Shown: piece after piece, positions 1 to 64,000 of the stretch | Layout of the letters: each line of letters opens with the position of its first letter | How positions within the stretch are numbered: position 1 is the first letter of the stretch | Assembly: GCF_012844455.2 (NCBI RefSeq) | Contig: NZ_JABBCQ020000002.1 | Coordinates: 186,001-250,000, forward strand | Direction of reading: 5' to 3' | Source of the DNA: Comamonas suwonensis | Lineage (GTDB): Bacteria > Pseudomonadota > Gammaproteobacteria > Burkholderiales > Burkholderiaceae_C | Length of the DNA: 64,000 nt | Notes under the pieces: model-generated | Databases searched by the model: none | Told to the model about the DNA's origin: nothing | The model's input: only the letters and a program-made list of their open reading frames with translations | Made by a program: the position numbers and the translations under genes

Positions 1-668
1 CCACTGAACACCGCAATAGCCTCATCCAACGCAGCCTCGTCAAACTCGGGCCACAGGGCATTGCTAAAGAACAGCTCGGTGTAGGCAGCCTGCCAGAGCA
101 GAAAGTTGCTGATGCGGGTTTCGCCGCCGGTGCGAATCATCAGATCCGGATCCGGCACATGCGCCAAAGCCATGGCTCGGTCCAGATTCTCGGGCGTCAG
201 CTCCATGCCTTGTGCCACCAGCTTTTGCGCGGCCTGGGCAATATCCCAGCGACCGCCGTAGTTGAAGCACACATTGAGAATCAGGCGCGTATTGTGCGCG
301 GTGGTGCGCTCCGCCTCTTGCAGGCCTGCGCGCACCTTGTCGCTCAAACCCTGACGGTCACCCACGAAGTACAGACGCACGCCGTCACGACTGAGTTGCG
401 CAACTTCCTTGGCCAGAGCCGATGCCAGCAGGCTCATGAGTCCAGAAACCTCTTCCTGCGGACGATTCCAGTTCTCGGAAGAAAACGCAAATACCGTGAG
501 AACCTGCACGCCGCGCTCTACGCAAGCGCGAGCACAGCGGCGCAGGGACTCCACGCCCTGCTTGTGACCCGCAAGGCGCGGGAGCAGTCGGCGCTTGGCC
601 CACCGCCCATTGCCATCCATGATGACGGCGATATGGCGCGGAACCGCGCCGTTTTTTGAGGATGTCAA
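1..668 (-). CDS. uppS: Isoprenyl transferase (undecaprenyl diphosphate synthase), 3' end cut by window
   Basis: Makes the C55 polyprenyl diphosphate carrier for cell-wall precursors from FPP and IPP in the cytosol. The reading frame runs off the window start, leaving about 222 codons of an expected ~250. Near the N terminus is the cis-prenyltransferase signature HIAVIMDGNGRWA, with the catalytic Asp at about residue 18; later the conserved RISNFLLWQ and ELFF blocks are readable. There is no ATG before the signature. The start is TTG at 668 with AGGA upstream, or TTG at 689. It lies 24 bp after frr, matching the conserved order frr-uppS-cdsA-dxr, so co-transcription is inferred. Confidence 0.93.
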   Translation of the reverse strand, partial: MTSSKNGAVPRHIAVIMDGNGRWAKRRLLPRLAGHKQGVESLRRCARACVERGVQVLTVFAFSSENWNRPQEEVSGLMSLLASALAKEVAQLSRDGVRLYFVGDRQGLSDKVRAGLQEAERTTAHNTRLILNVCFNYGGRWDIAQAAQKLVAQGMELTPENLDRAMALAHVPDPDLMIRTGGETRISNFLLWQAAYTELFFSNALWPEFDEAALDEAIAVFS

Positions 669-692
669 AAGTGCAAGTCCTGTGGCCAAGCC

Positions 693-1253
693 TCAGACCG
701 CCATGATGTCCTGCTCTTTGGCAGTCACCAGCGCATCGATCTCGGCAATATGCTTGTCGGTGATCTTCTGAATGTCCGCTTCAGAACGCTTCTGATCATC
801 TTCAGACGCTTCCTTGTCCTTGACCAGCTTCTTCACGCTTTCGTTGGCGTCACGACGCAGATTGCGAATCGCAATCTTGGAGTTTTCGCCTTCGTTACGA
901 GCCAGCTTGGTCATTTCCTTGCGGCGCTCTTCGCTCATGGGAGGCATGGGCACGCGGATCAGGTCGCCCAGCGAAGCGGGATTCAGGCCCAGATCGCTTT
1001 CGCGAATGGCCTTCTCCACCTTGGCACCCATGGGCTTTTCCCAGACCTGCACGCTGATGGTGCGCGAATCCAGCAGGGACACATTGGCCACCTGAGACAG
1101 GGGCACCATGGAGCCATAGTACTCCACGTGAATCGTGTCCAGCAGTGCGGGATTGGCGCGACCTGTACGCACGCGCGAAAGATTGTTCTTCAGAGCCTCG
1201 ATGGATTGACCCATCTTGGTTTCAGTGTTCTTTTTGATTTCAGCAATCGTCAT
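693..1253 (-). CDS. frr: Ribosome recycling factor
   Basis: With EF-G it splits post-termination ribosomes. The 186 residues match the usual 185. The first residues, [20 protein letters not shown], and the central block [11 protein letters not shown] with the later [13 protein letters not shown] are diagnostic of the three-helix bundle protein. ATG at 1253 is the only sensible start. It is the fourth gene of the rpsB-tsf-pyrH-frr-uppS cluster, 36 bp after pyrH, and is likely co-transcribed with it. Confidence 0.98.
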
Positions 1254-1289
1254 GTTCTTGTTCCTTTGCGGGCAGTAGGCGGCAAACGC

Positions 1290-2012
1290 TCAAGCGTACA
1301 CCAGAGTGCCTTCGTCTTCACCCATGACCACGCGCTTGAGTGCGCCAGGCTTGACGATGGAGAACACGCGGATTGGCAACTTCTGGTCACGGCACAGCGC
1401 AAAAGCGGTAGCGTCCATGATGCCCAGATTGCGGGAGATGGCTTCATCAAAAGCCAGCTTGTCGTAGCGAGTCGCTGTGGAATCCTTCATGGGATCGGCC
1501 GTGTACACGCCATCCACCTTGGTGGCCTTCAGAACCACTTCAGCGCCGATTTCGGCACCGCGCAGCGCAGCGGCTGTATCGGTGGTGAAGAAAGGGTTGC
1601 CTGTACCAGCGGCAAACACCACAACCTTGCCCTCTTCGAGGTACTGCAGCGCCTTGGGGCGCACATAGGGCTCTACCACTTGCTCAATCGCAATCGCAGA
1701 CATCACACGGGCAGTCATGCCCTGCTTGTCCATGGCATCCGCCAGAGCCAACGCATTCATCACGGTTGCCAGCATGCCCATATAGTCGGCCGTTGCGCGG
1801 TCCATGCCGACCGAGCCACCTGCCACACCGCGGAAGATATTGCCGCCACCGATCACTACGGCGACTTGCACACCCACCTTGGTCACTTCCCCGATTTCAG
1901 ACACCATGCGCTCGATCGTGGCACGGTTGATGCCGAACTGGTCATCTCCCATTAACGCCTCCCCCGACAGCTTGAGCAAAATTCGCTTGTGAGCTGGTTT
2001 GGCGTTGGACAT
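1290..2012 (-). CDS. pyrH: UMP kinase
   Basis: Phosphorylates UMP to UDP in pyrimidine nucleotide synthesis. It is a 240-residue amino-acid-kinase fold protein, usual for bacterial PyrH. It has the N-terminal [11 protein letters not shown] strand-loop, the glycine-rich GGGNIFRG at about residues 55-62, and [10 protein letters not shown] after it. Bacterial UMP kinases are hexamers activated by GTP and inhibited by UTP (family knowledge). It sits between tsf and frr as in most proteobacteria. The 93-bp gap to tsf holds a 10-bp hairpin, so its level may be partly uncoupled from tsf. Confidence 0.98.
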
Positions 2013-2064
2013 GGTGTTTCTCCGATGGAAATTAAATAAGTATGAAAACGGGAGGGGAATAAAT

Positions 2065-2089
2065 CAATCGCGGCTCAAGGCCGCGATTG
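2065..2089 (-). terminator. Intercistronic hairpin between tsf and pyrH
   Basis: CAATCGCGGC and GCCGCGATTG form a perfect 10-bp stem with a 5-nt loop, 16 bp after the tsf stop. In the minus direction it is followed by GATTTATT rather than a clean U run. It could be a weak terminator or a processing/stability hairpin that lowers pyrH relative to tsf. Confidence 0.5.
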
Positions 2090-2105
2090 TTGCTAAGGCT
2101 TAGAT

Positions 2106-2996
2106 TTAAGCGCCAGCCTTGGCTGCAGCCACTTGGGCAGCCACTTCAGCAGCGAAGTCGTCAGTCTTCTTCTCAATGCCTTCGCCCACCACAAACATGG
2201 TGAATGCCTTCACGGTTGTGTTGGCAGCCTTGAGCATCTGAGCCACGGTTTGCTTACCGTCAGCAGCCTTCACGAAGACCTGGTCAGCCAGGGAAACTTC
2301 CTTCAGGAACTTCTGCACGGAACCGTCAACCATCTTGGCGACGATGTCAGCAGGCTTGCCGGATTCAGCAGCCTTGGCTTCAGCCACAGCGCGTTCCTTG
2401 GCGATCAGATCGGCAGGCACGTCAGCGGAAGTCAGAGCCACGGGCTTCATGGCGGCCACGTGCATTGCCACGTCCTTGGCAGCAGCAGCGTCGCCTTCGA
2501 ACTCGACAACCACGCCAATGCGTGTGCCGTGCACGTAAGCAGCCACGGAGCCGTTGAAGGCCTTGAAGCGGCGGAAAGACATGTTTTCGCCGATCTTGCC
2601 GATCAGGCCCTTGCGCACGTCTTCCAGAGTGGGGCCGAAACCGTCTTGCTCGTAGGCCATAGCGCCCAGAGCTTCCAGATCAGCGGGGTTGTTTTCAGCG
2701 ACCAGCTTGGCAGCGGCGTTAGCCATGGCCAGGAAGCTGTCATTCTTCGACACGAAGTCGGTTTCGCTGTTCACTTCGATCAAGCCGCCCTTGCCGCCGT
2801 CGATGAAAGCAGTCACAACGCCTTCAGCGGTCACGCGGGAAGCCGCCTTACCAGCCTTGGTACCCAGCTTGACGCGCAGCAGCTCTTCAGCCTTGGCCAT
2901 ATCGCCATCAGCTTCAGTCAGAGCCTTCTTGCATTCCATCATGGGGGCGTCGGTCTTGGCGCGCAGTTCAGCGACCATGCTTGCAGTAATTGCCAT
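2106..2996 (-). CDS. tsf: Translation elongation factor Ts
   Basis: Guanine-nucleotide exchange factor for EF-Tu. The 296 residues are normal for betaproteobacteria. The UBA-like N-terminal domain [20 protein letters not shown] leads into the [12 protein letters not shown] motif that contacts EF-Tu. Two repeated dimerisation subdomains follow, with [10 protein letters not shown] visible. It is separated from rpsB by a gap that contains a strong terminator-like hairpin, the usual arrangement where tsf is made at a different level from S2. Confidence 0.98.
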
Positions 2997-3040
2997 CGTA
3001 TTTCTCCAGTATCAGTTCGATTCGTTACAGGATTTCGGCT

Positions 3041-3067
3041 AAAAAAACGGGGCTACTTAGAGCCCCG
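3041..3067 (-). terminator. rpsB-tsf intercistronic terminator or attenuator
   Basis: CGGGGCT/AGCCCCG form a 7-bp GC-rich stem with a 6-nt loop, followed on the minus strand by seven U residues and preceded by seven A residues, so it could stop either direction. It lies between rpsB and tsf. Partial termination here would set the S2 to EF-Ts ratio; tsf would then depend on read-through or its own promoter. Confidence 0.85.
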
Positions 3068-3104
3068 CTTTTTTTCGCGATGCGGTCGCGCAGCCGGACT
3101 TCGC

Positions 3105-3857
3105 TTAGGCGGCGGATGCTTCCACTTCCACGAATTCGTCGCCGTTGTCACCAGCAGCAGCCTTCACCACGTCGTTCAGACGGGCTTCACGGCCTTCCAG
3201 GATCGCGTCAGCGATACCGCGGGCGTACAGCTCGACTGCCTTGGCGGAGTCGTCGTTACCGGGGATCACGTAGTCGATACCTTCGGGGTTGTGGTTGGTG
3301 TCAACCACGCCGACCAGAGGAATGCCCAGCTTCTTGGCTTCAGCGATAGCGATCTTGTGGAAACCCACGTCGATCACGAAGATGGCGTCGGGCAGACCGT
3401 TCATGTCTTGAATGCCGCCGATGTCCTTCTCCAGCTTTTCCAGTTCGCGAACAAACATCAGCTGTTCCTTCTTGGACATAGCTTCCAGGCCAGTTTCCTG
3501 CTGAGCCTTCATGTCCTTCAGACGCTTGATAGAGGTCTTCACGGTCTTGAAGTTAGTCAGCATGCCGCCCAACCAGCGCTGGTCAACGAAAGGCACGCCA
3601 GCGCGCTTCGCTTCTTCAGCAACCACTTCACGGGCTTGACGCTTTGTACCCACCATCAGCACGGTGCCGCCGTTAGCAGTCAATTGCTTGACGAACTTCT
3701 GGGCGTCCTGGAACATCGGCAGCGACTTTTCCAGGTTGATGATGTGAATCTTGTTGCGGGCACCGAAGATGAACGGAGCCATCTTGGGATTCCAGAAACG
3801 AGTTTGGTGACCAAAGTGGACGCCGGCTTCCAGCATCTCGCGCATTGTTACTGCCAT
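3105..3857 (-). CDS. rpsB: 30S ribosomal protein S2
   Basis: Small-subunit protein needed for S1 docking. It starts [18 protein letters not shown], the invariant S2 N terminus, so the ATG at 3857 (preceded by GAGGTAATTAAC) is correct and the longer upstream frame is not. It is 250 residues, with the blocks [14 protein letters not shown] and [19 protein letters not shown]. The C-terminal tail is acidic and alanine-rich. It is the first gene of the minus-strand cluster and has a hairpin-bearing leader upstream. Confidence 0.98.
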
Positions 3858-3899
3858 GTTAATTACCTCAAAGGTTGGGTCTAAAATCCGGCCCAACGA

Positions 3900-3929
3900 T
3901 TGCAGCGCCCCATGAACGGGAAGCTGCAA
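3900..3929 (-). promoter_or_regulatory. Nested hairpin in the rpsB 5' leader
   Basis: TTGCAGC and GCTGCAA form an outer 7-bp stem, enclosing an inner CCC/GGG stem, 43-72 nt upstream of the rpsB ATG. S2 represses its own mRNA through a leader element in enterobacteria (established there). Equivalence here is inference from position and structure only. Confidence 0.4.
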
Positions 3930-4084
3930 CACCTTGAATAGGCCGGTTTGCTATTTGCCTTGCTGACCTGAAAGCAAGTGCTGTAGCAGGCAAAAGCGCC
4001 GCTGCATCAATCACTCCCAGAGCTTTTCAAGTTACCCCTCACGGACTAACCCTTAGCAAAGCCGCAAAATTTTAGCACACTGCC

Positions 4085-5473
4085 ATGCAATTCGACCTCA
4101 GTCACGCAGCTCTTGAGATTCGCGAAGGCCGCAACAGCGCCTCAAACCTCATGCAAATGAGCATTACAGCCGCGCAAAGCCCTTTGTGCGCCCATGTTTT
4201 CAGTCAGACATTTTTTGACAAAGCCCGCTGGGCAGCCGCAGAAACGCCCCCCGCAGCCCCTTTGGCGGGCTTGGCTATTTCCATCAAGGACTTGTTTGAC
4301 ACCCAGGACTCAACCAGCGCAGCCAGCTCACGCGTGCTGCAGGATGCGCCCGCAGCCCAGACCGATGCCGCCGCCGTTGCCCGCCTGATTGCGGCAGGTG
4401 CCGCAATCATCGGTCGCACACACATGGTGGAGTTCGCCTTCTCAGGCATGGGCGTCAACCCGCACTTTGGCACACCCGCCGCACTCGATGCCCGCCACCC
4501 CGCCAACCCGCAACTGGCACCCTCGCGCCCGGCGCGCATTCCAGGCGGATCTTCGTCTGGCGCAGCAGTCTCCGTCGCCAGCGGAGCTGCATGGGCTGCC
4601 CTTGGCTCAGACACTGGCGGATCCATTCGCATTCCCGCCGCGCTCAATGGCCTGGTGGGTTTCAAAAGCACGGCGCGCCTGGTGCCCACCGATGGCACCG
4701 TACCTCTGTCCCCCACACTAGACACGGCCTGCGCCCTGACCCGCAGCGTGCGCGATGCCGTGCTGATTCATGAAGTTCTGGCCGACCGCAAGGTCGCCAA
4801 GAATGATCGCAGCCTGAGCCAATGGCGCTTGGCCGTGCCCCGCGCCGTTTTTTTTGACGACATCGAGCACGCTGTTCTCAGCGCCTTTGAGCGCAGCATT
4901 GCGCAGTTGCAAGCCGCTGGTGCGCAAATTGAGTGGATTGATCTGCCAGAGCTGCATGAGCTGGACCGCGTCAACGCCATCGGCGGTTTCTCGCCCACTG
5001 AAAGCTATGCCTGGCACCGCCACTTTCTGCAAGACCCCGATAAAGCTGCGCTGTACGACCCACGCGTGCGATCCCGTATCGAGCGCGGCGCTCGCATGAG
5101 CGCAGCCGACTACCTGGACTTGCTGGCGGCCCGCAAGAACTGGATCGCCCGGATGCAAAGCGCCATCGCCCCCTATGACGCTTTGCTCTCGCCCACCACC
5201 CCTATTGTTGCGCCCACCATTGCCTCGGTAGCTCCCGCCGATGGCAAAGATGCCGCAGCCGATGCCCAGCGTGATGAGGAGTTTGTGCGCGTCAACGGAC
5301 TGCTGCTGCGCAACACCAGCGTGGTCAACATGCTGGATGGCTGCGCACTATCATTGCCCTGCCACCAGCCAGACGAACTCCCCATGGGCCTGATGGTCTG
5401 GCACGCAGCCCTGCACGACGATGACGTGCTGAACATCAGCGCAGGCATCGAGGCGGTTTTGAATCCCAATTAA
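4085..5473 (+). CDS. Amidase (amidase signature family)
   Basis: A 462-residue serine amidase that hydrolyses carboxamides; the substrate cannot be told from sequence. The Ser-cisSer-Lys triad is readable: Lys68 in AISIKD, the cis-Ser in PGGSSSGAA at about 154-160, and the nucleophile Ser180 in GSDTGGSIRIP. It resembles GatA but stands alone without gatB/gatC, so a GatCAB role is unlikely. It is divergent from rpsB, with a 227-bp gap. A copy of the dispersed repeat follows its stop. Confidence 0.9.
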   Translation: MQFDLSHAALEIREGRNSASNLMQMSITAAQSPLCAHVFSQTFFDKARWAAAETPPAAPLAGLAISIKDLFDTQDSTSAASSRVLQDAPAAQTDAAAVARLIAAGAAIIGRTHMVEFAFSGMGVNPHFGTPAALDARHPANPQLAPSRPARIPGGSSSGAAVSVASGAAWAALGSDTGGSIRIPAALNGLVGFKSTARLVPTDGTVPLSPTLDTACALTRSVRDAVLIHEVLADRKVAKNDRSLSQWRLAVPRAVFFDDIEHAVLSAFERSIAQLQAAGAQIEWIDLPELHELDRVNAIGGFSPTESYAWHRHFLQDPDKAALYDPRVRSRIERGARMSAADYLDLLAARKNWIARMQSAIAPYDALLSPTTPIVAPTIASVAPADGKDAAADAQRDEEFVRVNGLLLRNTSVVNMLDGCALSLPCHQPDELPMGLMVWHAALHDDDVLNISAGIEAVLNPN

Positions 5474-5474
5474 C

Positions 5475-5515
5475 TACTTTTTTGATAGCTGCTAGCGCTT
5501 ATCAGCAAAGCACTA
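5475..5515. repeat. Dispersed AGCTGCTAGCGCTT repeat, intergenic copy
   Basis: TTTTTTGATAGCTGCTAGCG and a following CTTATCAGC lie in the 98-bp gap after the amidase gene, and a degenerate second arm (CACTAGCGGC) follows. The same core recurs at seven other places in the window. Confidence 0.75.
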
Positions 5516-5571
5516 GCGGCATAAAACACATCAAATTTCAGAAATTCGCAGCCTGACGCTATGCTCAAATC

Positions 5572-7146
5572 ATGCTGCGCATTTCCTCTCTCGACGCCCC
5601 TCCCACCTCCATATCAGAGAATCAAGGCTGGCCGCTTTTCAACACCTCAGCCACCCGCCAGATAGAGAAAGCCTGCGCAAGCCGACTGCCACCCCACACT
5701 TTGATGGAGCGCGCAGGCCTTGCCATTGCACGACTGGCCATGGCCCTCGCCCCACATGCGCAGCGCATCTGGATTGCCTGCGGCCCCGGCAACAACGGCG
5801 GCGACGGGTTTGAGGCTGCCACCCAACTCCAAGTGAGGCTACCTCACACGCGCATCATGGTCAGCCAGGTGCGCGAGCCCAGCCAACTGCCCGCAGATGC
5901 ACAAATCTCATGGCACAAGGCCCAGCAAGCGGGCGTGCAATGGGTCAGCAACTGCCCCAGCGACCTGAGCCCGCAAGACCTGTGCATAGATGCGCTACTG
6001 GGCATAGGCATTCATCATCGCGCCGACCGTAAACCCTCAGACGCAGACCAGCGCCTGCAGCAATTACTCAAGCAAGTCACCCAATCCGTCTGCCCGGTAC
6101 TATGCCTAGACATTGCTTCAGGCCTTGATGCAAACACCGGTCAATATCTGCCGGAGTTTGCCCCCCACGCCATGAGCAACCCAAGCCCGCGCCACACATT
6201 GGCTCTGCTGACATTGCAGCCCGGCCTGTTTACAGCACAAGGCAGAGATGCCTGCGGGCAAATCTGGTGGAATGACCTGGGTTGCGGCATTGCCAGCCAT
6301 CAGGCGGACGCATCCACTACTCAACCCGTGGCACATCTCAGCACCATTGCCAATTTGCAAGCAAAGCCTCGCCAACACACCAGCCACAAAGGCAGTTTTG
6401 GTGATGTAGCCGTGCTGGGCGGCGAAGGCCTTAGCCAGCGTGGCCTTTCCATGACGGGCGCAGCCTGGTTGGCTGCTCTTGCAGCCCTGCACAGCGGAGC
6501 TGGCCGAGTCATGCTGGCATTGCTGGACGAGCACGCACCGCAAGGCATTCCCCCCTGGCCAGAAATCATGCTGCGCCGGCCATCTGCACAAGACTGGAGC
6601 CAGCCTACGGTGGTTTGCGGCTGCGGAGGTGGCGAAGCCGTGCAAGCATGGCTTCCGCACATACTGGGGCAAGCCCCGCAGCTGGTACTGGATGCCGACG
6701 CACTCAACGCCATTGCCGCCAGCCCTGCGCTGGCCCAGCAGTTGACTGCACGCGCAGCACGCCAGCAACCCACAATATTGACACCCCACCCACTCGAGGC
6801 CGCGCGCCTGCTGCAAACCAGCACCACAGCCATTCAAGCCCATCGCCTGCAGGCCTGCCTGCAACTGGCGCAAAAATTTCAGTGCACAGCCCTACTCAAG
6901 GGCTCGGGCACGGTGATTGCCAATGCACAGCGGAAAATCTGGGTCAATTCCAGCGGCAACGCCCGCTTGGCCTCAGGCGGCACAGGCGATGTGCTTGCCG
7001 GGCTGATCGGCGCTCTGTGGGCACAAGGCAGCAATGCTGACGAAGCGGCGATTCAGGGCGCCTTTAAACACGGTCACACCGCAGATCAATGGCCTGCAGA
7101 TCGACCGTTCAGCGCCGGCGCACTGGCCATGCACCTCGCGCAGTAA
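5572..7146 (+). CDS. nnr: Bifunctional NAD(P)H-hydrate epimerase / ADP-dependent dehydratase
   Basis: Repairs damaged hydrated NADH and NADPH. The 524 residues hold two domains. The N-terminal epimerase (about 20-230) has CGPGNNGGDGFEAA at 70-83 and a later LLGIG. The C-terminal ribokinase-like dehydratase (about 255-520) has KGSFGDVAVLGG, the TPHPLEAARL block and the GNARLASGGTGDVLAG motif. The domain order is that of the bacterial fusion. The start at 5572 is the first ATG; another start up to about residue 44 is possible. It is convergent with rnr and shares a terminator with it. Confidence 0.95.
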   Translation: MLRISSLDAPPTSISENQGWPLFNTSATRQIEKACASRLPPHTLMERAGLAIARLAMALAPHAQRIWIACGPGNNGGDGFEAATQLQVRLPHTRIMVSQVREPSQLPADAQISWHKAQQAGVQWVSNCPSDLSPQDLCIDALLGIGIHHRADRKPSDADQRLQQLLKQVTQSVCPVLCLDIASGLDANTGQYLPEFAPHAMSNPSPRHTLALLTLQPGLFTAQGRDACGQIWWNDLGCGIASHQADASTTQPVAHLSTIANLQAKPRQHTSHKGSFGDVAVLGGEGLSQRGLSMTGAAWLAALAALHSGAGRVMLALLDEHAPQGIPPWPEIMLRRPSAQDWSQPTVVCGCGGGEAVQAWLPHILGQAPQLVLDADALNAIAASPALAQQLTARAARQQPTILTPHPLEAARLLQTSTTAIQAHRLQACLQLAQKFQCTALLKGSGTVIANAQRKIWVNSSGNARLASGGTGDVLAGLIGALWAQGSNADEAAIQGAFKHGHTADQWPADRPFSAGALAMHLAQ

Positions 7147-7263
7147 GAGCGCCCCCGCAAAGCCAAGCTTTGCGGTTGCGACAAGCCGCGAAGCCGCAGG
7201 CGGCATAAAAGTATGACCAAACAAAGCAGCGCTGCATCAAGGATTGTGTTTACGGCACTGAAC

Positions 7264-7300
7264 AAAAAAAAGGCCTCACCGTTATCTGGCAAGGCCTTTT
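7264..7300. terminator. Bidirectional terminator between nnr and rnr
   Basis: AAAAGGCCT/AGGCCTTTT form a 9-bp stem with a 15-nt loop, with A and T runs on the two sides. It can end nnr on the plus strand and rnr on the minus strand. Confidence 0.85.
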
Positions 7301-7320
7301 AGCTATCAATACAGGACCGA

Positions 7321-10272
7321 TTAAGACTCTGTCTTGCGTTTGCTGGTCTTGGCTGCAGGCTTGGGCTTGGCCTTGGCCGGTGCCGCTTTGACAGCAGCCG
7401 ACTTGGCTGAAGCTGCCTTGGCTGAAGCCGCCTTAGCCACAGGCTTTGCCACCGCCTTCACAGGCGTTTTAGCAGGCGCTTTTTCAGCGGCTTTTTTAGT
7501 CTCGCCGGTAGAAGTCTTCGCCGCCGTTTTAGCGGTTGCCTTGGCTGCTGCCTTCACAGGTTTAGCGGCCTTGGCAGGTTCCGCAGAGGCAGCGGACTCC
7601 ACAGGAGCAGAAGGCGCAAGCAAAGCTGCAACCTTCTTTTTAGGCGCGGACTTGCTTGTTGGTTTCGCCTCTGCCTTATCCACCGGCTTAACTACCGTCT
7701 CGTCGGCTACTTTAGCGGCAACCTTCTTCGCAGCCTTAGCCGCAGTTTTGCGCGGCTTGCTGGCCACGGGGGCGGGCACCGCTGCCGGGGCAGGAGGCTG
7801 CACCACCACAGATGCAGACTTGATCGCCCGACGCTCGCGGTCATACTCAGCTTCCAGCGCCGCCAGATTCACACTTTCGTGCAAAGGCTTCTGAGCCTCT
7901 TTGCGATCTTTCCAGCTCTTGTTCTGCTCCGGGGCTCGCGCCGGTGCGGGCGACTGGGCGGCATTGCGCTGCGCACGGTTGGACTTGGCATCCCGGCGGC
8001 TCCATTTGTCACCACTACCGCGCTCATCGCGCGGTGCACGTGGCTCACGGTTATCCCGGCCATCACGACCATCGCGTCCGCCACGGTTTTCGCGGCGACC
8101 ACGGCCGTCATCCTTGCCCTGAGTACGAGCACCACCGCCATGACCAGCACTGCCGTTGCTCTTGCCGACACCACTTGCACTGTTGCCACGGGTCGATGAC
8201 ACAGGGGCATCTTCCCCGTCGCGGAGCAGACGGAAATCGATGCGGCGGCCATCCAGATCTACACGACTGACCTGCACGCGCACTCGCGCGCCAATGCCGT
8301 AACGAACACCGGTGCGCTCGCCGCGCAGCTCCTGGCGCGCCTCATCAAAGCGGAAGTAATCGCCACCCAGCTCGGTGATGTGCACCAGCCCTTCCACATA
8401 CATGGCGTCCAGCGTCACAAAGATACCGAAGGTAGTGACCGAAGAAACCACGCCCGAGAATTCTTCACCCAGATGCTCGCGCATGTATTTGCACTTGAGC
8501 CAGGCTTCCACGTCACGACTGGCTTCATCGGCGCGGCGCTCATTGGCACTGCAGTGCAGACCTGCAGCTTCCCAAGCCTGGAAATCCTTGGCTGCAGAGC
8601 GCTTCTTGCGCGGCTTTTGATCGGGAGCAACCACACGCGACGCGAGGCGCTTGGCCATCTTGGCTTCAGCCTCACCCGGCGCTGGCAAGTTAGGTAATTT
8701 GTAGTGCGTGCCGTTCAGCTCAGCCTTGATGACACGGTGCACCAGCAAGTCGGGGTAGCGACGAATCGGGCTGGTGAAGTGGGTATAAGCCTCAAACGCC
8801 AGACCGAAGTGACCCGAGCCTTCCGGCGTATAGAAGGCCTGCATCATGGAGCGCAGCAGCATGGTGTGAATCTGCTGGGAGTCAGGGCGATCCTTGGTCG
8901 CCGCGGCAATCTGCTGGAACTCCTTTGTGGTCGGGTTCTCGCTGATGCTCATGCTCACACCCATGGCCTTGAGATAGTTACGCAGGATTTCCTGCTTCTC
9001 CATCGAAGGCTTGTCGTGCACACGAAACAGACCCAGCTGACCGCTCTGGTCGATAAAGTCAGCACTGCAGACGTTGGCCGCCAGCATGGCTTCTTCAATC
9101 AGCTTATGCGCATCATTGCGGGTACGCGGCACGATTTTTTCAATACGGCCGTTATCGTCGCAGACGATTTGCGTCTCTGTGGTCTCAAAGTCAACCGCAC
9201 CGCGCACTTCGCGCGCCTTGAGCAGGGACTGGAAGACGCCATACAGATTCAGCAAATCTTGCATGCGGTCTTTGCGCTTGGCAGCTTCCTGACCACGGGT
9301 ATTGGCCAAAATAGCCGCCACCTCGGTATAGGTAAAGCGCGCATGACTGTGCATGACCGCCGGGTAAAACTGATAGGCGTGAATTTCGCCCTGCGACGTG
9401 ATCAGCATATCGCAGACCATGCACAGACGATCCACATCCGGATTGAGCGAACACAGCCCGTTGCTGAGCTTTTCCGGCAGCATAGGAATCACGCGGCGCG
9501 GGAAATAGACGCTGGTCGCGCGGTCGTAGGCATCGATATCAATGGCGCTGCCCGTGGTCACATAGTGGCTCACATCCGCAATCGCTACGAGCAGACGCCA
9601 ACCCTTGCTGTTACCTACCTTGGCAGGTTCGCAATACACGGCATCGTCAAAGTCGCGCGCATCTTCGCCGTCGATTGTGACCAGAGGAATATCGGTCAGG
9701 TCAATACGCCCGGCGTGATCGGCGGGTAGCACCTTCTCGGGCAAGGCCTTGGCCTGCTCCAGACAAGCTTCTGAAAAAATATGCGGGACGCCGTATTTGC
9801 GCACCGCAATTTCAATTTCCATGCCGGGGTCATCAACCTCACCCAGCACTTCAACAATGCGGCCCACGGGCTGACCAAACAGCGCAGGCGGCTCTGTCAG
9901 CTTCACAACTACGATCTGCCCGACCTTGGCAGAGCCTGTGGCCTTGGCAGGAATCAGAATGTCCTGACCGTAGCGTTTGTCTTCAGGGGCGACCAGCCAC
10001 ACGCCGCTCTCCTGCAAAAAACGACCAATGATGGGCTGATCGGGGCGCTCCACAATTTCCAGCACACGCCCTTCGGGACGGCCACGGTGATCTTGACGCG
10101 CAATGCGCACCTGAACCTTGTCCTTGTGCAGCACCGCACGCATCTCGCTGGATGAAAGGTAAATGTCACGCTCGCCATCGTCACGAACGACAAAACCATG
10201 CCCGTCGCGGTGGCCCTGCACAGTACCCAAAACTTCTTCATTCATACCGGCAACTTTTTCGCGAGGGTTCAT
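7321..10272 (-). CDS. rnr: Ribonuclease R with long Arg/Gly- and Lys/Ala-rich tail
   Basis: Processive 3'-5' exoribonuclease for structured RNA. Of 983 residues, about 15-140 are cold-shock OB folds (GTVQGHRDGHGFVV). The RNB domain has the catalytic block DGEDARDFDD at 201-210, and the S1 domain begins at about 600 (GVVSSVTTFGIFVTLD). After about 720 comes an Arg/Gly/Asp-rich stretch, then a Lys/Ala/Pro tail like histone H1, giving a protein some 170 residues longer than E. coli RNase R. ATG at 10272 fits best, with ATG at 10245 as an alternative. The frame stays open further upstream, but that stretch is the complement of the first tRNA-Leu gene. Confidence 0.95.
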   Translation of the reverse strand: MNPREKVAGMNEEVLGTVQGHRDGHGFVVRDDGERDIYLSSSEMRAVLHKDKVQVRIARQDHRGRPEGRVLEIVERPDQPIIGRFLQESGVWLVAPEDKRYGQDILIPAKATGSAKVGQIVVVKLTEPPALFGQPVGRIVEVLGEVDDPGMEIEIAVRKYGVPHIFSEACLEQAKALPEKVLPADHAGRIDLTDIPLVTIDGEDARDFDDAVYCEPAKVGNSKGWRLLVAIADVSHYVTTGSAIDIDAYDRATSVYFPRRVIPMLPEKLSNGLCSLNPDVDRLCMVCDMLITSQGEIHAYQFYPAVMHSHARFTYTEVAAILANTRGQEAAKRKDRMQDLLNLYGVFQSLLKAREVRGAVDFETTETQIVCDDNGRIEKIVPRTRNDAHKLIEEAMLAANVCSADFIDQSGQLGLFRVHDKPSMEKQEILRNYLKAMGVSMSISENPTTKEFQQIAAATKDRPDSQQIHTMLLRSMMQAFYTPEGSGHFGLAFEAYTHFTSPIRRYPDLLVHRVIKAELNGTHYKLPNLPAPGEAEAKMAKRLASRVVAPDQKPRKKRSAAKDFQAWEAAGLHCSANERRADEASRDVEAWLKCKYMREHLGEEFSGVVSSVTTFGIFVTLDAMYVEGLVHITELGGDYFRFDEARQELRGERTGVRYGIGARVRVQVSRVDLDGRRIDFRLLRDGEDAPVSSTRGNSASGVGKSNGSAGHGGGARTQGKDDGRGRRENRGGRDGRDGRDNREPRAPRDERGSGDKWSRRDAKSNRAQRNAAQSPAPARAPEQNKSWKDRKEAQKPLHESVNLAALEAEYDRERRAIKSASVVVQPPAPAAVPAPVASKPRKTAAKAAKKVAAKVADETVVKPVDKAEAKPTSKSAPKKKVAALLAPSAPVESAASAEPAKAAKPVKAAAKATAKTAAKTSTGETKKAAEKAPAKTPVKAVAKPVAKAASAKAASAKSAAVKAAPAKAKPKPAAKTSKRKTES

Positions 10273-10306
10273 TTTCTTGATATACAATCTATGTCTTTCC
10301 TGAGAT

Positions 10307-10391
<85 letters not shown>

Positions 10392-10396
10392 AATAC

Positions 10397-10430
10397 AAAA
10401 AGCTGTTGCATGCAAATGCAACAGCTTTTT
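10397..10430 (+). terminator. Terminator after tRNA-Leu copy 1
   Basis: AAAAAGCTGTTGCAT and its exact complement form a 15-bp stem with a GCAA loop, ending in a run of T. It matches the terminators after copies 2 and 3 except for one compensated base pair (T-A here, C-G there). Confidence 0.92.
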
Positions 10431-10511
10431 CGTTTCCCGCCAGCCTTTTCTCCGACCGTACATTTTTTCGGAAAAGCGCAGCAACTCGCCTGAGTGCTGG
10501 TTTTCCCGCTA

Positions 10512-10532
10512 TATAATTCAATCACTCTGAAA
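10512..10532 (+). promoter_or_regulatory. Promoter before tRNA-Leu copy 2 (repeated at 10738-10758 for copy 3)
   Basis: TATATAATTC gives a near-consensus -10 box about 12 nt before the tRNA 5' end. No TTGACA-like -35 is obvious at 17 bp. The same segment precedes copy 3. With a terminator behind every copy, each tRNA is probably its own transcription unit. Confidence 0.65.
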
Positions 10533-10617
<85 letters not shown>

Positions 10618-10622
10618 AATAC

Positions 10623-10656
10623 AAAAAGCCGTTGCATGCAAATGCAACGGCTTTTT
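10623..10656 (+). terminator. Terminator after tRNA-Leu copy 2
   Basis: AAAAAGCCGTTGCAT and its complement form a 15-bp stem with a GCAA loop and a terminal T run. Confidence 0.92.
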
Positions 10657-10758
10657 CGTTTGTTGCCTGCCTTTTCCCCGAACCTACATTTTTTGGAAAA
10701 AGCGCAGCAAATCGCCTGAGTGCTGGTTTTCCCGCTATATAATTCAATCACTCTGAAA

Positions 10759-10843
<85 letters not shown>

Positions 10844-10848
10844 AATAC

Positions 10849-10882
10849 AAAAAGCCGTTGCATGCAAATGCAACGGCTTTTT
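10849..10882 (+). terminator. Terminator after tRNA-Leu copy 3
   Basis: Same 15-bp stem and GCAA loop as after copy 2, ending in TTTTT. Confidence 0.92.
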
Positions 10883-10936
10883 CGTTTACCCCAATGCCCC
10901 TTGAACTCAGCCTCTACAACACGCTGAGCCACAAAA

Positions 10937-10967
10937 GAAAAAGGGAGCCTGATGGCTCCCCTTTTTT
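10937..10967. terminator. Bidirectional terminator of the DUF349 gene
   Basis: GGGAGCC/GGCTCCC stem with loop TGAT, with an A run before it and CTTTTTT after it. It lies 46 bp past the DUF349 stop and would also back up the tRNA terminators on the plus strand. Confidence 0.8.
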
Positions 10968-11012
10968 AATTTGGCGTTTGCTACCGCCACAGCGGGCAGC
11001 AGCAGCCATTCC

Positions 11013-13709
11013 TTACTTGCGCAGCAGTTGCTTCAGCGCAGTCTGCAGGCGGCGGGCAGAAGCCTCGTCGCTGGTGCTAGACAGCACCGTTGCCACGTCC
11101 TGACCCCATGTCTGCTGGGGCGATGCCTCATTGCGGCGCGTCAACATCTGCAGCTGCAGCGCACGACGGGCGTTCAGCTGGTCAGCAGGTGTATGCACAT
11201 CGGCAGCCATTTCAAGGCGCAGCAGCGCTTCAGCGGCATTGCCCTTAGGAGCAGCAACCACAGCGGCAGACCATGAAGTGCGCACAGGAGCCGTTACTTT
11301 TCCACCCAGCTGCTGGGCCGACGGCAGTTGCTCTGCATCACGCGCTTGCCAGGCACCCAGCAGTTGTGTCAGCGCTTCGCCATGGGCTTGAGCTGCCAGC
11401 TTGCGCAGGGCTTCTTGAGCATGCTCGACCGCATCGCGTTGAGCACGGAAGGCCGGATCAGCCAGACGTGGACCGCGATCCTCACGGATGAATTCACGCG
11501 GGCCACGACCTGTGTCACGGCCATCACGGCCGCCGCGATCAGCACCACGAGCACCGTCACGACCACGACCGCCATCACGGCGATCACCTGGACGCCCACC
11601 AGCGGCAGGAGCCGCTTCCTTCTTCATGCCGGGACGGTCATCACCGCGCACTGCCACCACGGGGCGAGCAGGCTTGGCGGCCACAGGAGTTTCTGCAACT
11701 GCTTCTGTTTCAGTAGCTTCAGGCGCTTGATCTGCCTGGGCTTGCGCTTGTTTTTCTTCTGTATTGGTAGCAGCAGCGGCAGCAGGCTGAGCCTTGATGG
11801 CCGCTTCCAGCTCGGCCAGAGCCGAACGGATCTTCTGCGCATCACCGCTGGCGTTGGCGACTTCCACAGACTTGGAAGCCTCCATCACACGGCGATCATG
11901 CTCAGACAATTCAACAGCTGGCGCGCGCGAACCACGCTCCACGCTCTTGCGGTTGAAGGCATCGTCCAGAGGCTTGCGGAATGCATCCCACAGCTTTTGC
12001 TCATGCTTGCGATCCAGAGGCACCACCTGTGCTTCGGCTTGCCAGCGTTGCTGCAGCGCCTTGACAGCATCAATGCGCAGGCTGGCAGCTTCACCCAGAG
12101 CCGTTGCCTCATCAATCATGGCGTGGCGGCGCTCCAGGCTGGCCTTTTGTGCAGCTTGCAAAGGCGCTTCGGCAGCAGCCATCGCTTGCTTGAACAACGG
12201 CTGCAGCTCAGCAAACAGCTTTTCGCCGATATGGCCGCTTTCGCGCCAGCGCTCACCAAACTGGCGCAGCGCGCGCAGCATGTTCTTCCAGTCCTGGCTG
12301 GCGGCGTTTTCAGCAGCCCATGCCTTGATTTCTTCCACCAGAGCCAGACGCTGAGTCTTGGCTTCGGTGCTGTCTTGACGAATCTTGTCGTGCCAGGATT
12401 CAACCACCTTGTAGGCTGCGTTGCAGGCTTCGTCAAACTTCTTCCACAGCGCATGGTTAGCCATGGCACCCTGGTCGGCTAGCTTCCACTGCTCACGCAG
12501 GTTACGCAGGGTTTCCTGAATCTTGCGGCCACCCAGCACCTGACCGTCTGGACGGTTGAGCATGGCTTCAGCCTTGGCCACCAGCTCTTCGCGCAGCTTG
12601 TCCGCGTTCTGGCGCAGCCAACCAGTAGCTTCTCCGGCGGCGATCAGGGCTTCGTGCACTTCGCTGACCAGAGCCTCGTCGACAAAGCGACCATGAGCCT
12701 TGATGGCAGCGCGCATGGCTTGCACCGCTTCAGAGCCTGCCTTGCTGTTGCCAGCAGCCGTTTCAGCCTTCAGCGCTTGCAGAGCCTGGTTCAGACCGGC
12801 CTTGGCAGCTTCGACCTGCTCAGGAGCAGGCTTGCCACGGCCACCAGCCGCAGGACGAGCCGCTGCGGGCTTGGCAGCTTCAGCAGCGGCCGCTTCGGGT
12901 GGCAAGCCGCGGGCCACGCGGATTTCATCGGCCCAGACGGGGACGGAAGGCAAAGGAGCAGTTTCGTCAGCGGCAGACGCTTCGGTTTGAGCCAGTGCAG
13001 ACTGAAAAGCATCCCAAACCAGTGCCAGCTGTGCAGATGCTGCTTCCAATTGAGGAGGGAAACGGCTATCCACGCTGGTCCAGCTGGCGTCGCCAGTCAG
13101 TTCCTTGGCCTGGTCTTGCCAGCGGGCCACATCCGCGCCCAGTGCCTCAAGCACGGACTTGGCGTCTTTCCAGGACTTGGTGGACAGCACTTCGATGCGC
13201 TGAGCCAGCAGCAAGGCCACTTCGCGCTGCACTTGCGTGCGGTGCTGCAGGTCTTCCACAGCCTTCACACGCTCGGCCAGCTGGGCCTTGAACTGCGACA
13301 GCGGCTCACGCGACAGAGCGGCACCCGCCTTGGCCGCGTCACGCTGCCATGCGGCAGCGGCGGCAGCATCGAAAGGCACGGCAGCCAGCAGGGCCTGAGC
13401 CTTTTCGGCCCATTCCACAGAAATTTTTTCCTGGTTGGCAGTGCGACGGATTTCATCCAGACGCTCACGCACGGCGCGGGCGGCACTCTTGTCGCCCTTG
13501 CTCAGTTCCTTGTGAACGTCTTGGAGTTGCTCAACCGTGGGTTGAGTGGCCAGCCAATCGCGGATGCGCGCAGCGCGATCACCCGAGGTTTCGGCGGAGA
13601 AAGCACCACCTGTCAATGCATCCAGCGGATGTTGCTCAGAATTCTTGGCAGAGGCCGGGTTCACTTCAGATGCATCAGACATGGTGCTGCTAGGAGAGAT
13701 AGATGTCAT
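11013..13709 (-). CDS. DUF349 domain-containing coiled-coil protein
   Basis: A large (898 residues) cytosolic, mostly alpha-helical protein of unknown function. Repeated DUF349-type helical segments run through the middle, with motifs such as LREQWKLADQG, DEACNAAYKVVESWHDK and ALRQFGERWRESGHIGEK. Around residues 740-800 is a low-complexity Arg/Gly/Asp stretch (RDGGRGRDGARGADRGG), followed by a helical C-terminal domain. No signal peptide or membrane segment. ATG at 13709 is used; ATG at 13682 (MSDASEVN) is equally possible and neither has a clear Shine-Dalgarno. A terminator follows. Confidence 0.8.
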   Translation of the reverse strand: MTSISPSSTMSDASEVNPASAKNSEQHPLDALTGGAFSAETSGDRAARIRDWLATQPTVEQLQDVHKELSKGDKSAARAVRERLDEIRRTANQEKISVEWAEKAQALLAAVPFDAAAAAAWQRDAAKAGAALSREPLSQFKAQLAERVKAVEDLQHRTQVQREVALLLAQRIEVLSTKSWKDAKSVLEALGADVARWQDQAKELTGDASWTSVDSRFPPQLEAASAQLALVWDAFQSALAQTEASAADETAPLPSVPVWADEIRVARGLPPEAAAAEAAKPAAARPAAGGRGKPAPEQVEAAKAGLNQALQALKAETAAGNSKAGSEAVQAMRAAIKAHGRFVDEALVSEVHEALIAAGEATGWLRQNADKLREELVAKAEAMLNRPDGQVLGGRKIQETLRNLREQWKLADQGAMANHALWKKFDEACNAAYKVVESWHDKIRQDSTEAKTQRLALVEEIKAWAAENAASQDWKNMLRALRQFGERWRESGHIGEKLFAELQPLFKQAMAAAEAPLQAAQKASLERRHAMIDEATALGEAASLRIDAVKALQQRWQAEAQVVPLDRKHEQKLWDAFRKPLDDAFNRKSVERGSRAPAVELSEHDRRVMEASKSVEVANASGDAQKIRSALAELEAAIKAQPAAAAATNTEEKQAQAQADQAPEATETEAVAETPVAAKPARPVVAVRGDDRPGMKKEAAPAAGGRPGDRRDGGRGRDGARGADRGGRDGRDTGRGPREFIREDRGPRLADPAFRAQRDAVEHAQEALRKLAAQAHGEALTQLLGAWQARDAEQLPSAQQLGGKVTAPVRTSWSAAVVAAPKGNAAEALLRLEMAADVHTPADQLNARRALQLQMLTRRNEASPQQTWGQDVATVLSSTSDEASARRLQTALKQLLRK

Positions 13710-13800
13710 GTAGGGGTCAGAAAATGCCTGGAGGCCCTCGCAGTCAACGCTGCAACAGACCAATGCCAACCCACATGAGGGCAGGCTTTCCAAGCGCAAG

Positions 13801-13822
13801 TCCAAGCATCTTCATGCTTGGA
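13801..13822 (-). other. Hairpin upstream of the DUF349 gene
   Basis: TCCAAGCAT/ATGCTTGGA form a perfect 9-bp stem with loop CTTC, about 90 nt before the gene start. No U run follows. It may be a leader hairpin or part of an upstream terminator. Confidence 0.4.
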
Positions 13823-13854
13823 CAAAGCGGTATTTTCGCCTTTATTTAAAGGCA

Positions 13855-13896
13855 AGCCAAAAAATGCGAAATCACAAAGGATTTCGCATTGCTTTT
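13855..13896. terminator. Terminator of the DUF748 gene
   Basis: ATGCGAAATC/GATTTCGCAT form a 10-bp stem with a 6-nt loop, and A/T runs lie on both sides. On the minus strand it closely follows the DUF748 stop at 13898, whose last codons overlap the far T run. Confidence 0.85.
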
Positions 13897-13897
13897 T

Positions 13898-16800
13898 TCA
13901 TTGTGCAGACAGACTCAGCTGAGCGCGCGGCGTCCAGTCCTTATCCTTCACATCGAGCTTGGGAGCGCCCAGAAACAGACGCTCCAGAGGCAGCTGCTGG
14001 GTGGACAGATAGTCACGCACCGCCACCCCACGTGCCAGCGCCAGCTCACGCATGGCGTCATCTGGCACGGCGATGCTGGCCACCAGCAAGGCCTTCATCT
14101 GGTCGGCGGGAAGCTCTTTGGCCATTCCGACCATGTTGCGGGGCTTTTTGATGTCGGCGCGGCCGTAAACCGCCTTGAGCAGCGCGGGACGCTCGGCATC
14201 GCTGATCTCAAACACCTCGTCACCACTCTTGCCATCACGGATGACTGCGCGGCGCTTCTGGGCCAGCAGCAGCCTATCGAGCTCAACCGATTTCCAGGCT
14301 TCCTTGTCTTCCACCTCACGCGCCTCCCCCACCACCGTCATTTTGAGTGCCGGACGGTCATTAAGCGATTTGACGATTTTGGCCAGTTGATCCTTGGCCT
14401 TGGCATCAAGCTGCGCACTGCCCGGAGCAAAACTCACTCCACCGGATTCATCGCCGCCCGAGAACGCGCCCGACAGCAATGCAAACGGCGCAGTCACGGC
14501 TTTCATGATGATGTTGCCCAGCACCTTGAAGACGATGGGCGCCAGACGGAACTGAGGATCGTTGAGCGAGCCGCTCAGCGGCACATCCAGATCAATCACG
14601 CCATTGCGGTCAGACAGCAAGGCCACGGCCAGCTTGACAGGCAGCGATGCAGGAGCACTTTCAACCTTGTCGCCGAAGGTCAGCTGGCGCAGCACCAATT
14701 TATTGGATGCCGTGAGCTGCCCATCAGGCTGCACCTTGTAGGTCACATCCATGTACAGCTTGCCGCGCTCAATGCCGTAGCCCGCGTACTTGATGGAGTA
14801 AGGCGACAGCGGCGACAGCTCTAGGTCATTCATCTGGGTACGGATATCCAGTGCCAGCGGCTTGGCGAGCGGGTTGATCTTGCCGCCAATATCCAGCGTC
14901 GCCGTGCCTTGCGCCTTGCCCTTGATCTCCAGATCCGCCATTTGCGGCTCTGCCTGGCCTACAGGCGCTTCAGACGAGAAAGCGCTCAAACGACCTTTCA
15001 GCTCACTCAGATCAGCCGAGTAATTGGGCTGAATGAAATAGTCAGAGAACTGCACCTTGCCACCGGTCAGCACGATGGGGCCAACCTTGATGACAGGCGC
15101 AGGGCCGCTCTCTGCAGGCTTGGCAGGTTCAGCCACAACCACGGCCTTATTCCCCTCAGGCTTTTCACCCGCGGCCACTTTCGCGTTACTCTGCTCGTTT
15201 TGCACCACGGATTGCTCGGACTTTTCGGTCTTCACAATATCCTGCAGATTAATACGACCGTTGCGCTGCACGATAACGCGGGCAAAAAAGTCGCTCAGCG
15301 CCGTCTCGCGCACGCTCACGCGCAGCGGCTGAGCAGGCTGCATATTCAGATCCAGACCGCGCAGGGCCAGCGTCTTCCAGGCCAGCAAATCATCGCCCAG
15401 CCCCAGACCCGTTCTGGCCGCCATGGCCTTGGCGCGGTCCGCTGTGGAATCGTTGAGAACCGCCGTCAACGCGCCCTTGGCCGTAGTGGGTTTGCCTGCC
15501 TCCTCCTGCACGGGCGCAGCCAGGGTGGAGCGCATGCGCAGGTCGTTGAGTTCCGCATCGCCCTGCACGGCGACTTGTGGGCCCTTGGCATGGGCCAGAT
15601 AGTTGACCTTGCCCCTAAAGTTGCCGTCCGCTCGAATCAGATCCACATTGAGTTTGTGGCCGAAGTAAGGCTCAAACGCATGCAGAGGCACAGCGCGGGC
15701 CTGCAACTGCCCTTGGGCAGACACAGGCGTCAGGCCGAACTGGCCCTTGAACTGAAGGTTGCCCGCCTGTACCCGGCGATTGGCAGCCAGCTGTGCCGAT
15801 ACTTCCAGCGGCGTAGGCGCGGCCTTGGTCGCCAGCGGCTCGAAAGCGCCCAGTCGCACACGCAGCGCGCTCACATCCAGCTGCACAGGCTGCGCATTCT
15901 GCCCTTGCACAGGCGCGGCATCGCGGAGTTGCACCACACCGCCATCTACCGCTATCGCAGCCAGCTTGACGGACCAAGGCCTGCCCTGCTCTGCTTTATC
16001 AGCCTTCGCACCCTGCTTTGCCGCCTTGGCTCCCGGCGCTGGCAACCAGCGCTCATACATCCAATGGCCTTGTGCATCACGCAGCGCGGCCAGCTGGGGT
16101 TTTTGCACGGCAATCGACTCCACCTGCACCAGCTGCGCAGCCAGATCGACCTGGACGCCGCTAACTTTGATCTGTTCCACCGCGACAGGGGCCAGCTTGT
16201 CTTGCAGCTGCAGCTTGTCTGCAGTCAGCTCTGCCACCTGCGCCATTACACCGCCCTCACCCCAGGAGACTTCAGCCTCGGTATTGAGTGTGGCGCTCAG
16301 CTGCGGCTTGAAGTGCGCCTCAATATAGGGTTGTACCCACTGCAGCGGCAGCTGCTTCAGTTTCAGCTTGAGCTTGCCGTCCTTCACCGTTGCTTGGCCA
16401 TCTAACACCAGTTGGGCAGCGCCATCGGCCTTGGCTTGCTCGCCAGAATGCAGGCCAGCCGTTGCCGTCAGATTCAGCGGCTCACTCATGGGCCAGGCAA
16501 TGTTCTTGACCTGCACGGCCAGCGGCGCCAGGGTCAGGACCGCAGGCTTGGTGCCTGCTGCAAGGTCTTGCCAATGCAGGGTTCCGCTATCAATATCGAA
16601 CTGCTGCACGATGACTGTCAAAGGCTTGGCAGGCATTTCAGCCTTTGCTTCCGCCTTGCCAGCCGCCTCTACCGATGCTTGCGCCTGCGGCTCGGCAGGA
16701 GCCGCAGCCGTGTTCAAGCCCAGCCAGTTGATCACGCCTTGCGCATTACGGCTGGCGTGCACCTCAGGCTTGACCCAGCGCACTGACTCCAGCGCAATCT

Positions 16801-17779
16801 GGCTTTGCAGCGGCTGCACGTTCTTGAGTTGAACTTCCAGCGCCTCGAAGCTCAGCAGCGGCGCATTCTGGCGATCCTGCAACTCCACACCCGACAAGGC
16901 CAGCTTGCCGCTGACGCTCACCACCGGCTGGTCTTTTGCTTCAAAGCGAATTTGCAAGTCCGTATCCAGCACACCTGAACGCGGCAGAACCGGCACGCTG
17001 GCGGGCACATAGCCCAGATAGGGGGTGAGATCGATCTTGCCCCACTTCAATGTCATTGCCGTCTGGCGACTATCGGTAAACGGCGTGCTTTCGCCCGAGG
17101 TGTCGAACTGGCTGCCGTTGAGGTCAAATGCCAGATGTGGCAAGACCTTGATCTCGCGCTTGGACTTCAGATTGCTGATGAAAGGAATGCTCAGCTGCAA
17201 GCCCTTGAGTTCATGCTTGCGCTGCACAGACTCATCATTGAGCTCAACACGGCCATCGCGCAACGCAATGTTGTAGAGCGCAAAGTTCACCGGCTTGGAC
17301 GGCTCTTCGTCCTTGGGCTCGGAGAGCTTGGTGATCACATCATCAATATCGAGCTTGCCCAGCGAGTGCTGGGTCAGGCGCACCACCGGCGCATCGACCT
17401 CAATGGCATCCAGCACAGGGGCCAGCCTGAACAGAGACTGCGCACTGGCATTGACAAAGATGCGCTTGATTTCCAGCTGGGGCTGGGCGGCAGATTCAAG
17501 GTCTTTTTGGCCTTCAGCGCTTTCTGAATCAGCGCTTGCAGCTACTTTTTTAATCGCTTTATCAATCACCAGATCATGCAAGGTGATGGACAGCGCCCAT
17601 GGCGAAAACTCGATCTTTCCCACATGCACACCGCGACCGAGCTTGTCAGAAGCCTGTTTTTCCAGCTGGCTTTTGGCCACGACAGGCACCACGGCCCACA
17701 AAAGCAGCCATAGCAGCAAGAGCACAAGAACAGACCCGAGCAGTCGGCGCAACCAGCGATTCGATGTGAGCAATGACAT
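13898..17779 (-). CDS. DUF748 / AsmA-like envelope protein
   Basis: A 1,293-residue protein with one N-terminal membrane anchor (about residues 8-35, a run of Leu and Trp ending in VVPVVAKSQ) and a very long periplasmic part rich in beta-strand repeats, typical of the AsmA superfamily. Relatives bridge inner and outer membranes and move lipids (family knowledge); the role here is inferred. The C-terminal part, from APGSAQLDAKAKDQLAK on, resembles the helical OmpA-like tail found in DUF748 proteins. ATG at 17779 is preferred over TTG at 17797. A dispersed repeat sits in frame near the N terminus (DKAIKKVAASADSES). Confidence 0.85.
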   Translation of the reverse strand: MSLLTSNRWLRRLLGSVLVLLLLWLLLWAVVPVVAKSQLEKQASDKLGRGVHVGKIEFSPWALSITLHDLVIDKAIKKVAASADSESAEGQKDLESAAQPQLEIKRIFVNASAQSLFRLAPVLDAIEVDAPVVRLTQHSLGKLDIDDVITKLSEPKDEEPSKPVNFALYNIALRDGRVELNDESVQRKHELKGLQLSIPFISNLKSKREIKVLPHLAFDLNGSQFDTSGESTPFTDSRQTAMTLKWGKIDLTPYLGYVPASVPVLPRSGVLDTDLQIRFEAKDQPVVSVSGKLALSGVELQDRQNAPLLSFEALEVQLKNVQPLQSQIALESVRWVKPEVHASRNAQGVINWLGLNTAAAPAEPQAQASVEAAGKAEAKAEMPAKPLTVIVQQFDIDSGTLHWQDLAAGTKPAVLTLAPLAVQVKNIAWPMSEPLNLTATAGLHSGEQAKADGAAQLVLDGQATVKDGKLKLKLKQLPLQWVQPYIEAHFKPQLSATLNTEAEVSWGEGGVMAQVAELTADKLQLQDKLAPVAVEQIKVSGVQVDLAAQLVQVESIAVQKPQLAALRDAQGHWMYERWLPAPGAKAAKQGAKADKAEQGRPWSVKLAAIAVDGGVVQLRDAAPVQGQNAQPVQLDVSALRVRLGAFEPLATKAAPTPLEVSAQLAANRRVQAGNLQFKGQFGLTPVSAQGQLQARAVPLHAFEPYFGHKLNVDLIRADGNFRGKVNYLAHAKGPQVAVQGDAELNDLRMRSTLAAPVQEEAGKPTTAKGALTAVLNDSTADRAKAMAARTGLGLGDDLLAWKTLALRGLDLNMQPAQPLRVSVRETALSDFFARVIVQRNGRINLQDIVKTEKSEQSVVQNEQSNAKVAAGEKPEGNKAVVVAEPAKPAESGPAPVIKVGPIVLTGGKVQFSDYFIQPNYSADLSELKGRLSAFSSEAPVGQAEPQMADLEIKGKAQGTATLDIGGKINPLAKPLALDIRTQMNDLELSPLSPYSIKYAGYGIERGKLYMDVTYKVQPDGQLTASNKLVLRQLTFGDKVESAPASLPVKLAVALLSDRNGVIDLDVPLSGSLNDPQFRLAPIVFKVLGNIIMKAVTAPFALLSGAFSGGDESGGVSFAPGSAQLDAKAKDQLAKIVKSLNDRPALKMTVVGEAREVEDKEAWKSVELDRLLLAQKRRAVIRDGKSGDEVFEISDAERPALLKAVYGRADIKKPRNMVGMAKELPADQMKALLVASIAVPDDAMRELALARGVAVRDYLSTQQLPLERLFLGAPKLDVKDKDWTPRAQLSLSAQ
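17515..17570. repeat. Dispersed repeat copy inside the DUF748 gene
   Basis: AGCGCTTGCAGCTACTTTTT at 17531-17550 matches the intergenic repeat core on the opposite strand and is more A/T-rich than its surroundings. In the gene's frame it reads IKKVAASA, almost the same peptide as the repeat inside the deacetylase gene at 53660-53700 (SKKIAASA). Confidence 0.7.
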
Positions 17780-18034
17780 GGGTATTTTTTTATTCAAGCA
17801 AAGGCTGAAAGCCCCTCCGGCTTTCAGAAAAAAGGCGCATCACACGCCATGGGACAACTGTACCTTGCGCGACTTGCGGCCTTGAAAAACAGCGCTCTAT
17901 ATATAAATAGAGAACAAGAAGATTTCCTAGGAGAAGTTTGCGCCACAGGCCATGCCTTGCACCTCTTGAAATCACAGAGAAATGCAAACAATGCGCGGCA
18001 TATGGCGACAGGCAACAACCGCCCAGAAACGACA

Positions 18035-18098
18035 AAGCCCGGAAGCGGTCAAAACCGTCATTCCGGGCTTCACGGCCGGTACAAGACCGGGGCCGTCT
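18035..18098. other. Two adjacent stem-loops, possible structured RNA
   Basis: AAGCCCGGAA (18035-18044) pairs perfectly with TTCCGGGCTT (18061-18070), enclosing an inner CGGT/ACCG pair. Directly after it, ACGGCCGGT and ACCGGGGCCGT form a second stem with a 2-nt bulge. The direction is unknown. GGGT-TACCC plus CTTTTTT at about 18287-18303 could end a plus-strand transcript. Confidence 0.4.
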
Positions 18099-18393
18099 TT
18101 CGCGGTCAAGGAGGGTGTGGTCCCTGCCGCTGGAAGCAAAGATTGCTCCCTTTGGTGCCTCAAGCGAAGATAAAGAGCAAGTGCCAGTAGCCTGTGGAAT
18201 CAAAGGCCATGACGGAGTTTGCTTTCCCTTTCCTTTGGCAAGCACCTGCGATGTGCAGGCAGATTCACTATATCTGTGCTCGTGAAGGGTTACCCGCTTT
18301 TTTGCACTTTTTTTCGCCTTCATGACAGATGTCACGAAATCAGCATGAACCCCTCTTGCGCACAGTGAGGTTTACTGTCAATTTATTTACATG

Positions 18394-18409
18394 CTGTATA
18401 TTCATACAG
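18394..18409. promoter_or_regulatory. LexA (SOS) box
   Basis: CTGTATATTCATACAG matches the CTGT-N8-ACAG operator used by LexA in gamma- and betaproteobacteria, with an A/T-rich centre. No known SOS gene is adjacent. The nearest genes are the transglycosylase, 252 bp downstream, and the DUF748 gene, 615 bp away in the other direction. Confidence 0.7.
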
Positions 18410-18423
18410 TTTTTATATTATTT

Positions 18424-18509
18424 AAAAGTCTAAAAAATATTTTTGTTAGTGTTGACTATGTATTAAGAGGACTTTTAGAATCCGCCAGCGCTCGAAATGA
18501 GCGTTTTTT
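18424..18509 (+). ncRNA. Candidate small RNA between LexA box and terminator-like hairpin
   Basis: AAAAGTC (18424-18430) pairs with GACTTTT (18470-18476). CGCTC-GAAAT-GAGCG followed by six T (18489-18509) then has the form of an intrinsic terminator. Together they outline an RNA of about 85 nt starting just after the LexA box. The same DNA carries a good promoter (18452-18481) for the next gene, so the RNA is inference only. Confidence 0.35.
18452..18481 (+). promoter_or_regulatory. Sigma-70 promoter for the lytic transglycosylase gene
   Basis: TTGACT (18452-18457) and TAGAAT (18476-18481) with an 18-bp spacer. The leader to the ATG at 18661 would be about 170 nt. It contains two terminator-like hairpins, the second being GCGCCCC/GGGGCGC plus TTTT at about 18541-18563, which suggests read-through or attenuation control. 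Confidence 0.6.
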
Positions 18510-18660
18510 GTTTCCGCTGCCTCACGACTGAGCAGACCGATCAGCGCCCCGCCGGGGCGCTTTTAATCGGCCCGCAGCAAACCTCATCGGCGTGCTGCCC
18601 TGGTCGCACCGTGTCACAGACCCGGTTCCACCTCGGGCGATAGCCAAGAAAGGACAAGCT

Positions 18661-19521
18661 ATGCCAGCGTCAGGAAAATTAGTCGCCTCTGCGCGAACGT
18701 TGGGCCACAAAACGGCCAACGGTTTTCTTGCTCTTACCCACAACGGTTTCGCCCTCTTGGGCTTGGCCGTGGCCATTTCGGCCTTGATTTTCATCTCTCG
18801 CCCAGACCTGCGCCTGGCTGGCGAATCTCAGCTGCGTCAGTGGCTGGATGCCCGCCTGCCCGTGGTTGCTGAAGCCAGCATCGAAGAAGCCCCCATTTCT
18901 GAGATCATTGTCGCCAGCGATCGCGCCACCGCAGTCAACCCCAAAAGCCTGCCCAAGGAGCAAGCTGCGGTCGCCTACTGGCTCAGCACCAAGTACCGCG
19001 TGGCTCCCGAGCCCATTGCCGCTCTGGTCAGCGAAGCCTATGCACAAGGCAAAGCCAACAAGCTGGACCCCACGCTGATTCTGGCCATCATGGCCATTGA
19101 ATCGAGCTTCAACCCATTTGCCCAAAGTCCGGTCGGCGCCCAAGGCCTGATGCAGGTGATGACCAAGATTCACACCGACAAGTACGAGAGCTTTGGCGGC
19201 CAACATGCCGCGTTTGATCCCGTGACCAATCTTAAGGTCGGCGTCAAGGTGCTCAAGGAATGCATTGCACGTGCTGGCTCCATCGAAGGTGGCTTGCGCT
19301 ACTACGTGGGCGCAGCCAATCTGCCGAGCGATGGTGGCTATGCGGCCAAGGTGCTGGCCGAGCATCAGCGTATGCGCCAGGGTGCAGGCTTGCGCGCCGC
19401 CAATCCTTTGGTTGCCGCTAATACGGTGACGCCAGCAGCCAAGTCTGCTGCGCCCAAGGCGGCAGAAGCCACCACGGTATCTCATGCTCAGCAAGTCACT
19501 GTGGCTGATTCCAGCCTGTAA
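18661..19521 (+). CDS. Membrane-anchored lytic transglycosylase (SLT domain)
   Basis: Cleaves peptidoglycan between MurNAc and GlcNAc. It is 286 residues with one N-terminal membrane helix (about 29-47) and a C-terminal SLT domain. The catalytic Glu147 lies in AIMAIESSFNP, followed by the GAQGLMQVM block (about 159-167) and a later YYVGAAN. ATG at 18661, with AAAGGA 8 nt upstream, decides the start over an in-frame upstream ATG at 18592. The C-terminal tail (Ala/Pro/Thr-rich) is probably disordered. It is monocistronic with a strong terminator and has a complex leader. Confidence 0.9.
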   Translation: MPASGKLVASARTLGHKTANGFLALTHNGFALLGLAVAISALIFISRPDLRLAGESQLRQWLDARLPVVAEASIEEAPISEIIVASDRATAVNPKSLPKEQAAVAYWLSTKYRVAPEPIAALVSEAYAQGKANKLDPTLILAIMAIESSFNPFAQSPVGAQGLMQVMTKIHTDKYESFGGQHAAFDPVTNLKVGVKVLKECIARAGSIEGGLRYYVGAANLPSDGGYAAKVLAEHQRMRQGAGLRAANPLVAANTVTPAAKSAAPKAAEATTVSHAQQVTVADSSL

Positions 19522-19553
19522 GTCTTCAAACCATAAACTGTCGATTTTTTTCG

Positions 19554-19579
19554 AGCTGGCCTGAGTGCCAGCTTTTTTT
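19554..19579 (+). terminator. Terminator of the lytic transglycosylase gene
   Basis: AGCTGGC/GCCAGCT, a 7-bp stem with a 6-nt loop followed by seven T, 33 bp after the stop codon. Confidence 0.88.
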
Positions 19580-19644
19580 ATGCCCGAACGCAAGCCTGCG
19601 AGAAAAGCGGGCATACGGTTCCGAGATATGTCAGCTCAGCTACA

Positions 19645-19800
19645 CTAGAGGGTGTACGCAACTGGCGATAGGCGCAGAGTTTTTCTGCCGCTGACGTGGA
19701 AACCAGCAGACTGCAAGGTTTGTGAACCACCGGGGAGCGTACCGCCCAAGGTCGCAGCGATTGCAACCCGCAAGCGTTTCAGCCGTTCGCCTGGGCAGCC
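19645..19800 (+). promoter_or_regulatory. ZTP (pfl) riboswitch upstream of glyA
   Basis: Contains the conserved blocks of the ZTP/ZMP aptamer in order: ACTGGCG (19661), GTGGAA (19697), ACCACCGGGGAGCG (19726-19739) and CGCCTGGGCA (19788-19797). GTACGC (19654) pairs with GCGTAC (19737) to close the first subdomain. GGCG of the first block can pair with CGCC of the last as the diagnostic pseudoknot. ZTP riboswitches sense the purine intermediate that builds up when 10-formyl-THF is short and commonly control glyA, folD and purH (established). A -10-like TACACT precedes it at 19641. Confidence 0.92.
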
Positions 19801-19837
19801 CTTGGCCTCAAGGGAATTTCAAGTTCACAGGACTGCC

Positions 19838-21085
19838 ATGTTTCAACGCACCGATACCGTCGCTAAAGTCGACCCCGAACTGTTTGCCGCCATTCAGGCT
19901 GAAGATCATCGCCAGCAAGAGCATATCGAGCTGATCGCCAGCGAGAACTACTGCTCGCCCGCCGTGATGGAAGCCCAGGGCTCCCAACTGACCAACAAGT
20001 ACGCCGAAGGCTACCCCGGCAAGCGTTACTACGGTGGTTGCGAGCATGTGGACGTGGTCGAGCAACTGGCCATCGACCGCATCAAGCAAATTTTTGGCGC
20101 TGAAGCCGCCAACGTGCAACCCAATTCCGGCTCGCAAGCCAACCAGGCTGTGCTGATGGCCTTTGCCAAGCCCGGCGACACCATTCTGGGCATGAGCCTG
20201 GCCGAAGGCGGTCACCTGACCCACGGCATGGCACTGAACATGTCCGGCAAGTGGTTCAATGCCGTTTCTTACGGTCTGGACACCAACGAAGCCATCGACT
20301 ACGACAAGATGGAAGCGCTGGCCCGTGAGCACAAGCCACGCATCATCGTGGCCGGTGCCTCTGCCTACGCTCTGCACATTGACTTTGAGCGCTTCGCCAA
20401 GATCGCCAAGGAAGTCGGCGCCATCCTATGGGTCGACATGGCTCACTACGCTGGCCTGATCGCTGCGGGCGTCTACCCCAACCCCGTGCCCCATGCTGAC
20501 GTGGTCACCACCACCACGCACAAGAGCCTGCGCGGCCCCCGTGGCGGCGTGATCCTGATGAAGGCTGAGCACGAGAAGGCGCTGAACAGTGCCATCTTCC
20601 CTGGCCTGCAAGGCGGCCCCCTGATGCACGTGATCGCCGGCAAGGCCGTCGCGTTCAAGGAAGCCCTGACTCCCGAGTTCAAGGCCTACCAGGAACAAGT
20701 CGTGAAGAACGCCAAGGTCATGGCCGACACGCTGACCGCTCGCGGTCTGCGCATCGTCTCCGGCCGCACCGAAAGCCACGTCATGCTGGTGGACCTGCGC
20801 GCCAAGGGCATTACCGGCAAGGCTGCTGAAGCGGCTCTGGGTCTGGCTCACATCACTGTGAACAAGAACGCCATCCCTAACGATCCCGAAAAGCCATTCG
20901 TGACCAGCGGCATCCGCATCGGCACTCCCGCCATGACCACCCGTGGTTTCGGCGAAGAAGAAACCCGCATCACTGCCAACCTGGTGGCCGACGTGCTGGA
21001 GAACCCCACAGACGAAGCCACCCTGGCTGCCGTGCGTGAAAAGGTTGCCGCACTGACCGCCAAGCTGCCCGTCTACAGCAAGTAA
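19838..21085 (+). CDS. glyA: Serine hydroxymethyltransferase
   Basis: Interconverts serine and glycine with THF, the main source of one-carbon units. It is 415 residues, the usual length. The N-terminal block [15 protein letters not shown], the substrate/THF loop [15 protein letters not shown] and the PLP lysine motif [16 protein letters not shown] are all intact. ATG at 19838 follows AGGA. The frame is open upstream but that DNA is the riboswitch. It forms a unit with nrdR (21-bp gap), a common betaproteobacterial pairing that links one-carbon supply to deoxynucleotide control. Confidence 0.98.
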
Positions 21086-21106
21086 ATTCGGCTGCGCTGA
21101 CACACC

Positions 21107-21592
21107 ATGAAGTGCCCCTTCTGCAGCAACCCGGACACGCAAGTTGTCGAAACACGCGAGTCCGAGGATGGGGGCTTCATCCGCCGCCGCCGCCGCTGCG
21201 GTGGCTGCGACAAGCGTTTTACGACGTATGAGCGGCCCGAGGTCAGTTTTCCGACCGTGGTCAAGAAAGATGGCCGCCGCATCGAATACGAGCGCGCCAA
21301 GCTGCAAGGCTCTTTCAAGATCGCGCTGCGCAAGCGCCCGGTGAGCACCGCGCTCATTGATGCTGCCATAGAGCGCATCGAAGACAAGCTACTCAATCTG
21401 GGTCAGCGCGAGATCGATTCCAGCCGCCTTGGTGAGCTGGTCATGGATGAGCTCAAGGGCCTGGACAAAGTGGGCTATATCCGCTTTGCCAGCGTCTATC
21501 GCAGCTTTGAGGATGTGGACGACTTCACCAACATCATGGATGAAGTCCGCAGCCCCAAGGCCAAAGCGCCCAAGAAACCAGCTGCCAGCTGA
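21107..21592 (+). CDS. nrdR: Transcriptional repressor NrdR
   Basis: Represses ribonucleotide reductase genes in response to ATP/dATP. The 161 residues hold a four-Cys zinc ribbon (Cys3, Cys6, Cys31, Cys34) with an Arg-rich linker, then an ATP-cone (about 49-139; [16 protein letters not shown]). It begins 21 bp after glyA and is likely co-transcribed, so it falls under the ZTP riboswitch transcript. A terminator follows. Confidence 0.97.
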
Positions 21593-21611
21593 TACATCGA
21601 TCAGACACATC

Positions 21612-21640
21612 AAAGCCACCCTCCGGTGGCTTTGTTTTTG
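21612..21640 (+). terminator. Terminator of glyA-nrdR
   Basis: AAAGCCACC/GGTGGCTTT, a 9-bp stem with loop CTCC, followed by GTTTTT. Confidence 0.9.
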
Positions 21641-21727
21641 GGCGGCTCCAAACTGATACTGCTATTAACTCAAGAGCATGTAGTGCCTTCTAATCAATGG
21701 ATCCAAGGTTTTTTTGATTCATTTTCA

Positions 21728-23499
21728 TTAATGGACAAGCGCAATACGCTCCTGTAACGGTAGCGCCATGGGTGCTACCCGGCTCTGCGCGCGCACATGC
21801 TCGACCAGCGCATCCACATCCAGCATGCCGCCCACGACCTCAGTGCCTTGCATAAAAATACTAAAGTTGTCGCCGCCCGTGCCTAGGTAGCTTTGCAGGC
21901 CCACGCGGTAGGTTTGCGCCATGTCCAGCAGGCGGCCGTTGAGGCGAATATCGCTCACCCTCTGCCCTGCATTCTGGCTGCGGTCAAAACGGTAGCCAAA
22001 GCCTTGCGACACCTGCAGGATGCGCGGCGCATCCACAGTGTTGGTGCCGCTGTTGAATTGCTGCTCCAGCACCTGGCGAATCTGCTCCCCCGTCAAGCTC
22101 ATCACCATCAGCGTATTGCCAAAGGGCTGCACGCTGAAAAGTTGGCCGTAAGTGACCTGCCCGCTGGCATCTGGCACCAGATCGGCGCGCACGCCGCCAG
22201 AATTCATGAAGGCCACTTGCGCCCCGCCTGCTGCCTTATCTCGCGTGGCGGCCAGAATGCTGTCTGCCACCATGCGGCCCATCACGCTTTCGCCATTGCT
22301 GTGGGGCATGCGCAAGGCTGCAGCTGCGCCACATCCGCATCAGCACCAAAGACCGGAAAATCAGACTGCAGCGCCACCACGCCTGCACTACCGGTGTAGG
22401 CCTCGCCTTGGACGATATTCTGGCGTGCTGTCTTTTGGCTCACGCGGCGCGTGCGCGTATCGACAGTGAGCTTTACCTCCGTCAGCAGCGTACCGTACAT
22501 GCCACCGCTGGTCAGCAAAAATGGCTTCTTCGGGTTGACCTTGGCGTAGTCGCACAGATAGGCCTGATGCGTGTGGCCGGAGATGACGACATCCACCTCG
22601 TCAGAGAGCTGCTCCAGAATCGGCACGATATCGCCAGACAATCCTTGGCAACTATGGTCCTGCAGACTACTTGTGGTGCTGCCGCCTTCATGCACCAGCA
22701 CCACAATCACATCCGCCCCTTGCGCGCGCAGCTGCGGAACCAGCGCATTGGCCGTCAGCGCCTCTGCCGTGAAGCGCAGCCCTTTCACGCCACTGGGGCG
22801 CACCATGTGCGGCGTGTTCTTCAGCGTCATGCCAATAAAACCCACGCCAATGCGCAAGCCGTCTTGCTCAAAAAACTTCACGCCTGTGGACGGGAACAGC
22901 GGTTTCCCATCCTCGCGCAGCGTATTGGCCGCCAGATACTGAAACGACGCCCCCTTAAAGGGCTTGCTGAGCTGGCAAGGCTCTTTGCTCGTGAACCTCT
23001 CGCAGCCGCCGTTTTGCATGCGCAGCAGCTCGTCAGCGCCCTGGTCGTATTCATGGTTGCCGGTCGCGGCAAAGTCCACCTTCATCAGGTTCAGCGCTTC
23101 AATCGTGGGCTCATCCAGAAACAGCGATGACGCGATGGGCGATGCCCCAATCATGTCCCCCGCCGTCACCACCGCCACATGGCGGCTGGCAGCACGCCGC
23201 TCGGCAACCGCCTGCGCCAGATAGGCTGCGCCCCCTGCGGGCACCGCTACGCGCTGTCCTTGCGCGTTTTTGGCCGCCACAGCCTGTTTGGGCGGTTCCA
23301 GGTTGCCGTGAAAGTCATTGAAGCCAAGCAAGGTAATGTCCATGCTGGTTGGCTTGATCGTGCCACCACCGCAGGCCGACAGACCTATCGGCAATAGCGC
23401 CACAGCAAGGCCTGCGGCCATGGTTCGAAATGCACAACGCCAGCCCGGTGACAAAGCGCGGGGCTGGCGTTGATTGATCTTATTGTTTGCTACAACCAT
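21728..23499 (-). pseudogene. 5'-nucleotidase / metallophosphatase lipoprotein, frameshifted
   Basis: The first part (start at 23499 with AGGAGA upstream) has a lipoprotein signal ending LPIGLSAC, then metallophosphatase motifs: GFNDFHGNLEP, GDMIGAS, ATGNHEYD and VISGHTH. It runs into a stop at 22282. The second part, in another frame from about 22315 to 21728, continues the C-terminal 5'-nucleotidase domain (NSGGVRADL and YLGTGGDNF). The join lies near 22314-22330 and lacks the residues that normally link the two domains, so a deletion plus frameshift is likely. An assembly error cannot be excluded. aroC lies 51 bp upstream in the same orientation. Confidence 0.85.
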
Positions 23500-23550
23500 C
23501 ACGACTCTCCTGAGCCTCTGGTTGTACCGCACAAAATGGTCTTTTTAATG

Positions 23551-24648
23551 TCAGGCAGCTGAAGCAGGAATGGGGGCCTGGCCCGAATCCACATCTGCGT
23601 TCTGCGCACGGTGGCGCAGCGCATGCTCCATCACCACCAGCGCCAGCAGCGCCTCGGCAATGGGTGCAGCGCGAATGCCTACGCAAGGGTCATGGCGGCC
23701 CTTGGTAATCACTTCGGCAGTATTGCCATGCACATCAATCGATTCACGCGGCGTAATGATGGAGCTGGTGGGCTTGATGCCGATGCGCACTTCCAGGTCT
23801 TGCCCGGTGCTGATGCCACCCACGATGCCGCCAGCGTTGTTGCTGCGAAAGCCCTCGGGGCTCAGAGAATCACCGTGCGTGGTGCCGCGCTGGGCCACGC
23901 TGTCAAACCCCGCACCAATTTCTACGGCCTTGACGGCGTTCAAGCCCATCATGGCGTAGGCAATATCGGCATCCAGACGGTCATACAGGGGCTGACCCAG
24001 ACCCACGGGCATGTTGCTGGCATTCACACGCAGCGCCGCACCGCAGGAATCACCACTCTTGCGCAGCTGCTCCATGTACTCTTCGTACTGGCTCACATCA
24101 GCCACAGGAGCAAAGAAAGGGTTGTGGGGAACGTACTCCCAGCTTTCGAAGCCGATGGGCAGCTCGCCGATCTGCGTCATGCAGGCACGGAATTCGGTGC
24201 CAAATTTCTCTTTGAGCCACTTCTTGGCCACGGCACCGGCAGCCACCGTGGGCGCTGTCAGGCGTGCCGAGGAGCGGCCACCACCGCGCGGATCGCGGAT
24301 GCCGTACTTTTGAAAGTAAGCATAGTCAGCGTGGCCAGGGCGAAAGCTCTGCGCAATGTTGGAGTAATCCTTGCTGCGCTGGTCGGTATTGCGGATGAGC
24401 AGCGCAATTGGCGTGCCCGTGGTCTTGCCCTCGTACACGCCCGAGAGAATCTCGACCGCATCAGGTTCGTTGCGCTGGGTGACGAACTTGCTGGTGCCGG
24501 GGCGGCGGCGGTCCAGATCGAACTGGATATCTGCCTCGCTCAAGGCCATGCCCGGGGGACAGCCGTCAATCACGCAGCCAATGGCTGGACCGTGGGATTC
24601 ACCAAAGTTGGTGACCGTGAAAATTGTGCCGAAGGTATTGCCGCTCAT
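23551..24648 (-). CDS. aroC: Chorismate synthase
   Basis: Last step of the shikimate pathway (EPSP to chorismate), needing reduced FMN. It is 365 residues, starting [20 protein letters not shown]; the GESHGPAIG signature is at the N terminus. RPGHADYAY and [11 protein letters not shown], which bind FMN and substrate, follow. ATG at 24648 fits the family; the frame extends upstream without support. It is upstream of the 5'-nucleotidase pseudogene, possibly on one transcript. Confidence 0.98.
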
Positions 24649-24727
24649 AGGCTGCGGATTATGCCTGCGCAGCCACCAACCCATGCCATCCGTCGCGTAC
24701 CAAAGCGAGCGACACACCTTCGATTTT

Positions 24728-24743
24728 TGTCAAATAATTGACA
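24728..24743. promoter_or_regulatory. TGTCAA-N4-TTGACA palindrome between aroC and the symporter
   Basis: A perfect 6-bp inverted repeat with a 4-bp spacer, in the divergent promoter region. Its right half is a consensus -35 (TTGACA), but the nearest -10-like TAAAAT (24772) is too far for it. A regulator site is possible. Confidence 0.4.
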
Positions 24744-24768
24744 CGACAAAAGACCGCAAACCCATTGC

Positions 24769-25051
24769 TGCTAAAATATCCGGGTCGTTGCGGACACCTG
24801 GACACTACTTTCGCCAGTTCCGCGTCGGCTTTTACCAGTCACTCTGGTTAGCGACTGCAGGCCCTGCCCCTTGCGCAGGATGGATTAAGGGCTTGAGCCC
24901 ACCTGTCAGCCACTTTCATTGATTAAGCGATTTGGGCCTAGCCACTTGCAGGCCCGCGCCAGCGTTTTCGCGCTGCGCCGCTACTGAACTGCGCCCACTG
25001 GCCTGACTTTTTACAAGTCTGGCGCTTTGCCGTGCGCGCCAAGGAGGAATT
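24769..25051 (+). promoter_or_regulatory. Extended -10 promoter and long hairpin-rich leader of the symporter gene
   Basis: TGCTAAAAT (from 24769) is an extended -10 box, giving a leader of about 265 nt. Successive hairpins are readable: CAGTC/GACTG near 24837-24860, GGGCT-TG-AGCCC near 24890, GGGCCT/AGGCCC near 24931-24955, AGCG-TTTT-CGCT near 24962, and CCTGACTT/AAGTCTGG near 25001-25022. The ribosome-binding site AAGGAGG follows. No known riboswitch motif is recognised. Confidence 0.5.
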
Positions 25052-26677
25052 TTGTATCAGCTCTCAACCACCACGGCAATCGTTTTGCTGCTGGCGTTCT
25101 ATGGCATTACGTTTTTGATGTCCCTGAGCATTGGCGAGAAAAAAGAAAATGTCGATGGCTACATGGTCTCCAACAGCTCTATCGGCTTTGGCATGTCGGC
25201 AGCCAGCATGACTGCCACCTGGATCTGGGCCGCTTCTTTTTATGCGGCAGCCTCTTCCGGCTACAAATACGGACTGTCCGGCGCACTGCACTATGGTTTC
25301 TGGGGCGCTTTGATGATCTTGTTCATCTACCCCTTCGGGCGACGCTTTCGCGCCCTTGCACCTCAGGCTCATACGCTGGCCGAAATCATGCACGCGCGCC
25401 ATGGCCGGTCCAGTCAGCTCATCCTGGCAGGCTCCAATATCCTGGGCAGCTGCATCAGCCTGATGGTGAACTTCACCGCCGCGGGTACCTTGGTGGACAT
25501 GCTCACCCCGCTGTCCTTTATTCAGGGCGTGGTGCTCGCGGGTCTGGGCGTTCTGTCCTATACCCTGTGGTCGGGCTTCAGATCCTCGGTGATGACGGAC
25601 TTCGGTCAGCTCATCGCCATGATTTTGGCGGCCGTGATCATCATTCCCATGATTTATTTCACGCTGGGTGGCTCCGAGCTGTTTGTCGAAGGCATTCACC
25701 GCCTTACCCCCGAGCAGGCAAGCTTCTTCTCCAAGACTGCTTTCCTGGAGCAAGGAGCACCCTACTTTGTGGCCGTACTGGCTTACGCCATTGGCAATCA
25801 GACCATTGCCCAACGCCTTTTTGCCGTGCGAGAAGACCTGATCAAACCGTCTTTCATCACTGCCACCATTGGCTACGGCTCCATTGTGATTGGCCTGGGA
25901 ATGATTGGCGTGCTGGCCTTGCTGGCAGGTATTGAGCCCATGGATGGCGACCTCAACAACCTGATCCCCCAAATGGCGTCGACCTATCTGCCGCCCTTCA
26001 TGATCGGCATGTTCTTCATCATGGTGCTGGGCTCGCTGTCCTCCACAGCGGATTCCGATCTGGCCGCTCTGTCAGCCATTGTGATGACCGATATCTACGG
26101 CAAGAACATCGCCAAGGGCAAGCCCAAAGCCAGCACCATGCTGTGGGTGGGCCGCATGACCATGATTGTGGCGACCGTGGTGGGCGTGGTCTTCGCCAGC
26201 CTCAAACTCGACATCCTGACCATGCTGATCTTTGTTGGCGCACTCTGGGGCACGATTGTCTTCCCTGTCATCGCCAGCCTGTACTGGCCTCGCGTGAACA
26301 ACTTTGCCTTTACCGGTGCCGTACTGGCCGGTTTTGCCATGTTCCTCGTCGTTCGCTTTGGCTGGTTGCCCATGGAGGGCGCGGTTGGCATCTTCTTTGA
26401 GCTTCTCAGCTCCGTGGGCGGCGGCGTCGTGATCGGTTTGATGGCTTTTGGCTTTCTGGGCCGTACCGCAGGCCTGATCGCCGGTACGTTGGCCATGGCA
26501 GCGATGCTTCCCTTGAGCCTCAATTTCCTGCGTGACTACCCCGTACTCCTGAGTTCACTCACGGCGTACGGCGTCAGCACCTTGGTCTGCGTGGGGCTCA
26601 GCCTTCGCAACCAAAAGCGATTCAACTTTGACCGCATTGCCGAGCGCGTTGTCGCCTTTCAGCGCTCGCCGCACTGA
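25052..26677 (+). CDS. Sodium:solute symporter family transporter
   Basis: A 541-residue polytopic inner-membrane protein with roughly 13 hydrophobic segments and the SSS-family LeuT-like pattern. Visible motifs include YMVSNSSIGFGMSAASMTATW near the first two helices and GSLSSTADSDLAALSAIVMTDIYGK near the middle, the family's sodium-site region. The substrate is not clear; relatives include urea and organic-acid carriers. The start is TTG at 25052, fixed by a perfect AAGGAGG six bases upstream. A 43-residue membrane protein follows at 26736 and is probably its partner. Confidence 0.88.
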   Translation: MYQLSTTTAIVLLLAFYGITFLMSLSIGEKKENVDGYMVSNSSIGFGMSAASMTATWIWAASFYAAASSGYKYGLSGALHYGFWGALMILFIYPFGRRFRALAPQAHTLAEIMHARHGRSSQLILAGSNILGSCISLMVNFTAAGTLVDMLTPLSFIQGVVLAGLGVLSYTLWSGFRSSVMTDFGQLIAMILAAVIIIPMIYFTLGGSELFVEGIHRLTPEQASFFSKTAFLEQGAPYFVAVLAYAIGNQTIAQRLFAVREDLIKPSFITATIGYGSIVIGLGMIGVLALLAGIEPMDGDLNNLIPQMASTYLPPFMIGMFFIMVLGSLSSTADSDLAALSAIVMTDIYGKNIAKGKPKASTMLWVGRMTMIVATVVGVVFASLKLDILTMLIFVGALWGTIVFPVIASLYWPRVNNFAFTGAVLAGFAMFLVVRFGWLPMEGAVGIFFELLSSVGGGVVIGLMAFGFLGRTAGLIAGTLAMAAMLPLSLNFLRDYPVLLSSLTAYGVSTLVCVGLSLRNQKRFNFDRIAERVVAFQRSPH

Positions 26678-26735
26678 ATGTCAGACGCGGCATCGGTTGG
26701 AACGTTTTATTAAAGTAACTCAAAGGAGATTTGAT

Positions 26736-26867
26736 ATGAGCAGCTTTTTCTTCACCGCCTTCGTTCTGGTATGGCCTTTCATGGCCGCCATGGTCATGCT
26801 GGTGCTGTGCGTGGGCCTGTTTCGCGATATACGCGAAGCACGCCGCACCGGTGAAGCCATGGTTTAA
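26736..26867 (+). CDS. Small membrane protein, putative transporter small subunit
   Basis: 43 residues with one long hydrophobic helix (about 3-28) and a charged C terminus (FRDIREARRTGEAMV). ATG at 26736 is preceded by AAAGGAGATTTGAT, a strong ribosome-binding site, so it is almost certainly translated. It is 58 bp after the symporter stop, on the same strand, with no terminator between them. Similar one-helix proteins accompany this symporter type in Burkholderiales (recalled); a stabilising or regulatory subunit role is inferred. Confidence 0.82.
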   Translation: MSSFFFTAFVLVWPFMAAMVMLVLCVGLFRDIREARRTGEAMV

Positions 26868-26915
26868 ACCAAGCTTTGCTGATAGCGTGCGGGCGATGTG
26901 AAATCGCCGATGGCC

Positions 26916-26959
26916 GCACAAACGACACACCCCGCGCATGCGGGGTGTGTCGTTTGTGC
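26916..26959. terminator. 20-bp perfect hairpin, bidirectional terminator
   Basis: GCACAAACGACACACCCCGC pairs perfectly over 20 bp with its complement at 26940-26959 around loop GCAT. It lies between the convergent ends of the symporter unit and the CBS gene. There is no long U run, but the stem is unusually stable. Confidence 0.75.
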
Positions 26960-27029
26960 CCTCAGTACCAGCCCGCTCCATTCACCCTAAAGTGAGAAAG
27001 ACTCAAGCTGACCTGGAAATACAGACCGC

Positions 27030-27482
27030 TCAGTCCGCGCCTTGGCGCTCGCCTTCGGGCCAGTCGCGGATATAGGCCTTGAGCATGCGGTTTTCAAAGT
27101 TCTGGCTGTCCACCACAGCCTTGGCCACGTCATACAAAGAGATCACACCCATCAGCATCCGCTTGTCCATCACTGGCATATAGCGCGCATGGCGGTCCAG
27201 CATCATTCGGCGCACCTCATCCATATCCGTTTCCATGGTGCAGGTCATTGGCGCATCGTCCATGGCACCGCGCACAGAGGCACGCTCTACGCCGCCGGTT
27301 TTCACAAAGCCCTGAATCACTTCGCGGAAGGTGAGCATGCCCACCACATCGCCATGCTCCATGACCACCAGCGAGCCGATGTCCTTTTCCGACATCACCT
27401 GCACCGCAGCAGCCAGGCTTTCATCGGGCGACACCGTATACAGGGTGTTGCCTTTGACGCGCAGTATGTCACTTACTTTCAT
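27030..27482 (-). CDS. Tandem CBS-domain protein
   Basis: A 150-residue soluble protein made only of two CBS motifs (about 8-60 and 75-130), a Bateman module that binds adenine nucleotides. Readable blocks are VSDILRVKGNTLYTVSPDESL, split across the first motif, and MPVMDKRMLMGVISLYDVAK in the second. No enzyme domain is attached. ATG at 27482 has GGAG upstream. Paired GCACGTG palindromes lie in its upstream region. Target unknown. Confidence 0.9.
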   Translation of the reverse strand: MKVSDILRVKGNTLYTVSPDESLAAAVQVMSEKDIGSLVVMEHGDVVGMLTFREVIQGFVKTGGVERASVRGAMDDAPMTCTMETDMDEVRRMMLDRHARYMPVMDKRMLMGVISLYDVAKAVVDSQNFENRMLKAYIRDWPEGERQGAD

Positions 27483-27526
27483 TGCTGTTCTCCGAATCTG
27501 GTTTGCACTCTGGCCGTATTTGTCCT

Positions 27527-27544
27527 GCACGTGTCAGCACGTGC
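27527..27544. promoter_or_regulatory. Paired GCACGTG motifs upstream of the CBS gene
   Basis: Two copies of GCACGTG start 10 bp apart (27527 and 27537), one helical turn, 45-62 bp before the CBS start and in the divergent region shared with the sulfhydrylase gene. Possible operator; the binding factor is unknown. Confidence 0.35.
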
Positions 27545-27731
27545 GGCATCACTGTGCGCAAAATGCGAGTGCGTGCACCAATATAGCCCACAATGGGACG
27601 AGGTCAGAAAAACGAAAATACCGACGAAACAGTTGATTTTCTACAAAATCAATCATCAATTCGTCAAATCAGAACATTTGTTGCGGGCGCAATGTCGCCT
27701 TCAATGATCAAAATCATCACGGAGACAAGAC

Positions 27732-29030
27732 ATGCCCGGCTACTCAGACCCCGGTTTTGACACCCTGAGCTTGCACGCAGGCGCTCAGCCTGACCCCGCT
27801 ACCGGCGCACGCGCCACGCCCATTCACCTGACGACATCGTTTGTCTTTGAATCAAGCGACCACGCCGCCAGCCTGTTCAACCTGGAGCGCCCCGGCCACG
27901 TCTACAGTCGCATCAGCAACCCGACCAATGCGGTGCTGGAGCAACGCGTGTCGGCCCTGGAAAACGGTGTCGGCGCGATTGCCGTGGCCAGCGGTCAAGC
28001 CGCGCTACATCTGTCGATTGCCACACTGATGGGCGCGGGCAGCCACATTGTGGCCAGCACGGCGCTGTACGGCGGCAGCCAGAACCTGCTGCACTACACG
28101 CTGCGCCGTTTTGGCATTGAAACCACCTTCGTCAAACCCGGCGACATTGACGGCTGGAAAGCAGCCGTGCGCCCCAATACCAAGCTGTTCTTTGGCGAGA
28201 CCGTGGGCAACCCCGGGCTGGATGTGCTGGACATCCCCACCATCAGCGCTATCGCCCATGAGGCCGGCGTGCCGCTGCTGGTGGACTCCACCCTCACCTC
28301 GCCCTGGCTGATGCAGCCGCTCAAACACGGGGCCGACATTGTTTACCACTCGGCCACCAAATTTCTGTCGGGCCACGGCACGGTCATCGGCGGCATCGTG
28401 GTGGATGGCGGCAGTTTTGACTGGGAAAAATCGGGAAAATTTCCCGAGCTGACCGAGCCCTATGATGGCTTTCACAACATGGTGTTCAGCGAGGAATCAA
28501 CCGTGGGCGCATTCTTGCTGCGCGCCCGCCGCGAAGGCCTGCGCGACTTTGGCGCCTGCCTGAGCCCGCACAGCGCCTGGCTGATTCTGCAAGGCATAGA
28601 AACCCTGCCGCTGCGCATGGAGCGCCACATGAAGAACACCGAAAAAGTGGTGCAGTTTCTGGCCACCCACCCGCTGGTCAGCCGTGTGGGCCACCCCATG
28701 CTGGAGACGCATTCCTCCCATGCGCTGGCGCAAAAGCTGCTGCCGCGCGGCGCGGGCTCGGTGTTCAGCTTTGACATTGCGGGCAACCGCAATCAGGGCA
28801 AAACCTTTATCGAAACGCTCAGGGTCTTCAGCCACCTGGCCAATGTGGGCGATTGCCGCTCTCTGGTGATTCATCCCGCCAGCACCACGCACTTCCGCAT
28901 GAGCGACGAAGCGCTTTCGCAAGCAGGCATTAGTCAAGGCACGATTCGTCTGTCGATTGGCCTGGAAGATGCCGACGACCTGATCGACGACCTCAAGCGC
29001 GCGCTGAAGGCGGCAGAGAAAGCGGCTTGA
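27732..29030 (+). CDS. metY: O-acetylhomoserine aminocarboxypropyltransferase (sulfhydrylase)
   Basis: PLP enzyme of the Cys/Met metabolism family that joins sulfide (or methanethiol) to an O-acylated homoserine. It is 432 residues, the usual MetY length. SRISNPTNAVLEQRVSALE, the GVPLLVDSTLTSPWL block and the PLP-lysine motif HSATKFLSGHGTVIGG are clear. O-acetyl versus O-succinyl preference cannot be read reliably. GGAG precedes the ATG. Its stop overlaps the start of the acetyltransferase gene (TGATG), so the two are translationally coupled. Confidence 0.92.
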   Translation: MPGYSDPGFDTLSLHAGAQPDPATGARATPIHLTTSFVFESSDHAASLFNLERPGHVYSRISNPTNAVLEQRVSALENGVGAIAVASGQAALHLSIATLMGAGSHIVASTALYGGSQNLLHYTLRRFGIETTFVKPGDIDGWKAAVRPNTKLFFGETVGNPGLDVLDIPTISAIAHEAGVPLLVDSTLTSPWLMQPLKHGADIVYHSATKFLSGHGTVIGGIVVDGGSFDWEKSGKFPELTEPYDGFHNMVFSEESTVGAFLLRARREGLRDFGACLSPHSAWLILQGIETLPLRMERHMKNTEKVVQFLATHPLVSRVGHPMLETHSSHALAQKLLPRGAGSVFSFDIAGNRNQGKTFIETLRVFSHLANVGDCRSLVIHPASTTHFRMSDEALSQAGISQGTIRLSIGLEDADDLIDDLKRALKAAEKAA

Positions 29031-29452
29031 TGCAGGTTCGCACCTTCACCCCCGCCGACAGCGAAGCCGTGGTGCAGTTATGGCAAGACTGCGGACTGAC
29101 CCGCCCTTGGAACGATCCGTACAAAGACATTGCGCGCAAGCGCAGCGTATCGCCCGATCTGTTCTGGGTGGGCTGCGATGTCAACGGCCAGGTCATCGCC
29201 ACCATCATGGTGGGCTATGACGGTCACCGCGGCTGGATCAACTACCTGGCCGTGCACCCAGCGCACCAGCGCCAAGGCCATGCCCGAGATTTGATGAAGC
29301 GCGCCGAGCAGGTACTGACGGAGCAAGGTTGCCCCAAGCTCAATCTGCAGATTCGCGCTGGTAATGAAGCCGTGATCGCCTTCTATGAGAGCCTGGACTA
29401 TGCCGACGACCAGACAGTAAGCCTGGGCAAGCGGCTAATTCCCGACCTTTGA
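29030..29452 (+). CDS. GNAT family acetyltransferase (YpeA-like)
   Basis: 140 residues, a single GNAT domain. The acetyl-CoA-binding motif is INYLAVHPAHQRQGHARDLM (about residues 67-86), followed by the beta-bulge and NEAVIAFYESLDY. It resembles E. coli YpeA, an acetyltransferase of unclear substrate. The ATG overlaps the metY stop by one base. A dispersed-repeat copy follows its stop. Confidence 0.9.
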   Translation: MQVRTFTPADSEAVVQLWQDCGLTRPWNDPYKDIARKRSVSPDLFWVGCDVNGQVIATIMVGYDGHRGWINYLAVHPAHQRQGHARDLMKRAEQVLTEQGCPKLNLQIRAGNEAVIAFYESLDYADDQTVSLGKRLIPDL

Positions 29453-29470
29453 GACCGCCCTCTGCATCAC

Positions 29471-29510
29471 TCATATTTATATAAAAAACAGCCTCTAGCG
29501 CTTACCCTTA
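29471..29510. repeat. Dispersed repeat copy, intergenic
   Basis: ATAAAAAACAGCCTCTAGCG followed by CTTACCC fills most of the 72-bp gap between the acetyltransferase and hydrolase genes. It ends 5 bp before the GGAG that serves the next gene. Confidence 0.7.
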
Positions 29511-29524
29511 TTGCGGAGACAGCT

Positions 29525-30334
29525 ATGTTTTTCGAAGTTAACAACGCCAAAGTCTATGCCTATACCGGAGGCAAGGCCTTCGATGCCGCCAAGCCCACCG
29601 CCATCTTCATTCACGGCGTGCTGTGCGACCACAGCGTATGGGCGCTGCAAAGCCGCTATATCGCCAACCACGGCTGGAATGTGCTGGCACTGGATCTTCC
29701 CGGCCATGGCAAAAGCGGCGGCGCAGCGCCAAAGACGGTTGAAGATGCCGCCACGTTCATCGGCCAGCTGATGGATGCCGCGGGATTGCAAAAAGCCGCG
29801 CTGATCGGCCACAGCTGGGGCAGTCTGATTTGCATGGAAGCTGCCGCCACGCTCAAAGACCGCATCAGCCATCTGGTGCTGGTGGGCACTGCCTTCCCCA
29901 TGAAGGTCTCGCCCGCGCTTCTGGAATCGGCCCTGAACACACCCGAAAAAGCCATTGCCATGGTCAACACCTTTTCGCGCGCAACATTGTCCCCGCCCAA
30001 TGGCGCGGGCAGCTGGGTGTTCGGCGCCGGCATGGCGCTGGGCCGCCGCGTGCTGGCCAGCAATGCCGATACCAACTTGCTGCACGCAGGCTTCACCGCC
30101 TGCGACCGCTATGCGAATGGTGAAGCGGCCATGGCCCAGATCACCTGCCCGGTTTTGTTTGTGCTGGGGGAACAAGACCAGATGACCACGCCCAAGGCCG
30201 CCAAGGGCTTGATCGACGCGGCACAAGCGGCAGGTAAAACAGTCAAAGTGCAAATGATCGCCAACGGCCACAACCAGATGACAGAATCGCCCGACGCTAC
30301 GCTGTTTGCGATCCGGGATTTTCTGGCGGCGTAA
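29525..30334 (+). CDS. Alpha/beta hydrolase
   Basis: A 269-residue alpha/beta-hydrolase fold protein. Oxyanion-hole HG in FIHGVLCDHSVW (about 28-39), nucleophile elbow GHSWGS, acid in LGEQDQMTTP and His in NGHNQMTES complete the triad. There is no signal peptide, so it is cytosolic. The substrate is unknown. ATG at 29525 has GGAG upstream. The next gene starts 31 bp later, so co-transcription is possible. Confidence 0.9.
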   Translation: MFFEVNNAKVYAYTGGKAFDAAKPTAIFIHGVLCDHSVWALQSRYIANHGWNVLALDLPGHGKSGGAAPKTVEDAATFIGQLMDAAGLQKAALIGHSWGSLICMEAAATLKDRISHLVLVGTAFPMKVSPALLESALNTPEKAIAMVNTFSRATLSPPNGAGSWVFGAGMALGRRVLASNADTNLLHAGFTACDRYANGEAAMAQITCPVLFVLGEQDQMTTPKAAKGLIDAAQAAGKTVKVQMIANGHNQMTESPDATLFAIRDFLAA

Positions 30335-30365
30335 AACAGGCATATCTGCCACTAAGCTCTGGGGC

Positions 30366-31277
30366 ATGACCACCGCTTTCATGCCCCGAGCTTTCATTCC
30401 CTATAGCCAGCTTGCCGCAGCCTGCGCCAGCTGGCAGCAGATCCCTCTGACCGGTAGAACTGCGCGCCGCACACTCAATCTGACAGACAAAAAAGCCGAC
30501 TGGAAGGCAGCACTGGCCACACTGCAACGATTTGCCAATAGCCCCGGCTACCAGGCACCACTGGATCTCCAAGCCCATGCAGCGCTGGAGAACTATTGGG
30601 GCTGGCAGGCTGCTGGGCAAGAGGCCTGCCATTTATTGATCTACGGCATGGATCTGGGCCTGCCCGGCGATGTGCTTCGGCCTATTTATCTGGAGACTGT
30701 GGCGCTCTGGAAAGACGCAGCCGCCGTGGCCAGCCACGCGCGCACCAGCATGCGTCAGGCCTCCGGTGAGGACTATGGCGTGCCCGCGCCCATCAACGCC
30801 CGCAGCGGGGAGTACCAATACGCCGTCATCCTGATGGCACTGGCCGTGCTGCTCGATGCGCCCGAGGAAATCCCCGCCATCATCGAGCAAGTGCTGGACT
30901 TTGATACCGACCGCCTGCTCGACTACCTGAGCGCTGCGGCTATTGAGCTGGAAGAAGTCAACGAAACACTGTTCCACCCGCGCCCCTATGGCGCGCTGCT
31001 ACCGTTTTTTGAGCTGCTGGGCGAGCCATCACCCAAGCCGCTGGTGGCCTATGTTCAAGCTCAGTACGCCGATTTCTTGCGCCTCTCACCTTCGCAGCAA
31101 AAGAAAGGTAAGCCCTGGCTGGGCACGTTTTTCTGGGCACTGGAAGTGGGGGCCTTGTCTGTGCTTTACGGCTGGGACGATGCTGAGCTGCGCACCCTGC
31201 CCCACTACCCCGCCGATCTGGTGGACTTTGCCCACACGCACAACCAGAGCGCTGAGCCCGAATCAGGCGATTTTTGA
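30366..31277 (+). CDS. PoNi-like immunity protein (DUF1910/DUF1911 type)
   Basis: A 303-residue, mostly helical protein. The C-terminal half shows the PoNi_C pattern: repeated helices around QYAVILMALAVLLDAPEE, then FFWALEVGALSVLYGWDDAEL and LPHYPADLVDFAHTH. Known members neutralise PoNe DNase effectors delivered by type VI or other secretion systems (family knowledge). No PoNe toxin, VgrG or Rhs gene is nearby, so it is an orphan copy. ATG at 30366 or 30381 are both possible. Its 3' end overlaps the convergent hydrolase gene by 15 bp. Confidence 0.78.
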   Translation: MTTAFMPRAFIPYSQLAAACASWQQIPLTGRTARRTLNLTDKKADWKAALATLQRFANSPGYQAPLDLQAHAALENYWGWQAAGQEACHLLIYGMDLGLPGDVLRPIYLETVALWKDAAAVASHARTSMRQASGEDYGVPAPINARSGEYQYAVILMALAVLLDAPEEIPAIIEQVLDFDTDRLLDYLSAAAIELEEVNETLFHPRPYGALLPFFELLGEPSPKPLVAYVQAQYADFLRLSPSQQKKGKPWLGTFFWALEVGALSVLYGWDDAELRTLPHYPADLVDFAHTHNQSAEPESGDF

Positions 31278-32084
31278 CAAAAATTGTGCGATACGCCCGG
31301 TAATGCGCTCAGGCAGTTCGCGGTGCGGCACATGGCCGCCGCCCGCAATGATTTCGGCCTCGCACGGGCCTTGCGCCCAGGTACAAATATTTTCGGGATG
31401 GGTGAGAGAGCCAAACTCATCCAGCTCGCCATGAATGGCCAGCACCGGGCAGTGCACCTGCTTCAAGGCCGCATCCAGCCGGTAATGGGCAAAGGGCTCG
31501 CTCAGCCAGGTATCGACCCAGGCTGACAGCACCCATGCCGCTTTGTCTCCGTGATAGCGCGAGAGCCGCTCCAGCTGGCCCGGCTGGGCAAAGCTGTCGC
31601 GTGCGGCGCGAATGCCCTCCAGCGTGCGGTCTTCCACAAAACTCTGGGCAGATTCGGTTACCAGAGCCTTGCACTGGGCCGGATACGCCGCCGCCGCCAT
31701 GGCCGCCATGCCGCCACCCACGCTGTGGCCCAGCATGACAAAGGCATCCAGCTCCAGCGCCTGATGAATGGGGCTAAAGCCTGCCTCCACCTCAGCCTCG
31801 ACAAAACGCGGTCCCAATTGGTGCGGGTTGGCATCAGACTGCCCAAAACCCAGCCGGTCATAGGCAATGACTTCACGCCCTGTTGCAGCGGCCAGTTGCT
31901 CAGGAAAATCACGCCAAAGAGCCACGCTGCCCAGCGAGTCATGCATGAGCACAAGTGGAGCTTTAGACGCTTTACCCTCCCCGACAGGCGGCTGCCAGCG
32001 TTTGACGAACAAATACCCGTCAGGCGTAGCAACACGGATGTCACTCATAGCGATTTCAACAGGCGGCATGGTGTTGTCAAACAT
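31263..32084 (-). CDS. Alpha/beta hydrolase
   Basis: A 273-residue cytosolic hydrolase. The motifs MHDSLGSVALWRDFP (oxyanion region), GHSVGGGMAAM (nucleophile elbow), HGELDEFG (acid) and GGGHVPHRE (His) give a complete triad. The start is uncertain among ATGs at 32084, 32069 and 32048, none with a clear ribosome-binding site. It is convergent with the immunity gene, with overlapping stops. Substrate unknown. Confidence 0.88.
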   Translation of the reverse strand: MFDNTMPPVEIAMSDIRVATPDGYLFVKRWQPPVGEGKASKAPLVLMHDSLGSVALWRDFPEQLAAATGREVIAYDRLGFGQSDANPHQLGPRFVEAEVEAGFSPIHQALELDAFVMLGHSVGGGMAAMAAAAYPAQCKALVTESAQSFVEDRTLEGIRAARDSFAQPGQLERLSRYHGDKAAWVLSAWVDTWLSEPFAHYRLDAALKQVHCPVLAIHGELDEFGSLTHPENICTWAQGPCEAEIIAGGGHVPHRELPERITGRIAQFLSKIA

Positions 32085-32302
32085 GGGCAGTTTCGGGTTT
32101 GAGAGCAAGGTACGAAGCTGAGACCTTAGCAAGAACGCGCCTGCGGCCGCAACGGTAGTGGACCCGGCAGATTTTGCGCAGTCTGGCCTTGCACGACCTG
32201 TCTTGCAGGTGACGGATGAATGCGAGCAGCCACGCACTTACCCGCTGGCTCCGCTGCACGCTCGGCAGTATAAGAAAAGGTCACATCAAACCGGGGTTTG
32301 CC

Positions 32303-32665
32303 ATGTCTCAGTCCACAACCACCGAACGGGAAGGCAACGCAGCTGGAGCAACCACCGTTGACCCTCGCCAATTCAAGAGCTTTGCCGAGTTCTACCCTTT
32401 CTATCTGGGTGAGCACAGCAACACCACCTGCAGACGGCTGCACTTCATCGGCACCAGCCTGTCGCTGGGCTTTTTGCTGGTGCTATTTTTGACGGGTGAC
32501 TGGTGGTATCTGCTGGCCGCGCTGGTCTGCGGCTACGGCTTTGCCTGGGTGGGCCATTTCGGTTTTGAGAAGAACCGGCCTGCCAGCTTCAAGCGCCCGC
32601 TCTACAGCTTTCGCGGCGACTGGATGATGTGGCGCGATATCTTGCTGGGCCGCATCAAGATGTGA
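32303..32665 (+). CDS. Mpo1-like / DUF962 membrane protein
   Basis: 120 residues. After a polar N terminus comes FAEFYPFYLGEHSNTTCRRLHFIGT, with the His-containing helices typical of DUF962, a hydrophobic pair (about 53-85), and WVGHFGFEKNRPASFKRP. Yeast Mpo1 of this family is an iron-dependent 2-hydroxy-fatty-acid dioxygenase (established); the bacterial role is inferred. ATG at 32303. It is divergent from the hydrolase and convergent with the acyl-CoA ligase. Confidence 0.87.
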   Translation: MSQSTTTEREGNAAGATTVDPRQFKSFAEFYPFYLGEHSNTTCRRLHFIGTSLSLGFLLVLFLTGDWWYLLAALVCGYGFAWVGHFGFEKNRPASFKRPLYSFRGDWMMWRDILLGRIKM

Positions 32666-32681
32666 TCACGCGCACCAACAA

Positions 32682-32705
32682 AAAACGGGCCGCATGGCCC
32701 GTTTT
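32682..32705. terminator. Bidirectional terminator, DUF962 / acyl-CoA ligase
   Basis: AAAACGGGCC/GGCCCGTTTT, a 10-bp stem with loop GCAT, between the convergent gene ends at 32665 and 32723. Confidence 0.9.
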
Positions 32706-32722
32706 GATGAATCAATTGGCGC

Positions 32723-34582
32723 TTAGCCCATGCGGCGATTGCCGTAGATGCTCTCAATTTCATGAGCATAGCGGGCCAGAATGGGGGCGCGCTTGACCTT
32801 CATCGTGGGAGTGAGCAACTGGTTCTCCACGCTCCACGGCTCCAGCGTCAGCAGCAATGCACGCGGCTGGGCGTAGCTGGGAAAATCCACACTCAGGGCC
32901 TGCAGGCGCTTGAGCACAGCCTGCACCACCGATGGCTGGCGCAGGGTTTCGGGGTTGTCTGCATCCCAGCCGTTTTCGCGGGCAAACAAAGCCCAGTTTT
33001 CTGCATTGAGCACTGCAATCGCGCTCACATAGGGACGGTGGTCGCCCAGCACCATGATTTGCTCGATCAGCGGGTCGGCCAGCAGCGACAGTTCCAGATC
33101 AGCGGGCGATATTTTCTCGCCGGTCGAGGTGACGATGATTTCCTTGAGTCGCCCCATCAGGCGGATGCGGCCCTTGACCAGCTCAGCCTGATCCCCGGTG
33201 CGCAGCCAGCCGTCCTCGGTGAACGCCGCAGCCGTTTCTTCGGGGCGCTTCCAGTAGCCCTTCATCACAATCGCGCCGCGTACTTGCAACTCATGCTGCT
33301 CGCCAATACGAACCTCAACGCTTGGCAGGGGCTCACCCACGGTGGCAGGGTCATTGCTGTCCAGCGTGACGACGGAGATCACAGGCGTGGTTTCCGTCAT
33401 GCCATAGCCTTGCAGCAGCGGTACATCCAGCGCCAGAAAGGTACGGGCCGTGCTTTGCGGAATGGCAGCGCCACCCGTAATCGCCATGCGCACGCAGCCG
33501 CCAAACATCTGGGCGATCTGCTGGCCGAGCTGCGCATGGGCCGCAGGGGCGGGCGTGCCAATCAGCGACGCATCGTGCTTATGCAGGTCGGTAATGTTCT
33601 GGCGCGCACAGAAGTTGGCCCAGCCCCATTCCACAGCCGCCTCAAAGGCCTGGCGCTCGGCTTCGGGGCCGGCAAGAAATTTTTCCAGCAACTTGGCATG
33701 CACGCGCTCATAAATGCGTGGCACGCAGACAAGGATGGTGGGTTTTTCGGTCTGCATGTCTTGCATCAGCAAGGCGGCAGAACGCGCATAGGCCGTGCAG
33801 GCACCACTGGCAATGGCTAGGTAGTAGCCCACGGTGCGCTCAAAGGTGTGCGAGAGCGGCAGAAAGGACAAAAAGCGATCGTCCTGGCGCGGGTGCACGC
33901 GCTCGGCAAAGTCTGAGACATCGGCCATCACATTGGCGTGGGTCAGCATCACGCCCTTGGGCTTGCCCGTGGTCCCCGAGGTGTAGACGATGGCTGCCAC
34001 ATCGCCAGGCTCTGGCAGAGCCGGTGCGGGCTGGCTTGCCATGGCTGAGCCTTGTTGCAGCCAGTCTGCCAGCGCCAGCACTCGGGGCTGGCCAAGGCTG
34101 ACTTGCGGGGCTGTCAAGCCGTCCGCCACCACCACGGTCTGCAGGCTGGACATGGCATAGTCTGTGGCGCGCAGGCGCTCCCATTGGCTCAGGCTGCTCA
34201 GCACCAGCAGGCTGATGTCGGCGTTATCAAAAATATAGGCAATGCTGGCCGGGTTGTCCGTGGTGTGCACGGGCACCGAGATCGCGCCCATCTGCAAGGC
34301 AGCCTGATCTACGCACATGGCGTTGACGCTGTTGGGCAGCCAGATGCCGATACGGTCCCCATGCTGCAGCGCGCTTTGCTGCAAGGCCGCACGAAACTGC
34401 ATGACGGCGACACCTGCCTGCGCCCAGCTGAGCTGAGTCCAGGGCTGGTCTTTGCCCGCAAATTCACGATAGGCAGACAAGTCAGGCGTGGCCGCCACGC
34501 GCGCTTGCAGCATGTGGGCCAGGCTGCGCTGCTGCCAGGGTTGGGTAAGCGGTTGACCCAAAACAGATTGGCTCATAAACAT
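32723..34582 (-). CDS. Long-chain fatty acid--CoA ligase (AMP-forming)
   Basis: Activates fatty acids to acyl-CoA through acyl-AMP. It is 619 residues, as in the long FACS-type branch. The P-loop IVYTSGTTGKPKGVMLTHAN, the LLQGYGMTETTP block (A5 motif), DGWLRTGDQAEL (A7) and GRLKEIIVTSTGEKISP (A8) are intact, and the C-terminal Lys of A10 lies near TPTMKVKR. There is no signal peptide. ATG at 34582 or 34576. It has a 217-bp upstream gap with two hairpins but no recognised operator. Confidence 0.93.
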   Translation of the reverse strand: MFMSQSVLGQPLTQPWQQRSLAHMLQARVAATPDLSAYREFAGKDQPWTQLSWAQAGVAVMQFRAALQQSALQHGDRIGIWLPNSVNAMCVDQAALQMGAISVPVHTTDNPASIAYIFDNADISLLVLSSLSQWERLRATDYAMSSLQTVVVADGLTAPQVSLGQPRVLALADWLQQGSAMASQPAPALPEPGDVAAIVYTSGTTGKPKGVMLTHANVMADVSDFAERVHPRQDDRFLSFLPLSHTFERTVGYYLAIASGACTAYARSAALLMQDMQTEKPTILVCVPRIYERVHAKLLEKFLAGPEAERQAFEAAVEWGWANFCARQNITDLHKHDASLIGTPAPAAHAQLGQQIAQMFGGCVRMAITGGAAIPQSTARTFLALDVPLLQGYGMTETTPVISVVTLDSNDPATVGEPLPSVEVRIGEQHELQVRGAIVMKGYWKRPEETAAAFTEDGWLRTGDQAELVKGRIRLMGRLKEIIVTSTGEKISPADLELSLLADPLIEQIMVLGDHRPYVSAIAVLNAENWALFARENGWDADNPETLRQPSVVQAVLKRLQALSVDFPSYAQPRALLLTLEPWSVENQLLTPTMKVKRAPILARYAHEIESIYGNRRMG

Positions 34583-34799
34583 CAAAAAATAAAATGCAAC
34601 AAAACGCAGGCTAGAGCCATGCTCCGACCATGTTTGTAGGCTGGAATGAAGTTCGCCCGAAGGCTGGACCTGCGCAAGCAGCGTGCTTGCGACATCAGGC
34701 CCCAGTCCGCCGAGTAGGTGAATGGGTCAACTGATTGTGCAACGCCCCTTCAGGAGAGGCGAACCCGCTATCAAATAGCTAGCTTATCGCGATGACTAT
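34583..34799. other. Gap upstream of the acyl-CoA ligase gene
   Basis: Contains CGCAAGCA-GCG-TGCTTGCG (34673-34691), a perfect 8-bp hairpin. It also holds CGCCCC/GGAGAGGCG-type pairing near 34743-34761 and a degenerate dispersed-repeat copy (CTATCAAATAGCTAGCTTA, 34768-34786). It should hold the ligase promoter, but no clear -35/-10 pair is seen. Confidence 0.5.
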
Positions 34800-36557
34800 T
34801 CATAGAGTTTTGCGGACCTCATCAACTCTATGAATATTTTCTATAGGGACCGCAATCAGCTCGGCCACAGTCATCACATCCAGCTGGGCGCGCTGCCACA
34901 ACGGCTGCACCGCTTCAGAGGGCTGGAGCAAAAGGCGCTGCACCAGTGGCTCGACCAGCGTGGTCTGCGGGTCTACCAACAGCACATAACGAGGCTCCGT
35001 ACTTTCCAGCGACACATAGGCATCTGGTGGCTGCACGGCGCCCACCCAGTCCAGCTGGGCCAGCGCCTGCAGCACCGGTTGAATCTGCGAAGCTTCGATG
35101 CGCAGACGGCGCGAGAGCTGGTGCACAAACAGGCCTTTGTGGGGTAGCTCTCGCTCTTTGGCCAGGCATTGCAGTACCTCGACGGCCAGCTCAAACTGCC
35201 AGCCCCTGTGGCCCGTCATCCGCTCCACCCCGCTGAGGATGGTGGGCAGATAGGCGGTGACCAGAGCACCCGTCAGCACAATACTCCAGGCCACATACAT
35301 CCAGATCAGCAAAATGGGCAGCGTGGCAAATGCGCCGTAAATCACCGAATAGGTGGGCACCGACGCCAGGTAAACACCCAGCGCCTTCTTGGCTACTTCC
35401 ATGAAAACAGCCACAAACACGCCACCCACCACGGCATGGCGCCAGCGCACCGGCGTGTTGGGCACGTAGTGATAAAGCCCGGCCATGCCTGCGGCCAGCA
35501 CGACAAATTCGATGGAGTCAAACACAAAGCGCAAACTGGCTGGCAGCGCGTTGACCAGCCCTTTGGATGCAGACATCACATACGACGACAGCACCAGACT
35601 CAGACCCAGCAGCAGCGGCCCCAGCGTGATGGCAGCCCAGTAAATCAGCACGCGCTGGCCCAGCGGACGCAACTGGCGCACACGCCAGATGTTGTTGAGC
35701 GTGCGGTCAATGGTCAGGATCAGCGCAAGCGCCGTCACCATCAAAATGGAAAAACCCACCAGACCCAGCTGGCTGGCCTTGGACGCAAACTGCGTGAGAT
35801 AACCCAGCACCTGCCGCGCAATGGTCTCGGGGATCAGGCTGTCCATCAGCCAGCGCTCCAGTACCAGTTGCGCCTTGCCAAAGATGGGGAAGGCCGTGAA
35901 CAAAGCCAGCGCCACGGTAAAAAATGGCACCAGCGCCAGCAGCGAGGTGAAAGTGAGGCTGCTGGCCGTCACACCCAGCCGGTCTTCCTTGAAGCGGGCC
36001 AGCAGCACCTGCGCGGTGTTTTTCCATGGGAAGGTACGCAGGCGCAACTGCACGCGGCGGCTTTGGCGGTGGAATTCGTCCCTCAGCTCTTGCTTGCTGG
36101 GCACGCGTGGTTTGGGAATGCGCCCGGCCAAGTCTTTACAACCCGCCAGCAGCACTTTGGCCTTGCCAAACCTGTCGGCAGACGCTTTTCTTATTTCTGA
36201 ACTTACTCCTGAAATAGAAGCAGTTTCCGCTTGATGCGCCTGGGCTGACGGCATGTTTGGTGCTGAAGGCGAAGCGTAGCCAGACCAGCTCTGACCCGCC
36301 TGACTGAAGGATGCAGTCTGTGGCGCAACGGACGGAGCACCAGATGGAACGGCTTGCTGCGGAGGCCGGTCCGCATGGGACGAATTCAATGGCGGCGCGA
36401 ACGGAGGTTCTTGGGCATCAAACTGCGGCTCGTGCAAGCTGGGCTCTTGGCGCAGATGCGGCTCGGGCAAAGGTGTCACACCCGCTGGTGATGGCGGCTG
36501 TGCCTGCGGATTTCCTTCCAACGCAGTCCAGAAACCAGTGCGGTCATTTTTCTTCAT
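34800..36557 (-). CDS. YihY/BrkB family inner-membrane protein with Pro/Gln-rich N-terminal extension
   Basis: 585 residues. About 1-140 is a low-complexity Pro/Gln/Ser region; about 185-430 is the YihY/BrkB domain with six or so membrane helices (RLGVTASSLTFTSLLALVPF, then PLLLGLSLVLSSYVM). After about 445 comes a cytosolic domain with a winged-helix look. BrkB was first linked to serum resistance in Bordetella, but the molecular role is unclear. ATG at 36557 has AAGGAG upstream. An A/T-rich dispersed-repeat copy lies in the N-terminal region, coding QAETASISGVSSEIRKAS. Confidence 0.88.
   Translation of the reverse strand: MKKNDRTGFWTALEGNPQAQPPSPAGVTPLPEPHLRQEPSLHEPQFDAQEPPFAPPLNSSHADRPPQQAVPSGAPSVAPQTASFSQAGQSWSGYASPSAPNMPSAQAHQAETASISGVSSEIRKASADRFGKAKVLLAGCKDLAGRIPKPRVPSKQELRDEFHRQSRRVQLRLRTFPWKNTAQVLLARFKEDRLGVTASSLTFTSLLALVPFFTVALALFTAFPIFGKAQLVLERWLMDSLIPETIARQVLGYLTQFASKASQLGLVGFSILMVTALALILTIDRTLNNIWRVRQLRPLGQRVLIYWAAITLGPLLLGLSLVLSSYVMSASKGLVNALPASLRFVFDSIEFVVLAAGMAGLYHYVPNTPVRWRHAVVGGVFVAVFMEVAKKALGVYLASVPTYSVIYGAFATLPILLIWMYVAWSIVLTGALVTAYLPTILSGVERMTGHRGWQFELAVEVLQCLAKERELPHKGLFVHQLSRRLRIEASQIQPVLQALAQLDWVGAVQPPDAYVSLESTEPRYVLLVDPQTTLVEPLVQRLLLQPSEAVQPLWQRAQLDVMTVAELIAVPIENIHRVDEVRKTL
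36182..36235. repeat. Dispersed repeat copy inside the YihY/BrkB gene
   Basis: GAAATAGAAGCAGTTTCCGC followed by TTGAT (36211-36235) resembles the RC form of the repeat, and the flanking 30 bp are markedly A/T-rich in a GC-rich gene. The match is looser than for the other copies. Confidence 0.5.
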
Positions 36558-36685
36558 GGCTGCACTCCTTTCACGCGAAAAAGGGAGAAAAAGGAGTCAG
36601 GGGCCTGCGCAAAATCAAACGCAAGATTGAAAAGAAAAAATCCGGATTCAAAGGAAGCTGCCATGGTCGATATGATGCCACTGCT

Positions 36686-37141
36686 ATGACCGACGCCCTC
36701 TCGCCCCGCGCCCCCGAAAACACTTCCTCACCAATCAATCAGCCCGGCACTGACGTGGCCGCTACCCGCTGGCTGGCCGTTGGCTGTCTGCTTGCGCTGA
36801 TGGTGCTGTGCGTGGCCTGGGAGCTGTGGCTTGCGCCCGTGCGCCCCGGCGGCACGCTGCTCTTCCTCAAGGCGCTGCCGCTGGCCTTTGCCGTGATTGG
36901 TCTGCTCAAGCGCCGCATGTACACCTATCGCTGGATGAGCCTGCTGGTGTGGCTGTACTTCACCGAAGGCGTGGTGCGCGGTTGGAGCGACCCTGCCCCC
37001 AGCCGCTGGCTGGCGCTGATGGAGGTGGGACTGTGCGTGCTGCTCTTCATCGCCTGCGCGGCCCATGTGCGCCTGCGCCAGAAGGCAGCCAAGGCCGCCA
37101 TGGCTGCTGCCACAGCTCAATCCGGCGCAATGCCCTCATAG
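36686..37141 (+). CDS. DUF2069 domain-containing membrane protein
   Basis: 151 residues with a polar N terminus, then about four hydrophobic segments (ALMVLCVAWELWLAP, LPLAFAVIGLLKRR, WMSLLVWLYFTEGVVRGWSD, CVLLFIACAAHVRLR), matching DUF2069. Function unknown. ATG at 36686; the same frame is open upstream without support. Its last 25 bp overlap the convergent LysR gene. Confidence 0.85.
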   Translation: MTDALSPRAPENTSSPINQPGTDVAATRWLAVGCLLALMVLCVAWELWLAPVRPGGTLLFLKALPLAFAVIGLLKRRMYTYRWMSLLVWLYFTEGVVRGWSDPAPSRWLALMEVGLCVLLFIACAAHVRLRQKAAKAAMAAATAQSGAMPS

Positions 37142-38061
37142 CGCGCCAGCGTCTGCACCTGAGCGGCCAACGCTTCAAACAGCAGCTGCGCAGCGGGTGA
37201 CAGAGCCCGGCGTGGCCGCTGAATCAGCAAGGTGCGGCGCAGAATGCGCGGTGCATCGAGCAGACGAAAACCCAAGTCCCCCTGTAATCCCAGCGACGGA
37301 TGCCGCGCCGTCAGTGCCGGGACAATGCTCACGCCCAGCCCCAGACTCACTGCCTCAAACAGCAACTGCGGGTTAGACAGGCGCAGCGACGGTTGCAGCA
37401 CATTCGCCGGCATGCCCGGCGCAGCGGCCAACAACTGGCTGATGGCGGTATCGGTGGTCAGCCCCACAAACGGCAGATGGGCCAGATCAGCCGCCACCAG
37501 TCGTGTGGCCAGCAGCAATGGCTCATCTGCGCGGGCGACCAACACCATCGCATCGCTCACCAGCGGCTGGGTCAGCAAATCTCCGCCTGCCGGGTGGGCC
37601 GCACCCACGCCAAAATCTACCAGCCCGGCCTGTACACGCTGGGCAATACCTTCGGCGCTGTCTTCAATCAGATCCACCTCAATACCCGGGTACTGCGCAC
37701 GCAGCGCGGGCAACACCGGCAGCAGCAACACAGCCAGCACCGATGGCGCAGCCGCAATGCGCACCTTGCCCCGGCGCAACGCCGCCAAGTCGCCCAGGTT
37801 CTGAAAGCCTTGCTCCAGCGTGTCAAAAGCCTGGCGCACATCGACCAGAAAGGCCTGGCCCGCGCTGGTCAGCCCCACGGTGCGCGTGGTGCGGTCAAAC
37901 AGGCGCATACCAAGCGCGTCTTCCAGCTGACGAATGGATTCGGACAGGGCCGACTGCGTCAGACACAGCTCCCGCGCTGCCGGGGCAAACGCGCCCTGCC
38001 GCGCCACCTCATCAAAGGCACGCAGCTGGCGCAGGCTGACATTATTCGGAAAAACTGGCAT
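37117..38061 (-). CDS. LysR family transcriptional regulator
   Basis: 314 residues: an N-terminal winged helix-turn-helix (about 8-66; ARELCLTQSALSESIRQLED) and a substrate-binding domain (about 95-300). It is divergent from the FAD-linked oxidase gene, the usual layout when the regulator controls its neighbour, so regulation of 2-hydroxy-acid oxidation is inferred. A partial palindrome next to its start may be its operator. The 3' end overlaps the DUF2069 gene. Confidence 0.95.
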   Translation of the reverse strand: MPVFPNNVSLRQLRAFDEVARQGAFAPAARELCLTQSALSESIRQLEDALGMRLFDRTTRTVGLTSAGQAFLVDVRQAFDTLEQGFQNLGDLAALRRGKVRIAAAPSVLAVLLLPVLPALRAQYPGIEVDLIEDSAEGIAQRVQAGLVDFGVGAAHPAGGDLLTQPLVSDAMVLVARADEPLLLATRLVAADLAHLPFVGLTTDTAISQLLAAAPGMPANVLQPSLRLSNPQLLFEAVSLGLGVSIVPALTARHPSLGLQGDLGFRLLDAPRILRRTLLIQRPRRALSPAAQLLFEALAAQVQTLARYEGIAPD

Positions 38062-38066
38062 AACCC

Positions 38067-38082
38067 ATCAATTTATTTCGAT
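38067..38082. promoter_or_regulatory. Candidate LysR-type operator
   Basis: ATCAATTTATTTCGAT is an imperfect palindrome (ATCAA/TCGAT arms) with the A/T-rich T-N11-A character of LysR sites. It lies 6 bp before the regulator's ATG and in the region shared with the divergent oxidase. Confidence 0.35.
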
Positions 38083-38204
38083 TGCCCCGAAGTTTGCCAT
38101 GTTCTACGCTTGCGGCTTCGTGGTTTTCCTCGGCCAGTGCCGCTATGTGGCTTAGGATTTCCTCTGTTTCTCCTCTCTGCCGCCCCTGCTGCGGCCCGCT
38201 TGCC

Positions 38205-39635
38205 ATGACTTCCACTGCTTTGCTTGATTCCCTGCGCCAGATCGTTACTGCCAACCATGTGCTGACCGACGGCGATCTGTCCGCCTACGAGCAGGACTGG
38301 CGCAAGCGCGTGCACGGCAAGGCCCTGGCCGTGGTGCGTCCCGGCAATACGGCCGAAGTGGCCGCCGTGGTCAAGGCCTGCGCAGCCGCTGGCGTGCAGA
38401 TCGTGCCCCAGGGCGGCAACACCGGGCTGTCGGTGGGCTCCACGCCCGACAACAGCGGCCAGCAAATCGTGCTGAACCTCACGCGCCTGAATGCCGTGCG
38501 CCATATCGACAAGGACAACCTGACCTTCACCGTCGAAGCGGGTTGCATTCTGCAAAACCTGCAGGAACTGGCAGACAAGCAAGGCCTGCTCTTTCCTCTG
38601 TCGCTGGCCGCCGAAGGCAGTTGCACGATTGGAGGCAATCTGGGCACCAACGCAGGCGGCACACAGGTAGTGCGCTATGGAAATACGCGTGATCTGTGTC
38701 TGGGCCTGGAAGTCGTTACGCCGCAGGGCGAGGTCTGGGATGGCCTCAAAGGCTTGCGCAAGGACAACACCGGCTACGACTTGCGCGACCTGTTCATCGG
38801 CAGCGAAGGGACTCTTGGCATCATCACCGCCGCGACCATGAAGCTGTTCCCCCAGCCCGCAGCACAGCTGACCGCCTTTGCCGCCGTGCCCAGCATGGAA
38901 GCCGCCGTGCGACTGCTGGGTCTGGCGCACCAGCATCTGGGTGCGGGCCTGACGGGTTTTGAAGTCATGGGGCAGTTTGCGCTGTCTCTGGTCGTCAAGC
39001 ACATGCCGCAGCTGCGCGTACCGTTCGCCGATATGGGTGACGAAGCCCCTTACTGCGTGCTGCTGGAAAACAGCGACAGCGAATCCGAACAGCACGCCCG
39101 CCTGCGCTTTGAGCACCTTCTCGAACTCGCCTTTGAAGACGGCTGTGTGGTCAACGCCGTGGTGGCCGAGAGCCTGAGCCAAGCCCATGACCTGTGGCAT
39201 ATCCGCGAGAGCATTCCGCTGGCGCAGGCCGAGGAAGGCCTGAACATCAAGCACGACATCTCGGTCGCCGCATCGCGCATTCCGGCCTTTGTGGAGCACG
39301 CGGATGAGGTGCTCAAGCGCGAAATTCCCGGCGTACGCCTGGTCAACTTCGGCCACCTGGGCGACGGCAATCTGCACTACAACGTGCAAGTCCCCGAGGG
39401 CGAAGACGGCAAGCAGTTTCTGCGCGAGAAAGAAGCGCTGGTCAACCACCTCGTCTATGAAGCCGTGGCGAAGTTTGACGGCTCCTTCTCGGCCGAGCAT
39501 GGCGTGGGCGCGCTGAAGACGGACAAGCTGGAAAAATACCAGTCCCCTGTTGCCCTGCAAATGATGCGCGCTATCAAAAATGCACTGGACCCGCAAGGCC
39601 TCATGAACCCTGGCGTGGTGCTGACGCGAGCCTGA
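38205..39635 (+). CDS. FAD-binding oxidoreductase (D-2-hydroxy-acid dehydrogenase type)
   Basis: 476 residues of the glycolate-oxidase-D / D-lactate-dehydrogenase group. The N-terminal FAD-binding domain has VQIVPQGGNTGLSVGSTPDN and GGNLGTNAGGTQVVRYGNTRD, followed by RKDNTGYDLRDLFIGSEGTLG. The C-terminal cap carries the metal-binding NFGHLGDGNLHYNV and the final EHGVGALKTDK. Substrate candidates are D-lactate, glycolate and D-2-hydroxyglutarate. ATG at 38205. Confidence 0.93.
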   Translation: MTSTALLDSLRQIVTANHVLTDGDLSAYEQDWRKRVHGKALAVVRPGNTAEVAAVVKACAAAGVQIVPQGGNTGLSVGSTPDNSGQQIVLNLTRLNAVRHIDKDNLTFTVEAGCILQNLQELADKQGLLFPLSLAAEGSCTIGGNLGTNAGGTQVVRYGNTRDLCLGLEVVTPQGEVWDGLKGLRKDNTGYDLRDLFIGSEGTLGIITAATMKLFPQPAAQLTAFAAVPSMEAAVRLLGLAHQHLGAGLTGFEVMGQFALSLVVKHMPQLRVPFADMGDEAPYCVLLENSDSESEQHARLRFEHLLELAFEDGCVVNAVVAESLSQAHDLWHIRESIPLAQAEEGLNIKHDISVAASRIPAFVEHADEVLKREIPGVRLVNFGHLGDGNLHYNVQVPEGEDGKQFLREKEALVNHLVYEAVAKFDGSFSAEHGVGALKTDKLEKYQSPVALQMMRAIKNALDPQGLMNPGVVLTRA

Positions 39636-39650
39636 TTGCCAAGCGCCCAC

Positions 39651-39683
39651 AAAAAAGCCCTGCGAGGAATTGCAGGGCTTTTT
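39651..39683. terminator. Bidirectional terminator between oxidoreductase and lipoprotein genes
   Basis: AAAAAGCCCTGC/GCAGGGCTTTTT, a 12-bp stem with an 8-nt loop, between convergent ends at 39635 and 39698. Confidence 0.92.
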
Positions 39684-39697
39684 GGCATGTTCACGAC

Positions 39698-40321
39698 TCA
39701 GGAAGCGGGCTGCTGATTGGCAATCAAGGTCTGCATATCTTGAGGCCATGGAATGTCTGCGCCATCCACATCGGTAAACACGATCTGTTTGCCCTCCGTC
39801 AGCAGCCAGATGCGCAGGCCATTGCGGGCAGGGTCAATCACCACGCCCGCAGACTCTTCACCCCCCATGCGCTGGCGGTTGCCGAACACGGTCAGCATAT
39901 TTTCCTGCGTCTCCAGCGGGCCCACCGTCTCCAGATTCTTGAGCACGGTTTCATAGTACTTGCCCGTCAGCGCCTTCAGGCGTTCGGCCAGTACGCCGGT
40001 TTTCAGGTAGTCCACGCCATCCCAGCGGTACTTGCCTTCCATGCTTTTCAGGCTGGCCAGACCCTCTTGGCCATCCTTGGCCACATACAGCACGCGCACT
40101 TGCTCAACGGCAGGGCCAGGCACGACCTGCGCGGTCGCCGCAGGGGCTTGCTCAGGTGCAGTGGCCGCAGGCACGGCTGCTGGTTCTGGGGCCGGTGCAG
40201 GCACTTGCACAGGGGCATCAAGCGGGGCTGATGCTGCAGGGGCCTTGGTCTGGTCACAGCCCGCCAGCAAAGCCGCGCAGGCCAGTGCACTGGCGGCAGC
40301 CGTCATCAAAATTCGCGACAT
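39698..40321 (-). CDS. Hypothetical lipoprotein
   Basis: 207 residues. The signal peptide ends in the lipobox LLAGC (Cys at about 22), then a Pro/Ala-rich linker (about 27-70) and a globular domain with no family I recognise (YVAKDGQEGLASLKSMEGKY; NRQRMGGEESAGVVID). ATG at 40321 with TAAGGAG upstream. It is divergent from thyA. Confidence 0.82.
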   Translation of the reverse strand: MSRILMTAAASALACAALLAGCDQTKAPAASAPLDAPVQVPAPAPEPAAVPAATAPEQAPAATAQVVPGPAVEQVRVLYVAKDGQEGLASLKSMEGKYRWDGVDYLKTGVLAERLKALTGKYYETVLKNLETVGPLETQENMLTVFGNRQRMGGEESAGVVIDPARNGLRIWLLTEGKQIVFTDVDGADIPWPQDMQTLIANQQPAS

Positions 40322-40546
40322 CCAACAACTCCTTAGGTAATGGCTCAATTGTGCAGGTGCAAAAATGCATCAGCCCACTTAACGCCGCAGCACATAGGCT
40401 CTTTGACCTATCCCGCACAGCCAATCAACCTACACGTGGCAAACTCAAACCATTGCGCCCGCACAGAGTTCTGATCTGGGTGCCAGCCCCATTCAAGAGT
40501 CGGCCCCCGTCCTGTACGCTCGGCCGTCCCGTCCATCAATAGCACC

Positions 40547-41374
40547 ATGAACGCCAACATCCCCCTGCGCCCCGTGCGCAACCAGTACGAATCCTTTATG
40601 CGCCATGTCTTTGAGCAAGGCGTGGCCAAGGGCGACCGCACCGGCACAGGCACGCGCAGCGTGTTCGGCCACCAGATGCGTTTTGATCTGAGCGAAGGCT
40701 TTCCGCTGGTGACGACCAAGAAGGTTCACCTCAAGTCCATCATTCTGGAACTGCTGTGGTTTCTCCGTGGCGACAGCAACGTAAAGTGGCTGCAAGAGCG
40801 CGGCTGCACCATCTGGGACGAATGGGCTGACAAGACCACGGGTGACCTGGGTCCTGTGTACGGCGTGCAGTGGCGCAGCTGGCCCAAGGCCGACGGCACA
40901 CATATCGACCAGATTGCAGAAGTCGTCAAGCAGCTCAAGAACAGCCCCGATAGCCGCCGCATCATCGTCAGCGCCTGGAATGTGGCCGAGCTGGACCAGA
41001 TGGCGCTCATGCCCTGCCACGCTTTCTTCCAGTTCTACGTGGCCGAAGGCAAGCTCAGCTGCCAGCTGTACCAGCGCAGCGCCGATATCTTTTTGGGCGT
41101 GCCGTTCAACATCGCCAGCTATGCGCTGCTGACCCATATGCTGGCCCAGCAGTGCCACCTGGAGGTAGGTGACTTCATCTGGACCGGCGGCGACTGCCAT
41201 ATCTACAACAACCATTTCGAGCAGGTGCAAACCCAGCTGACGCGCCAGCCCTTTGCCTACCCGACGCTGAACATCAAGCGCAAGCCGGACTCCATCTTCG
41301 ACTACGAGTTTGACGACTTTGAAGTGCTGGATTATCAGCACCACGCGGGCATCAAGGCGCCTGTCGCGGTTTAA
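40547..41374 (+). CDS. thyA: Thymidylate synthase
   Basis: Methylates dUMP to dTMP with 5,10-methylene-THF. It is 275 residues. [20 protein letters not shown] is the N-terminal arginine/dUMP region, the catalytic Cys is in [12 protein letters not shown], and [14 protein letters not shown] and HIYNNH complete the site. folA follows after 119 bp, so the dihydrofolate made here is recycled by the next enzyme. Confidence 0.98.
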
Positions 41375-41389
41375 GCCGCACACTGTTCA

Positions 41390-41493
41390 CTATAAAAATC
41401 AAAGCTGCTTGCGCTTGATTTCAATAGGCTTCAAGATTTTTAGTATCTGAAATCTATGAATAACAAGCGCTAGCAGCTTCTTTATTGATAGCT
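41390..41493. repeat. Inverted pair of dispersed repeats between thyA and folA
   Basis: AAGCTGCTTGCGCTTGATTT (41402-41421) and AACAAGCGCTAGCAGCTTCT (from 41463) are inverted copies of the repeat about 45 bp apart, able to fold into one long hairpin in RNA or a cruciform in DNA. The right copy runs up to the folA ATG at 41494. Confidence 0.8.
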
Positions 41494-42000
41494 ATGGCCA
41501 TCCAACTCATTTATGCCCGCGCAGCCAACGGCGTCATCGGCAAGGACAACACCATGCCCTGGCACCTGCCAGAAGACATGGCGCACTTCAAAGAGCTGAC
41601 ACAGGGCTGCGCCGTCATCATGGGCCGCAAGACCTGGGACTCGCTGCCCGTGCGCTTTCGCCCCCTGCCCGGTCGCACCAATATCGTCGTCACCCGCCAA
41701 GGCGACTGGCAGCCCGAACCTGCATCCGACAAAGTGGTTCGCGCTGCCAGCCTTGAAGAGGCGCTGGAGCAGGCCCAGAAACTGTCGCAAGATATCTGGG
41801 TCATAGGCGGCGCGCAAATCTACGCGCAGGCCCTGCCACTGGCCGATGCCGTCGAAGTCACAGAAATTGGCCGCGACTACGAAGGAGATGCCCACGCGCC
41901 CGAGCTGGGCACCGAGTGGAAGGAAGTGCGCCGCAGCAGCCACACTGCAGCCAATGGCCTTCCCTACAGCTTTGTGCGCTTTGAACAGCGGGCTCCATAA
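41494..42000 (+). CDS. folA: Dihydrofolate reductase
   Basis: Reduces dihydrofolate to THF with NADPH; target of trimethoprim. It is 168 residues. IYARAANGVIGKDNTMPWHLPEDM at the N terminus holds the active-site acid and the Met20-type loop (read in two blocks), followed by MGRKTWDSLP and VIGGAQIYAQAL. ATG at 41494 lies directly after a dispersed repeat with no Shine-Dalgarno; an in-frame TTG at 41485 lies inside the repeat. Probably expressed with thyA. Confidence 0.97.
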   Translation: MAIQLIYARAANGVIGKDNTMPWHLPEDMAHFKELTQGCAVIMGRKTWDSLPVRFRPLPGRTNIVVTRQGDWQPEPASDKVVRAASLEEALEQAQKLSQDIWVIGGAQIYAQALPLADAVEVTEIGRDYEGDAHAPELGTEWKEVRRSSHTAANGLPYSFVRFEQRAP

Positions 42001-42164
42001 CTCCACCAACTGACACATAGACAGTCCAGCAAGAGACAGCATCCCTCTTGCCGCATGACTGCTGCATTGCAACAATCGTCAGGTTCACGCTGGCTTGCCG
42101 TATGACAATGGCAAGTCCGTTACCGGTCGCCTTCCCCAACCGCGCAAGCCCACAGCCCTTCACC

Positions 42165-43247
42165 ATGAGCCTAGTCCAGCCCCTTCCCCCTGGCGCCCTC
42201 GACATCGTTGGCGATATCCACGGCGAATACTCCGCGCTGGTGCAGCTTCTGGCCAACCTGGGCTATGACCTGCAAGGCAATCACCCAGACGGCAGACGCC
42301 TGGTCTTTGTGGGCGACTTTTGCGACCGCGGGCCAGACAGTCCTTCCGTGCTGGCGCTGGTAGGGGCCATGCTGGCCTCGGGCAAAGCCCATGCGGTGCT
42401 GGGCAACCACGAGATCAATCTGCTGCGTGAAGATGCCAAGGACGGCTCCGGCTGGTTCTTCGACAGCCGCGTCGATGCGGATCAGCCCAAATACGCCCCC
42501 TTTGCACGCATGCCTGCAGCACAAGCACCGGCCATGCTCAGGCTACTGAACCAACTGCCCATTGCGCTGGAGCGCGATGACCTGCGCATCGTGCACGCCG
42601 CATGGCGGCCCGAGCAAATCGCCATGATTCGCAAACTGCCCAGCGGCAGCGCCCGCGCCTCCTACGATCACTTTGAAGCGCTTGCCGATGCACAGTCCGC
42701 CGCCCAGCGCGTGGCTGAGCGCATGCGCCAGGAAGAACTCAGCTGGCCGCACAGCCTTGAAGACTACCGCTACGAGCCGCCCTTTCTGCCCGCGCACAGC
42801 GAAAACGAGCTGAACAAAGCCATGGTCAACCCCCTCAAGGTGCTGACAGCCGGCGTGGAGCGTGAGTGCCGCAACCCGTTTTACGCAGGCGGCAAATGGC
42901 GTTTTGTGGAGCGCGTGGCTTGGTGGAATGAATACAACGAAACGCCCGCCGTGATCGTCGGCCACTACTGGCGACGCATGCGCGCCGCCGATGCGCCCGC
43001 GCATGGTGCGCAGTTTGAAAACCTGTTCGGCGGCACCTCGCCCCTGTCATGGCATGGCCTGCGCAGCAATGTGTTTTGCGTGGACTATTCCGTCGGCGCA
43101 CGCTGGCTGGATCGCCTGCGCGGCGATGACCCCATTCAACGCAGCAAACTAGCCGCCATGCGCTGGCCCGAACGTGTACTGGTCTTTGATGATGGCATGC
43201 AAGCCGCAACTGAAAATTTTGGGGTCGAGGTGGTCTTGCGGGACTAA
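42165..43247 (+). CDS. Metallophosphoesterase (calcineurin-like)
   Basis: 360 residues from ATG 42165 (a longer start at 42102 is possible). The motifs are complete: DIVGDIHGEY, VGDFCDRGPDS and LGNHEINLL in the first 100 residues, then IVHAAW and VIVGHYW late. Such proteins bind two metals and cleave phosphomono- or diesters; the substrate is unknown. A hairpin CTAAGC/GCTTAG overlaps the stop codon. Convergent with the lipocalin gene. Confidence 0.88.
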   Translation: MSLVQPLPPGALDIVGDIHGEYSALVQLLANLGYDLQGNHPDGRRLVFVGDFCDRGPDSPSVLALVGAMLASGKAHAVLGNHEINLLREDAKDGSGWFFDSRVDADQPKYAPFARMPAAQAPAMLRLLNQLPIALERDDLRIVHAAWRPEQIAMIRKLPSGSARASYDHFEALADAQSAAQRVAERMRQEELSWPHSLEDYRYEPPFLPAHSENELNKAMVNPLKVLTAGVERECRNPFYAGGKWRFVERVAWWNEYNETPAVIVGHYWRRMRAADAPAHGAQFENLFGGTSPLSWHGLRSNVFCVDYSVGARWLDRLRGDDPIQRSKLAAMRWPERVLVFDDGMQAATENFGVEVVLRD

Positions 43248-43301
43248 GCCGAGCTGGTTACGCGCTTAGCCCCTGCGTCTCAATGGCTACGCTACCGGAT
43301 C

Positions 43302-43850
43302 TTATTGCGCGACAAGCAGCACACGGCTCAGATCTACACCAAGGCTCTGGGCCTTTTCAAGCAGCTGCTTGAACTTCTGCTCAGGAATGGACTTGCTGCG
43401 CGAGAGCAGCCAGAAATAGTCAAGGCTATCGCCAATCACCAGCGAGGTCTGGTAATCATCATCCAGACTCACCACGTTGTATCCGCCATAAAACGGGCCA
43501 AAGAACGAGACCTTGAGCGCAGCCACATCGGATTCACCCAAAAAGCGCGCCTTGCCATTGGCTTGACGCCATTCTTTCTTGGCCGCGTCATAACCCCGGT
43601 TGACCACCAACACCGAGCCATCGTCATTGAGGCTGTAGTTGGCCGATACCTCCGTCAAACCCTTTTCAAACCGATGGTCGATACGGGCCAGTTCATACCA
43701 GGTGCCCATATAGCGCTTGGCATCAAAACCCGTGACCGGCGTGATGCCTCTTGGCACCGAGACTGCGCAACCCGAAACCACCGCAGCAACGCCTGCAGCG
43801 GCCACGGTCAAAGCCGCTGTACGAATCAAAGAGCTTCTCGATAAATGCAT
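43302..43850 (-). CDS. Outer-membrane lipocalin (Blc-like)
   Basis: 182 residues. The signal peptide ends VVSGC (lipobox Cys at about 28). The lipocalin first motif is GTWYELARIDHRFEKGL (G-x-W), followed by an eight-strand barrel pattern, SFFGPFYGGYNVVSLD and the C-terminal LLSRSKSIPEQ with the conserved Arg. Blc binds lysophospholipids in the envelope of E. coli (established). ATG at 43850. Confidence 0.93.
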   Translation of the reverse strand: MHLSRSSLIRTAALTVAAAGVAAVVSGCAVSVPRGITPVTGFDAKRYMGTWYELARIDHRFEKGLTEVSANYSLNDDGSVLVVNRGYDAAKKEWRQANGKARFLGESDVAALKVSFFGPFYGGYNVVSLDDDYQTSLVIGDSLDYFWLLSRSKSIPEQKFKQLLEKAQSLGVDLSRVLLVAQ

Positions 43851-44095
43851 TGTTGTGCCCTCAGCTTAAAAGCCCTATTCAACCATCGCTCAGCAGGCCT
43901 CGCATCCAAAGCGGGCTTTGCATTCAGATGAACGGTGAGACAGACAACATCGCCACGAATCCCTTGAAAAACACCTCAATGCGCTACGCATTCAGAATGA
44001 TGGAAACGCCGCTTCGGCAAGGTCTTGAGTGACTGGCGACTAGACTCACCTCAGAACGCCGAAGACGAAAACACCACTGATTGAATGAAGTTTTT

Positions 44096-44878
44096 ATGAC
44101 GATGAAAATTGCCACCTGGAATGTGAACTCTCTGACGGTGCGTCTGCCCCAGGTACTAGACTGGCTGGCAGCGAACCCCGTTGATGCGCTGGGCCTTCAA
44201 GAGCTCAAGCTCACTGACGATAAATTCCCCCATATGGCTTTTGAAGAAGCCGGGTACAAGGCCATCAGCCACGGGCAAAAAACCTATAACGGCGTGGCCT
44301 GGATCACACGAGAAGCTGGCCGCGATGTGGTGCGCAATATTCCCGGCTTAGAGGATGAGCAAGCCCGCATTCTTGCAACAACGATTGATTCACCCTCGGG
44401 CGAGATTCGCCTGATCAATGGCTACTTCGTCAACGGCCAAGAGCCGGGCTCCGAAAAATTTGCCTACAAGATGCGCTGGTTACAGGCGCTTCATGACTGG
44501 GTCAAAGAACAGCTGGCTTTGCATCCGCGTCTGGTTCTGGTGGGCGACTTCAACGTAACCCCCGAGGATCGTGACTCTTATGATCCTGTCGGACTCAAGG
44601 ATACGATTCACCACACAGTTGAAGAGCGCGGGCATTTTCAGGATTTGCTGAAGCTGGGCCTGAGTGATTCATTTCGCATGTTTGAACAGCCCGAAAAAAG
44701 CTTCTCTTGGTGGGATTACCGCATGCTGGGCTTCCAGAAGAACCGCGGCCTGCGCATCGACCATATTCTGGTCAGCGACGCACTGAAAAGCAGTGTGACG
44801 GCCTGTGCTGTCGACCGCACTCCTCGCAAAAACAAACAACCCAGCGATCACACCCCTGTGGTGGTAACGCTGGGTTGA
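44096..44878 (+). CDS. xth: Exodeoxyribonuclease III
   Basis: AP endonuclease and 3'-5' exonuclease for base-excision repair. It is 260 residues with the catalytic motifs KIATWNVNSLTVRL, LGLQELKLTDD (metal-binding Glu), LVGDFNVTPEDRD and a final SDHTPVVVTL with the active-site His. ATG at 44096 or 44102. Monocistronic; the upstream 245-bp gap to the lipocalin gene shows no strong promoter. Confidence 0.95.
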   Translation: MTMKIATWNVNSLTVRLPQVLDWLAANPVDALGLQELKLTDDKFPHMAFEEAGYKAISHGQKTYNGVAWITREAGRDVVRNIPGLEDEQARILATTIDSPSGEIRLINGYFVNGQEPGSEKFAYKMRWLQALHDWVKEQLALHPRLVLVGDFNVTPEDRDSYDPVGLKDTIHHTVEERGHFQDLLKLGLSDSFRMFEQPEKSFSWWDYRMLGFQKNRGLRIDHILVSDALKSSVTACAVDRTPRKNKQPSDHTPVVVTLG

Positions 44879-44914
44879 AATGAGCGGGTTGCTGCCAAAT
44901 GCGTTGAATATGTC

Positions 44915-45742
44915 TCAGGCTGGGCCGCGGCTCAGCCACTGCAAAGCCTCAACGTGACCGCGCAGCACCAGAACATGGTGCTTAAGCAGCTTGATGACAT
45001 CTGACGGCAAAGCCTGCTGAGCAATGCGCTCAGTTCTGTCCAGCCATGTCTGCAAGCGCTGTAAAACGCCGCTCAATGTCTCAGTAGCCGCCGCACCCAG
45101 ATAGTCAGCCCAGACCCTGCGCAGGCGCACCAGCAGGCCTGAATGCTCTTCGGCGGCTATCGCCTTTTGTAAAGAGTTACCGTCAACCAGGCCTTCCAGC
45201 TCGGCCACCAGCTTGTGAGAGTCATGTGAGAAGCGGCGCAGCGCATCATTGGCCATGCTGGACTCCGCTGTGCGCAAAAAAGAGCTTGAGCTTTCTGCAA
45301 AACTCTGTCCAGCCTGCAATACCAGCGCAAGACCCATTTTTGCGGTATCACCCAAAGGCTTGAGCTGCTCCTCCAGCTTTTGCAGTGCAACAGTGCGGCG
45401 AAAAGCAGCTTTGACGGCGGCTTTAACCTGTGCCCAGTCGAGCAAGCTGCTGCCATGTGCTTGCAGCCAGCGGGCGCGCAATTCGTTTTCCTGAGATTCA
45501 AAACTGGGCGAGCCCTGCTGACTGTCCCCTTGCTCACGGCCAGCTTGCCAGCCCAGTAGATAGGCCGGCGCATACTGATCAAAGCCGCGCCCGGCAACGA
45601 AGTAGGGCTCAAACGTGTACCGTGTGTGCCAGAAAGCTTCTTGCGCCTCCGGCATCTTCGGCAAAAGCGACCAGCTGTCTGCAGACAGGAAGTCAGGCGC
45701 TGTTGCAGACCGGTGATGGGGGGAAAGCAGGTCAGCGGACAA
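44915..45742 (-). CDS. Conserved hypothetical protein with FDQYAPAY motif
   Basis: 275 residues, no signal peptide. About residues 33-66 read FWHTRYTFEPYFVAGRGFDQ then YAPAYLLGWQAG, a Trp/Tyr-rich motif I associate with unannotated betaproteobacterial proteins. The rest (about 85-275) is helical, in part ferritin-like bundle style. The start is TTG at 45742; the first ATG (45655) would remove the motif's lead-in. A perfect 9-bp palindrome lies 12 bp before the start. Function unknown. Confidence 0.7.
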   Translation of the reverse strand: MSADLLSPHHRSATAPDFLSADSWSLLPKMPEAQEAFWHTRYTFEPYFVAGRGFDQYAPAYLLGWQAGREQGDSQQGSPSFESQENELRARWLQAHGSSLLDWAQVKAAVKAAFRRTVALQKLEEQLKPLGDTAKMGLALVLQAGQSFAESSSSFLRTAESSMANDALRRFSHDSHKLVAELEGLVDGNSLQKAIAAEEHSGLLVRLRRVWADYLGAAATETLSGVLQRLQTWLDRTERIAQQALPSDVIKLLKHHVLVLRGHVEALQWLSRGPA

Positions 45743-45753
45743 AGCAGTGATCC

Positions 45754-45776
45754 AATTGACAAGACATTTGTCAATT
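45754..45776. promoter_or_regulatory. AATTGACAA-N5-TTGTCAATT palindrome
   Basis: Perfect 9-bp inverted repeat with a 5-bp centre, 12-34 bp upstream of the TTG start of the unknown gene. The symmetry and spacing suit a dimeric repressor. No family assignment is possible from sequence alone. Confidence 0.5.
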
Positions 45777-45809
45777 TTTGTCTCGTCATCTAGACGCTAT
45801 TGTCGTCAG

Positions 45810-45866
45810 CCGTAATTGCACTTTGTAGGACTAGTGCACTCAAAAAGAGAGCAAGGGCAATTACGG
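45810..45866. other. Nested inverted repeats between the unknown gene and ntrC
   Basis: CCGTAATTGC (45810-45819) pairs perfectly with GCAATTACGG (45857-45866), and TGCACT/AGTGCA inside gives a second stem. There is no U run, so it is not a standard terminator. It lies 74 bp past the ntrC stop. Confidence 0.5.
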
Positions 45867-45939
45867 CCTCATCTAACACAGCAAATACAAGCCAGAAAAC
45901 TGAAAATTCACCTTCGAGATAGGGCCCTTGACCGGGGAC

Positions 45940-47457
45940 TCAATCAAAGTTTTCGTTCTCCAGCCCCAGCTCCTGCAGCTTGCGTGTAATGGTATTGCGG
46001 CCAATACCCAAGCGGCTTGCTGCCTCAACGCGTCGGCCATGGGTAGCGGCCAGTGCGGTACGCAACAACTGCGCTTCAAACTTGTGGGAGAGTTGATCCC
46101 ACACATCGTTATGCCCCTCTGCGAGCAGCTCCTGCGCTTGCTTGCCAAGCCCTTCCAGCCAGCCTTCAACTTCTGCAGGTAATTGAATGAAAGGCTGAGT
46201 AGCCTCTGCACTGAGCACAAGCCCCACTTTCTCAGCAGGCTGTGCAGCAACTGGCAGTGCTGGCACCTCTGTTACTGCACCGCTATTGAGCACTTCGGGC
46301 GGCAAATCCTTGAGTGCAATCTGCTGCGCAGGTGCCATGACAGTCAGCCAGTGACAGATATTTTCCAGCTGGCGCACGTTGCCCGGAAAGCCAAAAGTCT
46401 GCAGCCGGTTCATGGCAACGCCACTCATGCGCTTGGGCTCAACCCCCAGCTGGCGCGCACTTTGCTGCAGAAAATGCTGGGTCAGCATGGGCACATCTTC
46501 CTTGCGCTCACGCAGGGCTGGCAAACGCAGACGAATGACGTTCAAGCGGTGGAACAAGTCCTCCCGGAAAGCCCCATCCTTGACGCGCAGCTCCAAGTCC
46601 TGATGGGTGGCAGCAATCACGCGCACATGGGCCTTGACGGCCTGATGACCGCCTACCCGGTAAAAATGCCCGTCAGAAAGCACGCGCAGCAGTCGCGTCT
46701 GCAGCTCGAAGGGCATATCGCCGATTTCATCAAGAAACAGCGTGCCGCCCTCGGCCTGCTCGAAACGCCCCCGGCGCTGGGTCTGCGCGCCGGTAAATGC
46801 ACCGCGCTCATGCCCGAACAGCTCGGACTCCAGCAAGTCTTTGGGGATCGCTGCGGTATTGATAGCTACAAACGGCCCTCCAGCCACGGGGGAGTGCTTG
46901 TGCAAGGCTCTAGCGACCAACTCCTTACCCGCACCGGACTCCCCTGTGATCAAGACCGTGACCTGGCTCTGGCTCAATCGGCCAATGGCGCGGAACACGT
47001 CCTGCATGGCCGGGGCCTGACCCAGCATTTCGGCCTGCACCGGGGCCTGCACATCGGCCACTTCTTCGCGCTGGCTCTCTTCAACTGCGCGGCGAATCAG
47101 TTCCACCGCCTTGGGCACGTCAAAAGGTTTGGGCAGATATTCAAACGCGCCACGCTGGAATGCGGAGACAGCGCTATCAAGATCGGAGTAAGCCGTCATG
47201 ATGATCATGGGCAGGCCGGGTTGCTGCGCCCTCACCTGCTCCAGCAACTCAAGGCCCGAGCCACCGGGCATGCGGATATCACTGACCAGCACTTGCGGGG
47301 CCTGGCGCTCTGGATCACTGCTGTCTACATCTGCCAGGGCCTTGAGAACATCACGCGCTTGGGTAAAGCTGCGAATGGGCCAACCTTCACGCCCCAATGC
47401 CTTTTCAAGCACAAAGCGGATGGAAGGGTCGTCGTCCACAATCCAGATCGGCTTCAT
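45940..47457 (-). CDS. ntrC: Nitrogen regulation response regulator NtrC (NR-I)
   Basis: Sigma-54 activator switched on by NtrB under nitrogen limitation. 505 residues: receiver domain (about 1-120, phospho-Asp in LVSDIRMPGGSG), AAA+ domain (Walker A TGESGAGKELVAR, sigma-54-contact loop GAFTGAQ, Walker B GGTLFLDEIGD), and a Fis-type HTH at the C terminus (ASRLGIGRNTITRKLQEL). It follows ntrB by 46 bp and is last in the glnA-orf-ntrB-ntrC set. Confidence 0.97.
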   Translation of the reverse strand: MKPIWIVDDDPSIRFVLEKALGREGWPIRSFTQARDVLKALADVDSSDPERQAPQVLVSDIRMPGGSGLELLEQVRAQQPGLPMIIMTAYSDLDSAVSAFQRGAFEYLPKPFDVPKAVELIRRAVEESQREEVADVQAPVQAEMLGQAPAMQDVFRAIGRLSQSQVTVLITGESGAGKELVARALHKHSPVAGGPFVAINTAAIPKDLLESELFGHERGAFTGAQTQRRGRFEQAEGGTLFLDEIGDMPFELQTRLLRVLSDGHFYRVGGHQAVKAHVRVIAATHQDLELRVKDGAFREDLFHRLNVIRLRLPALRERKEDVPMLTQHFLQQSARQLGVEPKRMSGVAMNRLQTFGFPGNVRQLENICHWLTVMAPAQQIALKDLPPEVLNSGAVTEVPALPVAAQPAEKVGLVLSAEATQPFIQLPAEVEGWLEGLGKQAQELLAEGHNDVWDQLSHKFEAQLLRTALAATHGRRVEAASRLGIGRNTITRKLQELGLENENFD

Positions 47458-47503
47458 TCGTGCAACACCCTTTCCCTGTTCGGAATATTTGTAATGTCAG
47501 GCT

Positions 47504-48613
47504 TTATGGCAGCGGAATCAGAATTCGGAAATCCGTCCTCCCGGGCTGGCTATCGCATTCGATCAAGCCATGATGGCGCTGAACAAAGGTCTGAGCGAGC
47601 GTCAGACCAAGGCCTGAACCACCATCTCTGCCAGATACCAGGGGATAGAAGATTCGCTCCTTGATGGCATCGGGTACACCTGAACCGTTATCAATGACAT
47701 GCAATTCCAGTGCCAGTCTGTGGCGCTCCCGCCCTAAAGTGGCTTGCCTGGCGACACGGGTCTTGAGAATGATCTCCGCATCGCCCTCAGCAATACGCCT
47801 GCCCAGTGCCTGCGCGGCGTTCTGAACAATGTTCAACAGGGCCTGAATCAGCTGCGCGCTATCGCCTCGGAACTCGGGGATGGATATATCGTAGTCACGC
47901 AGGATCTTGAGCCCTTGCGGGTACTCGATCAACACCAGCGAACGAACCCGCTCACACACCTCGTGAATGTTCACGTCACCCACATCATGCGGCTGGCGAT
48001 GCGGGGCCAGCAAACGATCAACCAGGGCCTGCAGGCGATCTGCCTCATGGATGATGACGGTGGTGTATTCCAGCAGCTCCGGCATGACCAGATCCATCTG
48101 CAGCAACTGCGCGGCACCGCGAATACCGCCCAAGGGGTTCTTGATCTCATGCGCAAGATTGCGAATCAGCTCTTTGTTGGCTTGAGCCTGTTCGCGAATG
48201 CGCTCTTCCCGGTCCTGGCGGGCCTGCTGCTCAAGCGGCCACATCTCCACCATCACATGCCCAGCCTTCTCCGCCAGAGAGACTGCCGCATGAATCGGCA
48301 ATGGCTCCAGCCCTAGACGCAGCAAGTTGGCCTCAAAGCGTAGCGCCGCGAAATCATTGGAACGCGCACCGCTCAGGGCCTTGTCCAGCAAAGCGGGCTC
48401 GGCTACGCAGGTGGCAAATTCGCTACCCACCATGATGCGGCGCGACTGGCCCAGCGCATTCTCAAGCGCCGCATTGACAAAACGTACCATTCCGCGCTCA
48501 TCCAGCACGGCAATCAAGGTGCAAAGCCAGTCTAAAGACTGGTAGTTTTTCTGGTCGGTTTCATCCAACTCCAGGTTGGACGCATCGGGGGGCAAGTCAG
48601 CGGTTGAACTCAT
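47504..48613 (-). CDS. ntrB: Nitrogen regulation sensor kinase NtrB (NR-II)
   Basis: Phosphorylates NtrC and, with PII, dephosphorylates it. 369 residues: a PAS domain (about 25-130), a dimerisation/His domain with the phospho-His in NLAHEIKNPLGGIRG (His about 155), and the HATPase with NIVQNAAQAL (N box), IDNGSGVP (G1) and SGRDGGSGLGL (G2). No membrane segment, as expected for the PII-controlled cytosolic kinase. Confidence 0.97.
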   Translation of the reverse strand: MSSTADLPPDASNLELDETDQKNYQSLDWLCTLIAVLDERGMVRFVNAALENALGQSRRIMVGSEFATCVAEPALLDKALSGARSNDFAALRFEANLLRLGLEPLPIHAAVSLAEKAGHVMVEMWPLEQQARQDREERIREQAQANKELIRNLAHEIKNPLGGIRGAAQLLQMDLVMPELLEYTTVIIHEADRLQALVDRLLAPHRQPHDVGDVNIHEVCERVRSLVLIEYPQGLKILRDYDISIPEFRGDSAQLIQALLNIVQNAAQALGRRIAEGDAEIILKTRVARQATLGRERHRLALELHVIDNGSGVPDAIKERIFYPLVSGRDGGSGLGLTLAQTFVQRHHGLIECDSQPGRTDFRILIPLP

Positions 48614-48649
48614 GCAATCAATCAGATGTAACCAGCCCCATGGACTGGA

Positions 48650-49165
48650 TTAATTGCCTGCGGGCAAGCGATCCAGTTCTCGCTTGATGCCCGCGACATC
48701 GCTCTCCTGGCGGGCAAGATCGGCTTTTAGCTTGGCCACCCGCTCTGGGTAGCCCTGAGGGTTGCGCAACTCCAGCGCCGTGCGCACAGGGTTGCCGTCG
48801 TTGTACTCCGCCTTCAACTCGCTTAAACGGGCCTGTGCCTTGCTCAGCTCGCTTTGCAAGATGGCTCGGGCATCAGAGTCACGTGCTTTTTGAGCGGCGT
48901 TATCGCTGCGCACAGGCGCAGGCACTGCGCTGCTAGAGTTTGCAGGTTTGGGCTTGGCCGGCGCAGTGGATGTGCCAGCGCTGCTGCCAGATGAACGTGT
49001 GCCATGAATGACGGTGACGCCGCCGCCATCCACCGGCTTGCAGCCTTTGGCCTTGGCCTGCGCCACATTGTTGGTGTATTCATTGCCACAGCGGTAAATC
49101 GCATCCTGCGCAAAGACAGCGCCAGACGCTGCAAGCAACAACGACAACACATAAAGCTTCTTCAT
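48650..49165 (-). CDS. Secreted coiled-coil protein between glnA and ntrB
   Basis: 171 residues. Signal peptide (about 1-20, cleavage after VFAQ or nearby), then a short Cys-pair module DAIYRCGNEYTNNVAQAKAKGC like DUF4124 (two blocks), a Ser/Ala/Pro-rich linker, and a charged C-terminal coiled coil (about 90-168; ELSKAQARLSELKAEYND). Periplasmic. Its position inside the nitrogen locus suggests co-expression with glnA or ntrBC, but no nitrogen role is known. Confidence 0.82.
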   Translation of the reverse strand: MKKLYVLSLLLAASGAVFAQDAIYRCGNEYTNNVAQAKAKGCKPVDGGGVTVIHGTRSSGSSAGTSTAPAKPKPANSSSAVPAPVRSDNAAQKARDSDARAILQSELSKAQARLSELKAEYNDGNPVRTALELRNPQGYPERVAKLKADLARQESDVAGIKRELDRLPAGN

Positions 49166-49200
49166 TCGTTCCCTCTCAGGCAGACAGCGACAGCAAGTCC

Positions 49201-49219
49201 GCGATACCTTGAGTATCGC
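49201..49219. other. Hairpin between glnA and the coiled-coil gene
   Basis: GCGATAC-CTTGA-GTATCGC, a perfect 7-bp inverted repeat 36 bp upstream of the coiled-coil gene start. It could be a leader hairpin or an operator for a promoter serving the orf-ntrB-ntrC part. Confidence 0.35.
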
Positions 49220-49305
49220 TCCAAGCTTGCGGGTTTATTCACTACTTGATTGCTGCCGTCCTGTTTGGTTCCTTATGGGCCACGCTACCTCAAGAACTGT
49301 GCAAT

Positions 49306-49327
49306 AAAAAAGGCGGCTTGCGCCGCC
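49306..49327 (-). terminator. Terminator after glnA
   Basis: GGCGGC/GCCGCC stem with a 4-nt loop, followed in the minus direction by six U. Located 17 bp past the glnA stop. It would make strong glnA expression largely separate from the low-level ntrBC genes, with some read-through. Confidence 0.88.
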
Positions 49328-49343
49328 TCTTTTGCTCCTCGCC

Positions 49344-50759
49344 TTACAGCGAGAAGTACATGTCGTATTCGACAGGGTGCACCGACTGACGGTAGCGAGT
49401 CACTTCGCCCATCTTCAGCTCGATGTAGGCATCCAGCATGCTGTCGGAGAACACACCACCCTTGGTCAGGAAGGCGCGGTCTTCGTTCAGAGCGTCCAGG
49501 GCCTGGTCCAGGCTGTGGCACACGGTAGGCACCAGCTTGTCTTCCTCGGGGGGCAGATGGTACAGATCCTTGGTGGCTGCTTCGCCGGGATGGATCTTGT
49601 TTTCCACACCGTCCAGACCCGCCATCAGCAGAGCCGCAAAACCCAGGTAGGGGTTCATCAGTGGATCGGGGAAGCGGGCTTCCACGCGGCGACCCTTGGG
49701 GTTGCTCACGTAAGGAATACGGATGGAAGCGGAGCGATTTTTGGCCGAGTAAGCCAGCTTCACAGGAGCTTCAAAACCAGGAACCAGACGCTTGTAGCTG
49801 TTGGTACCGGGGTTGGTGATGGCGTTCAGAGCACGAGCGTGCTTGATGATGCCGCCGATGTAGTACAGCGCGAAGTCAGACAGACCGGCATAGCCGTCGC
49901 CAGCAAACAGGTTCTTGCCATCTTTCCACACGGACTGGTGCACGTGCATGCCAGAGCCGTTGTCGCCAGCGTAGGGCTTGGGCATGAAAGTAGCCGTCTT
50001 GCCGTAGGTGTTGGCTACGTTCCAGATGATGTACTTTTGCAGCTGTGTCCAGTCAGCACGCTCAACCAGCGTGGAAAAGCGTGTGCCGATTTCGTTTTGA
50101 CCAGCGCCGGCCACTTCGTGGTGGAACACTTCAACAGGAATACCGACAGCTTCCAGCAACAGCGACATTTCTGCGCGCATGTCTTGCGTGCTGTCAACGG
50201 GAGGCACTGGGAAGTAGCCGCCCTTGTTACGAGGACGGTGACCACGGTTGCCGGTTTCAAACTTGGTTCCAGTGTTCCATGGCGCTTCGTATTCTTCGAT
50301 TTCGAAGAAGGGGTTGTGAGGCTCGGTACCCCAGCGCACGCCGTCGAAGATGAAGAATTCGGGTTCGGGTCCGAAGTAGGCGGTGTCGCCCAGACCAGAG
50401 GCCTTCAGATAGGCTTCAGCGCGCTTGGCGATGGAACGGGGGTCACGGTCATAGGCCTTACCGTCACCGGGCTCGATCACGTCACACTGCAAAATCAGTG
50501 TGGTTTCTTCAAAGAAGGGATCGATGTTGGCGGTGTTGGGATCGGGCACCAGTTGCATGTCCGAAGCTTCAATACCCTTCCAGCCCGCGACGGAAGAGCC
50601 GTCAAAAGCGTGGCCGGAGACAAACTTGTCTTCGTCAAAGTGCGACACGGGCACGGTCACGTGCTGTTCCTTGCCACGGGTATCGGTAAAGCGCAGGTCT
50701 ACGAACTTGACCTCGTTATCCTGCACCATCTGCATCACATCTGCTACGGTCTTCGCCAT
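49344..50759 (-). CDS. glnA: Glutamine synthetase, type I
   Basis: Assimilates ammonium into glutamine. It is 471 residues, a GSI-beta enzyme. [20 protein letters not shown] is the N-terminal beta-grasp signature, FFGP-like [12 protein letters not shown] binds metal, and [16 protein letters not shown] the glutamate flap. The adenylylation Tyr is in [12 protein letters not shown], so GlnE control is expected. ATG at 50759 has CAGGAGAG upstream. Transcribed from a sigma-54 promoter with NtrC sites, as described at 50809 and 50899. Confidence 0.98.
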
Positions 50760-50808
50760 TAGATCTCTCCTGCCAACGTGGCTGATCAAATAAAGAATAA
50801 ATACTATT

Positions 50809-50826
50809 AAGCAGTTTACGTGCCAA
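50809..50826 (-). promoter_or_regulatory. Sigma-54 promoter of glnA
   Basis: On the minus strand TTGGCACGTAAACTGCTT has the -24 GG and -12 GC with exactly 10 bp between them. The predicted start is about 40 nt before the glnA ATG. It matches the glnAp2 type used under nitrogen limitation. Confidence 0.92.
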
Positions 50827-50898
50827 CTTCCGTTGCACTACGGTGATCCAACATATTTGTCACTTACAGATACGCTGAGCAACCTGTGTTTCGCACAC

Positions 50899-50986
50899 TG
50901 CACCAAACAGGCCCATATTGTCGCACTGCCTGAGCCCCACTCTTGATTGCACCAATTTGGCGATTTAATTGCACCAGATTGGTGCA
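50899..50986. promoter_or_regulatory. NtrC-binding enhancer upstream of glnA
   Basis: TGCACC-AGATT-GGTGCA (50970-50986) is a perfect NtrC site. Weaker ones are TGCACC-AATTT-GGCGAT (50948-50964) and TGCACC-AAACA-GGCCCA (50899-50915). They sit about 100-190 bp upstream of the sigma-54 start, the usual enhancer distance. Confidence 0.88.
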
Positions 50987-51045
50987 TATTTGAGAAATGA
51001 CTGATTTTGGTGCGCAGCATGCAATGCGAATGCCTGCAAGCCGAC

Positions 51046-51924
51046 TCAGCGCGTGATCTGAGCTGTATCAGCGACATCGTGGGCAAATGGCACCTTGGGG
51101 TCTGCAGCCTGCGGTGTGGACTGCGCCCTCATCTGCTCCAGCGCGCTCAGACAGAAATGCGCAAACCACAGCGCCGAGAAAGCAAACACCAGCGCATAAA
51201 TCCAGATGGCAATGGGAATCAAAATCCAGAATGCGGCCAGAAACACCAGACCCGAAACCCAGACGATTCCCGGCGCGGCCCCCAGATAGCCGCAGATGAT
51301 GCCCATCAAAATCAACGACATGCGGTAACGCACAAACAGGTTGCGGCGCTCGTCTTTGCTGGCATGTTCAGCCAAAGCATCAAAAGCCATGACGCGGTAA
51401 GTCAGCCAACCCCAGATCAGCGGTGCGACCACCAGCATCAAAGGTGGAAAGACCCACAGCGGCAGCGTTACCAACAAAGCCAGCAAGGCAATCAAGGTGG
51501 AGCCGCCTGACCAGAGCACGCTGGCAACCGTAGATGCACCGTGTTTTTTCTCAAGCTGAGCAAAGCGTTTTTCAGCGACCAGCGAGGTCAGCACCGGTGC
51601 CATGAAGAGCCCTGCAAACAGCAGAGTGACAACCACCAACACAGGTGTGGCCCCCAGCACTACAAAAATAGAAGCAACCACCTCAGAGGCGTAGCTCATT
51701 CCGTGCTCTTGCAGCCACACCCAGATGGAATGTAGCCAACCTACGCCGTCGAGCAGGTTTTGCACCCGCTGAACGGCATCCGCCCAGAAAAAGTAGCCTA
51801 GCACCCAGGTCAGCAAGGCCATAGCCAGCAAAGGCAGCAGTGACCAGGCGATAACCCGCTTATGCAGGCAATACGCCAATGCACGCCAAAAAGAGTCGAG
51901 TAGCAAGCCCATGCCAGCAAGCAT
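51046..51924 (-). CDS. EI24 domain-containing membrane protein (CysZ-like)
   Basis: 292 residues with about five to six hydrophobic segments (VIAWSLLPLLAMALLTWVLGYFF; LVVVTLLFAGLFMAPVL; ALLALLVTLPLWVFPPLML, and others). The EI24 signature DALAEHASKDERR lies between helices. CysZ of this family transports sulfate, but the family is diverse and no sulfur genes are adjacent. Start ATG 51924 or 51912. It begins 15 bp after the sterol-desaturase gene, so the two are likely co-transcribed. Confidence 0.85.
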   Translation of the reverse strand: MLAGMGLLLDSFWRALAYCLHKRVIAWSLLPLLAMALLTWVLGYFFWADAVQRVQNLLDGVGWLHSIWVWLQEHGMSYASEVVASIFVVLGATPVLVVVTLLFAGLFMAPVLTSLVAEKRFAQLEKKHGASTVASVLWSGGSTLIALLALLVTLPLWVFPPLMLVVAPLIWGWLTYRVMAFDALAEHASKDERRNLFVRYRMSLILMGIICGYLGAAPGIVWVSGLVFLAAFWILIPIAIWIYALVFAFSALWFAHFCLSALEQMRAQSTPQAADPKVPFAHDVADTAQITR

Positions 51925-51938
51925 ACCGAAGGAAGGCC

Positions 51939-52919
51939 TTAAGCGCGACCCATCAGTCGTAGGACGCCCCGCCATTGTTGCGCCCAGAAGCCACGGCCAT
52001 AGTCACGCAGTTGGCCTTGCGCATCCGGTTGCACTTGATCGCGAACACCGGTCGGGTCATAGCGCAGATCAAAGTTGACCGTTCCAAACAGCATGTCCCA
52101 CCAGGGCAGCAGCACGCCGAAGTTGTTGCCGTGCACCTTTTTGTTGCGCACCGGTGCCATGGGCTCATGACCAATGCCGAGGGCATGGTGACGGCGATGA
52201 AAGCGTGGGCTAACCCACAGGCGCTCTCCCAGCTGACCAAACCAGATACGCACGTTGGCATGCTGAAAGCTCTCGCTGAGCTGAGTCAGCGCCACAATCG
52301 CCACAAACTGGCCGGGGGCTACGCCAATGAGCTGGGCCACCAGTACGATGATGGCGTCGTGAATGACATCGTCGAGCAAATGATTGCGGGTGTCGCTCCA
52401 AACCGTCATCTGACGCTGGGAGTGGTGCAGCGCATGTAGCTTCCACCACCAGCGCAGGCCGTGCTGACCACGGTGAATCCAGTACTCGACCAGATCAAAC
52501 ACCACCAGATACAGCAGCAGGCTGACCCAAGCGTTGTCCGTCACGCCCGGCCAGAGATCGTCCAGATGGAAAGCGGGAAAGCCCCAGACATGGGCCGTGC
52601 CCATGACGGCGTCCCACATCGGGTCAATGCTGAAGAACAGCGCCAGACGGAATAGACCCAGCCGGTGAATAAGCGTATAGATGATGTCCACGCGAATAGC
52701 CTGGCGGTCCACCACGGGCTCTACCGGCTTCCAGCGCTGCAGCGGCACGATGACAACAATCATGATGGCAATCTGCAGCAGGCCGACCAGCAGCCAGCCG
52801 GTGGCGGCGTAACCATCTTCGAGCAGGTTGGCCATGCCGAAGTGGAACAGAAAAGGCTGCACCACGCCCTCAAACAGGCGTTGCTGCGCATCGCCAAAAA
52901 TCTGAATCAACCAGTCCAC
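51939..52919 (-). CDS. Sterol desaturase / fatty acid hydroxylase family protein
   Basis: 326 residues, a di-iron membrane oxygenase fold. Three His clusters are readable: EYWIHRGQHG, KLHALHHSQ and SPRFHRRHHALG, with hydrophobic segments before them (LLQIAIMIVVIVPL; LLLYLVVFDLV). The substrate is a lipid or hopanoid-like molecule by family, unproven here. The start is GTG at 52919, supported by CAGGAG 7 nt upstream. The polysaccharide deacetylase lies 21 bp upstream. Confidence 0.9.
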   Translation of the reverse strand: MDWLIQIFGDAQQRLFEGVVQPFLFHFGMANLLEDGYAATGWLLVGLLQIAIMIVVIVPLQRWKPVEPVVDRQAIRVDIIYTLIHRLGLFRLALFFSIDPMWDAVMGTAHVWGFPAFHLDDLWPGVTDNAWVSLLLYLVVFDLVEYWIHRGQHGLRWWWKLHALHHSQRQMTVWSDTRNHLLDDVIHDAIIVLVAQLIGVAPGQFVAIVALTQLSESFQHANVRIWFGQLGERLWVSPRFHRRHHALGIGHEPMAPVRNKKVHGNNFGVLLPWWDMLFGTVNFDLRYDPTGVRDQVQPDAQGQLRDYGRGFWAQQWRGVLRLMGRA

Positions 52920-52940
52920 AAATCACTCCTGGCGCGGCAC

Positions 52941-53765
52941 TCAGCGGTGCTGCGCAATCCAGCCTTGATACGCAGGATGCTCGACCAGCGTACGGAAGCA
53001 AAAGCCTTTGTCCAGCAGGCCGACGATCAGCGGCTCCAGCACCGCTGGTGCCCACGGGTCCTGACGTGACCAGATACCAAGGTGGGCCAGCAAGATATCG
53101 CCGCCGCGTATGTTTTTGAGCGCTTGCGACAGCAAACGTTCATTGGGGTATTTATCGCTGGGCAGCTCATCGCCCAGAAAACCTGCAGGTGCCCAGCCAA
53201 TATGCTGATAACCACCCTGCTGCGCTGCAGCAATCAATGCGGGCGATGTCTTGCCGCCCGGCGCGCGGTACAGCGGCAAGGGTTTGCGTCCGGTCATCTG
53301 GGTGAGCCGCTGGGCGGCGCGGGCAATTTCTTGCTGGTATTCGGCCACCGAGACCACAAAGCTCTGCCCTGCTCTGGGCCCTGCCGATGGCTTGACCTTG
53401 AAGTGCGTGACCTGCCCTGTGGCCTTGTCGCGAACATCAGCCAGCCAGTACATGTGGTCAAAGGTGTGCGATGCGAGCTGGTGACCCTCGTCGGCACGCG
53501 CCTTCCACCAAGGTACCCAGAAGTCGCTGAGACTGCTACCGCCCTCTTTCGCCGGCTCATTGGCCGCGAAGAAAGTGACCTGTACCTTGTGCTTTTGCAG
53601 CACCTGGGCGACCAGGTTGGCAATGCCCATGTGCCCCGTATCAAAAGTCAGGTAGACCGGCTTGTTGCATGCGCTAGCAGCTATCTTTTTTGAAAAATCA
53701 TCAGCCACAGACAACCCGGGCAGGCCAGCCGCCGCGGATGCGAGCATGAATTGACGTCTTTGCAT
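52941..53765 (-). CDS. Polysaccharide deacetylase family protein, altered first motif
   Basis: 274 residues with a signal peptide (RRQ then a hydrophobic stretch to about 21) and a NodB-type domain. Motif 1 is LTFDTGH: the catalytic-base Asp is present but the second, metal-binding Asp is Thr. Motif 2 SHTFDH keeps both metal His. LYRAPGGKTSP (motif 3) and LLAHLG (motif 5 region) are present. Activity may be modified or lost. A dispersed repeat in the gene codes SKKIAASACNK just before the catalytic domain. GGAGGG precedes the ATG. Confidence 0.87.
   Translation of the reverse strand: MQRRQFMLASAAAGLPGLSVADDFSKKIAASACNKPVYLTFDTGHMGIANLVAQVLQKHKVQVTFFAANEPAKEGGSSLSDFWVPWWKARADEGHQLASHTFDHMYWLADVRDKATGQVTHFKVKPSAGPRAGQSFVVSVAEYQQEIARAAQRLTQMTGRKPLPLYRAPGGKTSPALIAAAQQGGYQHIGWAPAGFLGDELPSDKYPNERLLSQALKNIRGGDILLAHLGIWSRQDPWAPAVLEPLIVGLLDKGFCFRTLVEHPAYQGWIAQHR
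53660..53700. repeat. Dispersed repeat copy inside the deacetylase gene
   Basis: GCGCTAGCAGCTATCTTTTT (53671-53690) matches the intergenic repeat core at nearly every base. In the coding frame it supplies KKIAASA, between the signal peptide and the catalytic domain. Confidence 0.82.
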
Positions 53766-53848
53766 CCACCCTCCTTCAGGGGAGCTGGCCCGCGCTCAAC
53801 ACGCATGAAGTACTCCCCGCTGTTTGATTGCAGCAGGGAGAGTCTCCC

Positions 53849-55000
53849 TTAGCGTGCAGCGTGGGACAGTGTCCAGACACCGTGGGGTGACTTGCCCACA
53901 TTGACCTGATTAACCACCTTCTTCTCTACCGTGTCGATCACAGAGAGCTTGCGCGCCCAGCGCGAGGCCACATAGATGTAGCGGCCGTCAGCCGACACAT
54001 CCATACAGTCCGGGCCACCCGGTGCCGGGTAATTGGCGACGACCTGGCTGGTGACCATATCGATCTTGCTGATGGTGTTGGCCACACGGTTGCTCACGAA
54101 CAGATGGCGGTCATCGCCCGCAGCGCGGAAGGCATGTGCGCCCGCTGCCGTCTTAATCTGTCCCACGCTACGTGGCTCAGCACCCGTGAGGTCAAACACC
54201 TCCACGCCATCCCCGCCGGTCAGTCCCACAAACAGCTTCTTGCCATCAGGGCTTCCATAGACGTCCGCCGGCATAGGACCGGTGGGCACGCGGGACTTGA
54301 TGGTCTGCGTTGCGATGTCGATGGCGACCAGCGCATCGCTGTCCTGCATGGTCGAGTAAAGCGTCCTGCTTTGCGCGTCGACAAACAGATGGCTAGGCGT
54401 CTTGCCCGTGGACACGCGCTTGACCAGCGTGGGGGTCTGCGTCGCCGCATCCCAGCGGTAGAAGTCAATGTGATTGAGGCGGTTGGCCGCCGTGATGAAC
54501 CACTTCATATCGGGCGAAAAGCGCAGGTGGTAAGGGTCCACGATGTCACGAATCACGCGCTGCACAGCGCCTGTACGCGGGTCAATCAGCGACAGCGAAT
54601 CACCCAGCGCATTAGCTACAACCAGCGACTTTTCGTCAGGCGTCAGATACAGGTGATGCGGCTCTTTGCCCGTAGGAATGCGCGATTGCTCCTTCCAGGT
54701 CAAAGGGTCGACCACGCTGATGGAGGCATCCAGAGAATTCAGCACAAAAATAGGCGTCGGGCCTTGTACGGCACGCGATGCCTGTGCCGGCATGACGACT
54801 GCCGGACGAACGGACGCGTCAGAAGCTGCCGCGGTTGTCGCCGCCGTCGCTGCAGGCTTTGCCGCTGGCGATGCCTGAGTCGAAGCAGCCGTCGCAGATT
54901 TGAATCCAGGCATTGCCGAAGCACCCAGCCAGGCCGCCGCCCCCACACCAATTACCAATGCCACAGCAGCGCCAGTGCGCCCAATAGAAAGACGTCCCAC
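53849..55000 (-). CDS. YVTN-family beta-propeller protein
   Basis: 383 residues with an N-terminal membrane or signal segment (VALVIGVGAAAWLGASAM), an Ala/Thr-rich linker, then seven-bladed propeller repeats (FVLNSLDASISVVDPLTWK; LVVANALGDSLSLIDPRTG; LFVSNRVANTISKIDMVTS). Likely periplasmic. GTG at 55000 with AAGG upstream is the best start; the frame remains open before it. The ligand or partner is unknown. It is upstream of the deacetylase gene in the same direction. Confidence 0.83.
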   Translation of the reverse strand: MGRLSIGRTGAAVALVIGVGAAAWLGASAMPGFKSATAASTQASPAAKPAATAATTAAASDASVRPAVVMPAQASRAVQGPTPIFVLNSLDASISVVDPLTWKEQSRIPTGKEPHHLYLTPDEKSLVVANALGDSLSLIDPRTGAVQRVIRDIVDPYHLRFSPDMKWFITAANRLNHIDFYRWDAATQTPTLVKRVSTGKTPSHLFVDAQSRTLYSTMQDSDALVAIDIATQTIKSRVPTGPMPADVYGSPDGKKLFVGLTGGDGVEVFDLTGAEPRSVGQIKTAAGAHAFRAAGDDRHLFVSNRVANTISKIDMVTSQVVANYPAPGGPDCMDVSADGRYIYVASRWARKLSVIDTVEKKVVNQVNVGKSPHGVWTLSHAAR

Positions 55001-55135
55001 AACCACCACCTTCTCAGAATTCCTGCAGTGTATCCGCGCCAGAGCAGCCACTGCCCACACAAGCCAACTGTTTGCAGAACTTGCTGCTGTACAACCCAGC
55101 TGAAGCCTTAGCGGCGCTGGCTCATACTATGGAAA

Positions 55136-55200
55136 AACATCAAAAGCAGGAGCAGCTAGCGCCTGCATTGCATGTCATTCAGTACTAAAAATACTTGAAA
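55136..55200. repeat. Dispersed repeat copy, intergenic
   Basis: ATCAAAAGCAGGAGCAGCTA then GCGCCTG matches the common core, and the right flank GTACTAAAAATACTTGAAAC resembles the flank near 41430-41450. Confidence 0.7.
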
Positions 55201-55255
55201 CCGTTGGAATAAAGGCACGTACTACTCACTTAATGATGAGCATCATGCTTCTATA

Positions 55256-55284
55256 AAAAAAGGAGCCCAGAGGGCTCCTTTTTT
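55256..55284. terminator. Terminator of the phosphoribosyltransferase gene
   Basis: AAAAAAGGAGCCC/GGGCTCCTTTTTT, a 13-bp stem with loop AGA, 20 bp past the stop. It also serves as a barrier on the plus strand. Confidence 0.92.
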
Positions 55285-55303
55285 GCAAGGCTGAGCAAGG
55301 TGC

Positions 55304-55828
55304 TCATTCCTTCCATTTCTCTGCCAGCTTTTCAGGGCTTTGAGAATCGTAGCCTTCGAACGGCTGGTGAATCCAGGGGTTGGTACCCAGATAGTCCACC
55401 GAATAGTCAGGCTCGAAAGTCGACACACCCTTGGTCCAGATCACGGCGCTGCGCAGCTCGGAAATCGGGGCATAGTTGGTCTTGAGCATGGCAATCACGG
55501 CCTTGAGCGTAGCGCCCGAATCGGCCAGATCGTCCACCAGCAACACGCGGCCAGAGATATCACCCTTGGGCGTGGCGATGAAGCGACCAATGTCCAGATG
55601 GCCTTGCACCGTACCGGCTTCGGCGCGGTAGGAGCTGGTGGACATGATGGCCAAGGGCTTATCGAAAATACGGCTCAGGATATCGCCTGGGCGCAGACCA
55701 CCGCGTGCCAGGCACAGGATGGTGTCGAATTCCCAGCCGGACTGGTGAATCTTGACAGCGAGCTTTTCGATGAGACCGTGGTACTCGTCGTAGCTCACAT
55801 ACAGGTGCTTACCGTCTTCAGTCAACAT
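55304..55828 (-). CDS. Purine phosphoribosyltransferase (Gpt/Hpt-like)
   Basis: 174 residues, a type I phosphoribosyltransferase that salvages hypoxanthine, guanine or xanthine with PRPP. The PRPP loop is LLVDDLADSGATL, and the N-terminal block is ILCLARGGLRPGDILSR. Base specificity cannot be read. ATG at 55828 with AAAGGA upstream is preferred over GTG at 55834. It follows purA by 41 bp, pairing purine synthesis with salvage. Confidence 0.9.
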   Translation of the reverse strand: MLTEDGKHLYVSYDEYHGLIEKLAVKIHQSGWEFDTILCLARGGLRPGDILSRIFDKPLAIMSTSSYRAEAGTVQGHLDIGRFIATPKGDISGRVLLVDDLADSGATLKAVIAMLKTNYAPISELRSAVIWTKGVSTFEPDYSVDYLGTNPWIHQPFEGYDSQSPEKLAEKWKE

Positions 55829-55869
55829 GGGCACAGTTCCTTTGAAATTTCAGTGAAACCCCAGCTCGC

Positions 55870-57249
<1,380 letters not shown>

Positions 57250-57283
57250 TCAATCCGATAAATCGAAGAATTAGTCAAAAGCC

Positions 57284-58432
57284 TTAAATGGCTTGCACGA
57301 CCCATTGCCCGCCAACATTGGCAAGCTCACGGTCGCAGTGAAACTCGTCCACTTCGCTTTCATGCCCAGGCAGTACGCAGACCACCGTCTCGCCCTGCTG
57401 ACGCAATGCGGCAATGGCAGCAGCCACTTGCACGTCATCACCCCAGGGAGCGCGAATGGCAGCCTTGAGCGGACGCTCGGGCACGACAGCCACCAGTTGT
57501 TTGATATCCAGACTGAAGCCAGCAGCAGGTCGGTTACGACCGAACACTGCACCCACTTCGTCATAGCGGCCACCGCGCACCAGGGCATCGCTGCCACCGG
57601 GCACATAAATAGCAAAACGCGTGCCGCTGTAGTAAGAGTAGCCTCGCAGATCCGCCAGATCAAAGCTGACCTTGACGCCATCCAGGCGCTGCACCAGCCA
57701 ACGCAAATGTGATAGCACATCACGCACGCCAGCAGTACGCTCCAGCACGATTTCTGCCTTATCCAGCACTTCCATGCCGCCATACAGCTGCAGCAAGGCC
57801 ATCAGGCCTTCGCGCGAAGCTTCAGGGAAGTCGACGGTCAGTGCCGCCAGCTCTGTCGCATCCTTGGAAGCCAGCGCCGCATGCACACCACGCAGCACCG
57901 ACTCATCCACCATCACACCCGCCAGCAGGCTGCGCACGATGCGCACATCGGCCAAGTCCACGATGACATCCTTGACGCCTGCGCCCTTGAGGCAGTCGAG
58001 CGCCAGAAGCAGTGCTTCCAGATCGGCCTCAAGACCTTCGTGACCATAGATTTCAGCGCCAAACTGGAAGGGCTCACGTGTGGCTCGCGGGCGATCGGGG
58101 CGCGCATGCACCACGGGGCCGCAGTAGCACAGGCGAGTCACGCCTTTGCGATTGAGCAGATGAGCATCAATGCGCGCCACTTGTTGCGTCATATCGGCAC
58201 GCAAGCCCATGGTGCGACCAGAGAGCTGGTCAATCAGTTTGGAGGTTTGAAGGGCAAGAGCTTCGCCTGTACCCGTCAGCAAGGACTCCAGATACTCGAG
58301 CATGGGTGGCATGACGAGTTCATAGCCATAGCTGCGCGCAGTATCGAGCAATCCTCGACGCAATTCTTCGATGTGCCGTGCCTCGGAAGGCAAAACATCG
58401 GCAATGTGATCCGGCAGGACCCAAGCAGACAT
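57284..58432 (-). CDS. hisZ: ATP phosphoribosyltransferase regulatory subunit
   Basis: Partner of the short-form HisG, needed for the first step of histidine synthesis and its feedback control. It is 382 residues with a class II aminoacyl-tRNA-synthetase fold: [18 protein letters not shown], motif 2-like [20 protein letters not shown] and [17 protein letters not shown]. It has lost aminoacylation (family knowledge). No hisG in the window. It lies 94 bp after the DUF2065 gene in the same direction. Confidence 0.97.
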
Positions 58433-58525
58433 GGAGAAATGGGGAGGCTGTTAAAAACGTGATTCTACCGGCTTTGCCAGCCCTCCCCAATTTGACCCGC
58501 AACGCCTAGCCAGTATCGACGGTAT

Positions 58526-58714
58526 TTATAGCAAGGCCAGCGAAATTACGCCCGCTGCGATACACAACAATCCACAAAAGCGTAGCTGCCCATCTTTGAG
58601 CTGCAATAGCTGCGTAAACATCAGTCGCCATTGCCTTGGAGCCAGCAACGGCAGCAGCCCTTCAAGCACCAGCACCATGGCCATCGCCATGCCCAACGAT
58701 TCCCACCAATCCAT
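58526..58714 (-). CDS. DUF2065 small membrane protein (YjeT-like)
   Basis: 62 residues with two hydrophobic segments (MAMAMVLVLEGLLPLLAP and FCGLLCIAAGVISLALL). It matches DUF2065, which is regularly found right after hflC. Function unknown; an accessory role to the HflKC-FtsH complex is speculation from context. ATG at 58714. Confidence 0.92.
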   Translation of the reverse strand: MDWWESLGMAMAMVLVLEGLLPLLAPRQWRLMFTQLLQLKDGQLRFCGLLCIAAGVISLALL

Positions 58715-58775
58715 TTACGCCTCCCGAAATAAACAATGGCCCTCCAGGGGCCATTGTTTCAATACAAGTCAAAGC

Positions 58776-59666
58776 TTATTTGCTGCCTGAGCCGCCATTG
58801 CGGTAAGCCTTGAAGAACTCACTTTGCGACGGATCCAGCACCAGCACATCGCTCTTCTTGGAGAAGCTCTCCTTGTACGCATCAAGGCTGCGGTAGAACT
58901 GCGCGAACTGTGGGTCTTTGCCAAAGGCTTCGGCATAGACACGAGCGGCTTCAGCATCGCCCTCACCCTTGATCTTCTGGGCATCGCGGTAAGCGTTGGC
59001 GATGGTGATGTCACGCTGACGGTCTGCCTCGGCGCGAATTTTTTCACCTTCAGCAGCACCCGTAGAGCGCAGCTCGTTCGCTACGCGCTTGCGCTCCGCC
59101 TCCATACGGCGATAGACGGACTCGGTAATGGTCTCGGCGTAATCCACGCGGGTAATACGCACGTCCACGATGTCCACGCCCCAGGGCTTGGCACCGCGAA
59201 CGGTTTCCAGCACTTCACGCTTGACGTCGGCCATCAATGTTTCGCGCTTGGAAGACAGCAGCTCGCGCACAGTGCGGCGGTTGATCTCTTCCTGGAAGGC
59301 GTTGCGTACCACACGATTGAGCTGCATGGCACCTGCAGACTCATCCAAGCCCACGTTACGGATGTATTCCGAAGGCTCAGAGATGCGCCAGCGCACATAC
59401 CAGTCAATGACCACGCGCTGCTTTTCAGCCGTCAGCATGGGTTCGGTGTCCGTGCTGTCCAGCGTCAACAAACGCTTGTCAATGTAGCGCACGTTCTGAA
59501 ATGGAGGAGGCATCTTCCAGTTCAGACCGGGCTCGGTAATCACTTCCTTGATCTGACCCAGCGCATAGACCACGCCAAACTGGCGCTGATCCACCACAAA
59601 CAGGGTGGAGCTCAACAAAGCCAGCACCACGAGAATGCTGGTGACAAAAAATCCGATTCGATTCAC
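58776..59666 (-). CDS. hflC: HflC, SPFH-domain modulator of FtsH
   Basis: 296 residues. One N-terminal membrane helix (about 5-22, FFVTSILVVLALLSSTLFVVD) and an SPFH/band-7 domain facing the periplasm, ending in a coiled coil (AERKRVANELRSTGAAEGEK). With HflK it encloses FtsH and limits its proteolysis (established in E. coli). The start is GTG at 59666 with AGGAGA upstream. It lies 11 bp after hflK. Confidence 0.96.
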   Translation of the reverse strand: MNRIGFFVTSILVVLALLSSTLFVVDQRQFGVVYALGQIKEVITEPGLNWKMPPPFQNVRYIDKRLLTLDSTDTEPMLTAEKQRVVIDWYVRWRISEPSEYIRNVGLDESAGAMQLNRVVRNAFQEEINRRTVRELLSSKRETLMADVKREVLETVRGAKPWGVDIVDVRITRVDYAETITESVYRRMEAERKRVANELRSTGAAEGEKIRAEADRQRDITIANAYRDAQKIKGEGDAEAARVYAEAFGKDPQFAQFYRSLDAYKESFSKKSDVLVLDPSQSEFFKAYRNGGSGSK

Positions 59667-59677
59667 TGCATTCTCTC

Positions 59678-61066
59678 CTAGCGTGCGTCACGATCGCGGC
59701 TACGGGCATCGCGGCTGCGAGCGTCACCGGCGGGATTGGGTACTACACGTGCGGCAGCAGGAGTCGTCGAAGCGCCCCCCGCAGCAGCATCACCCGAAGC
59801 AGCAGGTACTGCCGCTCCATTCACACCCTGCATGATCTTGTCCAGTGGCAAGTACAGCAGGTTGGAACCCTGACGCGACTCGACCAGCACCTTGGTCACG
59901 TTGCTGTAGACCTGCTGCATGGCATCAAGGTACAGACGATCGCGTGTGACTTGAGGTGCTTTCTGGTATTCGGTGTACAGCGAGCTGAAACGACCGGCAT
60001 CACCCTGAGCCTGAGCCACGATCTTGGCCTTATAGGCCTGAGACTCTTCACTCAGACGTGCCGCCGTACCTGTGGCGCGAGGCACCACGTCGTTGGCATA
60101 GGCCTGTGCCTCGTTCTTGGCGCGCTCACGCTCTTGACCGGCCTTGAGCACATCGTCAAACGACGCCTGGACCTGTTCTGGCGGACGCACACCGCCTTGC
60201 TGCATATTGATGCCCACCACCTCCACGCCCACCTTGTAGCGATCCAGAATGGACTGCATCAGGTCACGCACGCGGGGGGCAATCTGGTCACGCTCTTCAG
60301 CAAGAGCGGTGTCCATCTTCATCTTGCCAACCACATCGCGCACCGCAGATTCAGCGACCTGAATCACGGCTTCGGAAGGGCTGCGGCTTTCAAACAACCA
60401 GGCACGTGCATCGCTCAGGCGATACTGCACAGCAAACTTGATTTCGACGATGTTCTCGTCTTCAGTCAACATGGCCGATTCGCGCAAACCGGTGCTACGC
60501 ACGATGTTGTCGCTACCCACATCCGCAGAGCGAATCTGCGAGACATAGACCAGCTCATGCTTTTGCACCGGATAAGGCAGGCGCCAGTTGAAACCTGCAC
60601 CCACCGTGCTTTTGTACTTACCGAACTGCGTGATGACGGCCTGCTGGCCTTCCTGCACGATGAAAAAGCCTGTACCGAGCCAGATCAGCACCGCCACACC
60701 AGCAATCAGGAACATGCCCTTGCCGGGATTGAAAGGTTCTGTGGGCTGGCCACCGTTGCGCGCAGGCGGTACGCCACGGCCATTGCCGGAGCCACCACCA
60801 AACAAACCCGAGAGCTTGCGATTGAGATCACGCCAGACTTCCTCCAGATCAGGCGGCTGGCCGCCTTGCTGAGAAGATGGCCTTGGACGCTGCTCCGGAG
60901 CAGGAGGTGGCGAAGGACGCTCCCCCTCTGGTGCCGAGTTATCGGGCTTGGAGCTATCTTCGTTGTTATTGTCGCCACGACCCCAGCGCGGATCGTTCAA
61001 ATTGAACATCCCGCGAATGCGTTGCGGCAACACCGCCAGGCGATGGACGCGTTGTGAAAAATTCAT
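59678..61066 (-). CDS. hflK: HflK, SPFH-domain modulator of FtsH
   Basis: 462 residues. A Pro/Gly-rich cytoplasmic N terminus (about 20-115, NLNDPRWGRGDNNNEDSS, PPARNGGQPTEPFNPGKG), a membrane helix (MFLIAGVAVLIWLGTGFFIV), then the SPFH domain and coiled coil. The C-terminal tail is Ala-rich and ends with an Arg/Asp repeat (RSRDARSRDRDAR). ATG at 61066. Partner of HflC directly downstream. Confidence 0.96.
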   Translation of the reverse strand: MNFSQRVHRLAVLPQRIRGMFNLNDPRWGRGDNNNEDSSKPDNSAPEGERPSPPPAPEQRPRPSSQQGGQPPDLEEVWRDLNRKLSGLFGGGSGNGRGVPPARNGGQPTEPFNPGKGMFLIAGVAVLIWLGTGFFIVQEGQQAVITQFGKYKSTVGAGFNWRLPYPVQKHELVYVSQIRSADVGSDNIVRSTGLRESAMLTEDENIVEIKFAVQYRLSDARAWLFESRSPSEAVIQVAESAVRDVVGKMKMDTALAEERDQIAPRVRDLMQSILDRYKVGVEVVGINMQQGGVRPPEQVQASFDDVLKAGQERERAKNEAQAYANDVVPRATGTAARLSEESQAYKAKIVAQAQGDAGRFSSLYTEYQKAPQVTRDRLYLDAMQQVYSNVTKVLVESRQGSNLLYLPLDKIMQGVNGAAVPAASGDAAAGGASTTPAAARVVPNPAGDARSRDARSRDRDAR

Positions 61067-61137
61067 GCGAGACGTCTCTGTATTTTCAAAAAGACATGGA
61101 CCATGGCAAGCATTGTGCCCAATAGGAACATAAGCCC

Positions 61138-62394
61138 CTAGTGTTGTGCGTCGTCGTCAGAGGACATCCAGGACGTATCGCCCCGAGCCTCAACTTCTTC
61201 GCTTGCTGCCTCTTCACGTACCTGCAAAACCCGGTCAGCCAACATTTGTCGCAGCTGCGCGAGCCCTTGCCCAGAGCGAGCACTGACAAACACACGCGGC
61301 ACTGGCTCACCATCGAGCTCGTACATATCCTGCAACTCGGCAGGCATCCGTTCGGGATCAATCGCATCCAGCTTGTTGAAGACCAGAATCTGCGGCACGT
61401 CATCTGCCCCGATTTCCGCCAGAACTTTTTGAACTTGTTGTATTTGTTCCGGGAAACCTGGATTCGATGCATCCACGACATGCAGCAGCAGATCGGCGTC
61501 AATCGCCTCCTGCAAGGTAGCCTGGAAAGCATCCACCAGACCGTGCGGCAAATCGCGAATAAAACCAACGGTATCTGACAGAGACACTGATTCCTCAGCC
61601 TCGACCAGATACATCTGTCGGGTTGTCGTATCCAGCGTGGCAAAAAGCTGATCCGCAGCGTAGGCACGAGCCTTCACCATGGCATTGAACAGCGTGGATT
61701 TACCAGCGTTGGTGTAGCCAACCAGAGAAATATTGAAAACGTCACGGCGCGAGCGTTGACGGCGCTGTGTGGTGCGCTGCTTTTTGACTTTTTTCAAACG
61801 CTCTTTGGTGCGTTTAATGGACTCGTCAATCATACGGCGATCCAGCTCAATCTGCTTTTCACCGGGGCCGCCACGGCCGCCAATACCGCCAGCCTGGCGC
61901 TCCAGGTGACTCCAGCGACGCACAAGGCGGGTGCTGATGTACTGCAGTCTGGCCAACTCCACCTGTAACTTGCCTTCGTGGCTGCGCGCACGCTGGGCAA
62001 AAATTTCCAGGATCAGCATGGTCCGGTCGTTGACCGGCATCTGGATATGTCGCTCAAGATTGCGCTGCTGCGCCGGGCTCAGGGACTGGTCAAACCAGAC
62101 CTCCTTGGCGCCGTGCATCTGGGCCAGCATGCGGATTTCATCCGCCTTGCCGCTGCCCACAAACAGTGCTGGATCAGGAGCTTTGCGCTTGCAGGTCAAG
62201 CGCGCCACGGGTTGCAAGCCAGCAGTCTGAGCCAGCAGGCCCAGCTCTTCCAGCTCGTCGTCGAAATGGGGAACGCCAAAATCCACGCCCACCAGCAACA
62301 CTGGCGCAGACGCGGAACGTTCAAAGGATTCAGAACTCAAATACCTGTCCCGTAGGGTAAGCCGCGCCGGGCAAGCCGGCGGGCGTTGACGCAA
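61138..62394 (-). CDS. hflX: GTPase HflX
   Basis: Ribosome-associated GTPase that splits stalled 70S ribosomes after heat stress (established for E. coli). It is 418 residues from TTG 62394. The N-terminal HflX domain (about 35-200, SGKADEIRMLAQMHG) is followed by the GGRGGPGEKQIELDRR linker and the G domain (GYTNAGKSTLFN, DTVGFIRDLPH, FNKLDAID). The start is unclear: TTG at 62394 and TTG at 62340 are the in-frame options, both with weak sites. hfq ends 5 bp before the first. Confidence 0.95.
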   Translation of the reverse strand: MRQRPPACPARLTLRDRYLSSESFERSASAPVLLVGVDFGVPHFDDELEELGLLAQTAGLQPVARLTCKRKAPDPALFVGSGKADEIRMLAQMHGAKEVWFDQSLSPAQQRNLERHIQMPVNDRTMLILEIFAQRARSHEGKLQVELARLQYISTRLVRRWSHLERQAGGIGGRGGPGEKQIELDRRMIDESIKRTKERLKKVKKQRTTQRRQRSRRDVFNISLVGYTNAGKSTLFNAMVKARAYAADQLFATLDTTTRQMYLVEAEESVSLSDTVGFIRDLPHGLVDAFQATLQEAIDADLLLHVVDASNPGFPEQIQQVQKVLAEIGADDVPQILVFNKLDAIDPERMPAELQDMYELDGEPVPRVFVSARSGQGLAQLRQMLADRVLQVREEAASEEVEARGDTSWMSSDDDAQH

Positions 62395-62399
62395 AAAAC

Positions 62400-62660
62400 T
62401 TAAGAAGCAGTGGCTTCGGCGTCGTTATCAGCCGGAGTAGCGGCCGAGAAGTTCACGGCACGGCCGGGAACGATGGTGGAGATGGCGTGCTTGTAAACCA
62501 TCTGGGTGACGGTGTTACGCAGCAGCACCACGTATTGGTCAAACGACTCAATCTGGCCCTGCAGCTTGATACCGTTCACCAGATAGATGGAAACCGGCAC
62601 ATGTTCACGACGCAGTGCGTTCAGGAACGGATCTTGGAGGAGTTGACCTTTGTTGCTCAC
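62400..62660 (-). CDS. hfq: RNA chaperone Hfq
   Basis: 86-residue hexameric Sm-like protein for sRNA-mRNA pairing. [20 protein letters not shown] is the N-terminal helix and Sm1, with Sm2 at [10 protein letters not shown]. The short acidic/Ala C terminus ([12 protein letters not shown]) is typical of this group. The start codon is GTG at 62660, with GGAG 6 nt upstream. It precedes hflX in the conserved der-hfq-hflX order. Confidence 0.98.
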
Positions 62661-62729
62661 GATATTCTCCGTGTTCGAGGAGTGTTGTTGTAAACCGACA
62701 CGTTACCACAGGCCCTGAGAAAACCATTC

Positions 62730-62750
62730 AAAAAAGGGTTTTCCCTAGGG
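62730..62750 (-). terminator. Possible weak terminator after der
   Basis: AGGG-AAAA-CCCT followed by five U on the minus strand, beside a CCCTAGGG palindrome, 15 bp past the der stop. The stem is short, so partial termination at best before hfq. Confidence 0.35.
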
Positions 62751-62764
62751 TTTCGCGACAACAG

Positions 62765-64000
62765 TTAATCCTTGTCGGCGTAAGGATTATGGGAGGTTTT
62801 CAAGTCAATGCGCAACGGGGTTCCCACAAGATTGAATTCCTTGCGGAAACGACCTTCCAGAAAGCGTTTGTACGCTTCGGTGACATGCTCCAGCGAGTTG
62901 CCATGAATCACGATGATGGGTGGATTCATGCCGCCTTGGTGGGCGTAACGCATCTTGGGACGGTACGCGCCAACCTTCTTGGGCGTCTGGAACTGGATGG
63001 ACTCCAGCAGAATGCGCGTCAGCACAGGCGTAGGCATCTTGCAGGTGGCTGCACGGTGCGCCTGAATGATGGACTTCCACAGCGGCTCGATACCCTGGCG
63101 CTTTTGCGCAGAGATGAAGTGCATGGGAGCGAACTTCAAGAAGGACAGCCGCGTCTCGATGGAGCGCTCCAGCATCTGGCGCTGGTAATCGTCCACGGCA
63201 TCCCACTTATTGATGGCTAACACCACCGAGCGACCGCTTTCGAGAATAAAGCCCGCAATGTGCGCATCCTGATCGGTCACGCCAGCCGTGGCGTCAATCA
63301 GCAGCAGCACCACGTTGGCACCTTCAATGGCCTGTAGTGTCTTGACCACCGAGAACTTCTCGATCGCCTCAAACACCTTGCCCTTGCGGCGCAGACCCGC
63401 CGTGTCGATCAGTTCAAACTTCTGACCATTGCGCTCAAACGGTACAGTGATCGCATCACGCGTGGTACCCGGCATGTCAAAGGCCACCAGACGCTCTTCA
63501 CCCAGCCAGGTGTTGATCAGTGTGGACTTGCCTGCATTGGGGCGACCAGCAACGGCCAAACGCACGGGGCGCTGGTCATCATCTCCAAAGACTTCTTCTT
63601 CAGGCTCTGGCAGATTGAGCAGACCCAGAGCCATATCAACCAGATCGCGCACACCTTGGCCATGAGCCGCAGACACCGCCTGAACCTCGCCCAGACCCAG
63701 TTCATAGAACTCAGTGAGCTGAAGGCCGTCCTTCATGCCTTCGGCCTTGTTGGCCACCAGCAGCGTGGGCTTCCCCAGACGGCGCAGGTAATTGGCGATC
63801 TCATGGTCCTGACCGGCAAGACCGGCACGGGCATCCAGCACAAAGATCACCACATCGGCTTCGGCGACTGCCTGCTGCGTCTGCTTTGCCATCTCCTTGA
63901 AGATGCCGCGCGATGCGTCAGGCTCGAAACCACCGGTATCGATGACGATGTACTCATGCTTGCCCTGACGACCCTGGCCGTAATGGCGGTCACGCGTCAG
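62765..64000 (-). CDS. der: Ribosome biogenesis GTPase Der, 5' end cut by window
   Basis: Essential two-GTPase-domain protein for 50S assembly. 412 codons are present, lacking roughly the first 30-40 residues with the first P-loop. The first G domain shows [15 protein letters not shown] and [10 protein letters not shown]. The second has [31 protein letters not shown] and INKWDAVDD. The KH-like C-terminal domain includes [10 protein letters not shown]. First gene of the minus-strand run der-hfq-hflX-hflK-hflC. Confidence 0.97.

Follow-up and report, generated by a model that had tools for sequence, protein, structure and literature searches.

The window, that is the whole 64,000-nucleotide stretch of DNA analysed here, carries copies of a dispersed, dyad-symmetric repeat of about 64 bp. 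We hold, with a little more confidence than doubt, that this repeat is a putative recognition site used in one clade, with dialects that co-evolve with a putative trans-acting factor. The proposal builds on the family itself, its structure, position, age, in-gene copies and species variants; the factor, most likely a DNA-binding protein, would read the site, and selection or drive would act on the DNA. A wider version, for which our confidence stays somewhat short of even, is a chromosome-wide code in this clade, of some 300–500 64-bp dyad sites per genome lying both within genes and between them, with dialects and a putative factor, being neither uptake sequences nor REPs (the figure is extrapolated from 34–88 sites in 400–800 kb, and the clade is probably Comamonadaceae). 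The usual explanation of short palindromic repeats within bacterial genes is selfish insertion with donation of a peptide, and the initial annotation of the window likewise took the repeat for an inserted element that donates a peptide. Our analysis suggests that a repeat may resemble a protein linker without having been inserted there. If confirmed, the proposal points to a putative factor that reads DNA in a family common in the environment; the different dialects of close relatives provide a natural experiment for finding it.

The short core reported in the initial annotation matches the window eight times when up to two mismatches are allowed, against 1.19 matches expected, and none of 100 shuffles reached eight. 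Exact copies are present at 5487(+) and 41465(-), and near-copies, none more than about 20 bases from the annotated place, at 17530(-), 29490(+), 41403(+), 53669(-) and 55151(+). The eighth match, at 17193, stands without the 64-bp context (it is absent from the matrix list of the window). The whole genome (4.72 Mb) contains 35 exact cores and none of the reversed control. Of the 30 exact-core copies that were fetched, 22 were aligned, leaving aside four long forms, three further copies and one entry that repeats a place on its other strand; they form a 64-bp unit free of gaps, whose stem has 14 pairs and whose loop has 7 nt. The repeat unit is an ungapped 64-bp imperfect palindrome and not a 14-mer. 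It consists of the arms AGCTGCTAGCGCTT and AAGCGCTAGAGGC, a 7-bp spacer and A/T-rich flanks; the majority sequence of 143 intergenic copies is nCTnnnAAATTGATAGCTGCTAGCGCTTnATnnATAAGCGCTAGAGGCnnTTTTnATTnnAAnT, the consensus of the stem region is TTGAT-AGCTGC...GAGGC-nnTTTT, and the GC fraction of the copies ranges from 0.27 to 0.58. A longer form, with arms about 48 bp apart, also exists.

A covariance model of the repeat finds at least 150 matches in the genome, some of which are the two strands of a single place. In 58 loci (1.0 Mb) from CysN relatives that are more distant, it finds none at E ≤ 10. Both this model and the 64-bp matrix were built from copies of genome G000, so that scores favour the G000 dialect. 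Intergenic copies score 25.8–80.1 with the matrix, and the best score in the reversed window is only -12.0. One matrix match of 45.0 falls within the negative set, at locus L198 (outside the 58 covariance-model loci); this locus probably belongs to a family member, since its CysN is 86% identical to the query. When genes were synonymously re-encoded, the top matrix score was 35.2 over 103 million positions; the real genes of 1.6 Mb have 20 positions above that value, counting both strands, so that one site may count twice. Shuffles, reversed controls, negative loci and the re-encoding null together reject a chance origin of the repeat.

The window contains a full 64-bp intergenic site, a hairpin, at 5473..5536 (+), with 60.1 bits in cmsearch and 61.0 with the matrix. 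Folded as RNA it reaches -18.6 kcal/mol (z -3.95), and a gap of equal length is present in the relative G554. Further intergenic sites are located at 29475..29538 (-; 22.3 bits, matrix 53.5) and, more weakly, at 21661..21724 (+; matrix 23.5). The covariance model also places an intergenic long form of about 105 bp, whose arms stand about 48 bp from each other, at 41388..41492 (-), which scores 46.4 and 23.5 with the matrix at its two ends (41389 and 41429); G554 has a matching gap here, and G541 and G093 have similar sequence. A weak intergenic part of a long form, probably decayed, occupies 55137..55240 (+; matrix -2.5 and -0.5). The copy reported at 55136 thus holds as a core match (55151), whereas as a 64-bp site it is weak (-2.5).

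Inside genes, the DUF748 gene (13898-17725, -) carries a site at 17494..17557 (-; 30.3 bits, matrix 44.4), translated as AIKKVAASADSESAEGQKDLES, and the polysaccharide deacetylase gene (52941-53765, -) carries a half site at 53633..53696 (-; 25.9 bits, E 0.0017 in the window), translated as FSKKIAASACNKP. KKVAASA of DUF748 and KKIAASA of the deacetylase do share one frame, as was claimed. The deacetylase copy, reported at 53660, is present but weak: its matrix score is 9.9 (p 1.5e-6 per position against the negative loci), it comprises essentially the left half only, and it is the weakest of the named copies apart from that at 55137. A site that had escaped the earlier list, at 11701..11764 (+; matrix 33.9), lies in an ORF of the DUF349 family (Pfam DUF349; 11013-13682, -), and orthologues in G093, G554 and G541 have a related segment. 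The looser copy reported at 36182 corresponds to a site 23 bases away, at 36205..36268 (+; matrix 25.0), in the N-terminal part of an ORF of the YihY/BrkB family (34800-36557, -), whose Pfam BrkB domain begins at residue 191. This site is in-gene only with the long start; the codon-score finder starts the gene at 36155, which leaves the site upstream.

Counting the core across genomes, as the initial annotation had proposed, shows that the family is restricted. The exact core occurs in 8 of 300 genomes sampled across the order, and four of those eight belong to other families, where the single copy per genome does not exceed the reversed control. Within a family sample, 41 of 250 genomes carry the core, with up to 144 copies (reversed control, at most 6 per genome). 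Core copies number 2 to 46 in each of the 11 relatives with the DUF748 segment, against 0 to 2 in 14 other genomes of the genus. Paracidovorax, Rhodoferax, Acidovorax and Xylophilus are among the closest CysN relatives that bear a name, which makes Comamonadaceae the very probable family of the host. Among the fetched loci and the window, 162 distinct copies were found at E ≤ 0.01, of which 152 are intergenic, 9 lie in predicted genes and 1 is partial, the genes having been called with a simple codon-score finder and not a standard annotator. The description of a small palindromic family that is mostly intergenic and also present within genes is thereby borne out. A stretch of 1.6 Mb from three relatives, taken without regard to copies, contains 89 of them at E ≤ 0.05 (72 intergenic, 13 in-gene, 4 partial). 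Genes are therefore strongly but not wholly avoided, because 72 of 89 copies are intergenic although 84% of this DNA is genic. The density of sites in the clade is about one per 9–12 kb.

The nine in-gene copies are hosted by ComEC, CysN, DprA, HemD, a CobC-like phosphatase, an Eco57I-like protein (two copies), DUF748 and, weakly, the deacetylase; in-gene hosts in the relatives are ScpB, a DUF4011 helicase, a carboxyltransferase, efflux proteins, a histidine kinase and an oxidoreductase. Both orientations occur. Each orientation has one dominant reading, giving TINSVAASA..-like and ..NQPQA...QAQAAI.TIE-like peptides. The three same-strand frames are open in 36 (the shared frame), 6 and 26 of the 143 intergenic copies and the opposite-strand frames in 12, 47 and 45, compared with 26% of shuffled copies. 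The idea that the shared frame marks a special peptide is weakened by these counts, as stops limit the choice of frame and explain the sharing in part only. The CobC copy is read in the same-strand frame that is open in just 6 intergenic copies. That copies sit in tolerant linkers, as had been suggested, agrees with the low amino-acid identity rank of the element window within HemD, ComEC, DprA, DUF748 and the deacetylase (0.01–0.12), but not with CobC (0.30). In the proposed mechanism, in-gene sites would occupy places where codons can bend to the DNA sequence. By eye, an element-like stretch is among the best-kept parts of the fast-changing C-terminal linker of ScpB (L374, L410, L431).

The proposal of a trans-acting factor draws on species dialects of the core, which were examined with matrix positions 23-28 and 36-42 masked. 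GCGC is the core at 42 of 70 intergenic sites in G554, 23 of 36 in G093 and 120 of 157 in G000, and at none of 28 in G541, whose sites have GGAC (8) and GCAC (7) as the commonest sequences of the other arm. Position 24 is T at 24 of the 28 intergenic sites of G541 as against 12 of 263 in G554, G093 and G000 combined (nominal Fisher 2.6e-22; the 263 sites are non-independent, because orthologous copies are included), and at in-gene sites the same base is found in 4/6 versus 1/35 (nominal Fisher 7e-4). Thirteen G541 sites could be mapped to G554, and the site is present there at 12; over these 12, position 24 is T at 10 in G541 and C at all 12 in G554, and outside the core the two species agree at 19–32 of 34 bases. 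The core has changed in place with so much of the surrounding sequence kept, which argues against re-insertion or conversion of the whole element.

The same shift is seen in a dialect-blind set of genes (CobC, HemD, ComEC, DprA, DUF748 and CysN; masked score above 10), where T at 24 is present in 5/6 sites of G541, 1/6 of G554, 0/6 of G000, 0/5 each of G093 and G542, and 0/4 of G560. GACT at positions 39-42 occurs in 5/5 sites of G542, in 2/6 of G541 and in 0/21 of G000, G554, G093 and G560 together; four of the five G542 sites have GGACT at 38-42, and the exact-core count of G542 is 2. G542 therefore seems to own a separate variant, given GACT throughout and no T at 24. The full dialect is drawn from 400 kb of one lineage, and that of G542 from five in-gene sites in which the right arm alone is clearly shifted. 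Restriction or loss of GCGC in G541 was rejected as a cause, as the genome-wide observed/expected ratio of GCGC is unchanged (1.05, with 1.06 and 1.09 in relatives). With three species pooled, none of 300 shuffles pairs positions 24-40 and 25-39 of the stem as often as the real sites do; the eight other stem pairs examined in this set show no covariation beyond shuffles. Under the proposal, the preference of the factor would have changed in a lineage and the sites would have followed, giving the dialects.

In-gene copies give a further indication that the DNA itself is kept. Third-position identity of element windows was compared with that of windows of like amino-acid identity in six clade genomes, picked once the six large-genome relatives had proved low-scoring at most sites and been left out. 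In these genomes the element windows lie below the gene mean in amino-acid identity and above the controls in third-position identity in all six genes: HemD 0.67 vs 0.48 (0/38 controls as high), ComEC 0.51 vs 0.40 (0/13; G560 was kept here although its ComEC has no site), DprA 0.60 vs 0.44 (0/15), DUF748 0.72 vs 0.47 (0/30), CobC 0.60 vs 0.53 (19/108) and the deacetylase, in five genomes, 0.74 vs 0.57 (3/204). A selection that did not depend on retention, with sites picked from one genome only, gave a weaker result: the mean difference was +0.091, with the element window higher in 29 of 35 non-independent comparisons and not in 6. Over all 12 clade genomes, codon identity is not consistently raised (ranks 0.20, 0.30, 0.37, 0.74, 0.87 and 0.91). 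Sequence comparison thus provides moderate evidence that, in genomes retaining the family, in-gene copies keep their third positions better than matched windows. Together with the in-place change of the core in G541, this conservation suggests that the DNA is what is kept.

Among the alternatives, the one that survives best, which we nevertheless find doubtful, is a non-autonomous mobile palindromic repeat of the RPE or REP kind that once transposed, also in frame into linkers, and whose peptides now decay. The many copies within one clade fit this explanation, as do the intragenic RPEs and REPs reported from other bacteria (PMC10969869, PMC3733652). RPEs, the Rickettsia palindromic elements, are described as palindromic repeats that also lie in frame inside unrelated protein genes (PMC10969869), a likeness to the present family; however, they measure about 150 bp against 64 bp, and here 152 of 162 copies are intergenic, several in-gene copies lack a clear gain in length and the core has changed species-wide. 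The GTAG/CGTC super-families of REPs are reported as hairpins near 3' ends in tandem and convergent gaps, some of them intragenic (PMC3733652). Our family shares the location past 3' ends in both kinds of gap, but its stem adjoins no GTAG or CGTC tag, its conserved unit is longer and, unlike the GTAG type, it shows no association with a RAYT (Y1) transposase gene. The single Y1_Tnp gene of the genome has no element copy in its 3.3-kb locus (best matrix score -4.6), and a RAYT link was rejected on this ground.

The age of the copies also speaks against mobility. Of 154 copies with usable flanks, 24 could be mapped to 800 kb of G554, where 23 meet a gap of matching length and one (L157) a shorter gap. 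The same comparison bears on a MITE, which would be marked by target-site duplication and by presence or absence among relatives. Occupancy of mapped sites, scored with the masked matrix, is 12/13 for G541 in G554, 8/11 for G541 in G093 and 21/24 for G093 in G554. Since mapped sites are mostly occupied in relatives, most copies are old and remain in place; no recent hop and no clean empty site was found among the mapped copies. One orthologous place has the short form in G554 and the long form in G093. At L372 (19299-19362) and its orthologous site in L430, a short form with a fully paired variant stem in one species corresponds to a long form in the other.

Orthologues with and without the element were compared for segment length in six genes. 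The initial annotation had proposed clean in-frame insertion, to be recognised by aligning orthologues, and the result is divided: DUF748 gained length and five other genes show no clear gain. The DUF748 segment is 47 aa in the 12 genomes with the element (one clade) and 27–39 aa in 18 without it, a gain of 8–20 aa and not a constant 64 bp. Neither an exact insertion boundary nor a target duplication was seen in DUF748 or the other compared genes. DUF748 and CysN look like added sequence, and the N-terminal extension of CysN looks element-derived in several genera of the family. Element-like DNA underlies this extension in Rhodoferax, in Xylophilus and in the genus of the host, and more weakly in Paracidovorax (loci L156 2659-2722, and L173, L176 and L171 near 10000; matrix 25.5 in Rhodoferax OV413 and 10.3 in Xylophilus). 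Donation of a peptide by insertion is thus supported for DUF748 and perhaps CysN. It finds no clear support in DprA (43–46 aa in the clade, 43–63 aa without the element), HemD (47 aa with it; without it, 39–40 in five and 47 in seven), ComEC (46 aa in 11 clade genomes, 8 of which score above 0, and 39–54 aa in 14 without; +4 aa relative to the nearest orthologues lacking the site) and the deacetylase (41–51 aa in the clade, 28–56 aa outside). In G546, G547 and G571, which are not members of the clade, the deacetylase leader also scores 16–33.

CobC contradicts simple insertion. Its segment is 50 aa in 12 clade genomes and 47–51 aa in ten orthologues scoring below -20, and outside the clade G546, G547 and G571 (51–72 aa) score 17–34. 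The element DNA encodes SPLQRCEQLALDLKALQPDF, and the motif SPLxRCxQLA is common to ten orthologues that score -21 to -46; a peptide shared with element-less orthologues was named at the outset as the mark of protein conservation. Because these orthologues share the motif at nearly equal length, simple insertion cannot explain the CobC copy. The CobC element codons are A/T-rich (GC3 0.27 vs 0.73 elsewhere in the gene), also in the distant relative G546 (locus L459; 0.32 vs 0.69), and the 12 CobC and HemD element windows scoring above 30 have GC3 0.09–0.36 against 0.62–0.78 in the rest of the gene. At least this one in-gene copy looks to have been imposed on existing codons. Under the recognition-site proposal, at least some in-gene sites would have arisen or been refined in place and not by clean insertion; a mobile-element history may account for the first spread of the family, with repeated in-place origin as the alternative. 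Against the recognition-site reading, the CobC likeness could in principle be an old coincidence turned useful.

By analogy, the repeat might instead be a DUS-like site of natural transformation, with preferential uptake and recombination driving and keeping the sites and their dialects; we judge this improbable. DUS of Neisseriaceae are reported to have species-specific dialects, intragenic copies in permissive spots and inverted pairs at terminators (PMC3630211), and comparable features are found here, including dialects concerted across sites (well sampled in one lineage, seen in five genes of a second). The transformation genes ComEC and DprA carry sites, which may be coincidence. However, the kept unit is the whole 64-bp dyad and not a 10–12-bp word, and copies number hundreds and not thousands: about one site per 9–12 kb is far below DUS density. 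GATAGCTGCT falls in 64-bp sites at 22/24, 5/5 and 6/7 places in the three relatives, and no 9- or 10-mer reaches DUS-like counts in their 1.6 Mb, by which a classical uptake sequence is rejected.

We also consider it rather improbable that RNA function alone accounts for the likeness of the copies, as members of a family of bidirectional intrinsic terminators or 3'-UTR hairpins. The position of the sites is in favour: intergenic copies typically stand 10–30 nt beyond a stop codon, and in tandem gaps the stem lies a median of 21 nt (quartiles 12 and 32) 3' of the upstream stop codon; in 69 of 85 such gaps the 3' end is the nearer one. Copies prefer convergent to divergent gaps (43 vs 9), although divergent gaps outnumber convergent ones in the 1.6-Mb background of the relatives (193 and 149; Fisher 8e-8). 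Gene strand equals element strand in 47 of the 85 tandem gaps. The stem has an MFE of -14.1 kcal/mol vs -5.9 in simple shuffles, and its pairing is slightly above shuffles (81.7 vs 79.5%; 0/500). However, double-sided pair changes are not in excess (4 vs 4.5 in shuffles), bases outside the stem are also conserved, runs of at least four T occur in only 75 of 143 copies, and the fold of the DUF748 copy is not more stable than that of its shuffles (z -0.94). A purely RNA role is insufficient, because copies stand in genes in both orientations. Under the recognition-site proposal, sites just 3' of stop codons can fold as hairpins and may act as terminators as well; against it, terminator function could alone explain the intergenic sites.

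The last known family considered is BRE, the beta-proteobacterial repeat element, reported as a dispersed short repeat of Comamonadaceae and Bordetella with some copies in coding sequences (PMC3110155), as here. Compared by description only, BRE is GC-rich (Bordetella mean 69%, against 0.27–0.58 here) and about 90 bp long, and several of its loci have tandem copies (PMC3110155). RPE, REP, DUS and BRE each fail to match on all tested features. Within the open-licence literature, no paper was found that could be tied to this repeat, nor one in which a 64-bp dyad occurs together with in-gene copies and a core shift across a species. At L151 1536-3101 (G000:C33), four copies 382–394 bp apart are interleaved with a larger GC-rich repeat, which is possibly another repeat family.

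An Rfam search of 5400-5600 in the window returned no family at E ≤ 1, and the gathering-score scan of the whole window returned tRNA and ZTP only. The window has three successive tRNA genes at 10307-10840, with equal scores (50 bits) and a spacing of 226 bp, and a match to the ZMP/ZTP riboswitch at 19648-19803 (44.5 bits).
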